From: Clostridiales bacterium
Lineage (GTDB): Bacteria; Bacillota; Clostridia; Peptostreptococcales; Acidaminobacteraceae
Direction: 5' to 3'
Length of the DNA: 64,000 bases
NCBI GenBank assembly: GCA_030446305.1
Contig: JASUSA010000008.1
Span: 1 to 64,000 of the forward strand
Every line of letters starts with the position of its first letter. The first letter of the stretch is position 1. The notes beneath the pieces were generated by a model. The model searched no databases, had not been told where the DNA came from, and worked only from the letters and a program-made list of their open reading frames with translations. Positions 1 through 64,000 of the stretch are shown here, one piece after another. Position numbers and translations under genes: made by a program.

Positions 1-812
1 GAGCGCCATGCCAGTGCCGCTTGAATCGTCAGTGGCGTCTCCAGTGAAATAGATGCAATTTCATCAATGCCCTCAGCGAGTGATTGAAGCACAAAGGCCA
101 CGCCGGCGCCCTGCGCCACAAGCCCTAAAATCGTACTGATTTGATTGGATGAAAAGAGAATATGTGGTTCATAGCCACTTTCTTGACATAAATCCAAAAT
201 ACGCTTACGCATAAATGTCTGTTCATTCAGCAGAATAAACGATTCATTTCTCAGTTCAGAAAAGGACAGGCTTTGATGTTGAGACAACGGATGAACCTTT
301 GACAGACACACCTTCACTTCATGCGTGGTAATCGGCAAAATGCTCAGTTGTGGTGCGTCGCCGATAACCATGATAACACCGACGTCTAAATCATCTTGAA
401 TCAGCCGTCGCTTGATCTCAAGCGTCCCCTCTTCGATAATCGAAAGCTCAATACCGGGGAAATCGCGATGAAATTCACTAAAAATCGGTGGAAAAAGATA
501 GGCGCCCAGCATTGGGGGCACACCGATTCGAATATGTCCTTTATGCATGTTTAAATAATCTTTCATCTCCTCAGCAAGGTCATCGTACTGCTCAAGCAGT
601 GCATCAACGCGTTTTAAAAAAATTTCTCCCTCATAGGTAAGCGTCAACGGTTTGCGCGATCGATCGAAGAGTTCAAGCGACAATGTCTGTTCCAGCTTCT
701 TAATTGAAAGCGAAAGTGCGGGTTGTGCAACATGCAGTTGTTCTGACGCTTTTGTAATATTCCCGATGTGTGCAACTCTCTGAAAATATTTTAACTGTTT
801 AATTTCCATCAT
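1..812 (-). CDS. LysR-family transcriptional regulator (C-terminus truncated by window edge)
   Basis: Reverse-strand translation from ATG near 809/812 (RBS GGGAGGG): MEIKQLKYFQRVAHIGNITKASEQLHVAQPALSLSIKKLEQTL..., a LysR wHTH; divergent from the AEC gene. Confidence 0.9.
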   Translation of the reverse strand, partial: MMEIKQLKYFQRVAHIGNITKASEQLHVAQPALSLSIKKLEQTLSLELFDRSRKPLTLTYEGEIFLKRVDALLEQYDDLAEEMKDYLNMHKGHIRIGVPPMLGAYLFPPIFSEFHRDFPGIELSIIEEGTLEIKRRLIQDDLDVGVIMVIGDAPQLSILPITTHEVKVCLSKVHPLSQHQSLSFSELRNESFILLNEQTFMRKRILDLCQESGYEPHILFSSNQISTILGLVAQGAGVAFVLQSLAEGIDEIASISLETPLTIQAALAWR

Positions 813-1044
813 CACCCTCCCCGTTTCTTAATAGGTGCTCTTCAATTGCCACAAGACCTTTATTGATAAGAAAATGCTGCAAGTGAAAGCTTAAAATGCC
901 TCTTATAAATTTTGTAACCTCTCTATTATTAATATTTTTAATAATAACATATGTTATTGATATTTGTAATTAATAATCGCTTGCGATATATTATAATTGT
1001 CAATTACCGAACACTCATCATGGCACGCTATTTGGAGGAAAACG

Positions 1045-1962
1045 ATGAATTTTATACAAATATTTTTGGAAATTCTCGTACTCGTTATCTATATTGGCAT
1101 TGGCTATTTTGCAAAAAAGAAGCAATTCATTACAGAAGCCGGTTCTCGGGATATGAGTAAAATCGTTGTCAACATTGCCATGCCGCTCTTAGTTATTTCA
1201 TCAATGAATATCGCTTACGATCCACGTTACTTGCGGAATATGCTGATCATGGCTGTTTTATCGCTTGTTTATTTCTTTTTTTCAAGCCTTGCAACAAAAA
1301 AATTATCGTCATTTTACGCTGATGGCCGCGGCAATCACCGTGAACTCAGGTATTGCATGATTTTCGGAAATGCCGTATTTCTTGGCTATCCGCTCAGCCT
1401 AGCTCTTTTTGGCAGTGAAGGTGTTCTCTACGCCTCCGTCTACGTTGCCATTCAAAATATTTTTCAGTGGACCGTTGGCGTCCAGAATTACGCTACCAGC
1501 CAAAGTGCTTCGGAAAGACTAAAACACCTGATTAACCCCGGCTTGATTGCCATCTTAATTGGTCTGATACTCTTTTTCTTTCGTATTGAAACGCCTGCTT
1601 ATTTTCTTAAAATAGCGAAGGGAATTGGTGCAATATCCGTGCCGCTTGCCCTTATGGTCGTTGGTTCGCAACTCGACCTCGGTCACATGAGAGAAGCGTT
1701 GCGAAATCGAGGCATCATGCTCAGCGTTTTTACAAAATGTCTGGTTTTTCCTGCAATTTTTCTAACACTGCTCATGCTAACGCCAATTGACAGCACGCTG
1801 AAGTCCATTTTGACAATTGAAATAGCTGCACCCGTTCAAGCATCTGCTGCATTGTTTGCCCGAAACTTTGGCGGCGATGTCTTAACAGCGGCAAAGTGCG
1901 TCGCTTTGTCCACATCGATAGCCATCTTGTCCATCCCGTTCTTCCTCATTATGATCGCTTAG
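1045..1962 (+). CDS. AEC (auxin efflux carrier) family transporter
   Basis: MNFIQIFLEILVLVIYIGIGYFAKKKQFITEAGSRDMSKIVVNIAMPLLVISSM...; RBS TTTGGAGGA 5' of ATG 1045; multi-TM AEC pattern. Confidence 0.88.
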   Translation: MNFIQIFLEILVLVIYIGIGYFAKKKQFITEAGSRDMSKIVVNIAMPLLVISSMNIAYDPRYLRNMLIMAVLSLVYFFFSSLATKKLSSFYADGRGNHRELRYCMIFGNAVFLGYPLSLALFGSEGVLYASVYVAIQNIFQWTVGVQNYATSQSASERLKHLINPGLIAILIGLILFFFRIETPAYFLKIAKGIGAISVPLALMVVGSQLDLGHMREALRNRGIMLSVFTKCLVFPAIFLTLLMLTPIDSTLKSILTIEIAAPVQASAALFARNFGGDVLTAAKCVALSTSIAILSIPFFLIMIA

Positions 1963-2047
1963 TGGGCATTGCATCCTATTGACATTGCTGAACATACTGA
2001 TACGAATACTGAGCAGATTTAAACAACCATTTCATACGCCATAATAT

Positions 2048-2111
2048 CCCCCTGCCTTTGCGCTAGCCGAGAACTTACCCCTCTCTGCAAAGGTGGCGGG
2101 TTTATTTTTTT
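2048..2111 (+). terminator. Intrinsic terminator downstream of the AEC gene
   Basis: CCTTTGC...GCAAAGG stem with long loop followed by TTTATTTTTTT. Confidence 0.55.
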
Positions 2112-2189
2112 GCAAATTGGTCGTTTGCATCTGAAAGAAAATGTTTTATACTCTAATTGGTTGGTACCACTTGTGCTAAGGAGGCCATT

Positions 2190-3704
2190 ATGCATATAAC
2201 GCTCAACAAGCAGCTAAACGCACCGCTTTATCAGCAAATAAAAAACCAGATTATTCGCCTCATTTTATCCGGCTCACTATCTGCCGGCGATGTCCTCCCG
2301 TCTGAAAGGCAGTTGGCTGAACAACTCGGCATTAACCGCAGCACCGTTAACAAAGCATATTGGGAACTTAAATCAGAGGGCTTTATCGATGCGCAAATGG
2401 GTTCCGGTACGGTTGTGACATCACAGTTTTCAAGGTCAGCTGAAAGTTCAGATGCCTATGTCCCCCCAATGCCTTGGGCACAAATCATGATACAGCCCTA
2501 CCAATTGTCGGGTAATACAATTATCAAAACTGCACTTGAAGCCATTGGTGAACCTGATACGATTTCCTTTGCCGGCGGTTTTGCCGGCGATGATGTCATC
2601 CCGATTGATCTTGTAAGAACATTGATGCCCAAGTGTCTGGATACCTACGGCAGTCAACTCCTGCATCCGACGCCTTTACTTGGATTGAGTTCACTGCGAA
2701 GTGCACTTTGCAAGCAGGGAATGCTCAAAGGCATACAAGCCGGAATTCAGCAGTGTATGATAACATCCGGCGCACAACAGGCCATTTCGTATCTCACATC
2801 CCTCTTTATTTCGCCAGGGGATATGATCTTTACAGCAGCACCGAGCTATGTCGGCGCAATCGAAATCTTTAAAGCGCACGGCGCCAAAGTGGTTGGCGTA
2901 CCAGCAGACCAATTTGGCATGGATACGGATATTCTTGAAAACTATTTGATTCGCTATCGGCCAAAACTCATTTATCTCAATCCAAACTTTCAAAACCCAA
3001 CGGGTACCTATCTGCCCCTTGAAAGGCGTAAAAAGCTATTGGATTTAGCCTATTTGTATCAAATTCCCGTAATAGAAGACGACCCTTATTCAGAAATTTA
3101 TTTCGACAGTATTGATGTCCCGCTGTTAAAAGCAATGGATCGCCATCAGTATGTGATTTACATTGGTACTTTTTCAAAACTGCTCTTTATGGGGGGGCGG
3201 CTTGGTTGGATCTTTGGCGCCGAAGAAGTCATTCAAAGACTGAGCTTCATGAAACAGGTAACCGATCTTCACGCCAACACACTGCACCAGTACCTCGTAT
3301 TGGAAGCATTGCAATCTGGCATGCTTTCAAAGCATTTGATGCAATTTCGCGCACAGGTTAAAGCAAAACAAGATGTGATGGTCGATGCGCTTAATGCCTA
3401 CCACATTGCCGATATGTCTTTTAAAGTGCCTGATGGCGGTTTTTACCTATGGCTTAAATTGCCGCCCCGATTAAATGCACACAGCTTTTTCGAAGCCTGC
3501 AAAACATTAAAAGTGGCCGTCATGCCCGGCGATCCATTTTTCCCACAAGCAACAGCTGAGCATACGTATGTCAGAATAAACTATACGTATCCTGCTATAT
3601 CTGATATTCACGAAGGTGTACGGCGTATCGCGAAGGCTATTGAAATTGCAACCGTCGCCACACAGCATCAAAAGAGCGAAACCTATACGGACTTGATATT
3701 ATGA
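2190..3704 (+). CDS. MocR/GabR-type regulator (GntR wHTH fused to class I aminotransferase fold)
   Basis: N-terminal PLYQQIKNQIIRLILSGSLSAGDVLPSERQLAEQLGINRSTVNKAYWEL (GntR); C-terminal NPNFQNPTGTYLP and GTFSKLLFMGGRLGWI; RBS AAGGAGG before ATG 2190. Confidence 0.92.
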   Translation: MHITLNKQLNAPLYQQIKNQIIRLILSGSLSAGDVLPSERQLAEQLGINRSTVNKAYWELKSEGFIDAQMGSGTVVTSQFSRSAESSDAYVPPMPWAQIMIQPYQLSGNTIIKTALEAIGEPDTISFAGGFAGDDVIPIDLVRTLMPKCLDTYGSQLLHPTPLLGLSSLRSALCKQGMLKGIQAGIQQCMITSGAQQAISYLTSLFISPGDMIFTAAPSYVGAIEIFKAHGAKVVGVPADQFGMDTDILENYLIRYRPKLIYLNPNFQNPTGTYLPLERRKKLLDLAYLYQIPVIEDDPYSEIYFDSIDVPLLKAMDRHQYVIYIGTFSKLLFMGGRLGWIFGAEEVIQRLSFMKQVTDLHANTLHQYLVLEALQSGMLSKHLMQFRAQVKAKQDVMVDALNAYHIADMSFKVPDGGFYLWLKLPPRLNAHSFFEACKTLKVAVMPGDPFFPQATAEHTYVRINYTYPAISDIHEGVRRIAKAIEIATVATQHQKSETYTDLIL

Positions 3705-3784
3705 CAGTACTTGTCATGCTATAAATCACTTTATATTCAATTAGAAAGGAGCATCATAATGCGACGGCATTATGAAAATGGGTT

Positions 3785-4966
3785 ATGTATCAAAAATTTT
3801 ATTCGAATGTTGCCGCTGAGGCAAAGGGTTCAGATGTCAGAAGATTGCTTAAATATGCGACAATGGAAGATTTTATTTCCTTTGCAGGCGGTCTGCCTTC
3901 AAAAGACGCCTTCCCAATGGAAGCCATTGAGCGCGCAACACAAAAGGCCATTGAGCTTTATGGCTATCAAAATTTTCAGTATGGTGCAACAGAAGGCGTC
4001 CCTGCACTCCGCCAAGAGATTGTCAAAATAATGGCTGACCGCGAACTGACAGTTGCTGATGATGAACTCCTTATCACGACGGGCTCTCAACAGGCACTGG
4101 ACATCTGTGCGAAAGCTTTTATTGACAAAGGGGATTATATTATTTGCGAAAGCCCTACTTACCTAGCTGCCATCAACGCCTTCAAGGCATACCAGCCAAA
4201 CTTTCTGGATGCACCAATGGATGATGAAGGCATTATTCCGGAAGCTGTGGAAGACTATCTAAAAAATTACAAAGTCAAATTTATGTATGTCATTCCCGAT
4301 TTCCAAAACCCAACTGGCCGATCACTGAGCCAGGAACGCCGCAAAAAACTTGTGGCGATTGCCAACCAATATGATGTCCTTATTATCGAGGACAGCCCTT
4401 ATGCTGAATTAAGCTTTGACGGCAAACCAGAAAAACCGCTAAAAGCTTATGATACAGAAGACCGCGTCATCTATTTAAGTACTTTTTCCAAGATTGTATG
4501 TCCAGGCCTTCGTCTGGGCTGGGTTGCCGCACCTGCCAAATTGGCGGAGAAAATTTCCCTGTTAAAACAAGCGACAGACCTTCATACCAATCAATTTGCT
4601 CAATATATTGTCGCGACTTATCTGCAGGATAACGACATCAATGCACAAATCGATCGCATTCGCGATATTTATCGTGTCAAACGCGATGCAATGCTGAACG
4701 CCATTGAAGCTTATTTCCCTGAAGGCGTTTATTATTCAAAACCTACAGGGGGTATGTTTATCTGGGCTGAATTGCCTGAACATATTGAGACGAGACCGCT
4801 TTCTGACGAAGCGCTTGAATACCGCATTGGATTTGTTCCCGGCGATGCCTTCTATCCAAACGGCGGTTTCAACAATGGCATGCGCATCAACTTCTCAAAC
4901 GCTTCCATCGAAGAAATCGAAACAGGCATTAAACGCCTTGGCGATCTCATCAAGACTAAACTCTAA
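3785..4966 (+). CDS. PLP-dependent class I/II aminotransferase (2-aminoadipate transaminase-like)
   Basis: FAGGLPSKDAFP, PDFQNPTGRSLSQERR, LSTFSKIVCPGLRLGWV; paralogous to the MocR C-terminal domain just upstream. Confidence 0.9.
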   Translation: MYQKFYSNVAAEAKGSDVRRLLKYATMEDFISFAGGLPSKDAFPMEAIERATQKAIELYGYQNFQYGATEGVPALRQEIVKIMADRELTVADDELLITTGSQQALDICAKAFIDKGDYIICESPTYLAAINAFKAYQPNFLDAPMDDEGIIPEAVEDYLKNYKVKFMYVIPDFQNPTGRSLSQERRKKLVAIANQYDVLIIEDSPYAELSFDGKPEKPLKAYDTEDRVIYLSTFSKIVCPGLRLGWVAAPAKLAEKISLLKQATDLHTNQFAQYIVATYLQDNDINAQIDRIRDIYRVKRDAMLNAIEAYFPEGVYYSKPTGGMFIWAELPEHIETRPLSDEALEYRIGFVPGDAFYPNGGFNNGMRINFSNASIEEIETGIKRLGDLIKTKL

Positions 4967-5016
4967 TCCGTAGTCACACAGGTGATATGATAAACTCAGT
5001 ATAAACGTCAATGTTG

Positions 5017-5055
5017 AAAATCCCGCAGATCCATAGCGTTATGCGGGATTTTTTT
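5017..5055 (+). terminator. Intrinsic terminator
   Basis: AAAATCCCGCA...TGCGGGATTTTTTT. Confidence 0.9.
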
Positions 5056-5247
5056 GCATATTATTCCCTGCACTTTGTCGCTGTAATTGCATCACGGCTG
5101 TGTCCCCACCCTTTTTTCTGTCTATGCTACACTGCCGTATCGCTTTATTGGCTGTGTCGCTTTATTGCTCTTTATTGATTAACGGGCAACAGCAACCGAA
5201 CAGCAGTGTTTTAAAATAAAAACAACTGAATATTTATCAAATAGTCC

Positions 5248-5276
5248 TTGACAATCTAGGTACAGATTCTTATAAT
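5248..5276 (+). promoter_or_regulatory. Consensus sigma-A promoter of the T-box ABC operon
   Basis: TTGACA (5248-5253), 17 bp spacer, TATAAT (5271-5276). Confidence 0.9.
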
Positions 5277-5282
5277 AACACT

Positions 5283-5531
5283 AACAAACCAATGATGCGG
5301 AGATAAAACCATAATAAGCGTCTAAAGCGAGCAGGGGATGGTGGAAGCCTTGTGAAAATGCTGTATGGTAAATGGACCGTTGAGGGCGCGGTGAAAGGCA
5401 ACGAGTAGCTTAGACGTACGCTGGCGTTAACAGCAGGGAATGTGTTGGCATTTTCGAAATTGTTTTATAACAATACTTTGGGTGGCATAGCAGATAACAT
5501 CTGTCCTAACGTTAGGATAGGTGTTTTTTTA
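5283..5531 (+). ncRNA. T-box riboswitch (tRNA-responsive leader)
   Basis: Stem I signature GCGTCTAAAGCGAGCAGGGGATGGTGGAAGCC...AAATGGACC...GTGAAAGGCAACGAGTAGCTTAGACG; antiterminator TTGGG-TGGCATA-GCAGAT/ATCTGT-CCTAA competing with terminator AACATCTGTCCTAAC/GTTAGGATAGGTGTTTTTTT. Confidence 0.9.
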
Positions 5532-5596
5532 TTTGTCGCCAATGCAGCGCATCTCTCAATTTCTACACGATTTATATTAGAAAAAAAGGAGAGACT

Positions 5597-6670
5597 ATGA
5601 TGATGACTCAAAAAAACACAAAAACGCTTATAAAAAAATTTGGTATTTTAGCACTGATACTGACATTGGCAATCAGTATGCTCGCAGGCTGTGCTGGTAA
5701 AACGGAAGAGCCGGCTGCAGCGGAAACCAATCCTTCAGAACAAACCCAAGCAACAACACAAGAAGAAAGTACCGTATCATCCGATCCATATGTCATCGCA
5801 ATTATTCAGCCAATGGATCACCCTTCTCTTAATGAGATCAGAGATACCATCGTCTCAGAGCTTTCTGCACTTAGCCTTGACGATCAGATAGAAATCAAAC
5901 TCGAAAACGCAAACGGAGACGGCAGCATGTTGCCAACCATTATGCAAAACCTTTTGGCAGAAAATGTCGATATGCTCGTTCCTATTGCAACCCCAACAGC
6001 ACAAGCGGCCATGGCTGCCACAGACAGTGTACCAATCGTGTTCTCAGCAGTCAGCAACCCTGTTGAAGCAGGCGTCGTCACTGCTTTTGATCAGACAACC
6101 GGCAATATCACAGGCGTTTCTAACGCAATCGCAATTGAAGACATATTTGCACTTGCAAAAATCTTAACACCAGATGCTAAGACATTCGGATTTGTCTATA
6201 ATACAAGCGAAGTTAACTCTGCAACCGGTATTGAACGCGCAAAAGCATACTGTGATGCAAATGATCTCAGTTATAAAGAAGCGACGATTACCGGTACTGC
6301 CGATATTCAGCAGGCCGTGTCATCCTTAATTGGTGAAGTCGATGCACTCTTTACGCCAAATGACAACACCGTCGCATCTGCAATGGCAACGTATATGCAA
6401 GCTGCTATGTCTGGCAGTTTACCAACCTATGTCGGTGCAGACTCTATGGTTAAAGACGGCGCCTTTGCTACCGTGGGCATCGACTACACAGTACTTGGCC
6501 GTCAGACGGCTCAAATGATTGCGAGAATCATTGGTGGCGAAACCATTGCAGAAAATCATGTTGAACAAATCAGCGAATATTCAAAAATGATCAATATAGG
6601 CACTGCCAATGCACTTGGTTTGGAAATTCCTGAAGACACATTAAAAGATTTCCTGATCTTCGGTGAATAA
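5597..6670 (+). CDS. ABC transporter substrate-binding lipoprotein, DUF534/TrpX family
   Basis: Lipobox LAGCAGK; YVIAIIQPMDHPSLNEIRDTIVSEL, VPIVFSAVSNPVEAGVV...NITGVSNAI typical of ABC_sub_bind (PF04392); RBS AAAAGGAGAG. Confidence 0.9.
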   Translation: MMMTQKNTKTLIKKFGILALILTLAISMLAGCAGKTEEPAAAETNPSEQTQATTQEESTVSSDPYVIAIIQPMDHPSLNEIRDTIVSELSALSLDDQIEIKLENANGDGSMLPTIMQNLLAENVDMLVPIATPTAQAAMAATDSVPIVFSAVSNPVEAGVVTAFDQTTGNITGVSNAIAIEDIFALAKILTPDAKTFGFVYNTSEVNSATGIERAKAYCDANDLSYKEATITGTADIQQAVSSLIGEVDALFTPNDNTVASAMATYMQAAMSGSLPTYVGADSMVKDGAFATVGIDYTVLGRQTAQMIARIIGGETIAENHVEQISEYSKMINIGTANALGLEIPEDTLKDFLIFGE

Positions 6671-6904
6671 TACGGTCGAGATCTCAACGCAGATGAATAA
6701 ATAGCCAATAACAGATGGCCGCCAGCGGCCGTCTGTTTATTTAACAAATAAGAAAATTTGAACGTTTAAGAATTTTTGAAGATGGTTCAACTGCGAAAAT
6801 TCGATAGTGAAAATCGGTTTGGGGCATCGGCACGATGACACAAATCTTATTTTATAAAAGTAAGAAAATTTGAACATTCTCCATATACACGAAAGAGGCA
6901 TCCC

Positions 6905-7858
6905 ATGATTTTATTGGTTGGCTCATTGCAACTCGGTTTTCTGTACGCAGTTATGGCAATGGGCATCTACATTTCATTTCGAATACTCAATACACCGGAT
7001 TTAACCGTTGATGGCAGTTTTTCACTTGGTATGGCCTGTGCTGCCGTTTTAACTGCGGCAGGGCATCCACTACTCGCACTGGCCGCTACCCTTATTGTTG
7101 GCGCTATTGCAGGCACTGCAACGGGACTCCTTCAGACAAAACTGCTAATCCACCCCATCTTATCGGGCATTCTCGTTATGACAAGTTTATATACCGTCAA
7201 TCTTGCAATCATGGGCGGACGTTCCAATCTCTCAGTGGCGGGAAAAGCAACTTATTTTACCATGCTAAAAGACGCTTTTGGCAGCAATATGGCTGTCGCC
7301 ACGATTTTTGCCATCATCCCGGCTTTGATGCTGCTCATTGTCATTCCCGTTTTTTTTAAAACGAGGCTCGGCCTTGCCATTCGCGCTACTGGAGACAACG
7401 AAGAAATGGTGCGGGCGTCCTCTATCAATTCAAACTTAACAAAATGTATTGGTCTTGCCATTGCCAATGCTTGTGTCGCACTATCCGGTGGCTTGATTAG
7501 TCAATATCAGATGTTTTCAGATGTATCCTCCGGCAGCGGCATGGTCATTATTGGTCTTGCGTCTGTCATCATTGGCGAAACACTCTTTGGCAAAAGAGGG
7601 GTTACGATCGGCATTGCCTCCGCAATGATCGGTTCCGTTATTTACAGAATCATCGTCGCATTTGCGCTGAAAGTTGATCTCTTCCCTTCATACGCGTTAA
7701 AACTCATTTCAGCAGTGATTGTCGTCATTGCCCTCTCAGGGCCATCTGTACAGCAATCCTATCACCAAATGAAAATCAGAAGGGAGGTCAGACGCCACGC
7801 AAAACGCGAAGCGTCAACATCATATGCTGAAGCTCATGAATGTAAACAAGACCTTTAA
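6905..7858 (+). CDS. ABC transporter permease (TrpY-like)
   Basis: MGIYISFRILNTPDLTVDGSFSLG, GLAIRATGDNEEMVRASSIN; hydrophobic permease downstream of a DUF534 SBP. Confidence 0.88.
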   Translation: MILLVGSLQLGFLYAVMAMGIYISFRILNTPDLTVDGSFSLGMACAAVLTAAGHPLLALAATLIVGAIAGTATGLLQTKLLIHPILSGILVMTSLYTVNLAIMGGRSNLSVAGKATYFTMLKDAFGSNMAVATIFAIIPALMLLIVIPVFFKTRLGLAIRATGDNEEMVRASSINSNLTKCIGLAIANACVALSGGLISQYQMFSDVSSGSGMVIIGLASVIIGETLFGKRGVTIGIASAMIGSVIYRIIVAFALKVDLFPSYALKLISAVIVVIALSGPSVQQSYHQMKIRREVRRHAKREASTSYAEAHECKQDL

Positions 7859-8618
7859 CAAGGGCACCATTAACGAACGCAACGCATTAGATCATATTGA
7901 ACTCCATGTAAACCCAGGTGATTTCATAACCATTATCGGATCAAACGGTGCAGGAAAATCAACACTGTTTAACGCTATCTGCGGACAATTTCTCGTTGAT
8001 TCAGGGCAAATCATGCTCGACAACAGAAATATCACAGCTTTCTCTGACCATCAGCGCGCTTTTGAAATCGGACGTTTAATGCAAGACCCCATGAAAGGCA
8101 CTGCGCCAAACATGACCATTGAAGAAAATTTAGCCCTCGCGTTTACGCGCAAGGCAAAACGCGGTCTTTTTGCCTTAAACAAATCTGATCGCACAAAGTT
8201 TCGTGAAATCTTAAGCCAACTCGAATTAGGTCTTGAAGATCGTATGAAAACAAAGGTTGGTCAACTCTCAGGCGGACAGCGCCAGGCGGTCACATTGATT
8301 ATGTGTACCATCGCCGAACCAAAGCTACTGCTTTTAGATGAACATACAGCAGCCCTCGATCCTGAAACGGCAAAAAAAATATTGGCGATTACCGAGAAAA
8401 TCATCGAGCGAGATCACCTAACAGCCATGATGATTACCCACGATATCCACGCCGCACTTCAGCTTGGCAATCGTACAATCATGATGGATGACGGCCAGAT
8501 TATCCTCGATGTTGCAGGCGAAGCTCGCAGTGCACTGACAATGGACGAATTGCTGTCCTTCTATTCAAAAGAACGCAAAAAACAGCTTGCGAATGATCGC
8601 ATGCTGTTCACATCATAA
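7824..8618 (+). CDS. ABC transporter ATP-binding protein (TrpZ-like)
   Basis: Walker A GSNGAGKST, signature LSGGQRQ, Walker B LLLLDEHTA; start overlaps permease 3' end by 35 nt. Confidence 0.93.
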   Translation: MLKLMNVNKTFNKGTINERNALDHIELHVNPGDFITIIGSNGAGKSTLFNAICGQFLVDSGQIMLDNRNITAFSDHQRAFEIGRLMQDPMKGTAPNMTIEENLALAFTRKAKRGLFALNKSDRTKFREILSQLELGLEDRMKTKVGQLSGGQRQAVTLIMCTIAEPKLLLLDEHTAALDPETAKKILAITEKIIERDHLTAMMITHDIHAALQLGNRTIMMDDGQIILDVAGEARSALTMDELLSFYSKERKKQLANDRMLFTS

Positions 8619-8753
8619 ATCGTATTCGTCATATACAGCCGGCATACAAGCATTCTATGCGATGTTTAAAATCAGCTTCATTGACCTAACCTTTTAACAA
8701 ACCGCTAACGACAACCCTTTCTATATATTCATTATTGGCGTCATCATACGTCA

Positions 8754-8796
8754 AAACCCCGGTACATCACGCTCGTGGTATACCGGGGTCTTATTT
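8754..8796 (+). terminator. Intrinsic terminator after the ABC operon
   Basis: CCCCGGTA...TACCGGGG followed by TCTTATTT. Confidence 0.75.
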
Positions 8797-8800
8797 CATT

Positions 8801-8869
8801 TTTGATTATTTTAGTTTGATTATTTTAGTTTGATTATTTTAGTTTGATTATTTTAGTTTGATTATTTCA
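8801..8869. repeat. Tandem repeat, 14-bp unit TTTGATTATTTTAG, about 4.9 copies
   Basis: Direct reading: four identical copies plus a partial fifth. Confidence 0.97.
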
Positions 8870-9066
8870 TTTTTTAACTGATTTTTCGAATCAACAGGCT
8901 AAAGGTTTCTCTAAAGACTGTGTTTAAGACTATGTCAAAGATTGATTTGAAGATTGTTTTTGAAGATTGTGCTTTAAAATCATTTTAAAACGATCTTTTA
9001 AGATCGTTGAGGCAATTGCATCATTTAGATTTAACCTTTTGCTGCATTCCAATCATCGCATAAGTG

Positions 9067-10014
9067 TTATATCGATTGCGCCATTTTATTGTGTTTCAGA
9101 ACAATTTCACATGACCGATCAAAACTTTCTTGTTCAGCTTCCGTTAACGGCATTTCAATAATTTCCATGACACCCTTTCTGCCAATGATTGCAGGGACAC
9201 CAATATGCAGATCACTGTGGCCGTATTCGCCATGAAGACGAGCCGATACAGGCATTACAGCATGTGAATCATGCACAATGGCACGCACGACATTTGCCAA
9301 CACAGTACCGATTCCAAATTCTGTCGATCCCTTGCCAATGACGATTTCCATCCCAATCATATGCGTGCGATTTAAGATCGCCGCTTCATCAAGTGCGGTA
9401 TAGCGCGCACCTTTCATTGCACGCAGCGCCTGACCGCCAATTCGGACTGTTGAAAATGGGATCATACTCGAATCGCCATGCTCGCCAAGCACATAGCAGT
9501 CGATGCTTCGTGAATCAATATCGAGCGCTTCTTTGAAGGCGCGCTTGCACCTTGCCGTATCAAGTGCCGTCCCTGTACTAAACACGCTAGCAGAATCCCA
9601 GCCCAGAGAACGGTACATAAAATCTGCAATGACATCCGCTGGATTTGAAATACACACAAGCGGTCCATTAAACTGTGTTGCTTTTAGTTTTGGCGCGATA
9701 TCCTGCATACATACAATCGAATCACCTAATGTATCCAGCCGCGTCTGTCCCTCTTTCCTCGGTACGCCTGCCGCAAGAACGACAACATCCGCATCATCGC
9801 AGTCTTTGTAATTTCCTGACCGCACCTTGACGGGATGCGGCATAAAAATACCTGCATCTGCAATATCTGCCGCCTGAGCCGCTGCCTTTTCAGTCTCTAC
9901 ATCAATATAAACGATTTCATCAACATCGCCATACTGCATAAGACTATAACCGCAATGCGATCCTACATGGCCTGCCCCAATTATTACAATTTTAAATTGT
10001 TTCACGTTTGTCAC
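9067..10014 (-). CDS. L-lactate/malate dehydrogenase superfamily protein (possibly L-2-hydroxyisocaproate dehydrogenase-like)
   Basis: KIVIIGAGHVGSHCGYSLMQYGDVDEIVYIDVE Rossmann motif; VLGEHGDSSMIPFS active-site region; apparent GTG start. Confidence 0.87.
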   Translation of the reverse strand: MTNVKQFKIVIIGAGHVGSHCGYSLMQYGDVDEIVYIDVETEKAAAQAADIADAGIFMPHPVKVRSGNYKDCDDADVVVLAAGVPRKEGQTRLDTLGDSIVCMQDIAPKLKATQFNGPLVCISNPADVIADFMYRSLGWDSASVFSTGTALDTARCKRAFKEALDIDSRSIDCYVLGEHGDSSMIPFSTVRIGGQALRAMKGARYTALDEAAILNRTHMIGMEIVIGKGSTEFGIGTVLANVVRAIVHDSHAVMPVSARLHGEYGHSDLHIGVPAIIGRKGVMEIIEMPLTEAEQESFDRSCEIVLKHNKMAQSI

Positions 10015-10028
10015 TCCCGTATCCGCTT

Positions 10029-11675
10029 TTAACGCTTGAAAAGACGTGTAATTTTGCCAATAAGTCCTGATGACTGCTGTACTTCTGCTTTTTCAGGTAC
10101 AGGATTGGTCGTTTGGCTGTTTGACTGCTGCTTTTGATTCTCGACGAATTTTGTTGTGCTCGCAACGTGAATGCGATAAGCATTTGCCGCAGGCTGCTCT
10201 TGTGTCGCCTGATCTTTGCGGGCATCTCCATGCGGCTGTTTTGGACTTTTAGGCTTTCTCGCCTTCTCATTGGTCACAGTTGCTTTTGAACGCTGTATAT
10301 CATCTTTAACACGGGATGTTTCATCAGGGCGTTTATTACCAGCTTTAACGCGCTGTGTCCCGTCTGAACGCTTGTAACTGCTTTTAGAACGCGATTCCTC
10401 TGACCGTTTCGCGTCTTCTGTATTGGTTTTTGATCCGTCCACAGGTTTCTTGCCGCGAGGTTTTCGGCTGCGTTTCATACGATCAGCGGATTCTGTTTCT
10501 ACTTTTGGCATTTCACGTTTTTTATGCTTCCATTTGCTGTTTGAATTTTCAAAAGCTTCATCTGCCATGGCTTCAGTCGGCGGTTCTTCTTCATCTATGA
10601 GAACGCCAACGTGTTCTTCAATTTCGTAAAGCGACATGATATCATCTTTTGTCACCAATGAAATCGCAATACCACCATTTCCAGCTCTACCCGTCCTGCC
10701 AATTCGGTGAATGTAATTGTCCTTTTCATTGGGGACATCATAATTGATTACCAGCGACAAGTCCTCGACATGCAACCCTCTTGCTGCAACATCCGTCGCT
10801 ACCAAAATCTGATTATCACCTCGTTTAAACCGTTGCAGTGTTCTCGTGCGGTTACTTTGAGAATTCGCACCATGCAGTGCGTCAGAGTGATAGCCCTTGC
10901 GCTTTAAATACGTGTCAACACGATCAACGCCAATCCTCGTATTGCAAAAGATCATGCAGCTGTCAGGCTGATAATAGCGAAGCGTTCGATTTAAAATCGT
11001 GTTTTTTTCATCCCGTTCTACTCTGTAGTAACTCTGCTTTATGGTATCAACGGTCTTTGTTTCTGAGGCGATTTCAATAATCTCAGGTGCTTTCATATAG
11101 CGCTTCGCCATTTTTGCAATTTCTGGCGGCATCGTTGCCGAAAAAAGCATTGTCATCCTATCTTCGGGCGTTTTCTTGACAATGCGGATAACCTGATCAA
11201 AAAAGCCCATATCGAGCATCCGATCCGCTTCATCAAGAACCATGTATTTCACATTATTTAATTTTAAATTCTTTTGTTGGATATGATCCCAAACACGACC
11301 TGGTGTTCCCGTTATAATTTGAGCATCCTTAAGTGTTTCAATTTCTTTATTCATATTGTGCTGACCGTAAACCACGGTCGTTTTTAGTGACATGAACTGC
11401 TTCATTTTTCGGATGTCCTGATCAATCTGTAATGCCAGCTCACGTGTCGGCGTCAATATAAGCGCAGTCTCATCACCTGAAAGGCTGTGTAAAATGGGTA
11501 ATGAAAAGGCACCCGTCTTGCCGCTGCCCGTCTTAGAACGCACAATAACATCTCGGTTATCAAGTATAATCGGGATTGCACGCTGTTGAACTTCAGTCGG
11601 CTCAACAAACCCCATCGCTTCAACGGCCTTTACAAGTTCTTCTTTTAAACCTAATTGTTCGAATTGATTCTCCAT
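10029..11675 (-). CDS. DEAD-box ATP-dependent RNA helicase with charged low-complexity C-terminal tail
   Basis: SKTGSGKTGAF, PTRELALQ, VLDEADRMLDMGF, FSATM, HRIGRTGRAG; tail rich in K/R/S/E. Confidence 0.96.
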   Translation of the reverse strand: MENQFEQLGLKEELVKAVEAMGFVEPTEVQQRAIPIILDNRDVIVRSKTGSGKTGAFSLPILHSLSGDETALILTPTRELALQIDQDIRKMKQFMSLKTTVVYGQHNMNKEIETLKDAQIITGTPGRVWDHIQQKNLKLNNVKYMVLDEADRMLDMGFFDQVIRIVKKTPEDRMTMLFSATMPPEIAKMAKRYMKAPEIIEIASETKTVDTIKQSYYRVERDEKNTILNRTLRYYQPDSCMIFCNTRIGVDRVDTYLKRKGYHSDALHGANSQSNRTRTLQRFKRGDNQILVATDVAARGLHVEDLSLVINYDVPNEKDNYIHRIGRTGRAGNGGIAISLVTKDDIMSLYEIEEHVGVLIDEEEPPTEAMADEAFENSNSKWKHKKREMPKVETESADRMKRSRKPRGKKPVDGSKTNTEDAKRSEESRSKSSYKRSDGTQRVKAGNKRPDETSRVKDDIQRSKATVTNEKARKPKSPKQPHGDARKDQATQEQPAANAYRIHVASTTKFVENQKQQSNSQTTNPVPEKAEVQQSSGLIGKITRLFKR

Positions 11676-11994
11676 GTATTCTCTTCCTCAACTTTTTACT
11701 CTCTCCATTATATCAAATATCCGCTGACGTGCCCAATCTTTCTCAATGTCTTGCGTGAAATTTAACGCGCCGGAAGCAACAGCAGTCATCACCCTAGACT
11801 GCAGTCTCTCTTGTCATCCATCCGTCAAGGTTGACGGTTCATCGAGATTACATTTTGCTGACACCATTTTTCTGACACCATTACAATACCCTCAAGGTAC
11901 ACCATTAACACCTTTCAGTTATTACGCTTATGTAATACCGTTTTAATCGCTATACGCATTTCGCGCTTTATTTGTCACTTGAAATAGGCATGGC

Positions 11995-12039
11995 AAAGAC
12001 CCTGCGGCCATTGTCATTGACAATCTTCGCAGGGTCTTT
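11995..12039. terminator. Intrinsic terminator hairpin downstream of amt-PII
   Basis: AAAGACCCTGCG ... CGCAGGGTCTTT perfect 12-bp stem. Confidence 0.75.
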
Positions 12040-12084
12040 ATTTATGGTACTTTATTAAGGAGCTAATTCAGAGACGCACAATTT

Positions 12085-13788
12085 TTATTCATCTTGAAGT
12101 GCGTCGTAACCTCTTTCACCTGTTCTAACTTTGATAACATCTTCCACATCGTAAACGAAGATTTTACCATCGCCAATGTTGCCAGTGTAAACAGCATCAA
12201 TGGCTGTTTTAATTGCCAATTCAACAGGTACTTTACAGATGACGAATTCAACTTTTACTTTTGGCAGCAATGTAATGTCAACTGGAACGCCGCGGTAGAA
12301 TTCGTGGCTGCCTTTTTGCATCCCACAGCCGAGAACTTGTGTCATCGTCATACCAGTAATGCCGATTTTATGCATTGCCGTTTTGACTTTATCAAATTTG
12401 TCAGGACGAATAATCATTGTCACTTTTGTAATCTTAGCATCAGGATGTTTCGTAGAACCTGAATCTTTTCTCGTAACCGGTACCGCCATTTCTTGAGGCA
12501 CCATGCCAGCCGGATACTCAGCTGCTGCTAATGCATGTGTTGAAACTGTGCTGATCATTGGTGTAAAGTCAGCATATGCACTTGCTAAACCATGTTCGTA
12601 TACGTCAAGGCCTGTTACTTCTTCAGCTTCTGAAACGCGAAGACCAATCGTTGCTTTAATAATTGTGAATAAAATACCCATTGTTACAGCAACCCAAAGT
12701 GCAACGGCTACAACACCGATAAGTTGTGTAATGAATAAGCTGGCACCGCCGCCATAGACGAGGCCGCCATCAAGTGCAAAGACACCGACGAGCAGTGTTC
12801 CCAGTGCACCACAGATACCGTGAACGCCAATTGCGCCAACAGGGTCATCAATTTTCAGCACTTTATCAATAAACTCAATACCAAATACGATAACGATACC
12901 TGCAATGATACCGATCATCGCTGCACCAGCTGGCGATACGGCGTCACAGCCTGCTGTAATGGCAACAAGACCTGCAAGCGCACCATTAAGTGTCATAGAT
13001 ACATCAGGCTTTTTATAACGGAACCATGTTACGATCATCGTCGTAAGTGCCGCCATTGCCGCAGCCATATTCGTTGTTACGAAAATATTTGAAGTTGAAA
13101 AAATAACATCATCGCCTACCATGCCAACGGTTGAACCACCGTTGAAACCGAACCAGCCAAACCAGAGAATAAATACACCAAGTGCCCCCATTGGTAAATT
13201 ATGCCCTAAAATCGCTTGCGGTTCGCCTGTTTCACTGTACTTGCCGATACGAGGACCAATCATTTTCGCGCCGACGAGTGCTGCAACACCACCGACCATA
13301 TGAACGACTGTAGAACCTGCAAAATCGTGGAAACCTCTGACTGCTAACCAGCCGCCGCCCCAGATCCAGTGACCTGATACAGGGTAAACAACCGCACTAA
13401 TGAAGAAACTATAAATAACGTATGAAATAAATTTTGTTCTTTCTGCCATAGCACCTGAAACAATTGTCGCTGCTGTTGCACAGAAAACGGTTTGAAAGAT
13501 TAAGAATGCCGGAAGCGGTACACCATCAGGCAGACCGTATTCGCCGAGAACCATTGGATCGAATACGCCAAAGAGTGCGTTGCCTGATCCAAACATGATA
13601 CCAAAACCGATAATCCAGAATGCAGGTGTGCCGATGGAAAAGTCCATCAGGTTTTTCATAATGATGTTCCCCGCATTTTTCGCTCTCGTAAAACCTGCTT
13701 CAACCATTGCAAAACCAGCTTGCATGAAGAATACGAGCGCTGCCGCTATGAGTACCCACATTGTACTTGCCGAGCTATACATTTCCAT
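12085..13788 (-). CDS. Ammonium transporter fused to a C-terminal PII (GlnB/GlnK) domain
   Basis: Amt core (MQAGFAMVEAGFTRAKNAGNIIMKN, WGGGWLA, DFAGSTVVHMVGGVAALVGA) followed by KITKVTMIIRPDKFDKVKTAMHKIGITGMTMTQVLGCGMQKG...LPKVKVEFVICKVPVELAIKTAIDAVYTGNIGDGKIFVYDVEDVIKVRTGERG (PII); start ATG 13788 after GGGAGGG. Confidence 0.93.
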   Translation of the reverse strand: MEMYSSASTMWVLIAAALVFFMQAGFAMVEAGFTRAKNAGNIIMKNLMDFSIGTPAFWIIGFGIMFGSGNALFGVFDPMVLGEYGLPDGVPLPAFLIFQTVFCATAATIVSGAMAERTKFISYVIYSFFISAVVYPVSGHWIWGGGWLAVRGFHDFAGSTVVHMVGGVAALVGAKMIGPRIGKYSETGEPQAILGHNLPMGALGVFILWFGWFGFNGGSTVGMVGDDVIFSTSNIFVTTNMAAAMAALTTMIVTWFRYKKPDVSMTLNGALAGLVAITAGCDAVSPAGAAMIGIIAGIVIVFGIEFIDKVLKIDDPVGAIGVHGICGALGTLLVGVFALDGGLVYGGGASLFITQLIGVVAVALWVAVTMGILFTIIKATIGLRVSEAEEVTGLDVYEHGLASAYADFTPMISTVSTHALAAAEYPAGMVPQEMAVPVTRKDSGSTKHPDAKITKVTMIIRPDKFDKVKTAMHKIGITGMTMTQVLGCGMQKGSHEFYRGVPVDITLLPKVKVEFVICKVPVELAIKTAIDAVYTGNIGDGKIFVYDVEDVIKVRTGERGYDALQDE

Positions 13789-13801
13789 AAATTTCCCTCC
13801 C

Positions 13802-13866
13802 AAAAAAATGGGCGTGCTACCCATTCCCAGACCAATTTCTGAGAATGAATAACACGCCGCTGTGTT
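13802..13866 (-). promoter_or_regulatory. Attenuator leader of amt-PII: candidate ANTAR-target hairpin overlapping an intrinsic terminator
   Basis: Minus strand: AACAC-AGCGGC-GTGTT (13866-13851) overlapping terminator GGCGTGTTATTCATTCTCAGA aattgg TCTGGGAATGGGTAGCACGCC-ATTTTTTT (13858-13802), directly before the RBS. Confidence 0.75.
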
Positions 13867-13942
13867 TTTTGTTTAATTGTCTTTTTCTCTCTATAGATGT
13901 TTTACAATGCTGTCAGATATTACAACCCCGGTTGTCCCGGAA

Positions 13943-16033
13943 TTAGTTATAAAATAAGATTTCACCATATGTTGGGTATGGCCAGTATTTCGTGCCAACC
14001 AACGTTTCAAGCTCATCTGCAACGATGCGAAGTTCTTCCATTGCTGGAATAACAACATTTCTGTAGTATTCTGCTTCTGCTCTCGTGCTTTCGCTTTCAG
14101 TGCTTGCGAGTTTAGATTCGAGCTCGCCGACTTTCGCATAAAGATTGTCTGCAAGTTTTGATAATTTGACGAGCAGTTTTTCTTCGACTTCACATGAGAT
14201 CGACGCTGAAACAGCTTTCTTTTGAGCAGCTGTTTTGCTTAAATCTGAAACATAATCGAGAACTGCCGGCAATATTTCTTTTGTTGCCATTTCTACCATT
14301 GTAAGTGCTTCAATGTTCAAAATCTTGCAATAGCTTTCAAGGTTGATTTCGTATCTTGAATGCATTTCTGACTCTGAATAAACACCATGTTTCGTAAAGA
14401 GTTCAATATTCTTTTCTGAAATAAAGTAAGGCAGTGCTTCAACCGTTGATTTAAGGTTTAACAAACCACGTTTTTCAGCTTCTACAACCCACTCTTCAGC
14501 ATAGTTATTGCCGTTGAAAATGATGCGTTTATGCGCTGCGATGGTTTCTTTAATCAGTGCATTCAAATCTTCAGTGAAATTACTTGAGTTTTCAAGTTTA
14601 TCTGCGAAATCTTTAAGCGCTTCAGCTACAATCGTATTGAGGACAGTGTTTGGTCCTGCGATAGATGCTGCTGAGCCAACTGCACGGAATTCAAATTTGT
14701 TGCCGGTAAATGCAAATGGTGATGTTCTGTTACGGTCTGTATTGTCTTTAGGGAACTTAGGCAATACATCCACACCAATTGTCATGTGTTCTTTGTCTTT
14801 TTGGCTGTACTCTGCGCCTGCATCAATTGCATCAATAACGGCACCGAGTTCTTCACCCAAGAAGATGGAGATAATTGCAGGTGGTGCTTCATTTGCACCT
14901 AATCGGTGATCATTGCCTGCGCTAGCAATAGAAATTCTAAGCAGATCTTGGTATTCATCAACCGCTTTGATAATCGCTGTTAAGAATAAGATAAACTGCG
15001 CATTTTCCATTGGTGACGAACCTGGATCGAGCAGGTTAACGCCTGTATTTGTAGAAAGCGACCAGTTATTGTGCTTACCACTACCATTGATGCCTGCAAA
15101 TGGCTTTTCGTGCATTAAACATGCTAAACCATGTTTAACAGCAACTTTTTTAAGCATTTCCATTGACAGCTGATTGTGATCTGTCGCAATGTTTGAATTT
15201 GTAAAAATAGGTGCAAGTTCATGCTGGGCAGGTGCCACTTCATTATGTTGTGTCTTTGCCAGTATGCCGAGCTTCCAAAGCTCTTCGTTAAGATCATCCA
15301 TAAACGCCAATACTTGCGGTTTAATGGTTCCGAAGTAATGATCGTCAAGCTCTTGTCCTTTTGGCGGTTTTGCGCCGAAAAGTGTTCTGCCTGTGTAAAT
15401 CAAGTCTTTACGTTTAGCATAATCATCTGATTTGATCAGGAAGTACTCTTGCTCAGGACCCATCGTCGCCGTTACTTTAGATGCATCATCGATGCCGAAC
15501 AACGTTAAAATTCTAAGCGCTTGTTTGTTAATGGCGTCCATTGATCGGAGAAGCGGTGTCTTTTTATCTAATGCTTCGCCGCTGTATGAACAGAAAGCTG
15601 TCGGAATACAGAGGATACCATCTTTGATAAATGCATAAGATGTTGGATCCCAAGCTGTATAGCCTCTTGCTTCAAATGTTGCTCTCAAGCCGCCGGATGG
15701 GAAGCTTGATGCATCTGGTTCACCTTTAATGAGTTCTTTGCCTGAAAACTCCATGATGATATTGCTGCCACCATCTTTTGGTGAAATAAAACTGTCATGC
15801 TTTTCCGCTGTGATACCTGTGAGCGGTTGGAACCAGTGCGTAAAGTGTGTCGCACCTTTTTCAATCGCCCAGTCTTTCATTGCATTTGCAACAACGTCTG
15901 CGATTGAGTCGTCTAAGTATTTTCCGCTCTCAATTGTTTTCTTCAGCGCTTTATAGGTATCTTTTGGCAAACGTTCTTTCATTGCGCTGTCATTGAAGAC
16001 CATGCTTCCGAAGAGTGTGGAAACATTTTTCAT
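13943..16033 (-). CDS. glnN: Glutamine synthetase type III (GlnN)
   Basis: About 696 aa; [111 protein letters not shown]. Confidence 0.95.
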
Positions 16034-16079
16034 AAAGCTGTCCCCCCTTAATAAAATTTTCTGGCTGTAAACAAAAAAA

Positions 16080-16120
16080 TGGCGTTGCACGACCATCTAG
16101 GTCTGCAGCGCCATTGCTAC
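16080..16120 (-). promoter_or_regulatory. Attenuator leader of glnN: A1/G4 hexaloop hairpin overlapping an intrinsic terminator
   Basis: Minus strand: GTAGC-AATGGC-GCTGC (16120-16105) overlapping terminator TGGCGCTGCAGACCtagatGGTCGTGCAACGCCA-TTTTTTT. Confidence 0.7.
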
Positions 16121-16130
16121 TATAGGTGCA

Positions 16131-16159
16131 ATTATAATTTCCAGCTAACTGTTTGTCAA
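16131..16159 (-). promoter_or_regulatory. Consensus promoter of glnN
   Basis: TTGACA (16159-16154), 17 bp, TATAAT (16136-16131). Confidence 0.88.
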
Positions 16160-16223
16160 CCCCTATTCGCATAAAATTTCATTTTTTTTGGAAAAACATC
16201 GCCTAAATAGATGTTTTTCACCC

Positions 16224-16252
16224 TTGACACACCTTAAAACACGCATTATAAT
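16224..16252 (+). promoter_or_regulatory. Consensus promoter upstream of the type I GS gene, divergent from the glnN promoter
   Basis: TTGACA (16224-16229), 17 bp, TATAAT (16247-16252). Confidence 0.85.
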
Positions 16253-16526
16253 AAGTTAAACTTAGTTAAACATTCGTAATTCTTATGAGCAAGGGCGTTC
16301 ATAATAGATCGTAATGCGTTTGCGTATGGTTTATTATGAGCGCTTTTACTATGTTCAAAATTCAAGATATCGTTAGCTTTCATAAAGCGTTGTAGAATTT
16401 TCAAAAAATTTCGATATCAATCGGTGTTCACAATAAACATTCTATTATATAATAGAATGAATATATAATAGAATGAAAACATTCAAATGTTACTTTTAGC
16501 TTGCCGCAAACGAGGAGGCGATTTCC

Positions 16527-17813
16527 ATGAAGTACACGGCAAAAGAAGTTCTGCAGTTTACACGCGAAAACGACGTTAAGTTTATACGTCTCGCTTTTTC
16601 CGATATTTATGGCGCACTTCGGAATTTGTCAATTATGCCCACTGAGCTTGAAAAAGCTTTTAATCAAGGTATTGTATTCGATGCAACTGCCATTTCAGGC
16701 TTTGGCAGAACCGCAAGTTCTCTGGTGCTTAAACCAGATCCCACAACGCTTTCTATCCTGCCGTGGCGCCCGACGCAAGGTCGCGTCATTCGCATGTTTT
16801 GCCATATATACCACGAAGACGGCACACCTTTTTCAGGAGATTTCAGGCGTCAACTCGTCAGCGCAATTGATGAACTCGCATCTTACGGCCTTCACGCTTC
16901 AATTGGACTCGAATGTGAATTCTACCTTTTTGAACTAGATGACAAGGGGTATGCAACGACGACGCCGCATGACCGTGCCGGTTATTTTGACATCGCACCC
17001 AGAGATCGCGGTGAAAACGTCAGACGTGATATCTGTCTGACACTTGAAACCATGGGGCTCCTTCCAGAAACGTCCCATCACGAACGCGGACCGGGACAAC
17101 ATGAAATTTCGCTGAAATACGTTTCGCCGCTCGATGCCGCCGATCAATTTCTAACGTTTAAATCCGTGGTTAAAATGGTAGCCGAACGCAATGGTCTGCA
17201 TGCTTCTTTTATGCCGAAACCGCTGAAAGCCGAACATGGCAATGGCATGCATATTAATTTGTCCCTTTACCGTTCAAACGAGAATTTATACAATGCCAAC
17301 ACGAGCCAGCAAGTACATGCCTTTACACAGGGCATCCTCGGCAAATTACCTGAGCTGTCGCTCTTTACCAATCCGCTTACCAACTCATATGCAAGATTGC
17401 GTGCACAGCTTTCGAAAAAACTCGTAGAACCCGATGAGCGTTCTTGGCTGAGATTATTGACAGGTCATGGTGATGCCAGCCGTATTGAACTCCGTTCACC
17501 AGATCCTTCTTTGAATCCGTACATCGTCTTCACACTGATGCTTCGCGCCGGAATGGCAGCACTCGAAGCTGCCGGCGAAAACGATCAGCCCATTAATGCG
17601 GAAATGCGCGCCAAGGCACTTGATCTGATTCCAACAACACTTAAAGGCGCCATACAAATTGCAGAACAGTCAAGCTTTCTTTCCAAGACGATTCCCTATA
17701 TCTTTCTGGAAGACTATTTCGATGTCAAGCGCAACGAATGCATGCTCGTCGAAGAATCAACCGATCATTATGTACAGGAAATTTCGCATTATTTTGATAC
17801 GTCCATCACTTGA
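16527..17813 (+). CDS. glnA: Glutamine synthetase type I family (GlnA-like)
   Basis: VKFIRLAFSDIYGALRNLSIMP, GLECEFYLF, GPGQHEISLKY, FMPKPLKAEHGNGMHINLSL, GDASRIELRSPDPSLNPYI; RBS GAGGAGG. Confidence 0.92.
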   Translation: MKYTAKEVLQFTRENDVKFIRLAFSDIYGALRNLSIMPTELEKAFNQGIVFDATAISGFGRTASSLVLKPDPTTLSILPWRPTQGRVIRMFCHIYHEDGTPFSGDFRRQLVSAIDELASYGLHASIGLECEFYLFELDDKGYATTTPHDRAGYFDIAPRDRGENVRRDICLTLETMGLLPETSHHERGPGQHEISLKYVSPLDAADQFLTFKSVVKMVAERNGLHASFMPKPLKAEHGNGMHINLSLYRSNENLYNANTSQQVHAFTQGILGKLPELSLFTNPLTNSYARLRAQLSKKLVEPDERSWLRLLTGHGDASRIELRSPDPSLNPYIVFTLMLRAGMAALEAAGENDQPINAEMRAKALDLIPTTLKGAIQIAEQSSFLSKTIPYIFLEDYFDVKRNECMLVEESTDHYVQEISHYFDTSIT

Positions 17814-17951
17814 TGCAAGCATGAACTGACTGCTCATCATACATTTATAAAGCTATGAGGGACAATGGCGTCATCATAGCGATGCAACACATCAAATTTT
17901 AAATACGGAGCTACTATATCAACAAAACATTACCAAAGGGGGTGATAGCAA

Positions 17952-18533
17952 ATGGAGAGAATTTTGGTTGTGTCAAGTTCTGAAAACAGCCAAATACTGT
18001 GTCGAGAACTCTTGTCTTCGTTTCAGGCGCAAATTGTCAATGTCGGCGACGGCAGTGAAGCCAGACGTACGATTCTCAACCAAAGCTTTGATCTCATCCT
18101 TATTAATGCCCCGCTAAAAGACGAATTCGGTCATGAATTAGCTGCGATGTTCTCGCAAAAGACAACAGCCGGCATCATTCTGCTCATCAAAAGCGAACTA
18201 TGCGATCAAATCTCAGAGCGCGTTGAAGATTATGGCGTCGTCTGTGTTCCAAAACCCATTAGCAAATCCTTTTTCTTTCAGGCCGTAAAAATCGTCTCGG
18301 CAACCAGCAAGCGCCTTGTTGATCTTCAAAATGAAAACATTCGCTTGCAGCATAAGATCGAAGATATGCGCATGGTCGACCGCGCTAAATACGCACTTAT
18401 TAAATACCTTAATTTTTCAGAACCCCAGGCACATCGCTATATTGAAAAGCACGCTATGGATATGAGAATTTCCAAGCGGGAAGTTGCCGAAAACATCATT
18501 AAAACATATGATACATGGCGTGATCCAAGTTAA
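17952..18533 (+). CDS. ANTAR-domain antiterminator with degenerate receiver domain
   Basis: N-terminal receiver-like domain (DLILINAPL in place of the phosphoacceptor Asp); C-terminal coiled coil and ANTAR-type KYALIKYLNFSEPQAHRYIEKHAMDMRISKREVAENII; RBS AAGGGGGTG. Confidence 0.88.
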   Translation: MERILVVSSSENSQILCRELLSSFQAQIVNVGDGSEARRTILNQSFDLILINAPLKDEFGHELAAMFSQKTTAGIILLIKSELCDQISERVEDYGVVCVPKPISKSFFFQAVKIVSATSKRLVDLQNENIRLQHKIEDMRMVDRAKYALIKYLNFSEPQAHRYIEKHAMDMRISKREVAENIIKTYDTWRDPS

Positions 18534-18627
18534 ACGGGTCACGCCATTTCTATTAAAAATACAAGGCTTCCTTCATAAGGCGCTTCCTTCTTTGAGCCAT
18601 CCATCCAGTTGGCATACGCCCATGCCT

Positions 18628-18665
18628 AAAAAAAGCGCTGTCAACACATGTGACACCGCTTTTTT
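18628..18665. terminator. Bidirectional terminator between convergent ANTAR and TetR genes
   Basis: AAAAAAAGCGcTGTCA...TGACAcCGCTTTTTT. Confidence 0.88.
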
Positions 18666-18682
18666 AATCCCCAATTATCAGA

Positions 18683-19279
18683 TCAATTGCTTTTTACCAT
18701 GTTAATCATCGCTTTCGTATAGTATTCGATGACGGCATCTGACGCCTTTATCCCCATGACAGCATGTGTGTGAATAATGCCGTCAATCGTTGCAATGAGC
18801 ACATAGCCGATTGCAGAAACATCGAGCAGTTCAGCCTCTCCCACACCGTCAGAAAAAACATTTTCAAGATCTTTATAAAAGCCTGCAAAACGGCGCTGTG
18901 CATATTGCTGGAGCTTTGGCGCCCGCGTTACAATTGACCAAAATTCAAATGAAAACTTGGCATTCATTACTTCTGTTTCATCATCCAGCGCTTTGATAAC
19001 GGTTTTAATATAAACCTTTAAAAAAGTTTCAAAATCACCTTTAGATGCTAACGCTGCTATCAGTGCCTGTCTTTTTGCCAACTGAATTTCCGCAATGTCA
19101 AAAAAGACATCTTCCTTGCTTGGAAAATAATGATAGATGCCGCCTTTGCTCACACCGCTGAGCTTAACAATATCATCCATTGTCGTCGCATCATAACCCT
19201 TTTCTGAAAAAACCTTAAACGCACATGCAATAATATGATCGCGTTTTGCCTTCAACTTCTCTTCACTAATCTTTGGCAT
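18683..19279 (-). CDS. TetR/AcrR-family transcriptional regulator
   Basis: RDHIIACAFKVFSEKGYDATTMDDIVKLSGVSKGGIYHYFPSKEDVFFDI. Confidence 0.92.
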   Translation of the reverse strand: MPKISEEKLKAKRDHIIACAFKVFSEKGYDATTMDDIVKLSGVSKGGIYHYFPSKEDVFFDIAEIQLAKRQALIAALASKGDFETFLKVYIKTVIKALDDETEVMNAKFSFEFWSIVTRAPKLQQYAQRRFAGFYKDLENVFSDGVGEAELLDVSAIGYVLIATIDGIIHTHAVMGIKASDAVIEYYTKAMINMVKSN

Positions 19280-19564
19280 AACAACCCCCTATCCCGACCA
19301 GTCGTTTTGATGCCATTATAATGAAATGATGCATGACATGAAATGGAAATTCTTATGATATCCCTGTAGAAATGTACGACATTATGTGCTTAACGCGTTT
19401 ACTTCATGATAAAAATGTTCTGATCAGCCGCATCGCTGGGCTTCCTTTGATGCCAATCCAGCGCCCAAGAGACAGTCCATATTATATTGTTAAAAAACGG
19501 TTCCACTGCTTCTCACCTACATTTTTATGCGGTATAATGAGTAGAATGAAAGCGAGGGGGTACG

Positions 19565-21097
19565 ATGCAATTTATTCAGGGACTCTTATTGGCGAGCTCG
19601 TCAATTCTATACATTTTTTTTGCATATTATTCATTTAGACATCGCGAAGTCCCCGGCGCGATGAGCTTGGGCTATCTTATGCTTGCCACTATGATCTGGT
19701 CAGTGGGCGCCTATTTTGAATTATTTGCGCCAACGATTGAACAAATGATCTTCTGGCGAAATGTACAGCAAATAGGTGTTTTCGGTGTGCCAATGCTCAC
19801 ACTGAGCTTCGCCATAAAATACACGCTGAATCAGCCGCTTACAAAGATTCATCGCTATCTCTTTGCTTTTCCGGCAGCGATCAATCTCTTAATCTTTACC
19901 AACGGCTACCATCATCTTATGCGAAGCGGCTATGATGTTGTCGAAAGCGCCTTTTTCGGCAAAGAACTAATCGTTCACGCCACAGCATTTGATACAATGC
20001 TAGTCGGTATCAATTTTGTCATCCCGCTGCTTGCCGTTGCGCTTTTTTTCGATTTTCGCCGAAAAATTGACGTGGCTTATAAACGTCAAGTGACCTTGAT
20101 TATGCTCAGTACGTTGTACACTTTTGTCGTTACGGCTTTAAAAATGTCTGTTTTTCCTACACTTGGCATCTATATCAGTATGTCGGTACTCTATATTCCC
20201 AGTGCCATCTTGTTTTTTTTGAGTCTCTTCCGGTTCAATTATTTTAATTTGACACCCATTGCCTACAACAAAGTATTCGATGTCATTCAGGAAGGCGTCG
20301 TCGTTATCAATAAGCGCATGCGAATCGTCGATATCAATCCATTTGCCGTTTCACTAATTGCCTCAGAGCACAAAATAGCAGTTGGTAAGGATATTAATAC
20401 CTGCTTGAAGGCCAGTTTTCAGTTCGAATTGTCAGCACTTACAGATCAGATGACGACGTATACGCTCACTTGCGGCGACAATCGCATTATTGATATGACC
20501 TATCATCCCATCATCGCCTCCGAAGACATCGTTGGCGCCGTCTTACTCTTAGCAGATGTTACTGGGCAAAAGGAATATGAGAAATTTTTAATCGAACGCG
20601 CATACCAAGATGGTTTAACCGGACTTTTAAACCGCTTTGGCCTCAATTATTTCCATACCAAGCACGAAGGTTACGCGTCATTAATTGTTTGTGTGCTCGA
20701 CCTCGATCATTTTAAATCCATTAACGATCAGTACGGTCATTTAAATGGCGACACCGTGCTCATTCAATTTTCTGATATACTTCGCGAAACGTTTGCCGAT
20801 CACTGTGAGACCGCGCGGATAGGCGGCGAAGAATTCGCACTCTATCTTTACGACCAGACGATTGAAACGGCTTATCATCGCATCGATGCATTTCGAAAAC
20901 GCATTGAGAAACATGTCGTTTTAACAGAAGACGACAATGCCATTCATTTTACAGTCAGTATTGGCATGAGTATTTCTGAAACTGCTGACGAATCATTAAA
21001 ATTAATTACCGCACGTGCCGATGAAGCGCTTTATGCCGCAAAAAATGCCAACCGCAACCGCGTGATGATCTATGAAACCAATATTGCCAACCATTGA
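19565..21097 (+). CDS. Membrane diguanylate cyclase: N-terminal multi-TM sensor + PAS + GGDEF
   Basis: About 7 N-terminal TM segments; PAS-like region; DGLTGLLNRFG...DLDHFKSINDQYGHLNGD...ARIGGEEFALYL. Confidence 0.92.
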   Translation: MQFIQGLLLASSSILYIFFAYYSFRHREVPGAMSLGYLMLATMIWSVGAYFELFAPTIEQMIFWRNVQQIGVFGVPMLTLSFAIKYTLNQPLTKIHRYLFAFPAAINLLIFTNGYHHLMRSGYDVVESAFFGKELIVHATAFDTMLVGINFVIPLLAVALFFDFRRKIDVAYKRQVTLIMLSTLYTFVVTALKMSVFPTLGIYISMSVLYIPSAILFFLSLFRFNYFNLTPIAYNKVFDVIQEGVVVINKRMRIVDINPFAVSLIASEHKIAVGKDINTCLKASFQFELSALTDQMTTYTLTCGDNRIIDMTYHPIIASEDIVGAVLLLADVTGQKEYEKFLIERAYQDGLTGLLNRFGLNYFHTKHEGYASLIVCVLDLDHFKSINDQYGHLNGDTVLIQFSDILRETFADHCETARIGGEEFALYLYDQTIETAYHRIDAFRKRIEKHVVLTEDDNAIHFTVSIGMSISETADESLKLITARADEALYAAKNANRNRVMIYETNIANH

Positions 21098-21135
21098 CAC
21101 AAATCATTTCCTACCCCATAAGAAGCGAGGTATAG

Positions 21136-22464
21136 ATGGATTCAACTATTTCAAACAAAAGCGCCTTTGGACGCTTTAAATTTATTATCATTACGCTTTT
21201 AGGCCTCATTATGTTCCTATATAAATGGCCACAGCTTGATCAGACACTGTTTCTCTTTGTTATATCGACGACGCAGTCGTTAACACAACCAATCATCAAG
21301 CATATTTTAGCACTTTTTTTGCTGGTTAACGGTATTGGCGCATTGCTCGTCAGCGGTTTTCAATCAGCTTTTTTTGATCGCCATCCTATTTTCAAACGTG
21401 CTTTTACCTGTTCTAAAACGCGTTTAGCCGTTAATATAATGGCGCCCTTAATTGTTCTCAGCAGCTTTGTTCCGCAATTCACATACCTCAATGACCTCAG
21501 TGCAGATGTTGTCACGATGTGCACAACGGTCTTTGTCTTTCTCACGGTTTCAAAACTCCTGCTTCCATTGGTCAGTGAATTTGGCCTAGCAGAGTTTATC
21601 GAAGCGTATTTGACGCCATTGATGCGCCCTGTTTTTAAATTGCCGGGCGCTGCTGTCATGCCAATTTTAACCTCTTCGTTTGTCAGTGTTACGGTTGCCA
21701 TCATGCTCTTAACCGATCAGTTTTATAAGGGATACTATACGCGCCGCGAATCCCTATTCATTACAACTTGCCTGACACTTCCCGCGATGCCCGTCACCAT
21801 ACTCCTTTGTGACCTTGACGGCCTTTCATCGCACTGGGGGTTATTTTACCTATTAATCGTCCTGATTGCCCTGCTGCTCAGCATACTGCTCATTAGAATA
21901 CCGCCCTTGTCATCGAAGGACAACGGCTATTACACGGCAAAACCGGATAGCATTCCCAACCCAAGCCATATGCAAGCCGGCACATTAAAAAACGCATTGG
22001 ACAATGCCGCCGCAAAAGCACTTGCCCCACATGATACGCCGCTTAAAAATCTTCGCGACGTATTGCTGAACATGACCTCTTTTATGCCCTTTATCGTCGT
22101 CATCGGTACGTTTTCCATGTTTCTTATCTATAAAACACCACTAATCGCATGGTTAACCAAGCCATATGCACTTTATATGGGATTGTTCGGCATTCAAGAG
22201 GCACATACGATTGCACCTGCACTTTTCTTAAATACGGTCGATGTGATCTTGCCGCCGGTGGTTTTAAAAAACATTGCTTCAGAGACCGCACGCTTTACGG
22301 CTCAGCTCATCTTTATGACGCAAATGACGTATATGGCACCTTTTCTGCTGACCATTGGTATTGATACATTGACAAAACCGCTTGAAATTTTTAAAATTGC
22401 CATCATTAGAATTATTTTACTCGTCCCCATGGCGGCGCTTACCGTATACTTCTTCTTCCATTAA
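21136..22464 (+). CDS. YjiH-family nucleoside-recognition (Gate) domain membrane protein
   Basis: GFQSAFFDRHPIFKRAF, LPGAAVMPILTSSFVSVTVAIMLLTDQFYKGYYTRRESLFITTCL; multi-TM Gate pattern. Confidence 0.75.
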   Translation: MDSTISNKSAFGRFKFIIITLLGLIMFLYKWPQLDQTLFLFVISTTQSLTQPIIKHILALFLLVNGIGALLVSGFQSAFFDRHPIFKRAFTCSKTRLAVNIMAPLIVLSSFVPQFTYLNDLSADVVTMCTTVFVFLTVSKLLLPLVSEFGLAEFIEAYLTPLMRPVFKLPGAAVMPILTSSFVSVTVAIMLLTDQFYKGYYTRRESLFITTCLTLPAMPVTILLCDLDGLSSHWGLFYLLIVLIALLLSILLIRIPPLSSKDNGYYTAKPDSIPNPSHMQAGTLKNALDNAAAKALAPHDTPLKNLRDVLLNMTSFMPFIVVIGTFSMFLIYKTPLIAWLTKPYALYMGLFGIQEAHTIAPALFLNTVDVILPPVVLKNIASETARFTAQLIFMTQMTYMAPFLLTIGIDTLTKPLEIFKIAIIRIILLVPMAALTVYFFFH

Positions 22465-22516
22465 TATGCATTTGCATCTGCAAGCAGCTATCTAGGCCTA
22501 TTGAATTGTTCACATC

Positions 22517-22552
22517 AAAAAACCGAGCATCATCTGGATGACTCGGTTTTTA
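22517..22552. terminator. Bidirectional terminator
   Basis: AAAAAACCGAGcatCATCtgGATGactCGGTTTTTA. Confidence 0.9.
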
Positions 22553-22598
22553 TTTGTATATGCAGTGGTACTGTCTGTCTATTTCTGATAACTAAGGC

Positions 22599-24611
22599 TT
22601 ATGAATTGCCGTCCGTTTGTCCCTTCAGCACTTTTTCAATAAATACACGTGTGAGTTCCGGATCAAACTGAGAGCCCGCACATCGCATCAGTTCGTCAAT
22701 CGCCGCTTCACGCGACAGCGCCTTGCGAAAAGCGCGATCATTCGTCATGGCATCGTATGCATCTGCAATGGCAATGATTCGAGCATTCAACGGAATCTCT
22801 AAACCCTTTAGGCCACTTGGATACCCCTTGCCATCCCAAAACTCATGGTGTGCACGTACATATTCGGCAATACTGTAAAACTCCTTTGATGTATTTAACA
22901 ATCGATAACCCGTTTCCGGATGCTGTTTAATTTGACTCCAGTCTGTCAGTGTCAAAGCGCCTTTCTTATTTAAAAGGGCTTCATCAATTGCAATTTTACC
23001 GATATCGTGCAGTTCACCGGCAACTTTGAGCTTCTGACATTCGCCTTCCGAAAAGCCGAGAACGCGGCCAAGCTGTACGCAGCTCTCGCCGACGCGCTGC
23101 GAATGCGCCTCTTCCTCAGTACTCTTCATTGCCAGTGCGGATGAGATCGACTTAATAATATCATTGCGCTTGCTCCCACCATAGTATATCTTGCTTTGGT
23201 ACATGCGATCTTCTGCCTGTTTAAGGCATTCAAAGATATCCTGATCCTGATTTTTCTTGATATCCCATCCAAATGATACTGATATTTCAATGCCCATAAT
23301 TTGTTCATGCCTGAATGCCTGTGTCACTTGTTTTGTATAATGATTGATAAAGAGCTGTTCTGTCCTGGGCATCATTATGACAAATTCGTCGCCGCCAATT
23401 CTGGAAATAACATCATCTGTACGCTTATAACGCGAAAGTGTATTGGCAACCTTCGTAATCAATTCATCCCCGGCCCGATGGCCAAAGGCATCGTTGACAA
23501 TTTTTAGGCCATTGACGTCAATAAAGAGAATTGCCAGCGGCCATGCACTTTTAATATCGAGTTTGCGAAGCATATCTTCAAAATACCTGCGATTGTACAA
23601 GCCAGAGAGCTGATCGTGGTAACTGAGGTATTCAATCTCACGCTGTTTTTCCTGCTTGTAACGATGATCTCTGAAGACAATGACCACACCTGAAAGCTTA
23701 CCGTTTTCATCAAAGATTGGCGATGCCGTATCTTCAATTACTATTTTTTCACCCGCTTTTGTCAGCATTACCGTGTGGTTGGCTAAATGCAATACCTTCT
23801 GACTCTTGATGACCAGATCGACGGGACTTTCAAGCACTTCATGCGTCAATTCACTTTGAAGCACGATGTACTGATTAAACGGCTTGCCGATAATTTCATC
23901 CATCAGCCACCCTGACAATTGTACGGCAACAGGATTCATAAAAGTAATCAATCCCAGCGAATCCGTTGTAATCACGCCGTCGCCAATTGCATTGAGTGTA
24001 AAATAAAACTGATTTTCAGTACGGTAAAGTGTTTCATACTGCCGTTTCATAAACGCCAAACGTTCATTGATGAGATAATGTACTGCCAATACTGTAATCA
24101 TAAAGACGAACATCGTGAGCACCAGTCCAATTTCAAAAACCCAATTGGTGGTAAAAGGCTGCTTAAATCGCGCCACATAAACATACAGCAATATTGTCGC
24201 AAAGATAAACCCCAACAGCATATCCCGTCGCGCATAGAATAAACTCATCACCAAAAAAGTAGCTGCCATACACCAAATCACAGGTCCAATATAATCGTAA
24301 AAAGCAGCCCCCATATATATTAGCAGTCCCGAATAAACGATCATGCTCATGATCCGTCTCAACTGCTCTTCTTTGATTTTCAACAGGCCAATTTCCAATA
24401 CGCCAAATGTCAAAAGCATTAGACTTTCAAAGGCCACAAATATTTGCGGCTCATTTAAAATCAATACCCTTACAGTATAATTAGCAATTGCACCCACTGA
24501 AAGTGATGACAAAATAACAAAAGAAATCAGCGCCTGTTCCAGTCGCTGACGATTATCCTCACCACGATAGCGTCCCAAATCCTTCATAAATGCTGTTATT
24601 TTCTGAAACAT
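22599..24611 (-). CDS. Membrane sensor with PAS, GGDEF and HD-GYP domains
   Basis: YHDQLSGLYNRRYFEDML, SRIGGDEFVIMM; HD-GYP: GELHDIGKIAID, RAHHEFWDGKGYPSGLKG; start 24611 has RBS GGGGAGAAAG. Confidence 0.93.
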   Translation of the reverse strand: MFQKITAFMKDLGRYRGEDNRQRLEQALISFVILSSLSVGAIANYTVRVLILNEPQIFVAFESLMLLTFGVLEIGLLKIKEEQLRRIMSMIVYSGLLIYMGAAFYDYIGPVIWCMAATFLVMSLFYARRDMLLGFIFATILLYVYVARFKQPFTTNWVFEIGLVLTMFVFMITVLAVHYLINERLAFMKRQYETLYRTENQFYFTLNAIGDGVITTDSLGLITFMNPVAVQLSGWLMDEIIGKPFNQYIVLQSELTHEVLESPVDLVIKSQKVLHLANHTVMLTKAGEKIVIEDTASPIFDENGKLSGVVIVFRDHRYKQEKQREIEYLSYHDQLSGLYNRRYFEDMLRKLDIKSAWPLAILFIDVNGLKIVNDAFGHRAGDELITKVANTLSRYKRTDDVISRIGGDEFVIMMPRTEQLFINHYTKQVTQAFRHEQIMGIEISVSFGWDIKKNQDQDIFECLKQAEDRMYQSKIYYGGSKRNDIIKSISSALAMKSTEEEAHSQRVGESCVQLGRVLGFSEGECQKLKVAGELHDIGKIAIDEALLNKKGALTLTDWSQIKQHPETGYRLLNTSKEFYSIAEYVRAHHEFWDGKGYPSGLKGLEIPLNARIIAIADAYDAMTNDRAFRKALSREAAIDELMRCAGSQFDPELTRVFIEKVLKGQTDGNS

Positions 24612-24894
24612 TGATAACTTTCTCCCCGATATGAGCATCCATAATACTATTTACACCTGAATTATACCACAATTGCCGTTAAGCGTAAGTGCAAATTCAC
24701 AACCCGCTTCACATTTTAGGATTGACATGATCCATTATCCATCATACAATATAGTTAAAATAATAACAATCTTGTCCTGAGGTTATTTTCCTAAGGATCG
24801 GATCATATTTTTTGCAACCCTACTGTCATGAATTTATTCAGGTCAGAATGTGTTTATTTTTTATGCAAAAAATGATGGGAAGGAGCAGCTCGTC

Positions 24895-26460
24895 ATGAAC
24901 ACCAATAAAACAAGGTCGGCCTTCACGGGGCAGATAAAATCTGAGCGATGCAAAATGCAAAAGGATGAGTTAAACGCGAATCAACAACCCAGCAGTCATA
25001 TTATAAGTCCCCTAGATGAGACAAATGCATCATACCGTTCAGAAACAGATGCACTCGGTGACGCCAGCCTGCCTTCAAATGCACTTTACGGCATTCACAC
25101 ACATCGTGCAAGAGGCAATTTCAACCTTGATGAACGCACCGTTTCACCTAGTCTCATTTATGCTGTCCTTCAAGTTAAAAAGGCCTGTGCAGAAGCGAAT
25201 ATTGACACGGGCGATCTGTCGCCTGATCTTGGCGAAGCCATTATTGCCGCTGCAGATGCCGCACTTGCCGTCCTTGATAAAACCATTGCAAAATTACCGC
25301 TATCCACTGATGAACAGGCTACCTTCGATGCACTGCAAACACCGGCCCTTCAAGGTGGTGCAGGCACTTCAGTCAATATGAATGTCAACGAAGTTATCGC
25401 CAATCTCGCACTGGTAAAACTCGGCAAAAAAGCAGGCGACTACGACAGCCTGCATCCGATTAATCACGTTAATATGAGCCAATCTACCAATGACGTCTAT
25501 CCCACCGCGCTGAAAATTGCCTTGATCCGCAAGGTGCGTAAACTCTCAGATACATTGGCGCAGCTACAAAGCGCGCTGCAGCGACTCGAAACACAGCATG
25601 CCAATGTCATCAAACTTGGCCGAACGCAATTAATGGATGCCGTTCCCATTACATTCGGACAAGTTTTTGGCGCCTATGCACGCGCCATTAGCCGCGACCG
25701 CTGGCGCATCTATAAAGCCGAAGAACGTCTGAGAGAAGTTAACCTAGGCGGCACCGCTGTCGGTACCGGCCTCAACGCCTCACTTGACTTTATCTACCTT
25801 GTCACAGAACGTTTGCAGCACATTACCGGCCTTGGCATTGCACGTGCCGACCTCTTGGTCGACGCCACGCAAAATGCAGATGTCTACGTTGAAGTCTCTG
25901 GACTTTTAAAAGCACTTGCCACTAATTTAATGAAAATCGCCAACGATCTACGGCTCATGAATGCCGGCCCCCGAGGCGGTTTTGCCGAAATCACGCTGGC
26001 GGCACATCAAGCGGGTTCATCCATTATGCCGGGGAAGGTCAATCCGGTTCTCTGTGAAATGGTCAACCAAGTCTGCTTCCGCGTCTTTGGTGCAGATGTT
26101 GCCATAACCGCTGCTGCAGCAGGCGGACAGTTTGAACTCAATCCATTTTTGCCGCTCATTGGCGACGAGCTTTTTACCGCGTTTGATCTGCTGGAGGCTT
26201 CTGTTGAAAAGTTCACATCCGGTGTTATTGAAACGCTTACCGTCAATCGCGCACACTGTCAGGAAACAGTCGCCAAATCGACATCGCTTGCGGCTGCTTT
26301 TATCGACGTCCTCGGCTATGATGAAGCCAGCACAATTGCCAAACGCGCTCACGCGTCCGGTGCGGATATCCGAACAGTCCTTCGAAACGAAACACTTTTA
26401 TCTGATGAAGCGATTGATGAACGGCTTACCGTGCAAAATTTAACGCATCCAAAGCGTTAA
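24895..26460 (+). CDS. Aspartate ammonia-lyase / class II fumarase family (hydrogenase-maturation-associated aspartase)
   Basis: ALYGIHTHRARGNF, NHVNMSQSTNDVYPTALK, GSSIMPGKVNPVLCEMVNQV; followed by hydF and a TM1266-family gene; RBS AAGGAG before ATG 24895. Confidence 0.88.
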   Translation: MNTNKTRSAFTGQIKSERCKMQKDELNANQQPSSHIISPLDETNASYRSETDALGDASLPSNALYGIHTHRARGNFNLDERTVSPSLIYAVLQVKKACAEANIDTGDLSPDLGEAIIAAADAALAVLDKTIAKLPLSTDEQATFDALQTPALQGGAGTSVNMNVNEVIANLALVKLGKKAGDYDSLHPINHVNMSQSTNDVYPTALKIALIRKVRKLSDTLAQLQSALQRLETQHANVIKLGRTQLMDAVPITFGQVFGAYARAISRDRWRIYKAEERLREVNLGGTAVGTGLNASLDFIYLVTERLQHITGLGIARADLLVDATQNADVYVEVSGLLKALATNLMKIANDLRLMNAGPRGGFAEITLAAHQAGSSIMPGKVNPVLCEMVNQVCFRVFGADVAITAAAAGGQFELNPFLPLIGDELFTAFDLLEASVEKFTSGVIETLTVNRAHCQETVAKSTSLAAAFIDVLGYDEASTIAKRAHASGADIRTVLRNETLLSDEAIDERLTVQNLTHPKR

Positions 26461-26578
26461 AGCTTTTAATACCACTGTAAAATACACCCTCAATCGCTAA
26501 GTTTTCAGCCAGAAAAGATCGAACAGAAAAAGCAAACAACAAGCTCAATCGCAAGCTCTCTCACAGAAAGGATCGCTT

Positions 26579-27835
26579 ATGAATCAAACACCTCAAGGCA
26601 ATCGCATTCACATCGCTTTTTTCGGCAAGACGAATGCCGGCAAATCTTCTCTAATCAATGCCATTACTGAACAAAATATCGCACTTGTATCGGCGATATC
26701 CGGAACGACGACAGATCCCGTCTATAAGGCAATGGAAATATTGCCGCTTGGCCCCGTCATGATGATCGACACAGCCGGTCTCAATGATGGTACAGTATTG
26801 GGGACACTGCGTGAACAGAAGACACTTGACGTTCTCAACAAAACCGACTGTGCACTCATCGTTTTCGATGCAACAGAAGTAGATTCTTCGTTTGCTTTTG
26901 AAAAATCACTTGTCGAGACAATCAAACAAAAGAAACTGCCACTTATCGGCATCTTCAATAAAACGGATCAGCTGACGGCGCAAACACCCGAAACAATTGC
27001 TCAATACTGCGAAGCGCTTTCTAAAGACTTTGACATGCCATTTATTCCCGTATCCGCTGAAACAGGTATGGGCATTGATCGCGTTAAAAAGCAGTTGGCT
27101 TCTTTAATGCCGCACGATGAAGATCGGTTTAAGATTGTAGGCGACCTCATTCATCCGGGAGACTTCGTCGTACTTGTGACGCCCATAGACAAAGCCGCGC
27201 CAAAGGGACGGCTCATTTTACCGCAACAGCAGACGATTCGAGACATTCTCGAAAGCGACGCCATTGCCATCGTCACCAAAGAACACGAACTGCGCGAGAC
27301 GCTCTCGTCTCTCGGCAAAAAACCATCACTGGTGATCACCGATTCTCAGGCATTTTTAAAAGTCGGCGCCGATACGCCAAAGGACATCCCCATGACATCA
27401 TTTTCAATTCTATTTGCACGTTATAAAGGCGACTTAAACAGTCTCGTCGCCGGAGCCGCTGCAATTCGTCATCTCCAAGACGGCGACAAAGTGCTCATCG
27501 CTGAAGGCTGTACACATCATAAGCAGTCTGATGATATCGGCACAGTTAAAATTCCAAGATGGATTCGCCAACTGACCGGCAAGGACATTATCTTTGAGCA
27601 CACATCGGGCGTTTCTTTTACGGATGATTTAAAAGCTTACAAACTCGTCGTCCACTGTGGCGGCTGTATGCTCAATCAGCGTGCAATGCAGCATCGCATT
27701 GACACGGCTGTCAAATATCAAGTGCCCATTGTCAACTACGGCGTCCTCATCGCCTATGTACACGGTATTCTCGATCGTGCACTGGAACCTTTTCCAATGG
27801 CAAAGCGCACATGGGATAAATCAAAGGAGGTATAA
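26579..27835 (+). CDS. hydF: [FeFe]-hydrogenase H-cluster maturation GTPase HydF
   Basis: GKTNAGKSSLINAI, SGTTTDPVYKAMEILPLGPVMMIDTAGLNDG; C-terminal HTSGVSFTDDLKAYKLVVHCGGCMLNQRAMQ. Confidence 0.95.
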   Translation: MNQTPQGNRIHIAFFGKTNAGKSSLINAITEQNIALVSAISGTTTDPVYKAMEILPLGPVMMIDTAGLNDGTVLGTLREQKTLDVLNKTDCALIVFDATEVDSSFAFEKSLVETIKQKKLPLIGIFNKTDQLTAQTPETIAQYCEALSKDFDMPFIPVSAETGMGIDRVKKQLASLMPHDEDRFKIVGDLIHPGDFVVLVTPIDKAAPKGRLILPQQQTIRDILESDAIAIVTKEHELRETLSSLGKKPSLVITDSQAFLKVGADTPKDIPMTSFSILFARYKGDLNSLVAGAAAIRHLQDGDKVLIAEGCTHHKQSDDIGTVKIPRWIRQLTGKDIIFEHTSGVSFTDDLKAYKLVVHCGGCMLNQRAMQHRIDTAVKYQVPIVNYGVLIAYVHGILDRALEPFPMAKRTWDKSKEV

Positions 27836-27837
27836 CA

Positions 27838-28101
27838 ATGGAACATCGCATTGGTATTATCAGCATCATTATCGAAAATGCATCACAAATCGACCGCGTT
27901 AATCACTTACTGACAGAACATGCATCCATTATTGCCGGACGAATGGGACTCCCCAATCCGAACGGGCGCAAAATAAACGTCATTGCCATTATTGTTGACG
28001 GCACAAACGATGACATCGGCAACCTCTCGGGCAAACTCGGCCGTTTAGAAGGCGTTAATGTTAAGTCTGCCGTTTCAAAACAAAGTTACCCTGCGCTATA
28101 A
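27838..28101 (+). CDS. TM1266-family putative iron-only hydrogenase system regulator
   Basis: EHRIGIISIIIENASQIDRVNHLLTEHASIIAGRMGLP...INVIAIIVDGTNDDIGNLSGKLGRLEGVNVKSAVSK; directly after hydF. Confidence 0.88.
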   Translation: MEHRIGIISIIIENASQIDRVNHLLTEHASIIAGRMGLPNPNGRKINVIAIIVDGTNDDIGNLSGKLGRLEGVNVKSAVSKQSYPAL

Positions 28102-28217
28102 ATCCATTCTCGGCTCAATGCCAACGGTTTTGCAACATTTCTGTTTTTACGGCAATGACACACGCATACGGCAGCTTTGGTACAGCTTCAATGCTAAGGT
28201 TATATTAAATGCGCTTT

Positions 28218-28259
28218 AAAAAAGGACGATTCCACGCTATCGATGGAATTGTCCTTTTC
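28218..28259 (+). terminator. Intrinsic terminator of the aspA-hydF operon
   Basis: AAAGGACgATTCCAcgctatcgaTGGAATtGTCCTTTT. Confidence 0.88.
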
Positions 28260-28288
28260 TGATGTATTTAACATTGTTCTCATGCAAG

Positions 28289-28334
28289 TTTCAAAGATGC
28301 TTTCATGATGGTTTCATGATGCTTTCAAAGATGG
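28289..28334. repeat. Degenerate tandem repeat, 11-12 bp unit TTTCATGATGS / TTTCAAAGATGS, 4 copies
   Basis: TTTCAAAGATGC-TTTCATGATGG-TTTCATGATGC-TTTCAAAGATGG. Confidence 0.88.
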
Positions 28335-28344
28335 TTTCACACTG

Positions 28345-29676
28345 TCATTCACACGCTGAGCGCTTTGCTTCATACTGTCTTAACAACTTAATAAAAGCTT
28401 CCGGCACTTGAGCCAACTTATCAGGTGTTTCGACATACGATATTCTAAACTGTGTACTGCCTGGATTTGCTTCGCCTTCAGCAATATCGTAAAAGCCGTT
28501 CATAGGCGCAGCGAGCAGTGTCGTCATCACGCCGTCAATTTCAACGGCGCCCTCACTGGCACAATACTGTACAAATGCTCTGCCGTCAAAACCAGGCGCT
28601 ACGATATTCCTGACGTCAATGACAGAATAAATAGAGGCATCTGGGCTCGATACGATGAGCTTCGGTTCCATTGCCTTAAGTTCATTGTAAACCTTGACAA
28701 TTTCACCGCCGTAATATGCCCGCATTTCCTTGCACCAACTGGTGATTTGCGCTTTGCTCTCATGTGCCAGCGCACCGAAAATATATTGGCCAATGGCATT
28801 GGCACACAGATTTGCCGTATATTCAGCAACACTTCTGTCATGAAACAGCGCATTATCAGTAATCACGGCGCCGATGCGGAGACCACAGGCATTCCAGACC
28901 TTTGAAGCCGTTTCAATGCTGATTCTTCGTCCTTTGATTCCCGGGACACGCGCTTCCGAAAGCCCCCAAATGCTAACGAGTGGCTTTGAATCATCGTAGT
29001 AAAGTTCTCTATATGCTTCATCGCTAATCATCCACATATTGTACTTGACACAAAGTTTAGCAAGTGCCTCCAACATATCATAATCATAGAGCTGACCAGT
29101 TGGATTGTCATACGGAATCACCAGCAACGCCCCCGGTTGATATTTTACAATTGTCGCTTCAATCGCTTCCATATTCGGCAGATTAAACTTACCGTCTTCT
29201 TCCAGCGTTCGCTTGACTGTCACCGTCTTTCTTCCCATTCGCTCTGAAAATGAAATATAATTCGTATAGGCAGGATCAATCATCATCAAGGGTTTTTCAT
29301 CCGTTGCCGGTTCACCGCATACACCGACGATGACGAGTTCCATTCCGGCCGAACCGCCGTCAGTCACTTGAATAAACAAATCATCTGTGTCAAAACCTTC
29401 ACACTGCAGAATATTTTTAAAAGCATCTTGACACTCTGTCGTACCAGCTGTTGTCGTATAGCGAATCGCACCGTTTTCAAAAGGACTGCCGGCGGCACCC
29501 AGATTAAAAAGTCGTTTTTGCATTGCCGGATTCGTCGGTAGTGATACATTGCCGATTCCGACGTTGATAACCGACGCTGGTTTTACTTCCCGCGCTTCAT
29601 ACTTCATTTGCGCCACGCGCACAGCAGAGGGTTTTCTTGATTCAAAGTGTTTTGATACCGTTGGTTTATTCATCAT
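28345..29676 (-). CDS. PLP-dependent aminotransferase (class I/II)
   Basis: SVINVGIGNVSLPTNPAMQKRL, VIPYDNPTGQLYDYD, ISDEAYRELYYDD, ISIETASKVWNACGLRIGAV; start ATG 29676 with AAGGAGATG. Confidence 0.9.
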   Translation of the reverse strand: MMNKPTVSKHFESRKPSAVRVAQMKYEAREVKPASVINVGIGNVSLPTNPAMQKRLFNLGAAGSPFENGAIRYTTTAGTTECQDAFKNILQCEGFDTDDLFIQVTDGGSAGMELVIVGVCGEPATDEKPLMMIDPAYTNYISFSERMGRKTVTVKRTLEEDGKFNLPNMEAIEATIVKYQPGALLVIPYDNPTGQLYDYDMLEALAKLCVKYNMWMISDEAYRELYYDDSKPLVSIWGLSEARVPGIKGRRISIETASKVWNACGLRIGAVITDNALFHDRSVAEYTANLCANAIGQYIFGALAHESKAQITSWCKEMRAYYGGEIVKVYNELKAMEPKLIVSSPDASIYSVIDVRNIVAPGFDGRAFVQYCASEGAVEIDGVMTTLLAAPMNGFYDIAEGEANPGSTQFRISYVETPDKLAQVPEAFIKLLRQYEAKRSACE

Positions 29677-30041
29677 ACATCTCCTTAACATGGCTATTCA
29701 TATTAGGTTCATGAAAGCTCCCCAAGTATTAATCAATATCACAAAATCTCAAAATATGTGTTTTCATACAAACACGCAGCTTCTTCATGCATAATTAATT
29801 AATATTCCTTAACTTATATGCATATTAAAGAAGTAATTATATTAATCTCATGCATATTTATACTGCCATTCTTATTACATCCCTATTATAACCAGAAACC
29901 GCCGCCTTGTAAAACATTCTTTTTCAAAAAAAAAGATAAGCTTTCTCTATTTTTAATAAGAGCCGCTTATCACCTTATCGTCTATGCTTTTTCGTTATCA
30001 TAAATCGTCAACACGATTGCCGCTCGAAATATGACAATTTA

Positions 30042-30659
30042 TTATTTATTGCGGTAATAACTGTGTGCGCAATAAAGCGCACCTGCTGGATTATGCGCCA
30101 AAACGCGATCTTTTGCCACCAGCGTCGTCACCATTGCATCAGAATGCTTATAAAACAGCGAATCGTGGCCAACGCACAAGCCGATGATAATATTGAGTTC
30201 CGTTGCCATTTCATTTAGATAAAGCGCTTGTGCAATGGGATTACACATGGTCTCATAGGTGCCGGGGCGTACTTTTTGAGAATCGGCAAGTCCCATGTGT
30301 TCCTTTGGAATACCGCCTGTCTTGCAAATGACACTGTGTACTTCAAATCCTTCTTTGCGCAGCATCGCTTCATATGTTTTTGCTTCTTGCTTCAAGCCAA
30401 GGCAAAAGGCAATGCCCAAGCGTTTATAGCCCATCTTCTTGCAGAAATTGATGGTCTCACGAACGCGCGGCCACTCGCAGTACCCCTCTGATTCTATTTC
30501 GGCACTCGCTTTATAAAATGATTTCAAGCCTTCTTTTTCATAGAGATCAAGGCTTTTTAAAAGCGTCGTCTGATCTCGCATTGGACAATTTGCGGGCATA
30601 TCGGATTTATCTTCATTTAGACAGCTGGTCTTTGCACACACGGCACAAGTATACGGCAT
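30042..30659 (-). CDS. DUF1847 Cys-rich protein
   Basis: MPYTCAVCAKTSCLNEDKSDMPANCPMRD...; RBS TGGAGG before ATG 30659. Confidence 0.75.
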   Translation of the reverse strand: MPYTCAVCAKTSCLNEDKSDMPANCPMRDQTTLLKSLDLYEKEGLKSFYKASAEIESEGYCEWPRVRETINFCKKMGYKRLGIAFCLGLKQEAKTYEAMLRKEGFEVHSVICKTGGIPKEHMGLADSQKVRPGTYETMCNPIAQALYLNEMATELNIIIGLCVGHDSLFYKHSDAMVTTLVAKDRVLAHNPAGALYCAHSYYRNK

Positions 30660-30838
30660 TTTTTCCTCCATTTCAAAGCACATTCCGTTGTTACGCTGCA
30701 CGGCATTCGATTGCAGCATCGTTAAAATACTGCTGAAAACACTGTTATTGCAAACGTTATCATCATTTTTGCAACCTGATTATAACGCGAATGCCCTGGA
30801 CTGTCAAATGCTATCGCCATGCTAAAATGCTTCCAAAA

Positions 30839-31924
30839 TTATTCTGTCGTCTTAACGCCCATGCCGTCCTGTATTTGGTCGACACCTCTCATAATCCAAA
30901 TTTTATCCGTTGGCAAGTTTATTACCTCAATGCGTTCACCCGACAAGCTGCCAATTTCAATTGGCACCCTAACGGCTGTATGATCTTCAATATAAAAGGC
31001 ATACTGATCTTCGCCAATATGTTTAATTGCCGACAGCGGAAGTGTCATTGCAGATCGCGGTGCTTCCATAAACGCAACTTCACAGGCTATGCCATCTAGG
31101 AGCAAATCATTCACATCCGGAAGTGTCAGTGTTATGTCATACATTTTCGTCACTTCATTTTGAAGAAAACTCAGTGTCTCTACATTGGCATCATATGCTG
31201 TTCCATCAATGGTAACAACGCTTCTGTCAATGGTGTCAAGGCGTTTGAGCTGATCATAAGTCAGTGACGTCTCGATTAGCATACCGCCAGTTTGGATAAT
31301 TTGAACGGCTGTTTGCGACGTTACGCGTTCACCGGCATTTAACTCAAAACCATTGACGATGCCTTCCGCTGGACTCTTTACGGTGTAATCCGTGATGCCC
31401 GCACTTAAAATACGAACCTGTTCTCTGTACGCGGTAGCCGCATTGTCATATTGTCTTGAAAGTGATGAAACCTGGGATTGTGCTGACGAGCGAGTCGAAT
31501 CTGTTGCTGCACCCACTGCATAAAGTGCTTCAATATCAGCCAATTGTTTTTCTGCGTCCTTGAGCTGTATCGACAGGTTGTCCCGCGTCGTTTTCAACCC
31601 GGAAACCGTCGCTTCATAATTGGCTTTCGCCGTTGAATCATCTAGTATATACAGAATATCGCCTGCTTCAACATAGGCACCGTTTTCTACAAAGACTTCT
31701 TTAATCGTGCCGCTGAGCGCCGGTGTTACGGTAAGCACATCGGCTGGTCTTACAGCGCCAATGGTTTTGAACCCATCGGCAAAAACAGTTGTTTCCGCTG
31801 TTCCCGAAGTTACGGCGATCCGATTGTCAACCGGATTTTCATCCGCCAAATTACTTTGACATGCCGTTAGACTTACCAACAGCAACAACAGCCATCCCAT
31901 ACGCCAAATATTATATTTCATCAT
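30839..31924 (-). CDS. RND efflux periplasmic adaptor / membrane fusion lipoprotein
   Basis: Lipobox LTACQSN; TVTPALSGTIKEVFVENGAYVEAGDILYILDDS, SPAEGIVNGFELNAGERV; overlaps the RND gene. Confidence 0.9.
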   Translation of the reverse strand: MMKYNIWRMGWLLLLLVSLTACQSNLADENPVDNRIAVTSGTAETTVFADGFKTIGAVRPADVLTVTPALSGTIKEVFVENGAYVEAGDILYILDDSTAKANYEATVSGLKTTRDNLSIQLKDAEKQLADIEALYAVGAATDSTRSSAQSQVSSLSRQYDNAATAYREQVRILSAGITDYTVKSPAEGIVNGFELNAGERVTSQTAVQIIQTGGMLIETSLTYDQLKRLDTIDRSVVTIDGTAYDANVETLSFLQNEVTKMYDITLTLPDVNDLLLDGIACEVAFMEAPRSAMTLPLSAIKHIGEDQYAFYIEDHTAVRVPIEIGSLSGERIEVINLPTDKIWIMRGVDQIQDGMGVKTTE

Positions 31925-34900
31925 GTGCCTCCTTTTTATCTGAACGCCGCTCAATTAGGTGATACGTCACCGGAATAAAATAGAGCGTCATAATCGTCGT
32001 CACAAGCAGTCCAAAGACGAGTGTAAAACTGAATTGTGCATAATAAACTTCCCTAAAAGCTAACGGCAGTACGCCGCCAATGGTCGTCATCGTCGTTGCC
32101 AATACAGGATTAAATCTTATTTTTCCCGCTTCGACAACAGCCTCATCTAAACTCACCCCTTCTTGTCTCAAGCCATTCATAAAATCAATGAGCACGATTG
32201 CATCATTGACGGCAATTCCAACAAGTGCAACCAATCCCATAAAAGCGTAAAAGCCAAATTCATTCCCCGTGATAACGAGTCCCGTAAAAACACCGATAAA
32301 GGCCATTGGCACCGTTGTGAGAATGGCAAATGGCTGCTTTACTGATTTGAACTGCACCGTTAAAATGACAAAGACCAATAGGATAGCGAGAATCATGGAA
32401 CGCATCAAATCTTTAAAACTGTCCTGTATCTGCGTCACTTCACCGGATAATCTAACAGTGACGCCATCCGGCATTTGAATGCCTGAAAGCTTTTGATCCA
32501 GTTCACTTGTAATTTCAGATGCATTGTAACCATCCATGACATCTGCGGTCACAGTAATAATGCGTTCGCCATCCTGATGGGCAATGGCAGAAACACCTTG
32601 TTCAAAATGATAAGAGGCTACAGCGGCAAGCGGCAGCTTCGTCCCATTCTGCATTGCAATATAAATCGAATCGAGATCAACTGCATTTGTATTGTGAATG
32701 GCCGTGTCAATCACGCGCACATCAATCAACGTCTGTCCTTCTTTAAGCGTTGTTGCAACAGCACCGTTCAACACGCGATTTAGCTGTCTTGCCACTTCAC
32801 CGACAGATAGTCCGTATTGATTCGCCGCGATCGGATCAATCTTCATCACCGTTCGCGGGCCACTGTCTGTTACAGAGACAGCGGCATTGTAAACACCGTC
32901 TATCCCTCTTAAAATTGCCAAATATTGATCGGCCACATTTTTTCCCGCTTCATAATCCTCTGCAGCGAGTTCGATGGCAATAGGCTTGCCGGATGGCGGC
33001 CCTCCCTGTGCAGCCACTGCAATTTCTATCTTGGCATCCGGGATTGCTGCAAAAGCGCGTTCCAAACGCTTTAGCACTGTAAAACCGTTATCTGTCATCA
33101 ACGATTTATCAAAGAACGTCACATTAATCGTCGCCGTATCTGCAGATGCAATACCGCCGATCGCGGTATTAAACACTGCAACAGCAGGTTCTTCAATCAA
33201 AACACGTTCTACAGCAGAAGTCACGCGTCCCGTCTCATCAAGTGTCATTCCCCCTGGTGTATCAACCGTTACCGTCAGACTATTCGGTTCCGCCTGAGGA
33301 AAAAAGTTTACTTTTAATATCCCCAGCGGTATAAAAGCAGCAGTGCCAACGAGTACGACAATGCCCACCAAAATAAGTGAAAGCTGCCGCCAAGGCGATG
33401 TAATCAGCCATGAGAGAATCTTTTCATATCCTTTCACAAGACGTGATGTTTCCATTGACGAACTGCCGAGGCGCCAAAGTTTCAAGGCCATTAAAGTACC
33501 AAAAAAAGCTGATGCCGCAATCGGTAGCCATTTCGTCCCCTCGGAATCATAAAAGGCAATAAAACTCACCAGCATCATAAAAGCCAGCGCCAACAGTTTC
33601 TTTATACGACCGGTTTTAATTGATGCCAGCCGCTTCTTTGAACGTTTCAGCATCACGAGGTAAATCGACGGCGTCACCGTAATTGAAATGAGCAGCGATG
33701 ACAGCAACGCCAAGATAATCGTTCTTGGGATCGTATTGACAAAGGCTCCCATAATGCCGGGCAAAATCGAAAGCGGGAAAAAAGCGGCAACGGTTGTCAT
33801 CGTAGACGCAAGTATGGGCAGCGCTACCTGTGCCACACCATCAAGCGCTGCACGGTAAGGTGTATAGCCCATTCGATACAATCGATCCATATTTTCCATG
33901 ACGATTATGGCGTTGTCCACCAGCAGGCCCAACGCTACAATGAGCCCCAGAATTGCAAAGGTATTGAGCGATATGCCGAGATAGCTTAATAGTCCCAATG
34001 TCAGAAGCAGCGACAGCGGCATTGTAATTGCTACAATCAGTGATTCTTTTAGGCCAATAAACAAGAACAGCACCATGATGACCACCAGCAAACCGGAGCC
34101 TGCGCTCAGTTGGATATTGCTTAAATCACGATTGACATTCACGGCGTTGTCATAGACAATTTCAACCGCGACATCTTTCGGATAAAGTCGGCCGCGCCCT
34201 GCTTCAATCATGGTTTTAACACTAGAACTGGTTCCGATAACATCCGCTCCCTTTTTGCGGTACACGGTCATATACACGCTTTCCTTAGCGACATCGCTTG
34301 TATCAGATTTAAAATAGGTTCGATTAATCAGCCGCTGCGTTTTGATATCATAATGAATATCTGCCAGTTCACCAAGGTAAACAGCCTGACCGCCATTTCC
34401 TGAAACAATGATGTTTTTCATTGCCTCAATATCCGAAATGCGATTATCAATGCTGACAGTCGTCAACTGACCACCGCGTTCAACCGTTCCAACCGGCAAG
34501 TCAACATTGCTCCCAGCAAGTGCATTCATAACCTGATCAAATGTAAAGCCACTGCTTCTGAGTTTATTTTCATCTACGACGACGTGTATTTCCTCTGCCA
34601 CATCGCCCGATAAGGTCACATCATCTACAGCGGGCATCGCATTCACCTCATCAGCAATATCGGATGCAATTTGTGAAAGCGTCGAAATACGATAGGGCCC
34701 ACTGACACTGAATGTCATCAACGGCAGTTCACTGGTTTTAAAAATAACCGCGTCTGGCTTCTCTGCGCCATCAGGTAAATTAACCTCGCCCAGAAGGCTG
34801 TCCGCTTCAAGTTCTTTCTTTTGAATATCCACACTTTCCAAGAAGGTAATGACAACATATGAAAGTCCTTCCGATGATTGTGAAGTTATCTCATCAATCT

Positions 34901-35204
34901 CATCCATTCCCGATAATGCCGTCTCAATCGGATCGGTTACAAGCTGCTCTACATCCAATGCGCCGGCACCCGGATAAGGTGTTTGAATCATCAGCGTCGG
35001 AAAGACAATTTCCGGCAAGGATTCTTTTGGCAACAAATAGGCACTGCTAATCCCTAGCACCAGCAATAAGACGATGAATAGATACGTCATATGTGTGTTA
35101 TGAATAAAATACCCTGCAATTTTACCGAGAAGGTGCATCCTGCCCTGCTCAGCTTTTTGATCTGTTTGTTCTCGATGGTTGTCCTGATCGTTTACATTAC
35201 GCAT
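31911..35204 (-). CDS. RND (AcrB/MdtB-type) efflux transporter, 1097 aa
   Basis: YPGAGALDVEQLVTDPIE, GLIVALGLLVDNAIIVMENMDRL, GLVALVGIAVNDAIVLIDFMN; about 12 TM segments. Confidence 0.95.
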   Translation of the reverse strand: MRNVNDQDNHREQTDQKAEQGRMHLLGKIAGYFIHNTHMTYLFIVLLLVLGISSAYLLPKESLPEIVFPTLMIQTPYPGAGALDVEQLVTDPIETALSGMDEIDEITSQSSEGLSYVVITFLESVDIQKKELEADSLLGEVNLPDGAEKPDAVIFKTSELPLMTFSVSGPYRISTLSQIASDIADEVNAMPAVDDVTLSGDVAEEIHVVVDENKLRSSGFTFDQVMNALAGSNVDLPVGTVERGGQLTTVSIDNRISDIEAMKNIIVSGNGGQAVYLGELADIHYDIKTQRLINRTYFKSDTSDVAKESVYMTVYRKKGADVIGTSSSVKTMIEAGRGRLYPKDVAVEIVYDNAVNVNRDLSNIQLSAGSGLLVVIMVLFLFIGLKESLIVAITMPLSLLLTLGLLSYLGISLNTFAILGLIVALGLLVDNAIIVMENMDRLYRMGYTPYRAALDGVAQVALPILASTMTTVAAFFPLSILPGIMGAFVNTIPRTIILALLSSLLISITVTPSIYLVMLKRSKKRLASIKTGRIKKLLALAFMMLVSFIAFYDSEGTKWLPIAASAFFGTLMALKLWRLGSSSMETSRLVKGYEKILSWLITSPWRQLSLILVGIVVLVGTAAFIPLGILKVNFFPQAEPNSLTVTVDTPGGMTLDETGRVTSAVERVLIEEPAVAVFNTAIGGIASADTATINVTFFDKSLMTDNGFTVLKRLERAFAAIPDAKIEIAVAAQGGPPSGKPIAIELAAEDYEAGKNVADQYLAILRGIDGVYNAAVSVTDSGPRTVMKIDPIAANQYGLSVGEVARQLNRVLNGAVATTLKEGQTLIDVRVIDTAIHNTNAVDLDSIYIAMQNGTKLPLAAVASYHFEQGVSAIAHQDGERIITVTADVMDGYNASEITSELDQKLSGIQMPDGVTVRLSGEVTQIQDSFKDLMRSMILAILLVFVILTVQFKSVKQPFAILTTVPMAFIGVFTGLVITGNEFGFYAFMGLVALVGIAVNDAIVLIDFMNGLRQEGVSLDEAVVEAGKIRFNPVLATTMTTIGGVLPLAFREVYYAQFSFTLVFGLLVTTIMTLYFIPVTYHLIERRSDKKEAHDEI

Positions 35205-36117
35205 AAATACCTCTTTTCAATGTTGACAATTTATAAATCGCTTCTTCCATGCTTTCGGCATACAAGTCCGCTTCTCTTTTCACTTCATCTGCCATCAGGG
35301 ATTCAAGCGCTTGTCCGCTCACAAGGATAAGTGGCTGCTGGCTCTTGGGCATTAATCGAATGGCGTGTATCATCTCATAGACGCCACTCAGATGCTGAGG
35401 CATCGTACACGAGATTCCCAGCACGTGTGGTTCCCATTTTGTAACAGCTGCAATGACTTCAGACGTATCCGTTTGAGTTCCCAGATAATAAGTCGTCCAC
35501 CCAGCCTGCATCAGTTCGTGATGCATCATCCGAAGTCCCATATCATGCAGTTCCTGCGGGGCTGTCACGCCGACAAATGTGGTAAATCCCGCTTCCTTGT
35601 ATGGCTGCCGTTTCGCATACAGCTGCTGAAGTCCTAAATGAATAGCCTCTGTCATAAAATGCTCCTGAAAGACATCGATTTCGCCGCTCGCCCATAGTGC
35701 ACCAATACGATATAGAACCACTTTGAGAATGTGTTCGCAAATTATAATTGTCGTTATGTCGTAATAATGTAGCATGGCAATAAAATGAACAATATCGGAT
35801 AGGTGGCCATTTAAAAGATGTACCATCAATTTTTCGGCCTGCATTTTATAAAATGTGTCAGGACTGACCTTCAATATTTCGGATTGCTCGCGCAGAAGCA
35901 TCTGCATATCTACGGCAATTTCATCCTCTGATACAAGTTCATGCATGGATACATCGAAGATGAGCGCCATTTTTTGGAGCAGCTTTATAGAGGGCATCCG
36001 CGACCCGCTTTCATAATTTGCAATCGCAGGCTGCGTAATGGACAGTGCATGTGCCAACTGCACTTGGCTTAACCCCTTTTGTTTTCGAAAGTACTTTAAT
36101 TGTTCAGAAAATCGCAT
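35197..36117 (-). CDS. XRE-HTH transcriptional regulator fused to a CarH/MerR-type cobalamin-binding module
   Basis: N-term MRFSEQLKYFRKQKGLSQVQLAHALSITQPAIANYESGSRMPS (XRE); ALWASGEIDVFQEHF (W-x9-EH); TAPQELHDMGLRMMHHELMQAGWTTYYLGTQTDTSEVI (ExHxxG); LGISCTM...LILVSGQALES. Confidence 0.88.
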   Translation of the reverse strand: MRFSEQLKYFRKQKGLSQVQLAHALSITQPAIANYESGSRMPSIKLLQKMALIFDVSMHELVSEDEIAVDMQMLLREQSEILKVSPDTFYKMQAEKLMVHLLNGHLSDIVHFIAMLHYYDITTIIICEHILKVVLYRIGALWASGEIDVFQEHFMTEAIHLGLQQLYAKRQPYKEAGFTTFVGVTAPQELHDMGLRMMHHELMQAGWTTYYLGTQTDTSEVIAAVTKWEPHVLGISCTMPQHLSGVYEMIHAIRLMPKSQQPLILVSGQALESLMADEVKREADLYAESMEEAIYKLSTLKRGIYA

Positions 36118-36147
36118 CCCATTCTCCAATCGTTCTGCTATTTTTCA

Positions 36148-36175
36148 TACAAGGAAATGGCATCATTCCCTTGTA
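36148..36175. promoter_or_regulatory. Inverted repeat in the leader of the XRE-B12/RND operon
   Basis: TACAAGGAAATG-gcat-CATTCCCTTGTA (11/12 arm match). Confidence 0.65.
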
Positions 36176-36264
36176 CGTTATGATTCCTGTATTAAAGCTA
36201 TACAAATAAGCCAATTATTTAATCCAATTGATACCCATTTTCATCACAGGCTATCACACAAATA

Positions 36265-36293
36265 AAAAAATATCACATAATGTGATATTTTTT
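36265..36293. promoter_or_regulatory. Perfect 29-nt palindrome, candidate operator upstream of the XRE-B12/RND operon
   Basis: AAAAAATATCACAT-A-ATGTGATATTTTTT, with extra ATCACA copies at 36243 and 36253. Confidence 0.7.
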
Positions 36294-36336
36294 GTAAGAT
36301 TCTATTGTCTAAATGTATGCTGCAATCGCACCTCGC

Positions 36337-36370
36337 AAAAAAGACCCTATCATTTTTGATAAGGTCTTTT
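36337..36370. terminator. Terminator downstream of mrp
   Basis: AAAAAAGACCctATCatttttGATaAGGTCTTTT. Confidence 0.82.
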
Positions 36371-36412
36371 ATAATGGCACTGAACATTGCGGTTCAACAC
36401 CCCATATACTTT

Positions 36413-37246
36413 TTATGATAGTGCTTCCAATTTTTCAGCCGTATTTTCGAACCAATTGCCCTTAAAGAGTTCAATCATACCCCTGTCGCAAATTTGTGCA
36501 AAAGCGGAATCAATTGGCAATTTCTCCAAAACGGGAAGCGCATACTGACTTGCCATTTGTTCCAACTTCGATTCGCCAAATATTTGATGTTTCGCACCAC
36601 AGCTGCCGCATTCAAAATAAGACATGTTTTCTACAATGCCCAAAATTGGAATCGACATGTGATTGGCCATGTTAACCGCCTTCTCTACAATCATGCCAAC
36701 GAGTGCCTGCGGCGATGTAACAACGATGATCCCATCTACTTTAATTGACTGGAAAACCGTCAGCGGCACATCACCCGTGCCCGGCGGCATGTCAATAAAC
36801 ATGTAATCGACATCTTCCCAAATAACTTCTGACCAAAATTGTTTAACCATATTTGCAATGATCGGGCCGCGCCATACAACCGGATCACTTTCATTTTCAA
36901 GCAGTAAATTAATGCTCATAATATCAATACCCGTTTTCGTCGAAATCGGATAAATGCCTTCAGGTGTGCCAAGCGCCTTTTCTTTTATACCAAAAGCTTT
37001 TGGAATAGATGGCCCTGTAATATCGGCATCTAGAATAGCCGCTTTATGACCTCTACGTTGCATGGTTACAGCAAGCATTGACGTCACAAGGCTTTTGCCG
37101 ACGCCGCCCTTGCCGCTAACGACACCGATAACTTTTTTGACGCGACTTGCCTGATGCAGCGGCGCTGAAAAATCATGCGGCTTGCTTTCCCTCGAATCAC
37201 AATTTTCTGTACACGAATCACATTGATGTGAACAATTCTCACTCAT
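36413..37246 (-). CDS. Mrp/NBP35-family Fe-S cluster carrier P-loop ATPase
   Basis: KKVIGVVSGKGGVGKSLVTSMLAVTMQRRGHKAAILDADITGPSIPKAFG; DYMFIDMPPGTGDVPLT; ENMSYFECGSCGAKH; N-terminal CSHQCDSCTENC. Confidence 0.95.
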   Translation of the reverse strand: MSENCSHQCDSCTENCDSRESKPHDFSAPLHQASRVKKVIGVVSGKGGVGKSLVTSMLAVTMQRRGHKAAILDADITGPSIPKAFGIKEKALGTPEGIYPISTKTGIDIMSINLLLENESDPVVWRGPIIANMVKQFWSEVIWEDVDYMFIDMPPGTGDVPLTVFQSIKVDGIIVVTSPQALVGMIVEKAVNMANHMSIPILGIVENMSYFECGSCGAKHQIFGESKLEQMASQYALPVLEKLPIDSAFAQICDRGMIELFKGNWFENTAEKLEALS

Positions 37247-37270
37247 TAATATCACCCACTTTTAAATATT

Positions 37271-37282
37271 GGGCATATGCCC
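37271..37282. promoter_or_regulatory. 12-nt palindrome GGGCATATGCCC upstream of mrp
   Basis: Perfect palindrome about 25 nt 5' of the start; related sequences lie upstream of the DUF5320 gene. Confidence 0.6.
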
Positions 37283-37379
37283 CATAAAAACATTATACGC
37301 CACTGCCAGACAAAGTCAACCTAAAAATCTGTTCAGTTGAAAGCTTGCGACAATGCCGAAATCAGCGCTTACGACTCGG

Positions 37380-38303
37380 CTAAATGACATCCTTTAAGCA
37401 AGTCATGCCATCCTGAGACCACCGCCTGTACTTGCAATTCCAGCAAACGCCTGAAACAGCGTCAATACATTCTTCGTCCATATCTTTTACAAATGTTTGA
37501 CACGCTTTTTTTGGCGCCTGCAGCTTATACCCTTTCAAGAGATTATAGTCAAATCGCTCAATAAAACCGGCACCCATTTGCGTCTGCCTGATCACGCGCT
37601 TGTCCAGTGCAACATAGCCTTGCGGTGTTTCATCGACGAGAAGGGTAAAACGATGATCTTTTAAAATCACTTTTGTCGGCTGATAAATGAGAATTTCAGC
37701 CGTTTCAGGCACTGATGCCCCCTTCGTCGTCTCAATTAATTCAATCTCATTGGCAGTTTGCAGTGCTTTTGCTGTGAAGCGTTGGTTTTCAACATGCTTC
37801 AAAAGGCCCTTTGCCTCGCCGTGATTGCCGGAAAGTCTTAGCCCAACACCTGCCATTGCACCAATGATTCCATCCCCTGTACCGCCATGTTCGGAGAGGT
37901 GTATGCCCAGATAGTACGCGAGGTCATATGCCGCCTGTTTTGTCAGCACTTCTGTCGTTGCGCGCTGTCCAAAATGGATGAGCATATTTTTTTCATTAAT
38001 CGTCGGATTCCCGATCATGCAAAATCCAGGATCTGAACCGGCGGCTCTGAATTTTCGAATGATGTCTATGCTGATATCTTGTATCAGGCGCATGGAACAT
38101 CTTGGCGCTTCACCTTCGAGACACATGGAACTATTGTGCGAAGTATAGGGAATATCTTCATGAATTAGCAATTGGTGCCTGGTAATATGATGGCATTTTC
38201 CAATGCCCTGTGCAGCAATTTCCCGTTTAATACGTTCAACCAATTCACCTGTTCCAATCGAATCGACATTGTCCGTATCGTCCAGGCAGAGAAAGAACTT
38301 CAT
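37380..38303 (-). CDS. TiaS-like (tRNA-Ile2 agmatinylcytidine synthetase-related) protein, last gene of ABC transporter operon
   Basis: MKFFLCLDDTDNVDSIGTGELVERIKREI resembles the TiaS N-terminal hDDTDS motif; HGGTGDGIIGAMAGVGLRLSGNHGEAKG; C-terminal Cys motif CIDAVSGVCWNCKYRRWSQDGMTC. Confidence 0.6.
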   Translation of the reverse strand: MKFFLCLDDTDNVDSIGTGELVERIKREIAAQGIGKCHHITRHQLLIHEDIPYTSHNSSMCLEGEAPRCSMRLIQDISIDIIRKFRAAGSDPGFCMIGNPTINEKNMLIHFGQRATTEVLTKQAAYDLAYYLGIHLSEHGGTGDGIIGAMAGVGLRLSGNHGEAKGLLKHVENQRFTAKALQTANEIELIETTKGASVPETAEILIYQPTKVILKDHRFTLLVDETPQGYVALDKRVIRQTQMGAGFIERFDYNLLKGYKLQAPKKACQTFVKDMDEECIDAVSGVCWNCKYRRWSQDGMTCLKDVI

Positions 38304-39403
38304 AACTGTCCCTCCTGATAATCCTTAGGCAACCGCATCGTTTCGCCACGCATAATGGCTTGATACATGTCGTCTGTTAAATTGAATTCAAACAGCGTTT
38401 CATAAAATTGCCGAACCTCATCCTGCAAATCAACATCTGCAAAGCGATCCGGATATAAATCATTTGCAACCCATAAAATCGCAAGCGGCGTTTCAATAGA
38501 TGTTTTATGCCCCCATCGGCTTATGCCAATCGGCATTTGCTTGACTTCGCGATTTTTCACGGCATCGATAAACTGCCATTGCGGATTCGTCAGGATGTAC
38601 TCGGAGACGCCGCTTTCATTACAGTAAATAACCGCCGGATTCCAAAGAATGATTTGCTCTAAATTCGTGTAATATTTATCACCGTCTTTTTCAAGATCCG
38701 CACCAAGGGAAACATTTACGCCGCCTGCAACTTTCATCCAATCTGCCGGCAGCGTGTCACTGGCAACTGTACAGTTAGCCTCATTGATCGAATGGTAGAC
38801 ACGCACTTTCTCGTCCTCTGTCAGCGTCTCTAAATGCGTCTCAACCAGTGTGACAATACGATCGTAAAAAGTTGTATATGCCGCTGCTTCATCTTCGGCA
38901 TCCAACAATTTTCCCAACATGGTCACGACTTCTTTTTCTTCGGCCATATTTTGAAAATCTACAACAAAATAAGGAATACCGAATTTATCAAGTTGTTCGG
39001 TTTGCTTGTCATCATAGTAAATGCTCATTGATATTAAAGCAACATCTATAGACTGATCGAGCAGCGTTTCCATATTAATCTGACCACTGCTTACCGCCAT
39101 TACGGCATCGCCTATCGTCGGCACCAGTTCATTCAGTAAAACATCACGCTTTAAACCGTTGTTTACGGCGACAATTCGATCACCGCGGTCGAGCATGCTC
39201 ACCATGTGACCAGACACGGCATATAATGCAGCAATGTGCTCAGGATTTTTTGGCAAGGTAAGTGTTCTGCCTGCACTATCTGTTACCGTTACAACGGCAG
39301 GGTTGTCTGCTGCGTTATCTGTATGCTGTGCCTCAGGTTTTGCGGCACATCCCGATACTGCCAAAAGGAGAATCAGTCCCAATATTGCAAGTTTTCTTTT
39401 CAT
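38300..39403 (-). CDS. ABC transporter substrate-binding lipoprotein (PeriBP_2, BtuF/FepB type)
   Basis: Lipobox AVSGCAAK; VTVTDSAGRTLTLPKNPEHIAALYAVSGHMVSMLDRGDRIVAV. Confidence 0.88.
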   Translation of the reverse strand: MKRKLAILGLILLLAVSGCAAKPEAQHTDNAADNPAVVTVTDSAGRTLTLPKNPEHIAALYAVSGHMVSMLDRGDRIVAVNNGLKRDVLLNELVPTIGDAVMAVSSGQINMETLLDQSIDVALISMSIYYDDKQTEQLDKFGIPYFVVDFQNMAEEKEVVTMLGKLLDAEDEAAAYTTFYDRIVTLVETHLETLTEDEKVRVYHSINEANCTVASDTLPADWMKVAGGVNVSLGADLEKDGDKYYTNLEQIILWNPAVIYCNESGVSEYILTNPQWQFIDAVKNREVKQMPIGISRWGHKTSIETPLAILWVANDLYPDRFADVDLQDEVRQFYETLFEFNLTDDMYQAIMRGETMRLPKDYQEGQL

Positions 39404-40219
39404 TTAGATGCCTCTTTCCGTGCGAATGGGCACAATATGTGATTGCGGTTTTTCAGCCTCTTCTGCTGTAAAATGTAATACCTGCGTTCCCAATCGATAA
39501 ACACGTCTGATGTTGTCAACGGTCAGAACGGTTTCCGGCGCCCCTTCTGAAACGACAGTCCCCGCTTCGAGCAGTACCGCCCGCGTTTTCACGCCTCTTT
39601 GTGCAAAGTAAAATGCATGATTCGGATCATGCGTTGACATAACGATGCCATGCGATGATGTCAGCATCATCTCGCTGATATGCTCAAGCACCATCATTTC
39701 ATTTTTTAAATCCAGTGATGCAGTCGGCTCATCCAGCAATTGAAAAACAGCGCCTTGGACAAGACCTCTGGCAATGCGTACCAATTGCCTTTCACCGCCA
39801 CTGAGTGTATGATACATTTGGTCTGCAAGATGATGGATGTCAAGGGCCTTTAAAACCGCCACTGCCAGTGCACGGTCTTTGTCCCCAGGTACGTCAAAAC
39901 GTCCCAAATAAGGTGTTCGTCCCATTAATACAACTTCTCGCGCTGCAAACGGAAAATTAACTTCATCCTTTTGCGGCATATAGGCAATGTGCCTTGCGCG
40001 TTCGGCATCGCGCATCTCACTTACGGGCATCCCTTCAATTTCTATGGAGCCGTCAAAACTGCCTTCAAAACCGCTAATACAGTTGAGCATTGTCGTCTTG
40101 CCGCTGCCGTTTGGCCCTAACAGGCAGACGAGTTCACCCTGTTCAACTGCTGTTGATATATCGTCCAATATGATTTGGTGTCCATACTGAAAGCTCAAAT
40201 GCTTGATGCTCAACGTCAT
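39404..40219 (-). CDS. FecE/BtuD-type ABC transporter ATP-binding protein
   Basis: MTLSIKHLSFQYGHQIILDDI; LLGPNGSGKTTMLN; LSGGERQLVRIARGLVQ; QLLDEPTASLD. Confidence 0.93.
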   Translation of the reverse strand: MTLSIKHLSFQYGHQIILDDISTAVEQGELVCLLGPNGSGKTTMLNCISGFEGSFDGSIEIEGMPVSEMRDAERARHIAYMPQKDEVNFPFAAREVVLMGRTPYLGRFDVPGDKDRALAVAVLKALDIHHLADQMYHTLSGGERQLVRIARGLVQGAVFQLLDEPTASLDLKNEMMVLEHISEMMLTSSHGIVMSTHDPNHAFYFAQRGVKTRAVLLEAGTVVSEGAPETVLTVDNIRRVYRLGTQVLHFTAEEAEKPQSHIVPIRTERGI

Positions 40220-40230
40220 GCGCTTCCCCC

Positions 40231-41295
40231 TTACCAATTTCGCCCCTTTGTCCTTCTCAAGAGGAATACGTAGAACGGCGCGCCAACAAGCGCTGTAATA
40301 ATACCGATAGGCATCTCTGCAGATGAAATACTTCTGGCAAAGATATCAACGATGACCAGAAAGCCGCCGCCAAGCGCAAAAGAAAGCGGCAACAGCGTTC
40401 GATAATCTGAACCAATAAGCATTCGAATCATATGCGGCATAACGAGTCCAATCCATCCGATCGTACCCGAAACAGCTACTGCGGCAGCCGTCATAAGCGC
40501 ACTGCACGCAATCAGAATGCCCTTTGTACGCCGAATATTTACGCCCAGTGAAAAAGCTTCTAAATCTCCCAGCGACAGTACATTCATCCGCCAGCGCATC
40601 AGGTAAATAACAAAAAAACTGATGCTAATTGGAAAAATAGCGATCATCAACTCCCGGTATCCTGTATTCGCCAAACTTCCCATCAGCCAAAAAACAATAC
40701 CCGGTAGCTCATCATAAGGATCGGCTATGTATTTACCGAAAGAAACAAGCGCTGAAAACACCGATGATACAATGACACCACCCAATACGAGCATAATGGT
40801 AGGCGTTGACCGATAAGCCGATGCAATTCGATAGCTCATCCATACAGCGAGCAAACCAAATGAAAACGCCAGCAAAATAACAGCGCCATAACGGCCATTG
40901 AAAAAGATAAATCCCAACACCGCACCAAAACTGGCACCATTGCTCACGCCAAGCATGCCTGCATCAACAAGTGGATTTCGAAAGATTCCCTGCAGCACCG
41001 CACCGCTTACAGCCAGTGCGCCACCAACGAAAAAGCCAAGAATAGCGCGCGGCAAACGTATCTGAAAAATTACACCTGCCACCACATCCTGTACATCATA
41101 ATGCCAGGTGGTTATCCCCAGCCACAATCGCTGCAGCACTTCTATAAACGATATCGGATAACGTCCGAGGAACAGTGCCGCGAGCATTGCTGCAAAAGGC
41201 AGCAATGCTATGCAAACGCTGATCATTCGCAATCGTGTTTTACGATGATTTGTCAGACTATTTCGATTTGACAACCCAAACGACCCCCACAACAA
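40231..41295 (-). CDS. FecCD/BtuC-family ABC permease
   Basis: LPRAILGFFVGGALAVSGAVLQGIFRNPLVDAGMLGVSNGASFGAV; GTIGWIGLVMPHMIRMLIGSDYRTLLPLS. Confidence 0.93.
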   Translation of the reverse strand: MLWGSFGLSNRNSLTNHRKTRLRMISVCIALLPFAAMLAALFLGRYPISFIEVLQRLWLGITTWHYDVQDVVAGVIFQIRLPRAILGFFVGGALAVSGAVLQGIFRNPLVDAGMLGVSNGASFGAVLGFIFFNGRYGAVILLAFSFGLLAVWMSYRIASAYRSTPTIMLVLGGVIVSSVFSALVSFGKYIADPYDELPGIVFWLMGSLANTGYRELMIAIFPISISFFVIYLMRWRMNVLSLGDLEAFSLGVNIRRTKGILIACSALMTAAAVAVSGTIGWIGLVMPHMIRMLIGSDYRTLLPLSFALGGGFLVIVDIFARSISSAEMPIGIITALVGAPFYVFLLRRTKGRNW

Positions 41296-42025
41296 CGATT
41301 AAACCGACGATAACAACGAGAATCGTATTTCTCGAAATCCCTCCGCTTTGATCTACAGCGGTATCATTTGCCGGTTCAACTGCCGCACTTTCATCAGGTG
41401 CATTCTGGTCTGTTACTTCATCGGCTGCTGCAGTATCGCTGGAATCCGCTGCAGGTGCATCCATGCTTCCAGACGTACTTTCAGGCGTACTTTCAGGTGT
41501 ACTTTCAGGTGTACTTTCAGCGGTCTCAGCTGGTGCCGCTTCTGCCGGTGCAGCTTCCGCCGCAGTTTCTTCAGAGACAATCGTAAAGGTGACTTGTTGA
41601 TCTTCACCTAAAGCATTTCCATTTTTAGCGGCTAGCTCTTTTGAGATATTAAGTGTATACGTCTCTCCCGGCGTCCATGCGCCAAACGGCCTTATTTCAA
41701 TGGTATTGCGTATATCTCGGTTCACTTGGTCGTCACCGAAGAACGTGAGGAAATTAGCGGGCGCCCCCGTCGAATCAACCATTGAGAAACACGCTGCATT
41801 CGCATCTTTTACACTTAAGTTAACAACGTTATTTGAGAAATTAAGATAGATAATTTCATTAACGCCAACGGCATCAAGTCCGTTTTCAACATCAACGGAT
41901 TCCAGCGTCAGCGGATTATCACCGCCACCCCCACCGTTGCCGCCCTCAGCAAAAGATGCAATGCCCATCATCAATAAACACACTAAGACAAGACTTACAA
42001 TTTTTAGCGATCTAAACTGTTTCAT
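41258..42025 (-). CDS. Secreted, membrane-anchored Ig-like (Big_5/SbsA-type) surface protein with STPE repeat linker
   Basis: Signal peptide; GLDAVGVNEIIYLNFSNNVVNLSV...GETYTLNISKELAAKNGNALGEDQQVTFTI; ESTPESTPESTPEST repeat; C-terminal TM plus WVVKSK. Confidence 0.75.
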   Translation of the reverse strand: MKQFRSLKIVSLVLVCLLMMGIASFAEGGNGGGGGDNPLTLESVDVENGLDAVGVNEIIYLNFSNNVVNLSVKDANAACFSMVDSTGAPANFLTFFGDDQVNRDIRNTIEIRPFGAWTPGETYTLNISKELAAKNGNALGEDQQVTFTIVSEETAAEAAPAEAAPAETAESTPESTPESTPESTSGSMDAPAADSSDTAAADEVTDQNAPDESAAVEPANDTAVDQSGGISRNTILVVIVGLIVVVGVVWVVKSK

Positions 42026-42145
42026 ACGAATGCCTCCACTTTTTATTTAACCTTGTGATTGACGCTACAACCCAAAACAAAATCACATCGAAGTCAGTAT
42101 CACGATTGATACTACGGTAAAATCAAGACAGTATGCCCTGAAATG

Positions 42146-42294
42146 AGCATAAAAAAAGCACCGTCAGGCGGGGCTTGTGATTCAGGCAAAGCGGCTAAGT
42201 ATTGATCACACGTTCCGTTTTGTCCCGTATTGATTTTCGCCTATCCTCGAGTTTTATGCAGCGCTGGATGCGCATTCATCACAATAAGATTATA
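42146..42294 (-). ncRNA. Unassigned structured leader with terminator (candidate riboswitch/attenuator) upstream of the ABC operon
   Basis: About 140-nt leader after a consensus promoter; contains TGTGAT...ATCACA pairing and ends AAGCcCCGcctgaCGGtGCTTTTTTT (minus strand). Confidence 0.5.
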
Positions 42295-42317
42295 GGCCTT
42301 TGTCCACTAACTGTCAA
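42289..42317 (-). promoter_or_regulatory. Consensus promoter of the surface-protein/ABC/TiaS-like operon
   Basis: TTGACA (42317-42312), 17 bp, TATAAT (42294-42289). Confidence 0.85.
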
Positions 42318-42380
42318 ACGATAACCGACACCATTCAATTATAAATCTATTTCATGCACTGCCCTCTGTAGGACTTAAAC

Positions 42381-42411
42381 AAAAAACAAACAGGCCCCAT
42401 ATTCAGGGCCT
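42381..42411 (-). terminator. Intrinsic terminator of the 42431-42991 gene
   Basis: Minus strand AGGCCCTGAATATGGGGCCTGTTTGTTTTTT. Confidence 0.8.
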
Positions 42412-42430
42412 CTCCTATCTTGCCATTCTA

Positions 42431-42991
42431 TTATTCACTCATGATGCGATCCGCTTCAATTCCGTTCTGCGCATTTGCCTGATCCAATTGCTGTTCAACC
42501 TGTTGTCTCTTCTTGATTTCAGCATTGTACGCCCCAACTGATATGGTTCCCTCTGAGAGCATCTGGCTCAATTCATATTCTGAGTAATTCGATAAATCTG
42601 ATGTATCGTCATCCTCATCATCACTTGCGCTAACCGTCGCAATCGTACGCTGATTGTTTTCCTGCGTCTTGCTCGCCGTCGCAGACACCAACGTTTCAGT
42701 CTCGGATGCATTTTCTGTCGTACCATCAGATGCGGCCATCGTCATGACCATCGAAACACCTTTTGCGCTCAGCTCAAGCAAATCGCCATCGGAAAGAACC
42801 GTCACTGTCGATTCGCCATCAACGGCTGTACTCGTTACTGCATTTGATGCCGTCGGTATTGATGCAGAGCGCAATGACGTATTCGCATCTGTCATGGATT
42901 CCTTTTTTTGCGCTGTCTCTGCATTTTTTTCATTCACTTGATTGGTTTGATTTGCTGTCCCGATTTGATGAATACCTGATAATGCTGCCAC
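42431..42991 (-). CDS. Hypothetical Ser/Thr/Ala-rich protein with acidic linker and C-terminal coiled-coil segment
   Basis: GTG start (VAALSGIHQIG) after GAAGGAGG; C-term SNYSEYELSQMLSEGTISVGAYNAEIKKRQQVEQQ. Confidence 0.7.
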   Translation of the reverse strand: MAALSGIHQIGTANQTNQVNEKNAETAQKKESMTDANTSLRSASIPTASNAVTSTAVDGESTVTVLSDGDLLELSAKGVSMVMTMAASDGTTENASETETLVSATASKTQENNQRTIATVSASDDEDDDTSDLSNYSEYELSQMLSEGTISVGAYNAEIKKRQQVEQQLDQANAQNGIEADRIMSE

Positions 42992-43144
42992 TTCAGCACC
43001 TCCTTCTCGCAATCAAATCCCAATAACGACCCCGCGCCAAATGTCTTTTCATTAAAAAAAGGCGAACGCACTCTCTCTCTAGCGTCCACCTTCATTATAC
43101 ACAAAATATCACAGCGCTAATCAATAAGCCGCCATATTGCCTCA

Positions 43145-44368
43145 TTAGCGTGCCTTTTGCCGCCCTTCCACATAACTGATTCCCGCCATGCCCATCGTTC
43201 CCACGACGGCAAATGCACCGACCAGCCACCAGACACTGTAAATATCCTTGTAATCGATATAACGGCCGATGAGTGCCGTTCCCAAGATAGCCCCAATGGA
43301 AAAGCTCAAGTTCGTCACCGCATTAAACCGTGCTCTAAAGTTCTGCGGTGTATGATTGGTAATGTATACGCCAAAGTTAACTGCATTGATAATTTCACCA
43401 AGCGTCCAAATAACGGTCGACAGATAAAAAAACGGCAGCGATCGTATCATGCCGATCATGCCAAATCCCACCACATAGGTCAAACCGCTGAACGCCATAT
43501 TGGTTATGGGCCTAAAATGTTGAGAAAACCGCGTTGCTGCTATGGTAAGCAGAATAACGGTAATCGCATTTAAACTCATAAGCGATCCAAAAATCGGCGC
43601 ACCGCTTTCACCATACAGTGCATCCATCATCAGCGGAAGTGAAAAACCGGTTTGAACATAACTCGCGCTGAAGAATATATTGAAAACCAAAAAGAGCATG
43701 AGCAGCGGCCGCTTCATCAGCACAGTAAAAATACTGCCTTCTTCGTGCTGCTCAGACTCGGAATACGCTGCCGTCGTCGACTGATCCGGCATGGATTCTG
43801 AAACCAGTCGTCCAACGAGAACAACTGCGACAAACGATGTAATCGCATCGCCCAAGAAGACCATAAACAACAAGTGATTAAAGAGGAACCCGGCAACGAT
43901 CGGGCCAAGCGCCACGCCAATATTAATCCCTAAATAAGAAAGTGAAAAACCGCGCTGTCTATCTTCCGGCGACAGAACGTCTGCCAAAATAGCACCAATA
44001 ATCGGACGAACAGCGCCATTGAAAAATGCAGATGCCATAATGAGTCCAATCATCACCGGCTGATCATAGACAAATGTACAAATAAACAGCGAAATCCCCG
44101 CCAATGCCTGCGCAACCAAATACGTTCGCTTACGTCCCCAGTGATCGGCCGCCTTTCCGCCAATAAAACTGCCCGGAATCGCAACCAGTGTTGTCATCAT
44201 GACGATGGTACCGGTATAGGTGATACTATAGTTAAATTGCGACGTTAGAAAAAAAGTCAGAAAAGGTCTGACAAAATCACCAAAGCGATTGATAATTTGT
44301 GCGATAAAAATCACATAAACCGCTTGAGGAAGCCCTCTATAGGTGTCAAACCGCTTCAAAATTCCCAT
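43145..44368 (-). CDS. MFS transporter
   Basis: GGKAADHWGRKRTYLVAQALAG (MFS loop 2-3 motif), 12-TM pattern. Confidence 0.93.
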   Translation of the reverse strand: MGILKRFDTYRGLPQAVYVIFIAQIINRFGDFVRPFLTFFLTSQFNYSITYTGTIVMMTTLVAIPGSFIGGKAADHWGRKRTYLVAQALAGISLFICTFVYDQPVMIGLIMASAFFNGAVRPIIGAILADVLSPEDRQRGFSLSYLGINIGVALGPIVAGFLFNHLLFMVFLGDAITSFVAVVLVGRLVSESMPDQSTTAAYSESEQHEEGSIFTVLMKRPLLMLFLVFNIFFSASYVQTGFSLPLMMDALYGESGAPIFGSLMSLNAITVILLTIAATRFSQHFRPITNMAFSGLTYVVGFGMIGMIRSLPFFYLSTVIWTLGEIINAVNFGVYITNHTPQNFRARFNAVTNLSFSIGAILGTALIGRYIDYKDIYSVWWLVGAFAVVGTMGMAGISYVEGRQKAR

Positions 44369-44583
44369 CTCATCACCCCTTGAAAATAATATAGTAATAC
44401 CTTATCATCAGGGCTTTCAGAAGTCACGCAGAATCACTTTAGCCGGATATTAAGTTAACGTCACAATTGCAGGCATGTGTGTGCCTTCATCTATTTGCAG
44501 AAGTAAAGCCGGCATCGTTGGTTATAATGCCGGCTTACATTTTTATGTTAAAGTTCTTTCAACGCGAACGGTCTCAAAAAAGT

Positions 44584-45549
44584 TTATGAAATCGCATTGG
44601 CTTCATCGACAGCAGATGCATTTTTAACATCTTTATAGTTTAGATAACTTGCGCCCACGATGATGATAATGCCCACTGTGCTCAACAAATCCGGGTAAGT
44701 CCCCCATATGAACAATGCCAAAACAGCGCTGAAAATAATATTGGCATAGGCATAAATGGAGACTTCAGAAGCTTTTGCATGATGGTAGGCGCTTGTTAAA
44801 AATACTTGACCGCCCATGGCGCTTAGGCCTGTCATTAGCAGAAAGAAAAATTCTCGTGGCGTCAGCCACTTAAAATTTAAAACAGTCGGCACAATCATTA
44901 CAACTGTTGAAAAAAATGAAAAGAAAAATACCACAGTGGCAGGTTCTTCATAAGTGCGAAGTTTGCTGACAAAGGTATAAGCCAGTCCCGCAAAAATAGA
45001 AGAGAGAAACACGACAATTGTCGGGATCAACACTTCCGGCGCCGACGGCTTTGAAACAATAAATACGCCGGCCAGTGCCATGAGCATATAAACAATTTGC
45101 GATGTGCGTATCTTTTCTTTTAATAGGAAAACAGCAAAAATCAGTACCCAGAACTGCGATAGTTTCTGAATGGTACTCGCTGTGGCTACATCCATGCGCT
45201 CTAGCGCATAAAACATTGTCACAACACCGACGACACCGCAAATACTTCTTCCAACAAGAAGCGGCAGGCTTTTCATATTACCCAGCGGTCGAACTTTATT
45301 TTTTCGGACAATATAGTAGGCAAAAAAAATTGAAAAGAAGTTTCTGAAAAAGACCTTTTCAAATATTGGCACCTCGTTTCCCGCCAGCTTTACCGAAATA
45401 CTCATAAGCGCAAAGCAAAAGGCTGAAATAAGCATATACACAATAGCACGCATTTTTTCCTTTTCACCTCTGTCTATTTGCGCCACTGTGTCTTCAGTTG
45501 TGCTCGCGCTTCCTGTTTCAGGAATCTCATTTATCTGTTTCTTCATCAT
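44584..45549 (-). CDS. EamA/DMT-family transporter
   Basis: Ten-TM repeat; FFRNFFSIFFAYYIVRKN, GLAYTFVSKLRTYEEPATVVFFFSFFSTV. Confidence 0.88.
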   Translation of the reverse strand: MMKKQINEIPETGSASTTEDTVAQIDRGEKEKMRAIVYMLISAFCFALMSISVKLAGNEVPIFEKVFFRNFFSIFFAYYIVRKNKVRPLGNMKSLPLLVGRSICGVVGVVTMFYALERMDVATASTIQKLSQFWVLIFAVFLLKEKIRTSQIVYMLMALAGVFIVSKPSAPEVLIPTIVVFLSSIFAGLAYTFVSKLRTYEEPATVVFFFSFFSTVVMIVPTVLNFKWLTPREFFFLLMTGLSAMGGQVFLTSAYHHAKASEVSIYAYANIIFSAVLALFIWGTYPDLLSTVGIIIIVGASYLNYKDVKNASAVDEANAIS

Positions 45550-45579
45550 AAATTGCCTTTCTGCTTCGATCGCATCGTC

Positions 45580-45618
45580 AAAAAAATAGACAACGCCCCG
45601 TTAAAAGCAAACGGGGCG
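45580..45618 (-). terminator. Terminator after GntR gene
   Basis: CGCCCCGTTtgcttttAACGGGGCG then T-rich (minus strand). Confidence 0.85.
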
Positions 45619-45622
45619 ATTC

Positions 45623-46270
45623 TTATTTAAAAATATACTCAAGTTTACTGTGATGATTGGTCACTTCCGTCGCTGCAAGTTCTGCATTGCCCGATTTAAT
45701 GGCATCTAATATCCGACCATGTTCATCTAAGGTCGCTTGAATACGGCCTTCTCGATTTAATGACTGGTATCTGGAAATGCTCAATAAGTCTTGAAAGTGT
45801 TTTAAAAGCGATTCCAGCTGAGGACTGTTTAATGTTTGATAGATGGTTTCATGGAAAGAAGTGTTCAGATCAAAAACCTTATCAACATCTGCCTTCTTTG
45901 TATAAAACGCCATCAGATCATAAATATCTTCCAGTTTTTCGACGTCATCTGTTGACATTCTGTCAATTGCAAATCTAATCGCAACATCTTCAATACTCTG
46001 CCGCATCGCGCATAAATCTTTAACATCCTGATCTGATATACCGACGACAACAGCGCCCCTATTGGGAATACTGTCAATCAGTCCTTCCAGCTCCAGTTGC
46101 TTTAGCGCTTCTCTAACCGGCGTCCTACTGATGTCCATCTCTTTCGCGATCTTGATCTCATTGAGCTTATAGCCCTTTGGATAGAGACCATTGACAATAT
46201 CATTTCTCAATTTTTGAAAAACGACATCTGAAAGAGAGCGCCCCTTTGCCTTTTCCGAATAGATGCTCAT
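45623..46270 (-). CDS. GntR-family (FadR/FCD) transcriptional regulator
   Basis: SLSDVVFQKLRNDIVNGLYPKGYKLNEIKIAKEMDISRTPVREALKQLELEGLI; C-terminal FCD helices. Confidence 0.94.
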   Translation of the reverse strand: MSIYSEKAKGRSLSDVVFQKLRNDIVNGLYPKGYKLNEIKIAKEMDISRTPVREALKQLELEGLIDSIPNRGAVVVGISDQDVKDLCAMRQSIEDVAIRFAIDRMSTDDVEKLEDIYDLMAFYTKKADVDKVFDLNTSFHETIYQTLNSPQLESLLKHFQDLLSISRYQSLNREGRIQATLDEHGRILDAIKSGNAELAATEVTNHHSKLEYIFK

Positions 46271-46417
46271 TGCACGTATCCTTTCATGTGAAAACGATTT
46301 GAGGCAGCATCGCCTCATTTAATTGTATTTTTTCAAACACATTATTTCACATTGTTCGGGATTTTACAATGCCTAATTTTAAGTTGTATGCCTTTTTACT
46401 TTAAAATGTTCACCTTT

Positions 46418-47269
46418 TTAAAGAATTTGATACTTTTTGCGAAAAGCAGTTGGCGTCATCTGGCTATAATGCTTAAAAAAACGACTGAAATAATTGCTGT
46501 CTCTGAGACCCGCTTGATTGGCAATTTCACCAATGCTGAGATCTGTTTCCAGCAGCAGCTCACGTGCTTTTGCAATCCGTACTTGGTTTAAAAAATCAAT
46601 GGGCGTATAATGCATAACGCCCTTAAACAGTCTTGAATAGTGAATCGCACTGATTTTTGTCATCTCTGCCAAAATATCCAGCGTGATGCGTTCCTGATAG
46701 CGATATGTCATCAGTGATACCGTCGGTTTTAGCTGACTCAGTGTGTGCTTATACGTCTTATACGCACCTTGATCCGAATGCTTTGTTTTAACTTGTCTAA
46801 GTAATTCTATAAGCAACAGCCTGCCTGCATTTTCTAAAGCAGGGATGTCCCCGACTTGCCACGCTGCATCCATCACCTCTAAAAAAGGCACTGCACGCGC
46901 TCGAATTACCGGATCTCTTCTTAAAAAATAATGTTGCTGATGGAACATATTGTTTAAGAATTTCTGCTGTATATCGGCTAGATTATCCGTCAACGCAAAC
47001 AAATCAATCTGATACAGTGCAAAGCGCACAGATGGCGTCGTTTTTTCCGCACTGTGCACCTCGTTTGAATTGACGACAACAATATCTCCCGGCTTAACGC
47101 GAATTGCTTCGTCAATAACCGTGAGCACCATCTCACCTTCAATCATCCGATAAAATTCCAAATGATGATGCCAGTGCGGCAAAAAAAGAATGCCGGGCAT
47201 CACATGGGTTACCTGTTCAATTTTGATTGAAGCGTATCTCAGCTTACCGTCTATACTTAATTCGTACAC
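46418..47269 (-). CDS. AraC-family transcriptional regulator with cupin N-terminus
   Basis: HHHLEFYRMIEGEMVLTV; C-terminal ARELLLETDLSIGEIANQAGLRDSNYFSRFFKHYSQMTPTAFRKKY. Confidence 0.95.
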   Translation of the reverse strand: MYELSIDGKLRYASIKIEQVTHVMPGILFLPHWHHHLEFYRMIEGEMVLTVIDEAIRVKPGDIVVVNSNEVHSAEKTTPSVRFALYQIDLFALTDNLADIQQKFLNNMFHQQHYFLRRDPVIRARAVPFLEVMDAAWQVGDIPALENAGRLLLIELLRQVKTKHSDQGAYKTYKHTLSQLKPTVSLMTYRYQERITLDILAEMTKISAIHYSRLFKGVMHYTPIDFLNQVRIAKARELLLETDLSIGEIANQAGLRDSNYFSRFFKHYSQMTPTAFRKKYQIL

Positions 47270-47359
47270 GTTTCAATCTCCAAGGGGTTGCTTTTGATCT
47301 GTACATCATATCACACCCCAGAGCGTCTTGCTACTTAAAATTGAAAAAGCGGACTGCGC

Positions 47360-48283
47360 TCAGTCACTTTCCCGCCTGTTGACAATTAAAATGCCAACGG
47401 CTATCAGCAGCAGTGCCGTCAATACCGAAGCGGTGTCAAACATTGCGGATTCCGCCAATAAAACATTTGAAAAAATAACACCAAAGACCGGCGTCGTAAA
47501 ACCAAAGACAGCAACACTGGAAACGGGATACACATTGAGCAGCAAGCTCCATATTGCATAAGCAGCTGCTGAAACGCCACTCAAATATACTAACACGCCA
47601 AGGCTTTGCACAGTGGGCAAATGAATCGCGCCGCCGAAGATATTGCCGACAAACAGCATTGTCAAACCGCCGACGATAAATTGGTATGTTGCCAGCAGCA
47701 CCGGATTCGAATCACCGGCAAACCGCTTCATAAGATTTGTCGAAATCGCATAGGAAACAGTCGCCATAAAGACAAGTCCTTCCCCTAACCAATGCATGCC
47801 CGCGAACGCGTCGACATCCTGCAAATGTACCCACAGTATGCCGAAAAAGCCAAGCAAACAACCCACTGTCTTTTGCAACGTCAATTGCTCATTGTGAAAA
47901 ACAAGCGATGAAATAATCACGGCGACAAAGACATTGCCGCCTGCGACAATAGAAGCACCTGTCCCCGATGTCTTTGAAACGCCAATGTAAAAAAAAGTGT
48001 ACTGCAAGACGGTTTGAAAGAGGCTGATCCATATAATAGGTTTCCAATCGCACCGTTTTGGCAGCCCCGTTCTGCGAACGGTCATCAACCATAACAGTGC
48101 ACCTGCCAAAACAAATCGAAGCCCTGCATAATAAATGTATTGCCATACACTGCCGTCCGTCATGCCGGAAAGTGCATATCCCCATTTGACAGCAGGGAAT
48201 GCGCTTCCCCAAAGTGCACAGCAAAATGTTGCCGAAATCGCCAATATCCCCATTCGTCTGATTTTGCCTCTATCAGAAACCAT
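47360..48283 (-). CDS. EamA/DMT-family transporter
   Basis: WGSAFPAVKWGYAL, GTGASIVAGGNVFVAVIISSLVFHNEQLTLQKTVGCLLGFFGI. Confidence 0.92.
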   Translation of the reverse strand: MVSDRGKIRRMGILAISATFCCALWGSAFPAVKWGYALSGMTDGSVWQYIYYAGLRFVLAGALLWLMTVRRTGLPKRCDWKPIIWISLFQTVLQYTFFYIGVSKTSGTGASIVAGGNVFVAVIISSLVFHNEQLTLQKTVGCLLGFFGILWVHLQDVDAFAGMHWLGEGLVFMATVSYAISTNLMKRFAGDSNPVLLATYQFIVGGLTMLFVGNIFGGAIHLPTVQSLGVLVYLSGVSAAAYAIWSLLLNVYPVSSVAVFGFTTPVFGVIFSNVLLAESAMFDTASVLTALLLIAVGILIVNRRESD

Positions 48284-48293
48284 TGACAGCCTC

Positions 48294-48782
48294 CTAGACG
48301 ATTAATTGAAGATTATCAATCCCCAAGTAAGTGTCAAATTTATAACCGGCATCTTCAATACGTCCGCAATGTTTAAAGCCAAAATCCAAATGAAAGCGAA
48401 TACTGCCCTCATTGGTCGATGTAATAACCGAAACGATGGTGTGAATCGCTTCACATTGTCTCGCATATGCGATGGTATATGCCATCAGCTTTTTACCAAT
48501 GCCTGCACCGCGCTTTGCTTGCGTCACATAAATAGAAAGTTCAACGGTTGCAGCAAAAGCCTGATGTTCTCTGTACCTTGATAGCGCCGCAAAGCCAAGG
48601 GCACCATCACCTTCATCATAAACGAATATCTTATGATAACCTGTATGCGCCTTATACCACGCCATCATGACAGCATCTGTCTTTGGCTCAATATCAAAGA
48701 CCACTGTCGTATTGAGAATTGCCTCATTGTAAATAGCCTTAATTGCCGGCAGGTCGTATTCCCTCGCTTCTCTAATCATCAT
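48294..48782 (-). CDS. GNAT acetyltransferase (phosphinothricin/methionine sulfoximine N-acetyltransferase-like)
   Basis: IREAREYDLPAIKAIYNEAILNTTVVFDIEPKT; ELSIYVTQAKRGAGIGKKLM. Confidence 0.88.
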   Translation of the reverse strand: MMIREAREYDLPAIKAIYNEAILNTTVVFDIEPKTDAVMMAWYKAHTGYHKIFVYDEGDGALGFAALSRYREHQAFAATVELSIYVTQAKRGAGIGKKLMAYTIAYARQCEAIHTIVSVITSTNEGSIRFHLDFGFKHCGRIEDAGYKFDTYLGIDNLQLIV

Positions 48783-49152
48783 TGCCTCCTATCGTCGTAA
48801 AAAATCGCATTTCCGTTTATAGGATCAAAACAAATCGCCATTTCGTTATTCAAATTTACTATAATAATTTTCAAGAAATTCACAACATTGCTTTTCGTTG
48901 ATTTTTCACGACAACATATTGTTTCCCGTCTTCTGAAAACAATGCATATCGCAGAAAAAGAATTGAAATTTAAATGATATGATTTCATTATTTAATTGTT
49001 TTTCCTATTTGACAAGCACTGTCTTTAAACATATGATTGACTTACATTCATATTAATAGATGCTACTAAGAAAGTACAGCAATCATTTTTTATAATTTGT
49101 TATAATTATTTTCTATAACAAGGTGTTTTCCTTTTAATACCCCTTTTGGTAA

Positions 49153-49212
49153 CAGTTTTGATGACAGTTTTGATTGCGGTTTTGATTGCGGTTTTGATTG
49201 CGGTTTTGATTG
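49153..49212. repeat. Tandem repeat, 12-bp unit CGGTTTTGATTG, about 5 copies
   Basis: Three identical CGGTTTTGATTG copies preceded by diverged CAGTTTTGATG/CAGTTTTGATTG. Confidence 0.95.
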
Positions 49213-49272
49213 CGCATTTGTGCCACTCGATCTTCCGCAGTACCTTTTCAGCATCTTGAACGGAGGTCCCTA

Positions 49273-50211
49273 ATGACTTTACAACAGTGCCGCTATATCG
49301 TCGCTATTTCAGAACATCAGACCATCAACCGCGCTGCAAAGGCGCTTTTCGTTACGCAGCCAACAATCTCCAAGTCGATCAGCGAACTGGAACTGGAACT
49401 CGGCATCCATATTCTCAACCGAAACAACAAAGGCATTACCTTTACTGAAGCCGGACGCGATGTTCTCTTTTATGCAAGTATGCTGCTGGAGCAGGCTTCA
49501 GCAATGACCGCACATTTTAACGCGAAAAAAGCACCTCATTTGCGCCGGTTCAGCATTACCTCTCAGCATTATACTTTTGCCGTTGAAGCACTCGCCAGTT
49601 TGATCCAGCGATTGGATTCGTCAAAACGCTATGAAATCAATTTTAGAGAAGACAAGAGCACCACGGTCATCTCAGATGTTGCTGAAGGCATCAGCGATCT
49701 CGGCATTATTGCGTTAACAGAGACCAACCGCCTATTTCTTGAACGCACCATGAAACGCAAAGCGCTCACCTTTCATGAACTGGGCAAAACGGTGCAGCAC
49801 GTTTATTTGAATACAGAGCACCCACTCGCAGGAATGCATACGATTACACTCGAAATGCTAAAACCTTATCCACGCTATACTTACAAAAAAGATGATCTTC
49901 CTCAAACATTTACTGAAGAGGGCAATCATCTTAAATATGCTGAAAAAATTATTTACTTAAATGACCGCGCCACGATGGACAAACTGCTAACAGAAACCAA
50001 CGGTTACAATATCGGAACCGGCTGCCTTGCCAGAGATCCTTATCGTTATCGGCTCTGTGTTGTCCCGCTCGTCGACGGCTGCGAAATGACCATCGGCTAT
50101 GTCACGCGTAAAGCTGTTCTGCTGCCAGAAGATTTAACAGACTATGTTCACGCGCTTCAAATTGCAGTCACAGAATCGCTTCCTAGTGCATTTCAGCCGG
50201 GTTCATACTGA
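49273..50211 (+). CDS. LysR-family transcriptional regulator
   Basis: MTLQQCRYIVAISEHQTINRAAKALFVTQPTISKSISELELELGIHILNRNNKGITFTEAG; RBS CGGAGG. Confidence 0.94.
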   Translation: MTLQQCRYIVAISEHQTINRAAKALFVTQPTISKSISELELELGIHILNRNNKGITFTEAGRDVLFYASMLLEQASAMTAHFNAKKAPHLRRFSITSQHYTFAVEALASLIQRLDSSKRYEINFREDKSTTVISDVAEGISDLGIIALTETNRLFLERTMKRKALTFHELGKTVQHVYLNTEHPLAGMHTITLEMLKPYPRYTYKKDDLPQTFTEEGNHLKYAEKIIYLNDRATMDKLLTETNGYNIGTGCLARDPYRYRLCVVPLVDGCEMTIGYVTRKAVLLPEDLTDYVHALQIAVTESLPSAFQPGSY

Positions 50212-50858
50212 TTTAAAAGGTCAAAAAGTGTTTCAGGTGAATCGGCAAAATGTGTACCGCCGGCAGCTTCAAGCGCTGAACGATCTCTAAATCCCCATGT
50301 CACGAGGAAACACGGCAGGCTGGCGCGATTCGCAGTTTCCAAATCCACTTCTGAATCACCAATATAGACAGCGCGTTCCCGATCGGCATCCAGCGCCTGA
50401 ACCGCTAAAAAAACAGCATCGGGATCGGGTTTTTTACGGTATGCTTCCTGCTGACCAATGGCAACATCAATCAGTTCTTCAAAATAAGCTTCGTAAAGCG
50501 GCTTCACCGCTTCTTGATGCTTATTGGTCACAATGGCCATTTTGTAACCCTCTGCTTTTAATCTTTCAAGCAATTCTGAAATGCCGGGATAAAGTGCCGT
50601 CTTGTTTTGACAGTTGCGGTCATAATGAGCTTTGTAAACACCTAAAACCTTTTGAACCGTCATTTCATCTGCGTTGCCGCCAACACTGCGACGAATAAGC
50701 CGTTCAGCACCATTGCCGACAAACGTTCTGATTTCTTCTAGGGTTCGTACGGGAAATCCCTCTGCCGTCAGCGCTGCGTTAACACTGTCTGCCAGATCTT
50801 CAAGTGTGTTGAGCAGCGTGCCGTCAAGGTCAAAGATTACCGTATTGATCCAATTCAT
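50193..50858 (-). CDS. HAD-family hydrolase, phosphoglycolate phosphatase-like
   Basis: VIFDLDGTLLNTLEDLADSVNAAL; MAIVTNKHQEAVKPL; RKKPDPDAV; YIGDSEVDLETA. Confidence 0.93.
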   Translation of the reverse strand: MNWINTVIFDLDGTLLNTLEDLADSVNAALTAEGFPVRTLEEIRTFVGNGAERLIRRSVGGNADEMTVQKVLGVYKAHYDRNCQNKTALYPGISELLERLKAEGYKMAIVTNKHQEAVKPLYEAYFEELIDVAIGQQEAYRKKPDPDAVFLAVQALDADRERAVYIGDSEVDLETANRASLPCFLVTWGFRDRSALEAAGGTHFADSPETLFDLLNQYEPG

Positions 50859-50919
50859 TTTAGTCTCCTCATTTGTAATGAACGCCGACGATCAGGCGTT
50901 GCTTCGTATGCTAATTATA

Positions 50920-51768
50920 CTATTTTATGAAATGCTGAAGTGCCGACAAATGTCGGTTAAAATCATTTTCGCCCTGCTGATAAAGCGCTTTCAGCTTTTC
51001 GACGTTTTTTTCAAGCCGATCTACCTTTACCAGCTCCTCCGGCCTTATAACGTATACAGATCCCTCTGCAGACATGCGGTCTATTAATGCCAGTGTTTCG
51101 TTATAGCGCTCATGGCGCCGCATCATTGCGCTGACCAAATTTGGGTAATGACGGTACTTTGCTTTTATCAAGCTTTGAAAAGCCTGTGGTTTCTTTTGAT
51201 AAGCTGCATCGCGCGTCAATACGACCACGTGTTTTTGATTGCCGTCCCTTATGGATTTTTCAAGCGGGATCGGATCTGCAACACCGCCGTCCAAGAGGCT
51301 TTTGCCTTGGATTTCAACCATCGGTGCGATCATGGGCAGCGATGAAGATGCTTTGAGGATGTCAAACCCTTCTTTAAAATCCTCTTTTTCAAAATATACC
51401 GGCGCACCTGTCTGACAATCCGTTGTCCCAACGATAAAACGGCAGTCTGCCGCATCAAAGGCCTGATAGTCAAAATAAACATGCTGGTTTGGAATTTCAT
51501 CAAAGATAAAATCCATACCAAAATAGGATTTCTCGCGCAGGAGATTTCGAAGGCTCATGTAACGCCAGTCATTGACATAAGCAGTATTCACAATAAAATT
51601 TCTTCCCTTTTGCCCCGCTATATACGATACAGCATTGCACGCGCCGGCTGAAACGCCGATCACATATGGAAACATCATTTGTTGTGCAAGCAAGCCATCC
51701 AATACGCCGCATGTGTAGAGTCCGCGCATACCGCCGCCTTCCAGCACAAGTCCAACATCGCTTCGCAT
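50920..51768 (-). CDS. Patatin-like phospholipase
   Basis: LVLEGGGMRGLYTCGVLDGLL; GVSAGACNAVSYIAGQ (GxSxG); DGGVADPIPLEKSI. Confidence 0.94.
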   Translation of the reverse strand: MRSDVGLVLEGGGMRGLYTCGVLDGLLAQQMMFPYVIGVSAGACNAVSYIAGQKGRNFIVNTAYVNDWRYMSLRNLLREKSYFGMDFIFDEIPNQHVYFDYQAFDAADCRFIVGTTDCQTGAPVYFEKEDFKEGFDILKASSSLPMIAPMVEIQGKSLLDGGVADPIPLEKSIRDGNQKHVVVLTRDAAYQKKPQAFQSLIKAKYRHYPNLVSAMMRRHERYNETLALIDRMSAEGSVYVIRPEELVKVDRLEKNVEKLKALYQQGENDFNRHLSALQHFIK

Positions 51769-51859
51769 GATGTCACCTCCCAGATGTAAATGCATCTTCT
51801 GATTAAAAAATCAATGCGATTGTTGATAAGCATTACTGCTTAAAGATTAGTCTATTGTA

Positions 51860-52912
51860 TCATTTCTCTGTTAAAGTGCCAATAATTTCAGGTTCTGCAA
51901 ACAATGCCGTCGCGCCGCCGGTATGCAGAAACACCACATTTGAACCCGGTTCAATCTTGCCGCTCTCCACATAGTCAATCAAACCCGAGAGCGCCTTGCC
52001 TGAATAAACCGGATCTGTCAAAATACCCTCTGCACGGGCCAATCGACGAATGGCTTCATTGCCTTTTTCACTTGGTTTTTCATAACCTGGCGCGTAATAA
52101 TGATCGTCGACAAAAATGGCTTCTTCCGGTACGGTGTGATCTATGCCAATGTGTTCAAGTGCCATTGTGGCAAGCGAAGCCACTGTTTTGCAGTAGTCAT
52201 CATTTTTGACGCCAACGGCAATGCCGATAATTTTAGTTTCTTCACCTAGATAGTGATTGGCCGCACTGAGCCCCGCCAGCGTCCCTCCCGTTCCTGATGC
52301 TAAAAAGATATAATCAATGTTTTGTCCCATGGCACGCATCTGCTGCTGCATTTCCAAATAACCGCCGACATAAGCGCTGCTGCCAACCGGCGTTGCGCCC
52401 CCTGTTGGGATCACATAGGCTTTTCGGCCATCCGCTTCAAGTGCCGCTATCTTTTCATCTGCCGCTGCGCGAGATCGTTCAACCCCAATTGACATATCCT
52501 CTCCATTGGAAGGTTCTATGTGAAGTTCCGCACCAAAGATTTTATCCAGCAGTAAATTGGCACGCATCTCAGGCGATTCACTTTCAACGAGATCAACTAA
52601 GTATAAAATGGGATTCAGACCGCAGATACGCGCTGCTGTCGCCGTTTGCATAGCATGGTTGGACTGCGTTGCGCCAAAGGTAATCACCGTGTCACAGCCC
52701 TTCATCACTGCGTCGCCCATTAAATATTCAAGTTTACGAATTTTATTGCCGCCAAATGTATTGGCGCCTGTAAAATCGTCGCGTTTTATATAAATGTTAA
52801 CGCCGAGTACGTTCGATAATTTTTCCAGCTTATACAGCGGCGTTGGGAAAAAGCCAAGCGGTTGATGAGGCTGCGCTGTTAGTTTTTGATAAAGCAATTC
52901 GTTTTTCTTCAT
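51860..52912 (-). CDS. D-cysteine desulfhydrase / ACC deaminase family PLP enzyme
   Basis: LGFFPTPLYKLEKLSNVLGVNIYIKRDDFTGANTFGGNKIRKLEYL; TFGATQSNHAMQTA; ASGTGGTLAGLS. Confidence 0.93.
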   Translation of the reverse strand: MKKNELLYQKLTAQPHQPLGFFPTPLYKLEKLSNVLGVNIYIKRDDFTGANTFGGNKIRKLEYLMGDAVMKGCDTVITFGATQSNHAMQTATAARICGLNPILYLVDLVESESPEMRANLLLDKIFGAELHIEPSNGEDMSIGVERSRAAADEKIAALEADGRKAYVIPTGGATPVGSSAYVGGYLEMQQQMRAMGQNIDYIFLASGTGGTLAGLSAANHYLGEETKIIGIAVGVKNDDYCKTVASLATMALEHIGIDHTVPEEAIFVDDHYYAPGYEKPSEKGNEAIRRLARAEGILTDPVYSGKALSGLIDYVESGKIEPGSNVVFLHTGGATALFAEPEIIGTLTEK

Positions 52913-53109
52913 ATCTTCCTCCATTAGTTCTACAGCAGTGCTTTGCCACTTCCCGAAACTGCTGTATGATCATGTCACATGCTGCCACGCATTGCATGTG
53001 TGCTTAAATTATATCGCTTTAAGGGTTCACCTTCAATGCAAAGTACGATACTATATTAAACATAAATAGGTTTCGACAGCCATCGCATGGCTATCATTAA
53101 GGAGGTCCT

Positions 53110-54114
53110 ATGAAAGTGCTCATCATTGGCAACGAAGATCGTTATCGCCGGTATATGCCGCATGCAGACTATCTTAACGCATTCGACATCGTTTATCAGC
53201 CCCGTGATGCCTCATTGTCTGATCTGTTAGCAGCGGGCAGCGATGCAGATGCCATTGCCGTTGATCCTACGGTTCAACTTCCCAGCGGTCTCATCAATCA
53301 CATGCCAAATTTAAAAATTATCCAGTCAGAAGGCGTCGGTTATAATGGCATCGACATCGAAACTGCCAGAAAACGCGGTATATACGTCTGTAATCAGAAA
53401 GGCGCAAATGCCGCTGCCGTTGCAGAGCAAACGATTCTGCTCATGCTCGCACTACTCAGGCAATTCGTCCTTGGCGATCGTACGGTTCGAAACGGCGGAC
53501 AGCTCGCGATGAAAGAACGCCTCATGATTGAAGGAATCCGCGAGATGGCAGACTGTCGTGTTGGATACATCGGTTTTGGCGATATTGCCAAAGCTGCTGC
53601 CGAGCGATTAACCCCCTTTGGCTGCCAGCAGTTTTACTATACGCCAACACGCAAAACGGCAGCGGTCGAAGCGCAATATGCCATCGCGTATCTATCCCAG
53701 CATGAACTGGTTTCAACATGTGACTTTATTGTCATTCTCTGCCCGCTTAACGATACGACTCGAAATATGGTAAATGCTTCTTTCTTAAACAATATGAAGT
53801 CAGATGCTTTTCTCATTAACACAGCAAGAGGCGAAATTGTAAACAACCAAGCGCTCTACGATGCTATTCTCTCTGGAACCATTGCAGGCGCGGGACTGGA
53901 TACAATTTCACCAATTCCCGTTCCCAAAGACCATATCCTCTTTCAGCTGCCGGCGCCATATGCAGACAGACTCATCGTCTCCCCACATATCGGTGGTGTT
54001 ACCATGCGCTTTTTCAAAGGCGCGCATCAGCGAAACTGGCTCAATATTTACAAGGCGCTAACAGGCGAACTACCCGACAACATTGTAAATGGTCTATCGT
54101 CTGTACAATCTTAA
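53110..54114 (+). CDS. D-isomer-specific 2-hydroxyacid dehydrogenase
   Basis: VGYIGFGDIAKAAAERLTPFGC; INTARGEIVNNQALYDAI; SPHIGGVT; RBS TAAGGAGG. Confidence 0.93.
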   Translation: MKVLIIGNEDRYRRYMPHADYLNAFDIVYQPRDASLSDLLAAGSDADAIAVDPTVQLPSGLINHMPNLKIIQSEGVGYNGIDIETARKRGIYVCNQKGANAAAVAEQTILLMLALLRQFVLGDRTVRNGGQLAMKERLMIEGIREMADCRVGYIGFGDIAKAAAERLTPFGCQQFYYTPTRKTAAVEAQYAIAYLSQHELVSTCDFIVILCPLNDTTRNMVNASFLNNMKSDAFLINTARGEIVNNQALYDAILSGTIAGAGLDTISPIPVPKDHILFQLPAPYADRLIVSPHIGGVTMRFFKGAHQRNWLNIYKALTGELPDNIVNGLSSVQS

Positions 54115-54153
54115 ATTGCCAATTGCGTCAATCGTCTTCCTTTGGCAATTTAA

Positions 54154-54228
54154 CAAAAAAACCGCTGCAGGGTCGCTACTGTGAAAACGAGAACACTTAA
54201 ACATTTTCACACCCTGACAGCGGTTTTT
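54154..54228. terminator. Long bipartite bidirectional terminator hairpin
   Basis: AAAAAACCGCTG..GGGT..GTGAAAA.....TTTTCAC.CCCTGaCAGCGGTTTTT. Confidence 0.82.
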
Positions 54229-54239
54229 AAATGAGGAAA

Positions 54240-54434
54240 TTACATATCGCCTGTTGTTTTGCCCTGACGGCCAGCACTGCGCCAGCCTCTACCCATGCCG
54301 TTGCCTTTGCCTCTGCCGCCGCATCGTCTGCCGCGCCCAAATCCACTTTGATTATTTTCGCCATTGCAGTTGCCCATCGCCTTTCCGGTCATTGGGCCTT
54401 CGCCATTTGGTCCTGTTCCATCTCTTCTTGGCAT
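54240..54434 (-). CDS. DUF5320 small Gly/Arg/Asn-rich protein
   Basis: MPRRDGTGPNGEGPMTGKAMGNCNGENNQSGFGRGRRCGGRGKGNGMGRGWRS: the MPrrDGTGPnGxGPmTGrgxG signature; RBS GGAGGTGATG. Confidence 0.9.
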   Translation of the reverse strand: MPRRDGTGPNGEGPMTGKAMGNCNGENNQSGFGRGRRCGGRGKGNGMGRGWRSAGRQGKTTGDM

Positions 54435-54547
54435 ATCATCACCTCCGTTTCGGTCATATGCTCTAAACAAATTGTATGATACTTTTGGGCATATGTCAAT
54501 AACTTTTTTTTAAATCTTCTTGTATCTATTTCAAGACTATGTTACTC

Positions 54548-54575
54548 TATTATTAGACCACGTGGTCTAATAATA
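54548..54575. promoter_or_regulatory. Perfect 28-nt palindrome, candidate operator for the downstream TetR protein
   Basis: TATTATTAGACCAC|GTGGTCTAATAATA, upstream of the membrane-protein/TetR gene pair. Confidence 0.8.
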
Positions 54576-54620
54576 ATAATAATAATAATTAAGAAGAAGA
54601 ATAAGAAGAAAGAGGTTCCC

Positions 54621-55193
54621 ATGCTCAAAAAAAATAAATATACCCTTATTTTCACACTGCTCTCTATTGCATTTATCGTGCTTATGGCAACATCCAGCAC
54701 GCTGTTTTCATGGGCATTTGCTCGACATCACAATGTGCTCAGCTGGTATATTAGGCCGCTTTTCATGTTGCCTTTTTGCTTCTTTGCCTATCGAAGAAAC
54801 GGCGCCGGTATTGCGGCAACTGTCTTTTTACTGCTCACCAGCATGTTCTGGTTTCCAAAGCCAGAATCAACGTCAGAAACAGTTGCCGCTTTTCTAACCA
54901 TGGAGCAGCAGTATTTGACCTCCAACTGGACACTTGTAAAAATTGCAGTCAGTATGATGGTGCCCATTACAATGTCGGCACTCGCCTATGCATTTTGGCA
55001 GCGCAGTCTTAAAACCGGCCTTTTCATCGTTGTGCTGATTGCCTTCCTAAAAATTATATGGAGCATTATAGAAGGCGGGAGCTCAGGCTTATCAATACTT
55101 GTACCGGCATTGCTCGGTCTGGCAGTCTGTATTGTCGCAATTATCTTTTTCATTCGCTATCAACAACATAAAAAAGACAAAACCTTCTATTAA
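54621..55193 (+). CDS. Hypothetical integral membrane protein
   Basis: 190 aa with 5-6 hydrophobic helices; RBS AAAGAGGTT; followed by tetR. Confidence 0.8.
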   Translation: MLKKNKYTLIFTLLSIAFIVLMATSSTLFSWAFARHHNVLSWYIRPLFMLPFCFFAYRRNGAGIAATVFLLLTSMFWFPKPESTSETVAAFLTMEQQYLTSNWTLVKIAVSMMVPITMSALAYAFWQRSLKTGLFIVVLIAFLKIIWSIIEGGSSGLSILVPALLGLAVCIVAIIFFIRYQQHKKDKTFY

Positions 55194-55262
55194 CGCTCAC
55201 AGCTTAAAGCGTTTCCCGTTATAACCGCCTTCAAAAAACCAACAAAAAAACAGGAGCAATTA

Positions 55263-55874
55263 ATGACAGAAAAAACATTTACAAAACGCGAACAGCTTAT
55301 GGCAGCAGCACTTTCAGAATTTTCCACAACGGATTTTGAAAGCGCCTCCCTCAATCAAATTATCAAGGCGTCCGGCATCAGCAAAGGCGTCTTCTACTAT
55401 CATTTTGAAAATAAGGAAGCACTCTATCTCGCACTGCTCGATGAAGCCAATCACCAAAAATGGGCCTTTATCAATGATCAAACCGCCAACAATGCACCTG
55501 CATATGAATCGCTGGACATCTTTGACCGATTTCTTTATCAGGCACAGTTGGGGATCGCTTTTGCCGGCGAACATCCGCAGCACCATCTGCTTTCTATGCA
55601 ACTGACAAAAGAAAAGGGCAATCCCATTTATGAACGCGCCATTCGTCATATAGGATCTGATGGCAATGCAGCACTCTCAAAGCTGATTGACGATGCAATT
55701 GCCCGCGGCGAACTGCGTCCTGATTTTGACAAACCGTTTTTTCATCGGTTGATTACCCATTTATTTCAAAATTTTTATGCTATTTTTGATGTAGACCATA
55801 CGAACCAAGTACAGTCGCAATTGGAACACTATGTTGATTTTATGCGCAATGGTTTGTCTTCACGCTCATCGTGA
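55263..55874 (+). CDS. TetR/AcrR-family transcriptional regulator
   Basis: REQLMAAALSEFSTTDFESASLNQIIKASGISKGVFYYHFENKEALYLALLDE. Confidence 0.93.
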   Translation: MTEKTFTKREQLMAAALSEFSTTDFESASLNQIIKASGISKGVFYYHFENKEALYLALLDEANHQKWAFINDQTANNAPAYESLDIFDRFLYQAQLGIAFAGEHPQHHLLSMQLTKEKGNPIYERAIRHIGSDGNAALSKLIDDAIARGELRPDFDKPFFHRLITHLFQNFYAIFDVDHTNQVQSQLEHYVDFMRNGLSSRSS

Positions 55875-58600
55875 GCCGTTGAAAACAATGTATCGAGGGG
55901 CACTGGCTTAGACATATAAAAACCTTGGTAAAGATCCGCCTCTGTCCCCTTGACAAATCGATACTGCATCTCTGTCTCAACACCTTCTACCACAATGCGA
56001 ATGCCAATTTCCCGCCCCATGCGAATAATGGCTTTAATGATCTTGCCGTCATCTGCGTCCGGATAATCCTTAATAAACAATCTGTCAATTTTGAGCTCAT
56101 CGGCATTGATTTCTTTTAAATAGGCCAATGATGAGTAGCCGGATCCAAAATCGTCAATTGCGATCTGAATCCCTGCCAGATGCAGTTGTTCAATAACCAT
56201 GTTGGCAACGGCAATATTATCCATCAATGTCGTCTCAATGATTTCAAAGCAAAATTGATAATCCGTCAGCGAAGCATTTCGAATCATCTCGATTAGCGAC
56301 ATAATAACGGCACTGTTGGTAAATTCAATACTGGACAAATTAATAGAAACCCTCAAAGGCTTCCCGTCAGGCCGCCTTGGATGAAGGTGAACCAAGTCGT
56401 CAATTACTTTCTCAAGCACGCGCTTTCCAAGTCTCAGAATTTCCTTCGTGTCTTCTAGAAGCGGTATAAACTTACTCGGCGAAACAGTGCCGAGTTCAGC
56501 ACTCTGCCATCTGACTAGCGCTTCAACACCCTCGATTTCATTTGTTTCAAAATCCACCTGCGGCTGATAGAGAACATAATACTCATCTTCTTCAAATGCG
56601 TGTATCAGCGCCTTGCGAATACTCATGTCTTCTTTTATATAATGATAAATCTGATCCGTATAGACGAGGTAGTTGCTGCGTTTTAGCTTAAGCAGCGCTT
56701 CCAGTGCAATCAGTGAATTACCCACGATGGTACTGCCACTTGCGAAATCATCACTTCTGCATGCGACACCTGCATTAAATTTAACACTGAAACTGCCGAG
56801 ATTCATATCAAAAAGTGCTTTTCTCAATAGCTGTTCCATCCGCTGAATGATCTCTGTAATATGTTCTTCTGTATCCTTCTCTGAATCCCCAATTTCCGAA
56901 GCCAAAACCATGAGGTTCGAGTGCGGTATGACAAATGTATTTTCCGGCATCATGGTGTTGAGTATCGTACTGCTCTTCCTGACAAAATTACCTTGAATCG
57001 ATTGGTTGGCTTCAAGCATTGCACCCAATCGGTCTTTTACCTGCAAAGCAACGACCATGTATTTTGAACTGTTCTGAAACCGTTCATCAAGATACCTTCC
57101 CACGTGTTCAATTTCATCATCCGAAATAAATGAACTCGTAATGTCTTTATTCGCTGATGACATCTGCAAGTTTGAATTCAACTTTGGATTGGCATAAATG
57201 CCAATGTAATACCGAATTTCATTATGGCGGTTTCGCACGGCCTTTATCAGCAAGTGCTTTCGAATCATGTGTCCGCGTTTTGTGCGATTCCATACATTGC
57301 CATCCCATAAATCCGTCTGTGCATCTTTTGATAGTGCAATCCGATTGTCACTGAAAAACGATTGGATGGGTTTTCCAAGAATTTCATCTGATTTAAAACC
57401 AAAAATTTCTTCAAAGATATTGTTGCAATATTGAATGGTTAGCTTTTCATCTAAAATAACAATCCCGTCGTGAGAGTTATTGGAAATATAGGCCGATACC
57501 AGCAGCATCATATTTTGCTGCGTTTTCGTACTAAATAAAAGGACCAGACTAAACGCAATGATAAAAACCAAGAGATCCAGTATCACGAGTACACTGTAAA
57601 AATGATTTAAAAACAGGTTTTCATGGTCAAGCGCCTTGTTAATATCAAGCGCCGTCAGTAAATACCACGCATTTTCAGGAAAATCAAAAACATATTGCGT
57701 TTCTTTAAAAATAGGCAATTCTTCATACATATACAGAACATTATCTTCTTTCCATGTAATCGGTTCATCCACGGATGCCCTTTTGTGCGCTTCAATTGAA
57801 GACAAGATGGATTCAACGCTAAAGCCAAGCGTCGTTTGGTACAAATCACTCATGCGCTCTAAATTCTCACCCATGAATGACCAGTAATTATTAGCGTCTG
57901 CTAACCCAATATCAAATTGTTCCAAATTGAGCTCTTTGTACTTGCTGATAATAGAGAAAAATCGATCTCCATCAAAATTAAGTACCAAAATACCCGCTTC
58001 GTTGCCAAAGCCATCATAAACTTTTCTTGCAAATCTTATCGTCGGTTCATAAGGAACGACAATAACCCCATTTTCAATATTGAGATCAAAATCCGAAATG
58101 TACATCTCGCCCGCTGTTAAATCCAGCGCACTTTGATAGTAATAGCGATCAGATTTATTTTGGAGATCTTTCGGCACAACGCGTTCAACCACTTGGTCTG
58201 CTTTCCTGCGATTAACGCGCACGAGTTCATTGCCATCCATGTCGAGAATTCGTATCTGCGACAACCCTTTACGACCACCGGCGTATCGGTAAAACATGTT
58301 CTCGAGTTCATCGCGCGATTCTTTTGAGCGATCCGTATCCAGATAGTTCATCATGGAATACGACGTTTTTAGTAATCCCATATCATCATAAACCGTTTGA
58401 AAGCTCTCCTTCATAAAAAGCTCGCTGACTTTCAGCGCCGTATTTTGCTGATGATTGTATTTGGCCATCGTCTCACGGTATATAACACTGTGAATGTACA
58501 CAATAGCCGCATTAGCGGCAAATGTCACCACAAGTGCAATCACCAGTGTCATCCATTTTGAGCGCTGCGAAAGCCTGTTTGATTTGTAAAAATTCTTCAT
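55829..58600 (-). CDS. Membrane sensor phosphodiesterase: Cache-like + PAS + degenerate GGDEF + EAL
   Basis: N- and central TM; PAS VILDEKLTIQYCNNIFEEIFGFKSDEILGKPI; EAL VEALVRWQ, DDFGSGYSSLAYLKEINADELKIDRLFIKD; GGDEF signature absent. Confidence 0.92.
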   Translation of the reverse strand: MKNFYKSNRLSQRSKWMTLVIALVVTFAANAAIVYIHSVIYRETMAKYNHQQNTALKVSELFMKESFQTVYDDMGLLKTSYSMMNYLDTDRSKESRDELENMFYRYAGGRKGLSQIRILDMDGNELVRVNRRKADQVVERVVPKDLQNKSDRYYYQSALDLTAGEMYISDFDLNIENGVIVVPYEPTIRFARKVYDGFGNEAGILVLNFDGDRFFSIISKYKELNLEQFDIGLADANNYWSFMGENLERMSDLYQTTLGFSVESILSSIEAHKRASVDEPITWKEDNVLYMYEELPIFKETQYVFDFPENAWYLLTALDINKALDHENLFLNHFYSVLVILDLLVFIIAFSLVLLFSTKTQQNMMLLVSAYISNNSHDGIVILDEKLTIQYCNNIFEEIFGFKSDEILGKPIQSFFSDNRIALSKDAQTDLWDGNVWNRTKRGHMIRKHLLIKAVRNRHNEIRYYIGIYANPKLNSNLQMSSANKDITSSFISDDEIEHVGRYLDERFQNSSKYMVVALQVKDRLGAMLEANQSIQGNFVRKSSTILNTMMPENTFVIPHSNLMVLASEIGDSEKDTEEHITEIIQRMEQLLRKALFDMNLGSFSVKFNAGVACRSDDFASGSTIVGNSLIALEALLKLKRSNYLVYTDQIYHYIKEDMSIRKALIHAFEEDEYYVLYQPQVDFETNEIEGVEALVRWQSAELGTVSPSKFIPLLEDTKEILRLGKRVLEKVIDDLVHLHPRRPDGKPLRVSINLSSIEFTNSAVIMSLIEMIRNASLTDYQFCFEIIETTLMDNIAVANMVIEQLHLAGIQIAIDDFGSGYSSLAYLKEINADELKIDRLFIKDYPDADDGKIIKAIIRMGREIGIRIVVEGVETEMQYRFVKGTEADLYQGFYMSKPVPLDTLFSTAHDEREDKPLRIKST

Positions 58601-58798
58601 AAATTGCCTTTCTCAATATGTATTCGCCCCGGCACAGCCGCCATATCCATCAATGTAAAATGCCCCATTCCTTTAGAACACATGATGTCGTTGACGCTAA
58701 TTGCCTCTTTTTGTTTATATACCTTTTTGGCTGATTCTAAGCAGATTTCTTTCAAATCTCATGAGCCAAAAATCGAAGATTAAAGGCAAAGCTTTCAT

Positions 58799-58841
58799 AA
58801 AAAAGCGCTCGCCGATCAATGATAGGCAAGCACTTTTTTTA
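58799..58841. terminator. Bidirectional terminator hairpin
   Basis: AAAAAAGcGCTcGCC...AGGCaAGCaCTTTTTTT. Confidence 0.82.
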
Positions 58842-58934
58842 AGTGATTATTGGTGATGATGAGTGATACGAGTAATCTCCAGCCGCTACCAGCAATTATC
58901 ATCGGTCACTGTTTTCAGCTAATGTTAAATACCT

Positions 58935-59306
58935 TTACGAGAGTTGCTCAATCAACTGAACGCGCAAGCCGTCAGGGTCATTGGCAAAGATAAATTTAAG
59001 TGACGGCATCGGTGAATAAACGGTTTCATCAAATGTATCACCACGTTCACGCAATCGCGTAATTGTATCGGTGATCGATGTACATGTAAAGCCGATTGAG
59101 ATAAAGGGTTTGTGTTCTATGGCCTCTTCTCCGTCATGGCACATGAGTTCTAATTCCGTGCTGCTTTCACCATCTGTTAAAAAAGCAATGGTTACACCTT
59201 CTGTTGGCGAAAAACGCCTTTCCAGCTTTAAGCCGGCAATCTCTGTGTAAAATGCCAATGACTTTTCCAAGTCTCTAACCGTAATTGTCGTCCATGCATA
59301 CCCCAT
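58935..59306 (-). CDS. VOC-superfamily protein (lactoylglutathione lyase-like)
   Basis: MGYAWTTITVRDLEKSLAFYTEIAGLKLERRFSPTEGVTIAFL...FIFANDPDGLRVQLIEQ. Confidence 0.92.
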   Translation of the reverse strand: MGYAWTTITVRDLEKSLAFYTEIAGLKLERRFSPTEGVTIAFLTDGESSTELELMCHDGEEAIEHKPFISIGFTCTSITDTITRLRERGDTFDETVYSPMPSLKFIFANDPDGLRVQLIEQLS

Positions 59307-59482
59307 TGTATTTTCCTCCTTTTATATGCTAATAATCCGTTTATAAAATAAACTACGCTATCATTTTACCACGTATTTAATTGAAAAAAGTATACATTAA
59401 AAGTAGTCGCACAGAATCAGCATAATAATCACACATCCGTACCGCCTCCTGAAATGCCGTAGAAAATCGTCAATATTTGCAT

Positions 59483-59631
59483 AAGGTAATGATGCAAATT
59501 TTCTTGTGTTTAAAATTTGCATCATTCATATGCTAATCCTTTTACTGCAATAGGTACTATTTTCATAATGCGAAAACTTAACCTATTGCAGTAAAGGATC
59601 AAACCGAAGGTAATGATGCAAATTTTCTTGT
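59483..59631. repeat. Composite direct/inverted repeat element upstream of the second AEC gene
   Basis: 25-nt direct repeat AAGGTAATGATGCAAATTTTCTTGT at 59483-59507 and 59607-59631; first copy forms a hairpin with AAAATTTGCATCATT (59512-59526); inverted repeat ATCCTTTTACTGCAATAGGT (59536-59555)/ACCTATTGCAGTAAAGGAT (59581-59599). Confidence 0.93.
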
Positions 59632-59690
59632 TACGCAATTGTTATACAAATGATATACTGACATATATGTAAAACAGAAGGAGAAGGGTC

Positions 59691-60608
59691 ATGTCATTTT
59701 TCGCAAATATGATTAACTTACAGCTGATGCTCTTTTCTCTAATTGCAGTAGGCGTCCTGACGAAACGCATCGGCATTGTAGATCAGCACGCACGCAAATC
59801 ACTTTCAAACCTGCTCATTTTTATCATATTGCCCTGCAGCATCGTCCAATCCTTTATTGGTACGGATGATATCAGCGCATCTTTCTTAATGAGCTGTGTC
59901 CAAGCCGTCGTCCTTTCGATGCTTATTCAGATTTTTGCCATCAATATCAGCAAAGTCATTTTTGCAAGATTTGACGAAGGCAAAAAAAGTGTTCTTTCCT
60001 ATGGTCTCATTACTTCCAATTCAAGCTTCATTGGCATTCCCATTGCCGAATCGCTCTATGGCAGCACCGGTGTACTCTACACATCCATCTTTCAAATTCC
60101 CATCCGCATCACCATGTGGACAGCGGGACTATCGCTCTTTACAGATGTCAAGAAACGCGATGCTTATCGCAAGGTGATCAAGCACCCCTGTATTATCGCT
60201 ATTTTTGTTGGTTTTGTCCTCATGCTCCTACCTGTCTCACTGCCATTCTTTATGACAGCCACGATCAAGCGCATCAGTCAGTGCAGCATCCCCGTATCGA
60301 TGATCGTCATCGGTGCAATTTTGTCAGATGCAGATCTAAAAACGCTTTTTTCACCAGCCGTTATTTTCTTTACGGTTATTCGGCTTATCGTTTTTCCCGT
60401 ATTGGTCTATTTTGCACTAATGCCGTTTCAGCTTGATCCATTGCTCGTCAATATATGCGTTATTATGACCGGTATGCCGGCAGGCAGCACAACATCCATT
60501 CTGGCTGATACTTACAAGGGCGATTCCATGTTTGCTTCTCAGATCACCTTTGTCTCGACGCTTTTTTCGATCTTTACGATTCCATTGCTCAGCCTGCTCT
60601 TTGCCTAA
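59691..60608 (+). CDS. AEC (auxin efflux carrier) family transporter
   Basis: GVLTKRIGIVDQHARKSLSNLLIFIILPCSIVQSF; SYGLITSNSSFIGIPIAESLYGSTGVLYTS. Confidence 0.92.
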   Translation: MSFFANMINLQLMLFSLIAVGVLTKRIGIVDQHARKSLSNLLIFIILPCSIVQSFIGTDDISASFLMSCVQAVVLSMLIQIFAINISKVIFARFDEGKKSVLSYGLITSNSSFIGIPIAESLYGSTGVLYTSIFQIPIRITMWTAGLSLFTDVKKRDAYRKVIKHPCIIAIFVGFVLMLLPVSLPFFMTATIKRISQCSIPVSMIVIGAILSDADLKTLFSPAVIFFTVIRLIVFPVLVYFALMPFQLDPLLVNICVIMTGMPAGSTTSILADTYKGDSMFASQITFVSTLFSIFTIPLLSLLFA

Positions 60609-60748
60609 TCACTGTTCAAACGGCATTGTCAACGGGGCATTGTCAAAGTGCCATTGCCAAAAACCGCGCGCATTGCTTTGACAGAAGTGTTAAACTAATT
60701 GCAGCAAACATAGCCATTCCTGCAATAACGCTATCGAGGAGAGAATAC

Positions 60749-61435
60749 ATGAACTATTTTAATCCCGGATGTGCCTTGATGCTTTACAAGCCGCACTTGG
60801 CGCAAAAAATTTTCGAGACATTAAACGCTGTCAATGATGCGCCAGACGCGATTAGCACGCATGAGCGCAAAGCAATCGTAAAATGGCACGATATCTGCTG
60901 CCATCATGATCCGGCACTCCCGCGCGGCAGCCATATCATCAACGTCTGCGCCGGATGTGATCGACGTTTTCGCTCTTTATATGACGGAATCACAACGCGC
61001 TCGCTGTGGGAGATCATTGATGCAGATTCCGCGTTCCCGCTGCCAGATCACAGTGGTTTAACCGTTTCAGTACATGATCCCTGTCCCGTTCGCGAAAAAC
61101 CGGAAGTTCACGCAGCGGTTAGAAGCCTGTTGTCTAAAATGAATATCGTCATTCGAGAAACAGCATATCACGGTACGCATTCCATCTGCTGTGGTGATGA
61201 TCTCTATCCCAAGGCGGCGCTAGATACCGTTCACGCACACATGCAACGCCGTGCACAGGCCATGCCCGCTGATGATGTTTGTGTTTACTGCGTTTCATGC
61301 ATTAAATCCATGACGATTGGCGGCAAGCGCCCCAGATACCTTGTCGATCTGCTTTTTAACGAAGCGACAGACCCAGGCGTCTGTGATACGGTTGAATGGC
61401 ATCGCACGCTCGACTGTTATATTGATTTACATTGA
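60749..61435 (+). CDS. HdrB-like protein with two CCG (Cys-rich Fe-S binding) domains
   Basis: NPGC...DICCHH...VCAGC and HDPC...SICCGD...YCVSC: two C..CC..CxxC blocks; RBS GAGGAGAG before ATG 60749. Confidence 0.75.
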   Translation: MNYFNPGCALMLYKPHLAQKIFETLNAVNDAPDAISTHERKAIVKWHDICCHHDPALPRGSHIINVCAGCDRRFRSLYDGITTRSLWEIIDADSAFPLPDHSGLTVSVHDPCPVREKPEVHAAVRSLLSKMNIVIRETAYHGTHSICCGDDLYPKAALDTVHAHMQRRAQAMPADDVCVYCVSCIKSMTIGGKRPRYLVDLLFNEATDPGVCDTVEWHRTLDCYIDLH

Positions 61436-61592
61436 TAGAATCAAAAAAGTTCCTTGTATGCCCAATTGTCATCTGCCTTTGTTCAATCATTTTCATTATT
61501 TTTCCGGCAGTTGGCTGTAAGGCGTCAAAGGAACATTTTTGCATTTAAATGATACCATTTTCTTCAAACATTAATGGGGTATTTCATAAAAG

Positions 61593-62333
61593 CTAATCGG
61601 TAAAACCTTGTTTTTTCGCAATCGTCATGATCTCTTGACGCTTATCAATAACCGCTTGCAGTTTTGCAACCACCTGATCGCTAAAACTGTCAACGCGCTT
61701 ATTGGCGTTTCGCAGATCATAATAAGTTTGCATTTCTTCGTCATAATCGGCGATTTCAGTCAAATAGCGATCAAATGACTGATAGCTATTTTCAAATATT
61801 TTAAGTGTATTGGCCATTCTCGGCTTAAGCTGAGGCGACTGATCCGGATAGCCCAATCCAAGCCCAACAACCGGGAATGTCAATGGGGGCAGTTTCAATA
61901 ATGCACACATTTTTTCAGCATCGTTGAGAATGCTGCCGAGGAACATGGCACCCAGTTCAATGCGTTCTGCTGCATTGACGACGTTCTGTGCTGCAAGGCA
62001 TGCGTCTGTAACGCCCTGAAAAAAACGATCCATATCAGCTGCATAAAACGTTGAGCCGGCCTTTTCTTTCGCGATTTGAGCATTGCGGTGCTGGTCTGCG
62101 ATAAAAATCAGTAGTTCCGGCGCACTCGCCACATATTTCTGATGACAAATTTCAGCAATCGACTGCTTCAGTTCTGGATCTGTTACGCGAATAATCGAAT
62201 ATTGCTGCATGCCATTAGAGGTTGCCGTGCGTCTGGCAACTTCCATCAGCTGTTCAAAAATAGGTTCTGGAATTGGCGCCTGCTTGAATTGACGTATCGT
62301 GCGGTGTTCAAGCTGCGATTGCAGATTATTCAT
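61593..62333 (-). CDS. Nitroreductase-family (NfsA/FRP-type) oxidoreductase
   Basis: LEHRTIRQFKQAPIPEPIFEQLMEVARRTATSNGMQQYSIIRVTDP; FPVVGLGLGYPDQSPQLKPRM. Confidence 0.92.
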   Translation of the reverse strand: MNNLQSQLEHRTIRQFKQAPIPEPIFEQLMEVARRTATSNGMQQYSIIRVTDPELKQSIAEICHQKYVASAPELLIFIADQHRNAQIAKEKAGSTFYAADMDRFFQGVTDACLAAQNVVNAAERIELGAMFLGSILNDAEKMCALLKLPPLTFPVVGLGLGYPDQSPQLKPRMANTLKIFENSYQSFDRYLTEIADYDEEMQTYYDLRNANKRVDSFSDQVVAKLQAVIDKRQEIMTIAKKQGFTD

Positions 62334-62487
62334 AGGTCATGCCTCCCTTTACAATTTACAGATACTCCTTTCATACCCACTTGTTCTACTGCTAAAAGCA
62401 TCCATCGCGCGTTTACAACTTTTTTACATTTTGGCTTGAAACGCGCCTGCTGCTCTGCTATGATAATGAAATGCCGCCAAAATGCAG

Positions 62488-62522
62488 CATGCAGCGGTAT
62501 CATTCAAATATACCGCTGCATG
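62488..62522. promoter_or_regulatory. 13-bp perfect inverted repeat upstream of the YdcZ-family gene
   Basis: CATGCAGCGGTAT-cattcaaat-ATACCGCTGCATG; no T-tract follows. Confidence 0.7.
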
Positions 62523-62570
62523 TTATGCACATACCAATAAATCGTAATTCAAATTTTAAGGGAGGAAGTC

Positions 62571-63026
62571 ATGTCATACCTTTACTATCTTTTATCCTTT
62601 GTTGCCGGTACTGCTGTCGCTATTCAAGTAGGCATTAACAGCCAATTGCGACAAAGCATTGGCAGCCCTGTGCTATCATCGCTTATCAGCTTTGCGGTGG
62701 GCACCGTTAGTCTAGCCGTTATCTTTTTTGCCTCCGTCATCAACAAGCGTTATGTGATCGATACGCAAACGATGTTTACCGGCATGCCTTGGTGGCTTTT
62801 CACCGGTGGACTCTTTGGCGCCTTTTATATATTTATGTCCATCATCGCACCGCAGAAAATTGGTTTCGCCAATATGTTCAGCATGGTAATTTTCGGTCAG
62901 GTGCTGCTCTCAATTCTCTTCGATCACTTTGGTCTCTTCGGCAATGCCGTTCATGCTTTAAATCCTATGCGACTTGCTGGACTCGCGCTGCTAATTGGCG
63001 GCGTCTATATCATTCAAAAGTTTTAG
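62571..63026 (+). CDS. DMT-superfamily YdcZ/DUF606 transporter
   Basis: YYLLSFVAGTAVAIQVGINSQLRQSIGSPVLSSLISFAVGTVSL; RBS GGGAGG. Confidence 0.92.
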   Translation: MSYLYYLLSFVAGTAVAIQVGINSQLRQSIGSPVLSSLISFAVGTVSLAVIFFASVINKRYVIDTQTMFTGMPWWLFTGGLFGAFYIFMSIIAPQKIGFANMFSMVIFGQVLLSILFDHFGLFGNAVHALNPMRLAGLALLIGGVYIIQKF

Positions 63027-63081
63027 CACTGCCGCATAACGCGAAAACGGGATCACCAATTGGCCATTGTCATTCGCCATG

Positions 63082-63729
63082 CTAGAAATCTTCTTTTAAA
63101 ATATAAAGTGCCACTGTTTGCTGTGTTGTCACATCGTAGTTAACGGATAGGAAAACATCGCCATATTGAAAATGCATATCGCCGTTGTTATCACTGATTG
63201 GCTCGCCAAATACCGATTTAAAGTCATCAATTGAATCACCGATTTTAACACCATTCAGATCGACATCAGGTGACGTCATAAACACTTGGCTAACTGCCTC
63301 ATCATTAAACCAGACGCGAATGCCTTCGTTTTCAAATACCAGGCCGCCTTCATCTGTTTTGGTTGGTGTTTCATTCAGCGTTTGCGCCAATGTTTCAGAA
63401 TCCATTCCCAAAAGGCTAATATAGGTTGTGAATTTATCATCTTTGGTTTCTGCAGCCTCATTATCAGCATTTACCGGCGTCTCCTCTGCCGCTTCACCTT
63501 CTTTTGCGTCTGATTCTTTTGGTCCTTCGTCAACGGCATCCTGACCTGCCGTATTGTCATTTTGTTCACTTGTTGGCACATTTTTCTGTGCATCATCCTG
63601 ACCGGTTGTATCCTTGCACCCAACTAATGAAACGGCGGCGAGGATTACAATCAAAAATGTCAATAAAAGCATCCGCATGCGCTGTCCTCTCCGCATCCCC
63701 GTCTTATGGTTCAATGATTGTTTAAACAT
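63082..63729 (-). CDS. Hypothetical lipoprotein
   Basis: Signal/lipobox LLTFLIVILAAVSLVGCKD; acidic linker; globular C-terminus. Confidence 0.75.
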   Translation of the reverse strand: MFKQSLNHKTGMRRGQRMRMLLLTFLIVILAAVSLVGCKDTTGQDDAQKNVPTSEQNDNTAGQDAVDEGPKESDAKEGEAAEETPVNADNEAAETKDDKFTTYISLLGMDSETLAQTLNETPTKTDEGGLVFENEGIRVWFNDEAVSQVFMTSPDVDLNGVKIGDSIDDFKSVFGEPISDNNGDMHFQYGDVFLSVNYDVTTQQTVALYILKEDF

Positions 63730-63754
63730 ATGTCTCTCCTTTCAGCGGCGCTGC

Positions 63755-64000
63755 TCACTTGAGATAAATGACATAAGAAACATCCACCGCTTTCATGGCT
63801 TCAATTTCTCCAATGCTCGCCAGCAGTTTGTCGCCTGACGGACTCCATTTTACACCGTCTAGAACATCCACAAATTCTCTGGAGACGAACAAATCCGTCA
63901 TCTTATTCAAATGAAGAATATGCAGGCCCGTCTTTTGTTCATCTTTTGATATGACGATATACGCCAATTTGTCTTGCTGAGGCGACCACTCAATACCAAA
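63755..64000 (-). CDS. C-terminal part of beta-propeller/TolB-like protein (N-terminus outside window)
   Basis: FGIEWSPQQDKLAYIVISKDEQKTGLHILHL...VKWSPSGDKLLASIG: two WSPxxDKL propeller-blade repeats. Confidence 0.65.
   Translation of the reverse strand, partial: FGIEWSPQQDKLAYIVISKDEQKTGLHILHLNKMTDLFVSREFVDVLDGVKWSPSGDKLLASIGEIEAMKAVDVSYVIYLK

Follow-up and report, generated by a model that had tools for sequence, protein, structure and literature searches.

An XRE-type regulator with a CarH-like cobalamin-binding domain heads a conserved RND efflux operon with a predicted operator

The window analyzed here, a 64,000-nucleotide stretch of contig JASUSA010000008.1 from a Clostridiales bacterium, raises the question of what a B12-binding regulator does at the head of an efflux operon and whether light or cobalamin itself is its signal. 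Most work on B12 photoreceptors, in which this type of domain serves other bacteria as a green-light sensor, has concerned MerR-type regulators that act on carotenoid genes. According to the original prediction, the CarH-type B12 sensor at the head of the RND operon carries an XRE helix-turn-helix (HTH) in place of the MerR HTH, and the domain, fold, motif, synteny, and operator evidence agrees. Fusions of light-responsive cobalamin domains to HTH domains are mentioned in general terms in the SignatureFinder paper (PMC11796333), whose text does not name XRE and does not describe the operon, the operator, or the efflux link. Apart from such general mentions of HTH fusions, we found no description of XRE-B12 regulators in the open-access PMC literature. 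In our judgment, the best explanation is an adenosylcobalamin (AdoCbl)-dependent dark repressor of the efflux pump that would be released by light, a reading we hold with slightly better than even confidence.

Domain architecture and cobalamin pocket of the regulator

The regulator gene (positions 35197 to 36117, minus strand; 306 amino acids plus stop) was defined by its open reading frame (ORFs were called mechanically) and translation and was characterized using Pfam and AlphaFold2. Three Pfam domains were detected on the minus strand, each above its gathering cutoff: the XRE helix-turn-helix HTH_3 (residues 7 to 61; 35935 to 36099; E = 2.9e-16), the four-helix cap B12-binding_2 (residues 121 to 166; 35620 to 35757; E = 5.9e-8), and the Rossmann cobalamin-binding domain B12-binding (residues 181 to 293; 35239 to 35577; E = 1.4e-14). 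These are the N-terminal XRE HTH and the B12 sensor proposed originally. HTH_3/XRE is the only DNA-binding domain in the Pfam results, and the MerR winged helix of CarH and LitR is absent. PADLOC matches span the HTH region (up to residue 114 in some models), and an identity as an anti-phage regulator was rejected.

The AlphaFold2 model has a mean pLDDT of 89.8 and a pTM of 0.71. In a comparison of backbones only, with the cofactor absent from the model, the top ten PDB fold matches comprised CtMerR of Chloracidobacterium (dark and light states), photocobilins, and Thermus LitR, all of which are reported to be light responsive (PMC11796333). CtMerR and the photocobilins (8jbs/8jbt, 8j2w-y) matched best, but CtMerR has a MerR HTH where the regulator has an XRE HTH, and the photocobilins carry biliverdin. 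The profile and structure check suggested for the B12 domains thus placed the Pfam matches over their cutoffs and the predicted fold among light-responsive cobalamin domains. PDB sequence matches include TtCarH (5c8a/5c8d), TtLitR (3whp), and CtMerR (8jbs). The NCBIfam CarH profile (NF052513) scored 44.8 bits and did not reach its cutoff of 400, and corrin_MtgC_2 scored 47.5 bits. The corrinoid methyl carriers MtgC, MttC, and MetH share the B12-binding_2 and B12-binding domains with the regulator, but they lack an HTH, and the aligned 1y80 chain lacks the Trp and Glu-His residues of the cap. An MttC/MtgC-type methyl carrier was ruled out by the HTH and the Trp/Glu-His cap.

Like class I CarH/LitR proteins (Thermus thermophilus CarH and Bacillus megaterium LitR), the regulator has an N-terminal DNA-binding domain, the Trp-x9-Glu-His and ExHxxG motifs, and the corresponding fold, and it is predicted to be an autoregulated dark repressor. 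Both motifs had been read from the sequence and were recovered as W142-x9-E152-H153 and E189-L-H191-D-M-G194, the latter with the axial His. We aligned 65 distinct full-length XRE-B12 proteins, gathered through a family-wide search and a scan of GTDB genomes, with hosts in Clostridia-type Bacillota and Spirochaetota. Trp142 (35692 to 35694, minus strand) is equivalent to CarH Trp131, which stacks on the adenosyl group (PMC10442372), and is conserved in 65 of 65 proteins. Glu152-His153 (35659 to 35664, minus strand) is equivalent to CarH Glu141-His142, with Glu-His in 64 of 65, and His191 (35545 to 35547, minus strand; His in 65 of 65) is the predicted lower axial Co ligand (CarH His177). As aligned, these motifs are conserved far beyond chance. 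The published B12 motif is E/DxHx2Gx41SxTx22-27GG (PMC8156234); in the regulator, the spacing from the ExHxxG Gly to SxT (S236-C-T238) is 41, and the final GG is represented by S267-G268.

The residue after the motif Trp is Ala, as originally noted (Ala143; 35689 to 35691, minus strand), at the position of CarH His132, the Co ligand after photolysis. The suggestion that light responsiveness might differ for this reason held for the substitution and not for its peculiarity: this position is His in none of the 65 proteins (Ala in 6), so the ligand switch of CarH is absent throughout, and light responses occur without His132 in CtMerR and the photocobilins (PMC11796333). Glu, which occupies the position in 45 of the 65 relatives, would suit a redox or oxygen sensor in which the repressor switches once its bound cob(II)alamin is oxidized or upon exposure to O2. 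The photochemistry of CarH is dependent on O2 and on Co redox (PMC10442372), and the hosts are mostly anaerobes. The recurrent neighbors of XRE-B12 genes, however, include light-repair genes and not recognizable oxygen-defense genes, and we consider a sensor of this kind improbable.

Two elements of the SignatureFinder light signature, GxxW (G139-W142) and EH (E152-H153), are present in the regulator. The other two, GxxH and GxxxP, are altered: Gln188 replaces the Gly (Q188-xx-H191) and Asp217 the Pro (G213-xxx-D217), so that two of the four published signature residues, both shared by CtMerR and the photocobilins, are lost. The Pro is also gone in the two nearest kin (Ala and Ser there), while 58 of the 65 proteins retain it and 28 carry the complete signature. 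In CtMerR, the contribution of the Gly comes from its backbone, and the Pro contacts the adenosyl group of the adjacent subunit (PMC11796333), which makes loss of the Pro more worrying than that of the Gly. Judged from the alignment, the actual departure of this regulator from the light signature is therefore Gln188 plus Asp217, not the missing His.

These losses (of Pro217 and Gly188) might also reflect a B12-independent repressor, in which ligand control was lost in this branch (compare CarA and class II LitR) and a partner or another signal, such as the pump substrate, took over; CarA binds B12 without needing it (PMC8156234). Despite long divergence, however, every side chain of the cap and the Rossmann motif that contacts the cobalt or the adenosyl group has been kept, and we regard this alternative as very unlikely.

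The pump operon and its predicted operator

The regulator gene is followed on the minus strand by genes for an RND efflux transporter (31911 to 35204; 1,097 amino acids; ACR_tran, E = 5.1e-181) and an RND periplasmic adaptor, a membrane fusion lipoprotein (30839 to 31954; TIGR01730 RND_mfp, over its cutoff), which together provide the AcrB-type permease and periplasmic adaptor of an RND efflux system. The predicted overlaps were found: the regulator stop and the RND start share 8 nucleotides (35197 to 35204), and, from the ORF coordinates, the RND gene runs into the adaptor ORF. Inspection by eye of the neighboring ORFs in the window revealed no outer-membrane channel gene. Fusibacter paucivorans DSM 12116 has a near-identical locus (85%, 89%, and 82% identity for the regulator, RND transporter, and adaptor, respectively), which places the source of the window in the genus Fusibacter. 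A gene for a DUF1847 protein (30042 to 30719, minus strand) lies just downstream of the adaptor gene, as it does in F. paucivorans, and is possibly part of the operon.

Conservation, genome uniqueness, and dyad enrichment point to a primary operator upstream of the XRE-B12-RND-adaptor operon, ATATCACA-TTA-TGTGATAT (36270 to 36288), with the core ATCAC-N5-GTGAT. The copy in the window, ATATCACATTATGTGATAT, is a perfect palindrome conserved in F. paucivorans. In a pattern search of the window's genome and that of F. paucivorans, the operator copy was the sole match to the extended palindrome with 0 or 1 mismatch, which points to a dedicated, autoregulated operon. Two further half-sites on the minus strand (36242 to 36258), TGTGATA (36258 to 36252) and TGTGATG (36248 to 36242), lie 10 bp apart in a promoter block conserved in F. 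paucivorans. A second inverted repeat (36148 to 36175) is not conserved there and was rejected as the operator. Between the operator and the regulator gene, the coding strand shows no match to the sigma-70 promoter consensus, so that repression, as opposed to activation, is an assumption here. No cobalamin riboswitch or other Rfam element reached the gathering threshold in the window, and matches in the leader were at chance level only.

The same motif recurs across the family. The top hexamer in the 300-bp upstream regions of XRE-B12 genes was GTGATA (52 occurrences versus 10.2 expected from dinucleotide shuffles of these regions; z = 14.7), followed by ATCACA. With promoters of other ORFs from these loci as controls, GTGATA was present within 200 bp upstream in 34 of 65 XRE-B12 loci versus 72 of 551 control promoters (Fisher P = 4e-12), and ATCAC-N5-GTGAT was present in 12 of 65 XRE-B12 promoters versus 3 of 551 controls. 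The 26 printed ATCAC-N5-GTGAT sites represent 13 dyads, as both strands were counted. Over 970 kb, 21 such dyads were detected, 15 of them intergenic; all 15 lie upstream of XRE-B12, upstream of a FAS1-XRE-B12 operon, or in the divergent region between XRE-B12 and B12-FtsX genes, in loci that are partly close kin and represent about eight independent lineages. ATCAC-N5-GTGAT is newly proposed here as the putative XRE-B12 operator, a palindrome unlike the 11-bp direct repeats of CarH/LitR (PMC8156234).

Family distribution and gene neighborhoods

With its three domains, the W, EH, and H residues, and a GTGAT-type operator, the regulator is not a one-off of its genome but belongs to a family most often partnered by efflux-type systems. 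This family is patchy, with full-length matches at E ≤ 1e-30 in only 4 of 398 evenly drawn genomes of the phylum. The XRE-B12-RND-adaptor operon is conserved within one taxonomic family, in which three operon clades are common to the regulator and pump trees. The RND pumps linked to XRE-B12 in that family form one clade (100/100; 14 entries, including two unlinked and two at contig edges). Among 13 RND genes at least 44% identical to that of the window, ten are directly linked to XRE-B12 and one (G016) is probably split from it by a contig end; the remaining two are at a contig end and unlinked (G032), respectively. The XRE-B12-associated pumps of spirochaetes sit in a separate RND clade, which implies two or more origins of the association and rules out one origin for all linkages.

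Recurrent partners were counted over 64 loci as raw locus counts, kin included, with representatives confirmed by Pfam. They were MacB/FtsX-type ABC exporters (14 loci), RND plus adaptor (12; nine codirectional with XRE-B12 and three, in spirochaetes, divergent), chemotaxis receptors (11; six directly divergent), fasciclin-domain (FAS1) proteins (10), photolyase (7), DUF1295 (7), and DUF2177 (6). The seven photolyase loci represent five lineages, with about 0.2 expected (7 photolyases in 34 Mb; rough Poisson P of about 2e-6). UvdE and RudS genes occur in two loci (L046 and L037). In L037, they directly follow XRE-B12-RND-adaptor and precede DAK2/DegV, DUF1295, and DUF2177 genes. In spirochaetes, the operon divergent from XRE-B12 in L089 is adaptor-RND-TolC-photolyase, and the photolyase start overlaps the XRE-B12 stop in L069. 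RudS genes are reported to be typical of light-responsive operons, one of them under LitR control (PMC11417400), phrB in Pseudomonas is controlled by LitR homologs (PMC9758184), and heliorhodopsin genes are also flanked by DUF2177 and photolyase genes (PMC11109279). The photolyase gene of the window's genome lies on another contig with no operator nearby, which leaves relatives as the sole source of the light link for this operon; a search near photolyase genes of the family genomes found no operator for Fusibacter.

These neighborhoods also bear on a corrinoid sensor, by which the regulator would gauge AdoCbl or another cobamide in the dark and tune the pump to B12 status, light having no physiological part. 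The two altered signature residues, the many B12-regulated genes of the genome, and a habitat that may be dark would fit this reading. Against it, the adenosyl-pocket Trp and Glu-His are retained in nearly all relatives, genes for photolyase, UvdE, and RudS are found repeatedly next to XRE-B12 genes, and no B12 synthesis or uptake gene was recognized among the recurrent neighbors. We judge a pure corrinoid sensor unlikely, although less so than the redox and B12-independent alternatives.

Other arrangements recur as well. A FAS1 gene directly precedes XRE-B12 in nine loci (L026, 8060 to 9097; L029; L032; L033; L035; L036; L074; L083; and L086) and is divergent from it in a tenth (L072); ATCAC-N5-GTGAT heads the FAS1 operon in three of these loci. 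In L023 (2595 to 4455), L030, L052, L059, L064, L067, and L079, the genes divergent from XRE-B12 encode a small B12-binding protein and, after it, a MacB/FtsX exporter; the small protein of L023 matches PF02310, with no HTH or B12-binding_2 match at E ≤ 1e-5. Methyl-accepting chemotaxis receptors divergent from XRE-B12 (L047, L050, L053, L057, L066, and L071) possibly link B12 or light sensing to motility. In Alkaliphilus serpentinus (L073, 6247 to 7773, minus strand), the divergent gene encodes a phytoene-desaturase-like FAD amine oxidase, named by Pfam only as Amino_oxidase.

A possible light-released repressor of efflux

The preferred reading is that of a one-component, autoregulating, AdoCbl-dependent dark repressor in which an XRE DNA-binding domain is joined to a CarH-type cobalamin domain. 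In the dark, the regulator would bind AdoCbl, with His191 below the cobalt and Trp142 and Glu152 around the adenosyl group, oligomerize, and occupy ATCAC-N5-GTGAT and the extra half-sites, keeping the XRE-B12-RND-adaptor operon off. Light would cleave the cobalt-carbon bond (with the same effect expected from loss of AdoCbl), the oligomer would leave the DNA, and the RND pump would be made. B12 binding and autoregulation are likely. Release by light is suggested by the fold, the pocket, and the neighborhoods of relatives. The original proposal that efflux may respond to cobalamin, corrinoids, or light fits the evidence overall, with light its less certain part: given Gln188 and Asp217, a light response of this particular regulator is plausible.

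AdoCbl is probably available in the host, whose genome has six cobalamin riboswitches and two kinds of corrinoid adenosyltransferase. We take Fusibacter to be an anaerobe. Full release of TtCarH requires O2 and His132 (PMC10442372), and release of this type counts against the light reading, since anaerobic Fusibacter would have neither.

The natural role of the system is probably protection of an anaerobe from light-related damage, for example, by export of photosensitizing tetrapyrroles or damaged compounds. Protoporphyrin is a substrate exported by Escherichia coli MacAB, without which porphyrin-loaded cells become more light sensitive (PMC4263509); photosensitizer export would explain why RND and MacB-type exporters both occur beside XRE-B12. 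Whereas CarH/LitR proteins control carotenoid genes, XRE-B12 regulators are predicted to control efflux, and the family and its predicted operator suggest that some anaerobic bacteria turn on efflux once light destroys their B12. We tentatively propose, at a little short of even confidence, a separate class of XRE-based B12 photoreceptor repressors without the CarH His switch, which would couple light to RND/MacB-type efflux and UV-damage repair in Clostridia-type bacteria and spirochaetes. If so, a light-sensing cobalamin domain has moved onto the commonest bacterial repressor scaffold; in anaerobes, it operates with no His switch and perhaps with no oxygen, and the genes under its control are those of drug-type efflux pumps. 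RND pumps would then have a physiological role in bacteria without an outer membrane, and compact XRE-based green-light switches with a defined operator would be available for optogenetics in anaerobes.

Three other regions of the window deserve mention. A gene at 37380 to 38303 (minus strand), joined to an iron-type ABC transporter operon (38300 to 41295), weakly matches the archaeal tRNA(Ile2) agmatinylcytidine synthetase TiaS (E = 1.4e-6; 27 bits versus a cutoff of 600). An ammonium transporter fused to a P-II domain (12085 to 13824, minus strand) is encoded near two glutamine synthetase-like genes and an ANTAR response regulator (17952 to 18533). The hydrogenase maturase HydF is encoded ahead of a TM1266-like hydrogenase regulator (26579 to 28101, plus strand).

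Follow-up and report, generated by a model that had tools for sequence, protein, structure and literature searches.

MolABC (HI1470–1472) is a class II molybdate/tungstate importer with a FecCD permease, a BtuD-like ATPase and a Peripla_BP_2 substrate-binding protein (SBP), MolA, whereas TupABC and ModABC are class I tungstate/molybdate importers. To our knowledge, no dedicated cytoplasmic enzyme accompanies the importers Mod, Tup, Wtp or Mol, and no TCKD partner is known for Tup or Mod. A TCKD-type domain forms the N-terminus of archaeal TiaS (tRNA-Ile2 2-agmatinylcytidine synthetase; NF040849), and methanogenesis marker protein 11 (MMP11; TIGR03280) and archaeal 3u02, both uncharacterised as far as we know, share the domain superfamily. 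Here, we describe an operon in which a MolABC-type gene set is followed by the gene for a TiaS-like protein.

Organization of the operon in the window

The window, i.e., the whole stretch of DNA analysed, comprised 64,000 nt, and operon genes were identified by ORF coordinates and by Pfam and NCBIfam profiles. The first-pass annotation had described five packed or overlapping minus-strand genes; all five ORFs were indeed present at those positions and on that strand, with Pfam matches and a 4-nt overlap between the SBP and TiaS-like genes. The features are as follows.

42289..42317, minus strand: operon promoter TTGACA-17-TATAAT, 12/12 consensus positions (consensus match, predicted start)
42146..42282, minus strand: conserved 5′ leader with a terminator-like hairpin and T7 at its end, candidate regulatory RNA
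41258..42025, minus strand: surface protein with a signal peptide, a Big_5 Ig-like domain (PF13205, 1.5e-9) and a C-terminal transmembrane anchor
40231..41295, minus strand: FecCD/BtuC-family permease (PF01032, 2e-82)
39404..40237, minus strand: ABC importer ATPase (PF00005, ABC_tran, 1.5e-28)
38300..39403, minus strand: substrate-binding lipoprotein (SBP), MolA-like Peripla_BP_2 (PF01497, 1.9e-18)
37380..38303, minus strand: TiaS-like protein of 307 aa, with a TCKD-type domain (residues 1–158), a family-specific part and a Cys4 module
38250..38282, minus strand: DDTD (residues 8–11) to Thr18, a motif that the kinase domain of TiaS also has (34 family members aligned with AfTiaS and 3u02)
37398..37502, minus strand: Cys4 module C268, C287, C290 and C302, a separate gene of ~67 aa in many relatives

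The true start of the permease probably lies inside its first codons, overlapping the Big_5 gene. FecCD permease, ABC ATPase and Peripla_BP_2 SBP stand together in one operon, as in the MolABC-type gene set. However, in comparison with MolABC, the SBP here is a Gram-positive lipoprotein, a Big_5/SLH surface protein and the TiaS-like and Cys4 proteins are additional, and relatives of the operon are under Moco/Tuco riboswitch control. A homologue of the Big_5 surface protein occupies the same operon position in most relatives. When the SBP profile was compared with structures, the best match was 4ovk (2.4e-49) and the second was MolA HI_1472 (3psa; 3.8e-41), which binds molybdate/tungstate (PMC4031551).

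The operon promoter is conserved in F. paucivorans, and the region of promoter and leader (42146–42320) showed 97.2% identity to that species, compared with 52% for the adjoining intergenic DNA and 76–84% for the operon genes. The leader matched no Rfam family, had no convincing homologue outside Fusibacter and folded no better than shuffled sequences (z −0.66). No Moco riboswitch (RF01055) was found in front of the operon in the window; a diverged form in the leader was also considered and rejected, as the leader was not matched by a model derived from 18 riboswitches at related loci.

The TCKD-type domain and Cys4 module

The start of the TiaS-like protein had been noted to resemble archaeal TiaS, and profile matches identified it as a genuine homologue of the N-terminal TCKD domain of TiaS. 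The protein matched the full-length TiaS model at 1.4e-6 with 27 bits (cut-off 600) and the MMP11 model at 2e-4 with 20.4 bits, far under its cut-off of 255.8, in both cases over residues 1–158 only. A Pfam search up to E 10 gave no family, and a single-sequence phmmer search against PDB gave noise only. The profile search proposed in the first-pass annotation did retrieve TiaS structures: a profile of nine family sequences matched AfTiaS (3amt/3au7/4rvz) at 3e-6 and 3u02 at 6e-8. A relative, L019, scored 38 bits to MMP11 and 39 bits to TiaS, and the family profile scored 35.6 bits to 3u02.

Alignment with AfTiaS and 3u02 placed the DDTD and Thr18 of the TCKD domain in the TiaS-like protein, which also shares the R42, N57, PG and GxGxIGA motifs with TiaS; the whole TiaS-shared motif was nearly invariant in the main class of the family (34-member alignment). 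Some lineages retain paralogues without DDTD and Thr18, indicating that the fold can be of use even where this site is lost. In contrast to archaeal TiaS, whose other domains were not detected here, the TiaS-like protein has its own motifs RHQL, TSHNS, EHGGTG and GNDG and the Cys4 module. The C-terminal Cys motif seen at first reading was borne out, as all four cysteines were invariant in the 13 sequences compared. Judging from homology over 158 residues only, the TiaS-like protein probably performs ATP chemistry. An AlphaFold2 model of it from two sequences only (window and F. paucivorans) had a pLDDT of 31. A search among viral contigs gave no relatives, and a literature search gave no paper on any bacterial TiaS-like protein.

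Association with the importer and with molybdenum/tungsten genes

The TiaS-like gene was carried by 28 of 399 genomes. Within the taxonomic order it was linked to the importer in 10/10 carriers, which is far beyond chance, and the conserved gene–ABC linkage on which the earlier proposal depended was thus confirmed. The SBP clade occurred in 20/28 TiaS-like genomes and in 0/371 others (raw counts, kinship ignored). Solo TiaS-like copies away from the importer were found in L061, L063, L068, L070 and L072. The best reading is that the TiaS-like protein is a near-obligate partner of the importer.

The Moco/Tuco riboswitch RF01055 was located at the operon head or right before a solo TiaS-like gene at ~16 loci, where ~0.3 were expected, and the riboswitch-bearing operons of relatives span many genera. 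Operon neighbours in relatives included ModE-like/ModA, TupA/TupABC, MOT1, MogA and MobB. In L079, a single-strand run reads moeA-moeA-moaA-moaC-mogA-tupABC-SLH-Big5-permease-ATPase-SBP-TiaS-like. TupABC/ModABC, which would share their cargo with the operon, adjoin it at times (L015, L057, L061, L072 and L079), although their importer class is unrelated; a TupB/ModB-like permease lay ≤10 kb away in 7 genomes (0.59 expected). MoaC was present in 25/25 well-assembled carriers compared with 223/332 others (kinship ignored). AOR-type genes were present in 28/28 TiaS-like genomes compared with 199/371 others (kinship ignored), an association not clearly above that with Moco synthesis, so that W is not separated from Mo. 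No Mo/W genes were identified in the operon surroundings within the window, nor was a Moco riboswitch found; the operon is assigned to Mo/W on the strength of its relatives.

Proposed role of the TiaS-like protein and alternatives

Our interpretation draws on homology, operon structure, conservation of the active-site motif, linkage, and the control of the operon by Mo/W riboswitches in relatives. We consider that the operon likely codes for a MolABC-like importer of Mo and/or W (class II, FecCD/BtuCD-fold) with a near-obligate TCKD-family partner that probably uses ATP. The cargo, which we infer for Fusibacter, would most simply be molybdate/tungstate. The lipoprotein would capture the Mo/W species, and the permease and ATPase would then bring it in. 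The partner, predicted to be cytoplasmic and to combine a TiaS-superfamily TCKD domain that uses ATP with a Cys4 (Fe–S or Zn) module, may spend ATP at the DDTD/Thr18 site, thereby processing, trapping or activating the incoming species for Moco/Tuco synthesis.

More tentatively, and at somewhat less than an even chance, we propose that a TiaS-superfamily kinase domain has turned into a dedicated Mo/W-acquisition enzyme, catalyzing either ATP-driven oxyanion phosphorylation/trapping or re-phosphorylation of a salvaged Moco/Tuco pterin. We know of no Mo/W pathway in which an imported oxyanion undergoes ATP-driven phosphorylation or trapping. The Mo storage protein (MoSto) has a nucleotide-kinase fold. 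Although that fold is unrelated to the TiaS-like protein, the ATP-driven MoSto (mentioned in PMC11980592) is, as an analogy only, a precedent for ATP-dependent Mo handling. Pterin re-phosphorylation, if true, would amount to a previously undescribed type of cofactor-import pathway.

FecCD importers usually transport large chelates, and the operon might import a pterin cofactor (Moco/Tuco or a fragment) rather than an oxyanion, with the TiaS-like protein as a salvage kinase acting at the pterin, nucleotide or phosphate end of that cofactor. In L064 and L073, the operon opens with a gene whose exported product has a molybdopterin-binding domain (PF00174); additional genes at L015/L017 code for PF00174 proteins, a phosphodiesterase, ECF transporters and MobB. 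However, salvage-like genes occurred in few loci only, carriers possess their own Moco synthesis, and MolA, the best characterised close SBP, binds an oxyanion (PMC4031551), so that we regard cofactor salvage as unlikely.

The paralogues without DDTD/Thr18 persist in one family, keeping their own Moco riboswitch, and the ATPase is short (277 aa), with no extra regulatory domain in Pfam. Both observations would suit a nucleotide/oxyanion-binding regulatory subunit without metabolic kinase activity, which would control gating of the importer or signal Mo/W status. Such a regulator or sensor is quite improbable, as the main class keeps the full motif nearly invariant and solo copies exist apart from the importer.

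Homology with the TiaS kinase domain and a TrmO gene close by in L062 could also suggest a bacterial TiaS that modifies tRNA or other RNA and merely adjoins an importer, which we consider very unlikely. The check for tilS elsewhere in the genome found it (188 bits, cut-off 93.6); TiaS does not replace TilS here, and a tRNA-Ile2 role was therefore set aside. TiaS homology was not detectable past residue ~158, the family is patchy, and its gene is tightly coupled to one SBP clade. Since tilS is present and the other TiaS domains were not detected, the repurposed activity suggested at first is likelier than tRNA agmatinylation.

The importer had also been called metal/corrinoid-type; the metal was not named, and the evidence points to Mo/W, but the corrinoid part was not supported, as Moco/Tuco riboswitches, ModE/ModA, TupABC, MOT1 and moa/moe/mog genes recur instead. 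An importer of corrinoid, heme or siderophore whose cargo the TiaS-like protein would process, a reading prompted by FecCD/BtuC membership, is hardly credible: the nearest named NCBIfam models are BtuC and a heme/corrinoid ATPase, but all models fell under their cut-offs (e.g., BtuC 261.6 vs 461 bits), and with the BtuC equivalog cut-off not reached and no cobalamin riboswitch found at any locus scanned, the operon falls outside BtuCDF.

The uptake, separation and activation of W and Mo in cells are only partly understood. A bacterial TCKD relative is a regular partner of a little-known Mo/W uptake system in anaerobic bacteria. As a riboswitch-controlled, conserved kinase-motif protein tied to one SBP clade, it offers a testable candidate for a missing step and suggests that Mo/W acquisition includes an ATP-dependent reaction that has so far gone unrecognised. 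These results also suggest that the kinase domain of TiaS is a module of wider use than tRNA modification, and the TiaS-like family provides a handle on the MMP11 and 3u02 proteins.

The operon and its neighbours

All five minus-strand genes described in the first-pass annotation, with the TiaS-like gene last, were found as head-to-tail open reading frames (ORFs) spanning 42025-37380 of the window.

Features of the operon and the next gene (all minus strand)
42317-42289: operon promoter, 12/12 consensus positions, 5' of the Big_5 gene
41258-42025: Big_5 protein (ORF, domain match)
40231-41295: FecCD permease (ORF, domain match)
39404-40237: ABC ATPase (ORF, domain match)
38300-39403: Peripla_BP_2 lipoprotein, the substrate-binding protein (SBP; ORF, domain match)
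37380-38303: TiaS-like protein, 4-nt overlap with the lipoprotein gene
37319-37292: promoter-like site of the Mrp/NBP35 gene, 11/12 consensus positions
36413-37255: Mrp/NBP35 Fe-S carrier gene, next after the TiaS-like gene

We left the Mrp/NBP35 carrier out of the operon because it has its own promoter-like site. Fusibacter paucivorans, the closest named relative, has an identical gene order and a TiaS-like protein of 90% identity. Between the two TiaS-like genes, identity was 62% at codon position 3 and 92-95% at positions 1 and 2, indicating that the gene is under purifying selection. Separately, a Cro/CI-type HTH and B12-binding domain fusion regulator (35197-36129, minus) immediately precedes an RND-type efflux gene (31911-35204, minus); the two may form an efflux operon that responds to light or cobalamin.

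The TiaS-like protein and its Cys4 module

An NCBIfam search matched only residues 1-158 to the TiaS (1.4e-6) and methanogenesis marker 11 (2e-4) models, far under the curated cut-offs of both, and a Pfam search returned no family. A nine-relative profile matched A. fulgidus TiaS structures (3e-6) and the archaeal protein 3u02 (6e-8) over positions 1-157. The proposed TiaS homology held for the N-terminal kinase domain (TCKD). Among 34 aligned family members, DDTD, Thr18, R42, N57, G93, G145 and G148 were near-invariant and common to TiaS, in which Thr18 is reportedly the autophosphorylation site described by Terasaka/Osawa in 2011. In contrast, the RHQL, TSHNS, EHGGTG and GNDG motifs belong to the TiaS-like family and are absent from TiaS.

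A Cys4 module occupies residues ~265-304, and C268, C287, C290 and C302 were invariant in 13 sequences. It is fused to the TiaS-like protein in Fusibacter and at two relatives' loci (L022, L073), and is encoded separately (~65-90 aa) directly downstream of the TiaS-like gene at L015, L016, L020, L056, L057, L058, L060, L062 and L065 and just upstream at L070. That the module is fused in certain lineages and neighbouring in the rest suggests that the two work together.

A TrmO-family gene (L062 3726-4529; 114 bits, above the cut-off) follows the TiaS-like and Cys4 genes of that locus. A frameshift, either a sequencing error or a pseudogene, splits the TiaS-like gene at L020 9392-10269. A TiaS-like gene annotated as hypothetical (L077 1441-2178) is carried by the 3.8 kb Pimelobacter simplex plasmid pC-N39, a very small actinobacterial record.

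Importer linkage and Mo/W association

The suggested linkage to the importer was conserved: importer genes adjoin the TiaS-like gene in 10/10 carriers of the order and at most evaluable loci of the phylum. The phylum loci lacking it were solo copies, contig-end fragments, TupABC-near copies (L061, L068, L072) and an ECF transporter-adjacent copy (L075). The SBP clade, sharply set apart by score (members at least 460 bits, next best at most 243), occurred in 0/371 other genomes of the phylum but in 20/28 TiaS-like genomes, even in G208 and G337, where the SBP gene lies apart from the TiaS-like gene. The SBP and TiaS-like proteins had correlated pairwise distances (r 0.63, Mantel p 0.0005). On a haloarchaeal Natribaculum plasmid, an unannotated TiaS-like ORF adjoins a FecCD-type importer.

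Unannotated haloarchaeal TiaS-like ORFs
L076 7950-8708: Natribaculum plasmid, divergent from FecCD-type importer genes
L078 7950-8714: Natribaculum plasmid, divergent from FecCD-type importer genes

GlpA/GlpB-like FAD oxidoreductases (DAO with BFD [2Fe-2S]; Pyr_redox with DUF1667) adjoin the operon in three genera (L016 9927-11441, L019 6741-9578, L022 13443-16369).

RNAs of Rfam RF01055, the Moco/Tuco riboswitch, correspond with Moco or Tuco genes (PMC2408646). This riboswitch stood at the operon head or, for solo TiaS-like genes, immediately ahead of the gene at L016, L017 (tandem), L020, L021, L056, L057, L059, L064, L069, L070, L072, L073, L075 and L081 and, by coordinates, before TiaS-like genes at G208:C14 and G337:C26. 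By chance, ~0.3 of ~45 loci would have a same-strand RF01055 within 6 kb (265 such riboswitches in 37 genomes); that of L057 lies at 7.3 kb, and an 8 kb limit raises the expectation to only ~0.4. No scanned locus contained a cobalamin riboswitch, whereas RF01055 and Mo/W genes recurred among the loci. The first-pass interpretation was thus supported in part: its corrinoid cargo was not, and metal/corrinoid was narrowed to molybdenum/tungsten (Mo/W).

One strand of L079 carries the uninterrupted series moeA-moeA-moaA-moaC-mogA-tupABC-(SLH protein)-Big5-permease-ATPase-SBP-TiaS-like, its moeA and moaA named from position and similarity to the tupABC-mogA-moeA-moeA-moaA-moaC cluster (L083) of the window's own genome. 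A ModE-like regulator and ModA (215 bits, cut-off 62.5) flank the L015 locus; near other TiaS-like genes lie TupA (L057, L061, L072), MOT1-family transporters (L020, L057, L081), MogA (L019) and a formate-dehydrogenase-like enzyme (L069). In 7 genomes TupB/ModB-like permeases were no more than 10 kb away, where chance would give 0.59. The top structures for the SBP profile were 4ovk and, second, MolA HI_1472, which binds molybdate/tungstate and belongs to a type II importer (PMC4031551). With kinship among genomes ignored, MoaC was present in 25/25 well-assembled carriers versus 223/332 others, and an AOR-type gene in 28/28 versus 199/371. We consider the family very probably a Mo/W-dedicated system, and the window's operon only slightly less so.

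Leader, proposed mechanism and rival readings

The single Moco riboswitch of the window's genome precedes an aldehyde-ferredoxin-oxidoreductase-like gene; an Rfam scan found no RF01055 in the window, and a model from 18 riboswitches of related loci did not match the operon leader. The promoter and leader (42146-42320, minus, 175 nt) were 97.2% identical to F. paucivorans, compared with 52% for adjoining intergenic sequence and 76-84% for the operon genes, and the leader ends in a terminator-like hairpin and T7 ~120 nt before the first gene. It matches no Rfam family, its folding energy by itself is unremarkable and the two Fusibacter species yield no covariation. The leader looks like a candidate unclassified riboswitch or attenuator-type regulatory RNA.

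Most likely, the lipoprotein and FecCD/ATPase pair would import molybdate, tungstate or a complex of either, and the cytoplasmic TiaS-like protein and Cys4 partner would carry out an ATP-using step on the incoming Mo/W species. Active ATP chemistry in the TiaS-like protein is somewhat more likely than not; the ATP-dependent Mo storage protein, as mentioned in PMC11980592, is a precedent of ATP-driven Mo handling.

The main rival to oxyanion import is cofactor salvage, favoured by exported PF00174 molybdopterin-binding proteins that begin the L064 and L073 operons and by the PF00174 proteins, ECF transporters and MobB added at L015 and L017. Clusters beside TiaS-like operons (L015 1-10300, L017 2300-14300, L020 1-2600) encode PF00174 lipoproteins, ECF (CbiQ-type) transporters, a MobB-FeS protein and an APH/RIO-like kinase, with a phosphodiesterase in L015, and are a possible Moco/Tuco salvage pathway. 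A sensor role is also possible, as some lineages keep paralogues lacking DDTD and Thr18. In one family (f37), most of these sit next to an intact copy as a tandem pair; two that stand alone (G208:C14, G337:C26) immediately follow a Moco riboswitch.

TiaS-like paralogues of f37 (DDTD to DDSxQ/L, Thr18 to Ala)
L063 9735-10475
L066 8645-9550
L069 9609-10349
L085 7818-8567

A tRNA-Ile2 enzyme is made very unlikely by tilS, which the proposed check found elsewhere in the genome (188 bits, cut-off 93.6), by the rest of TiaS being undetectable beyond the N-terminal match, and by patchy distribution (10/148 genomes of the order, 28/399 of the phylum).

The literature searched gave no description of a MolABC-like importer with a TCKD-superfamily partner. 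The operon probably encodes such an importer, and its partner is near-obligate.
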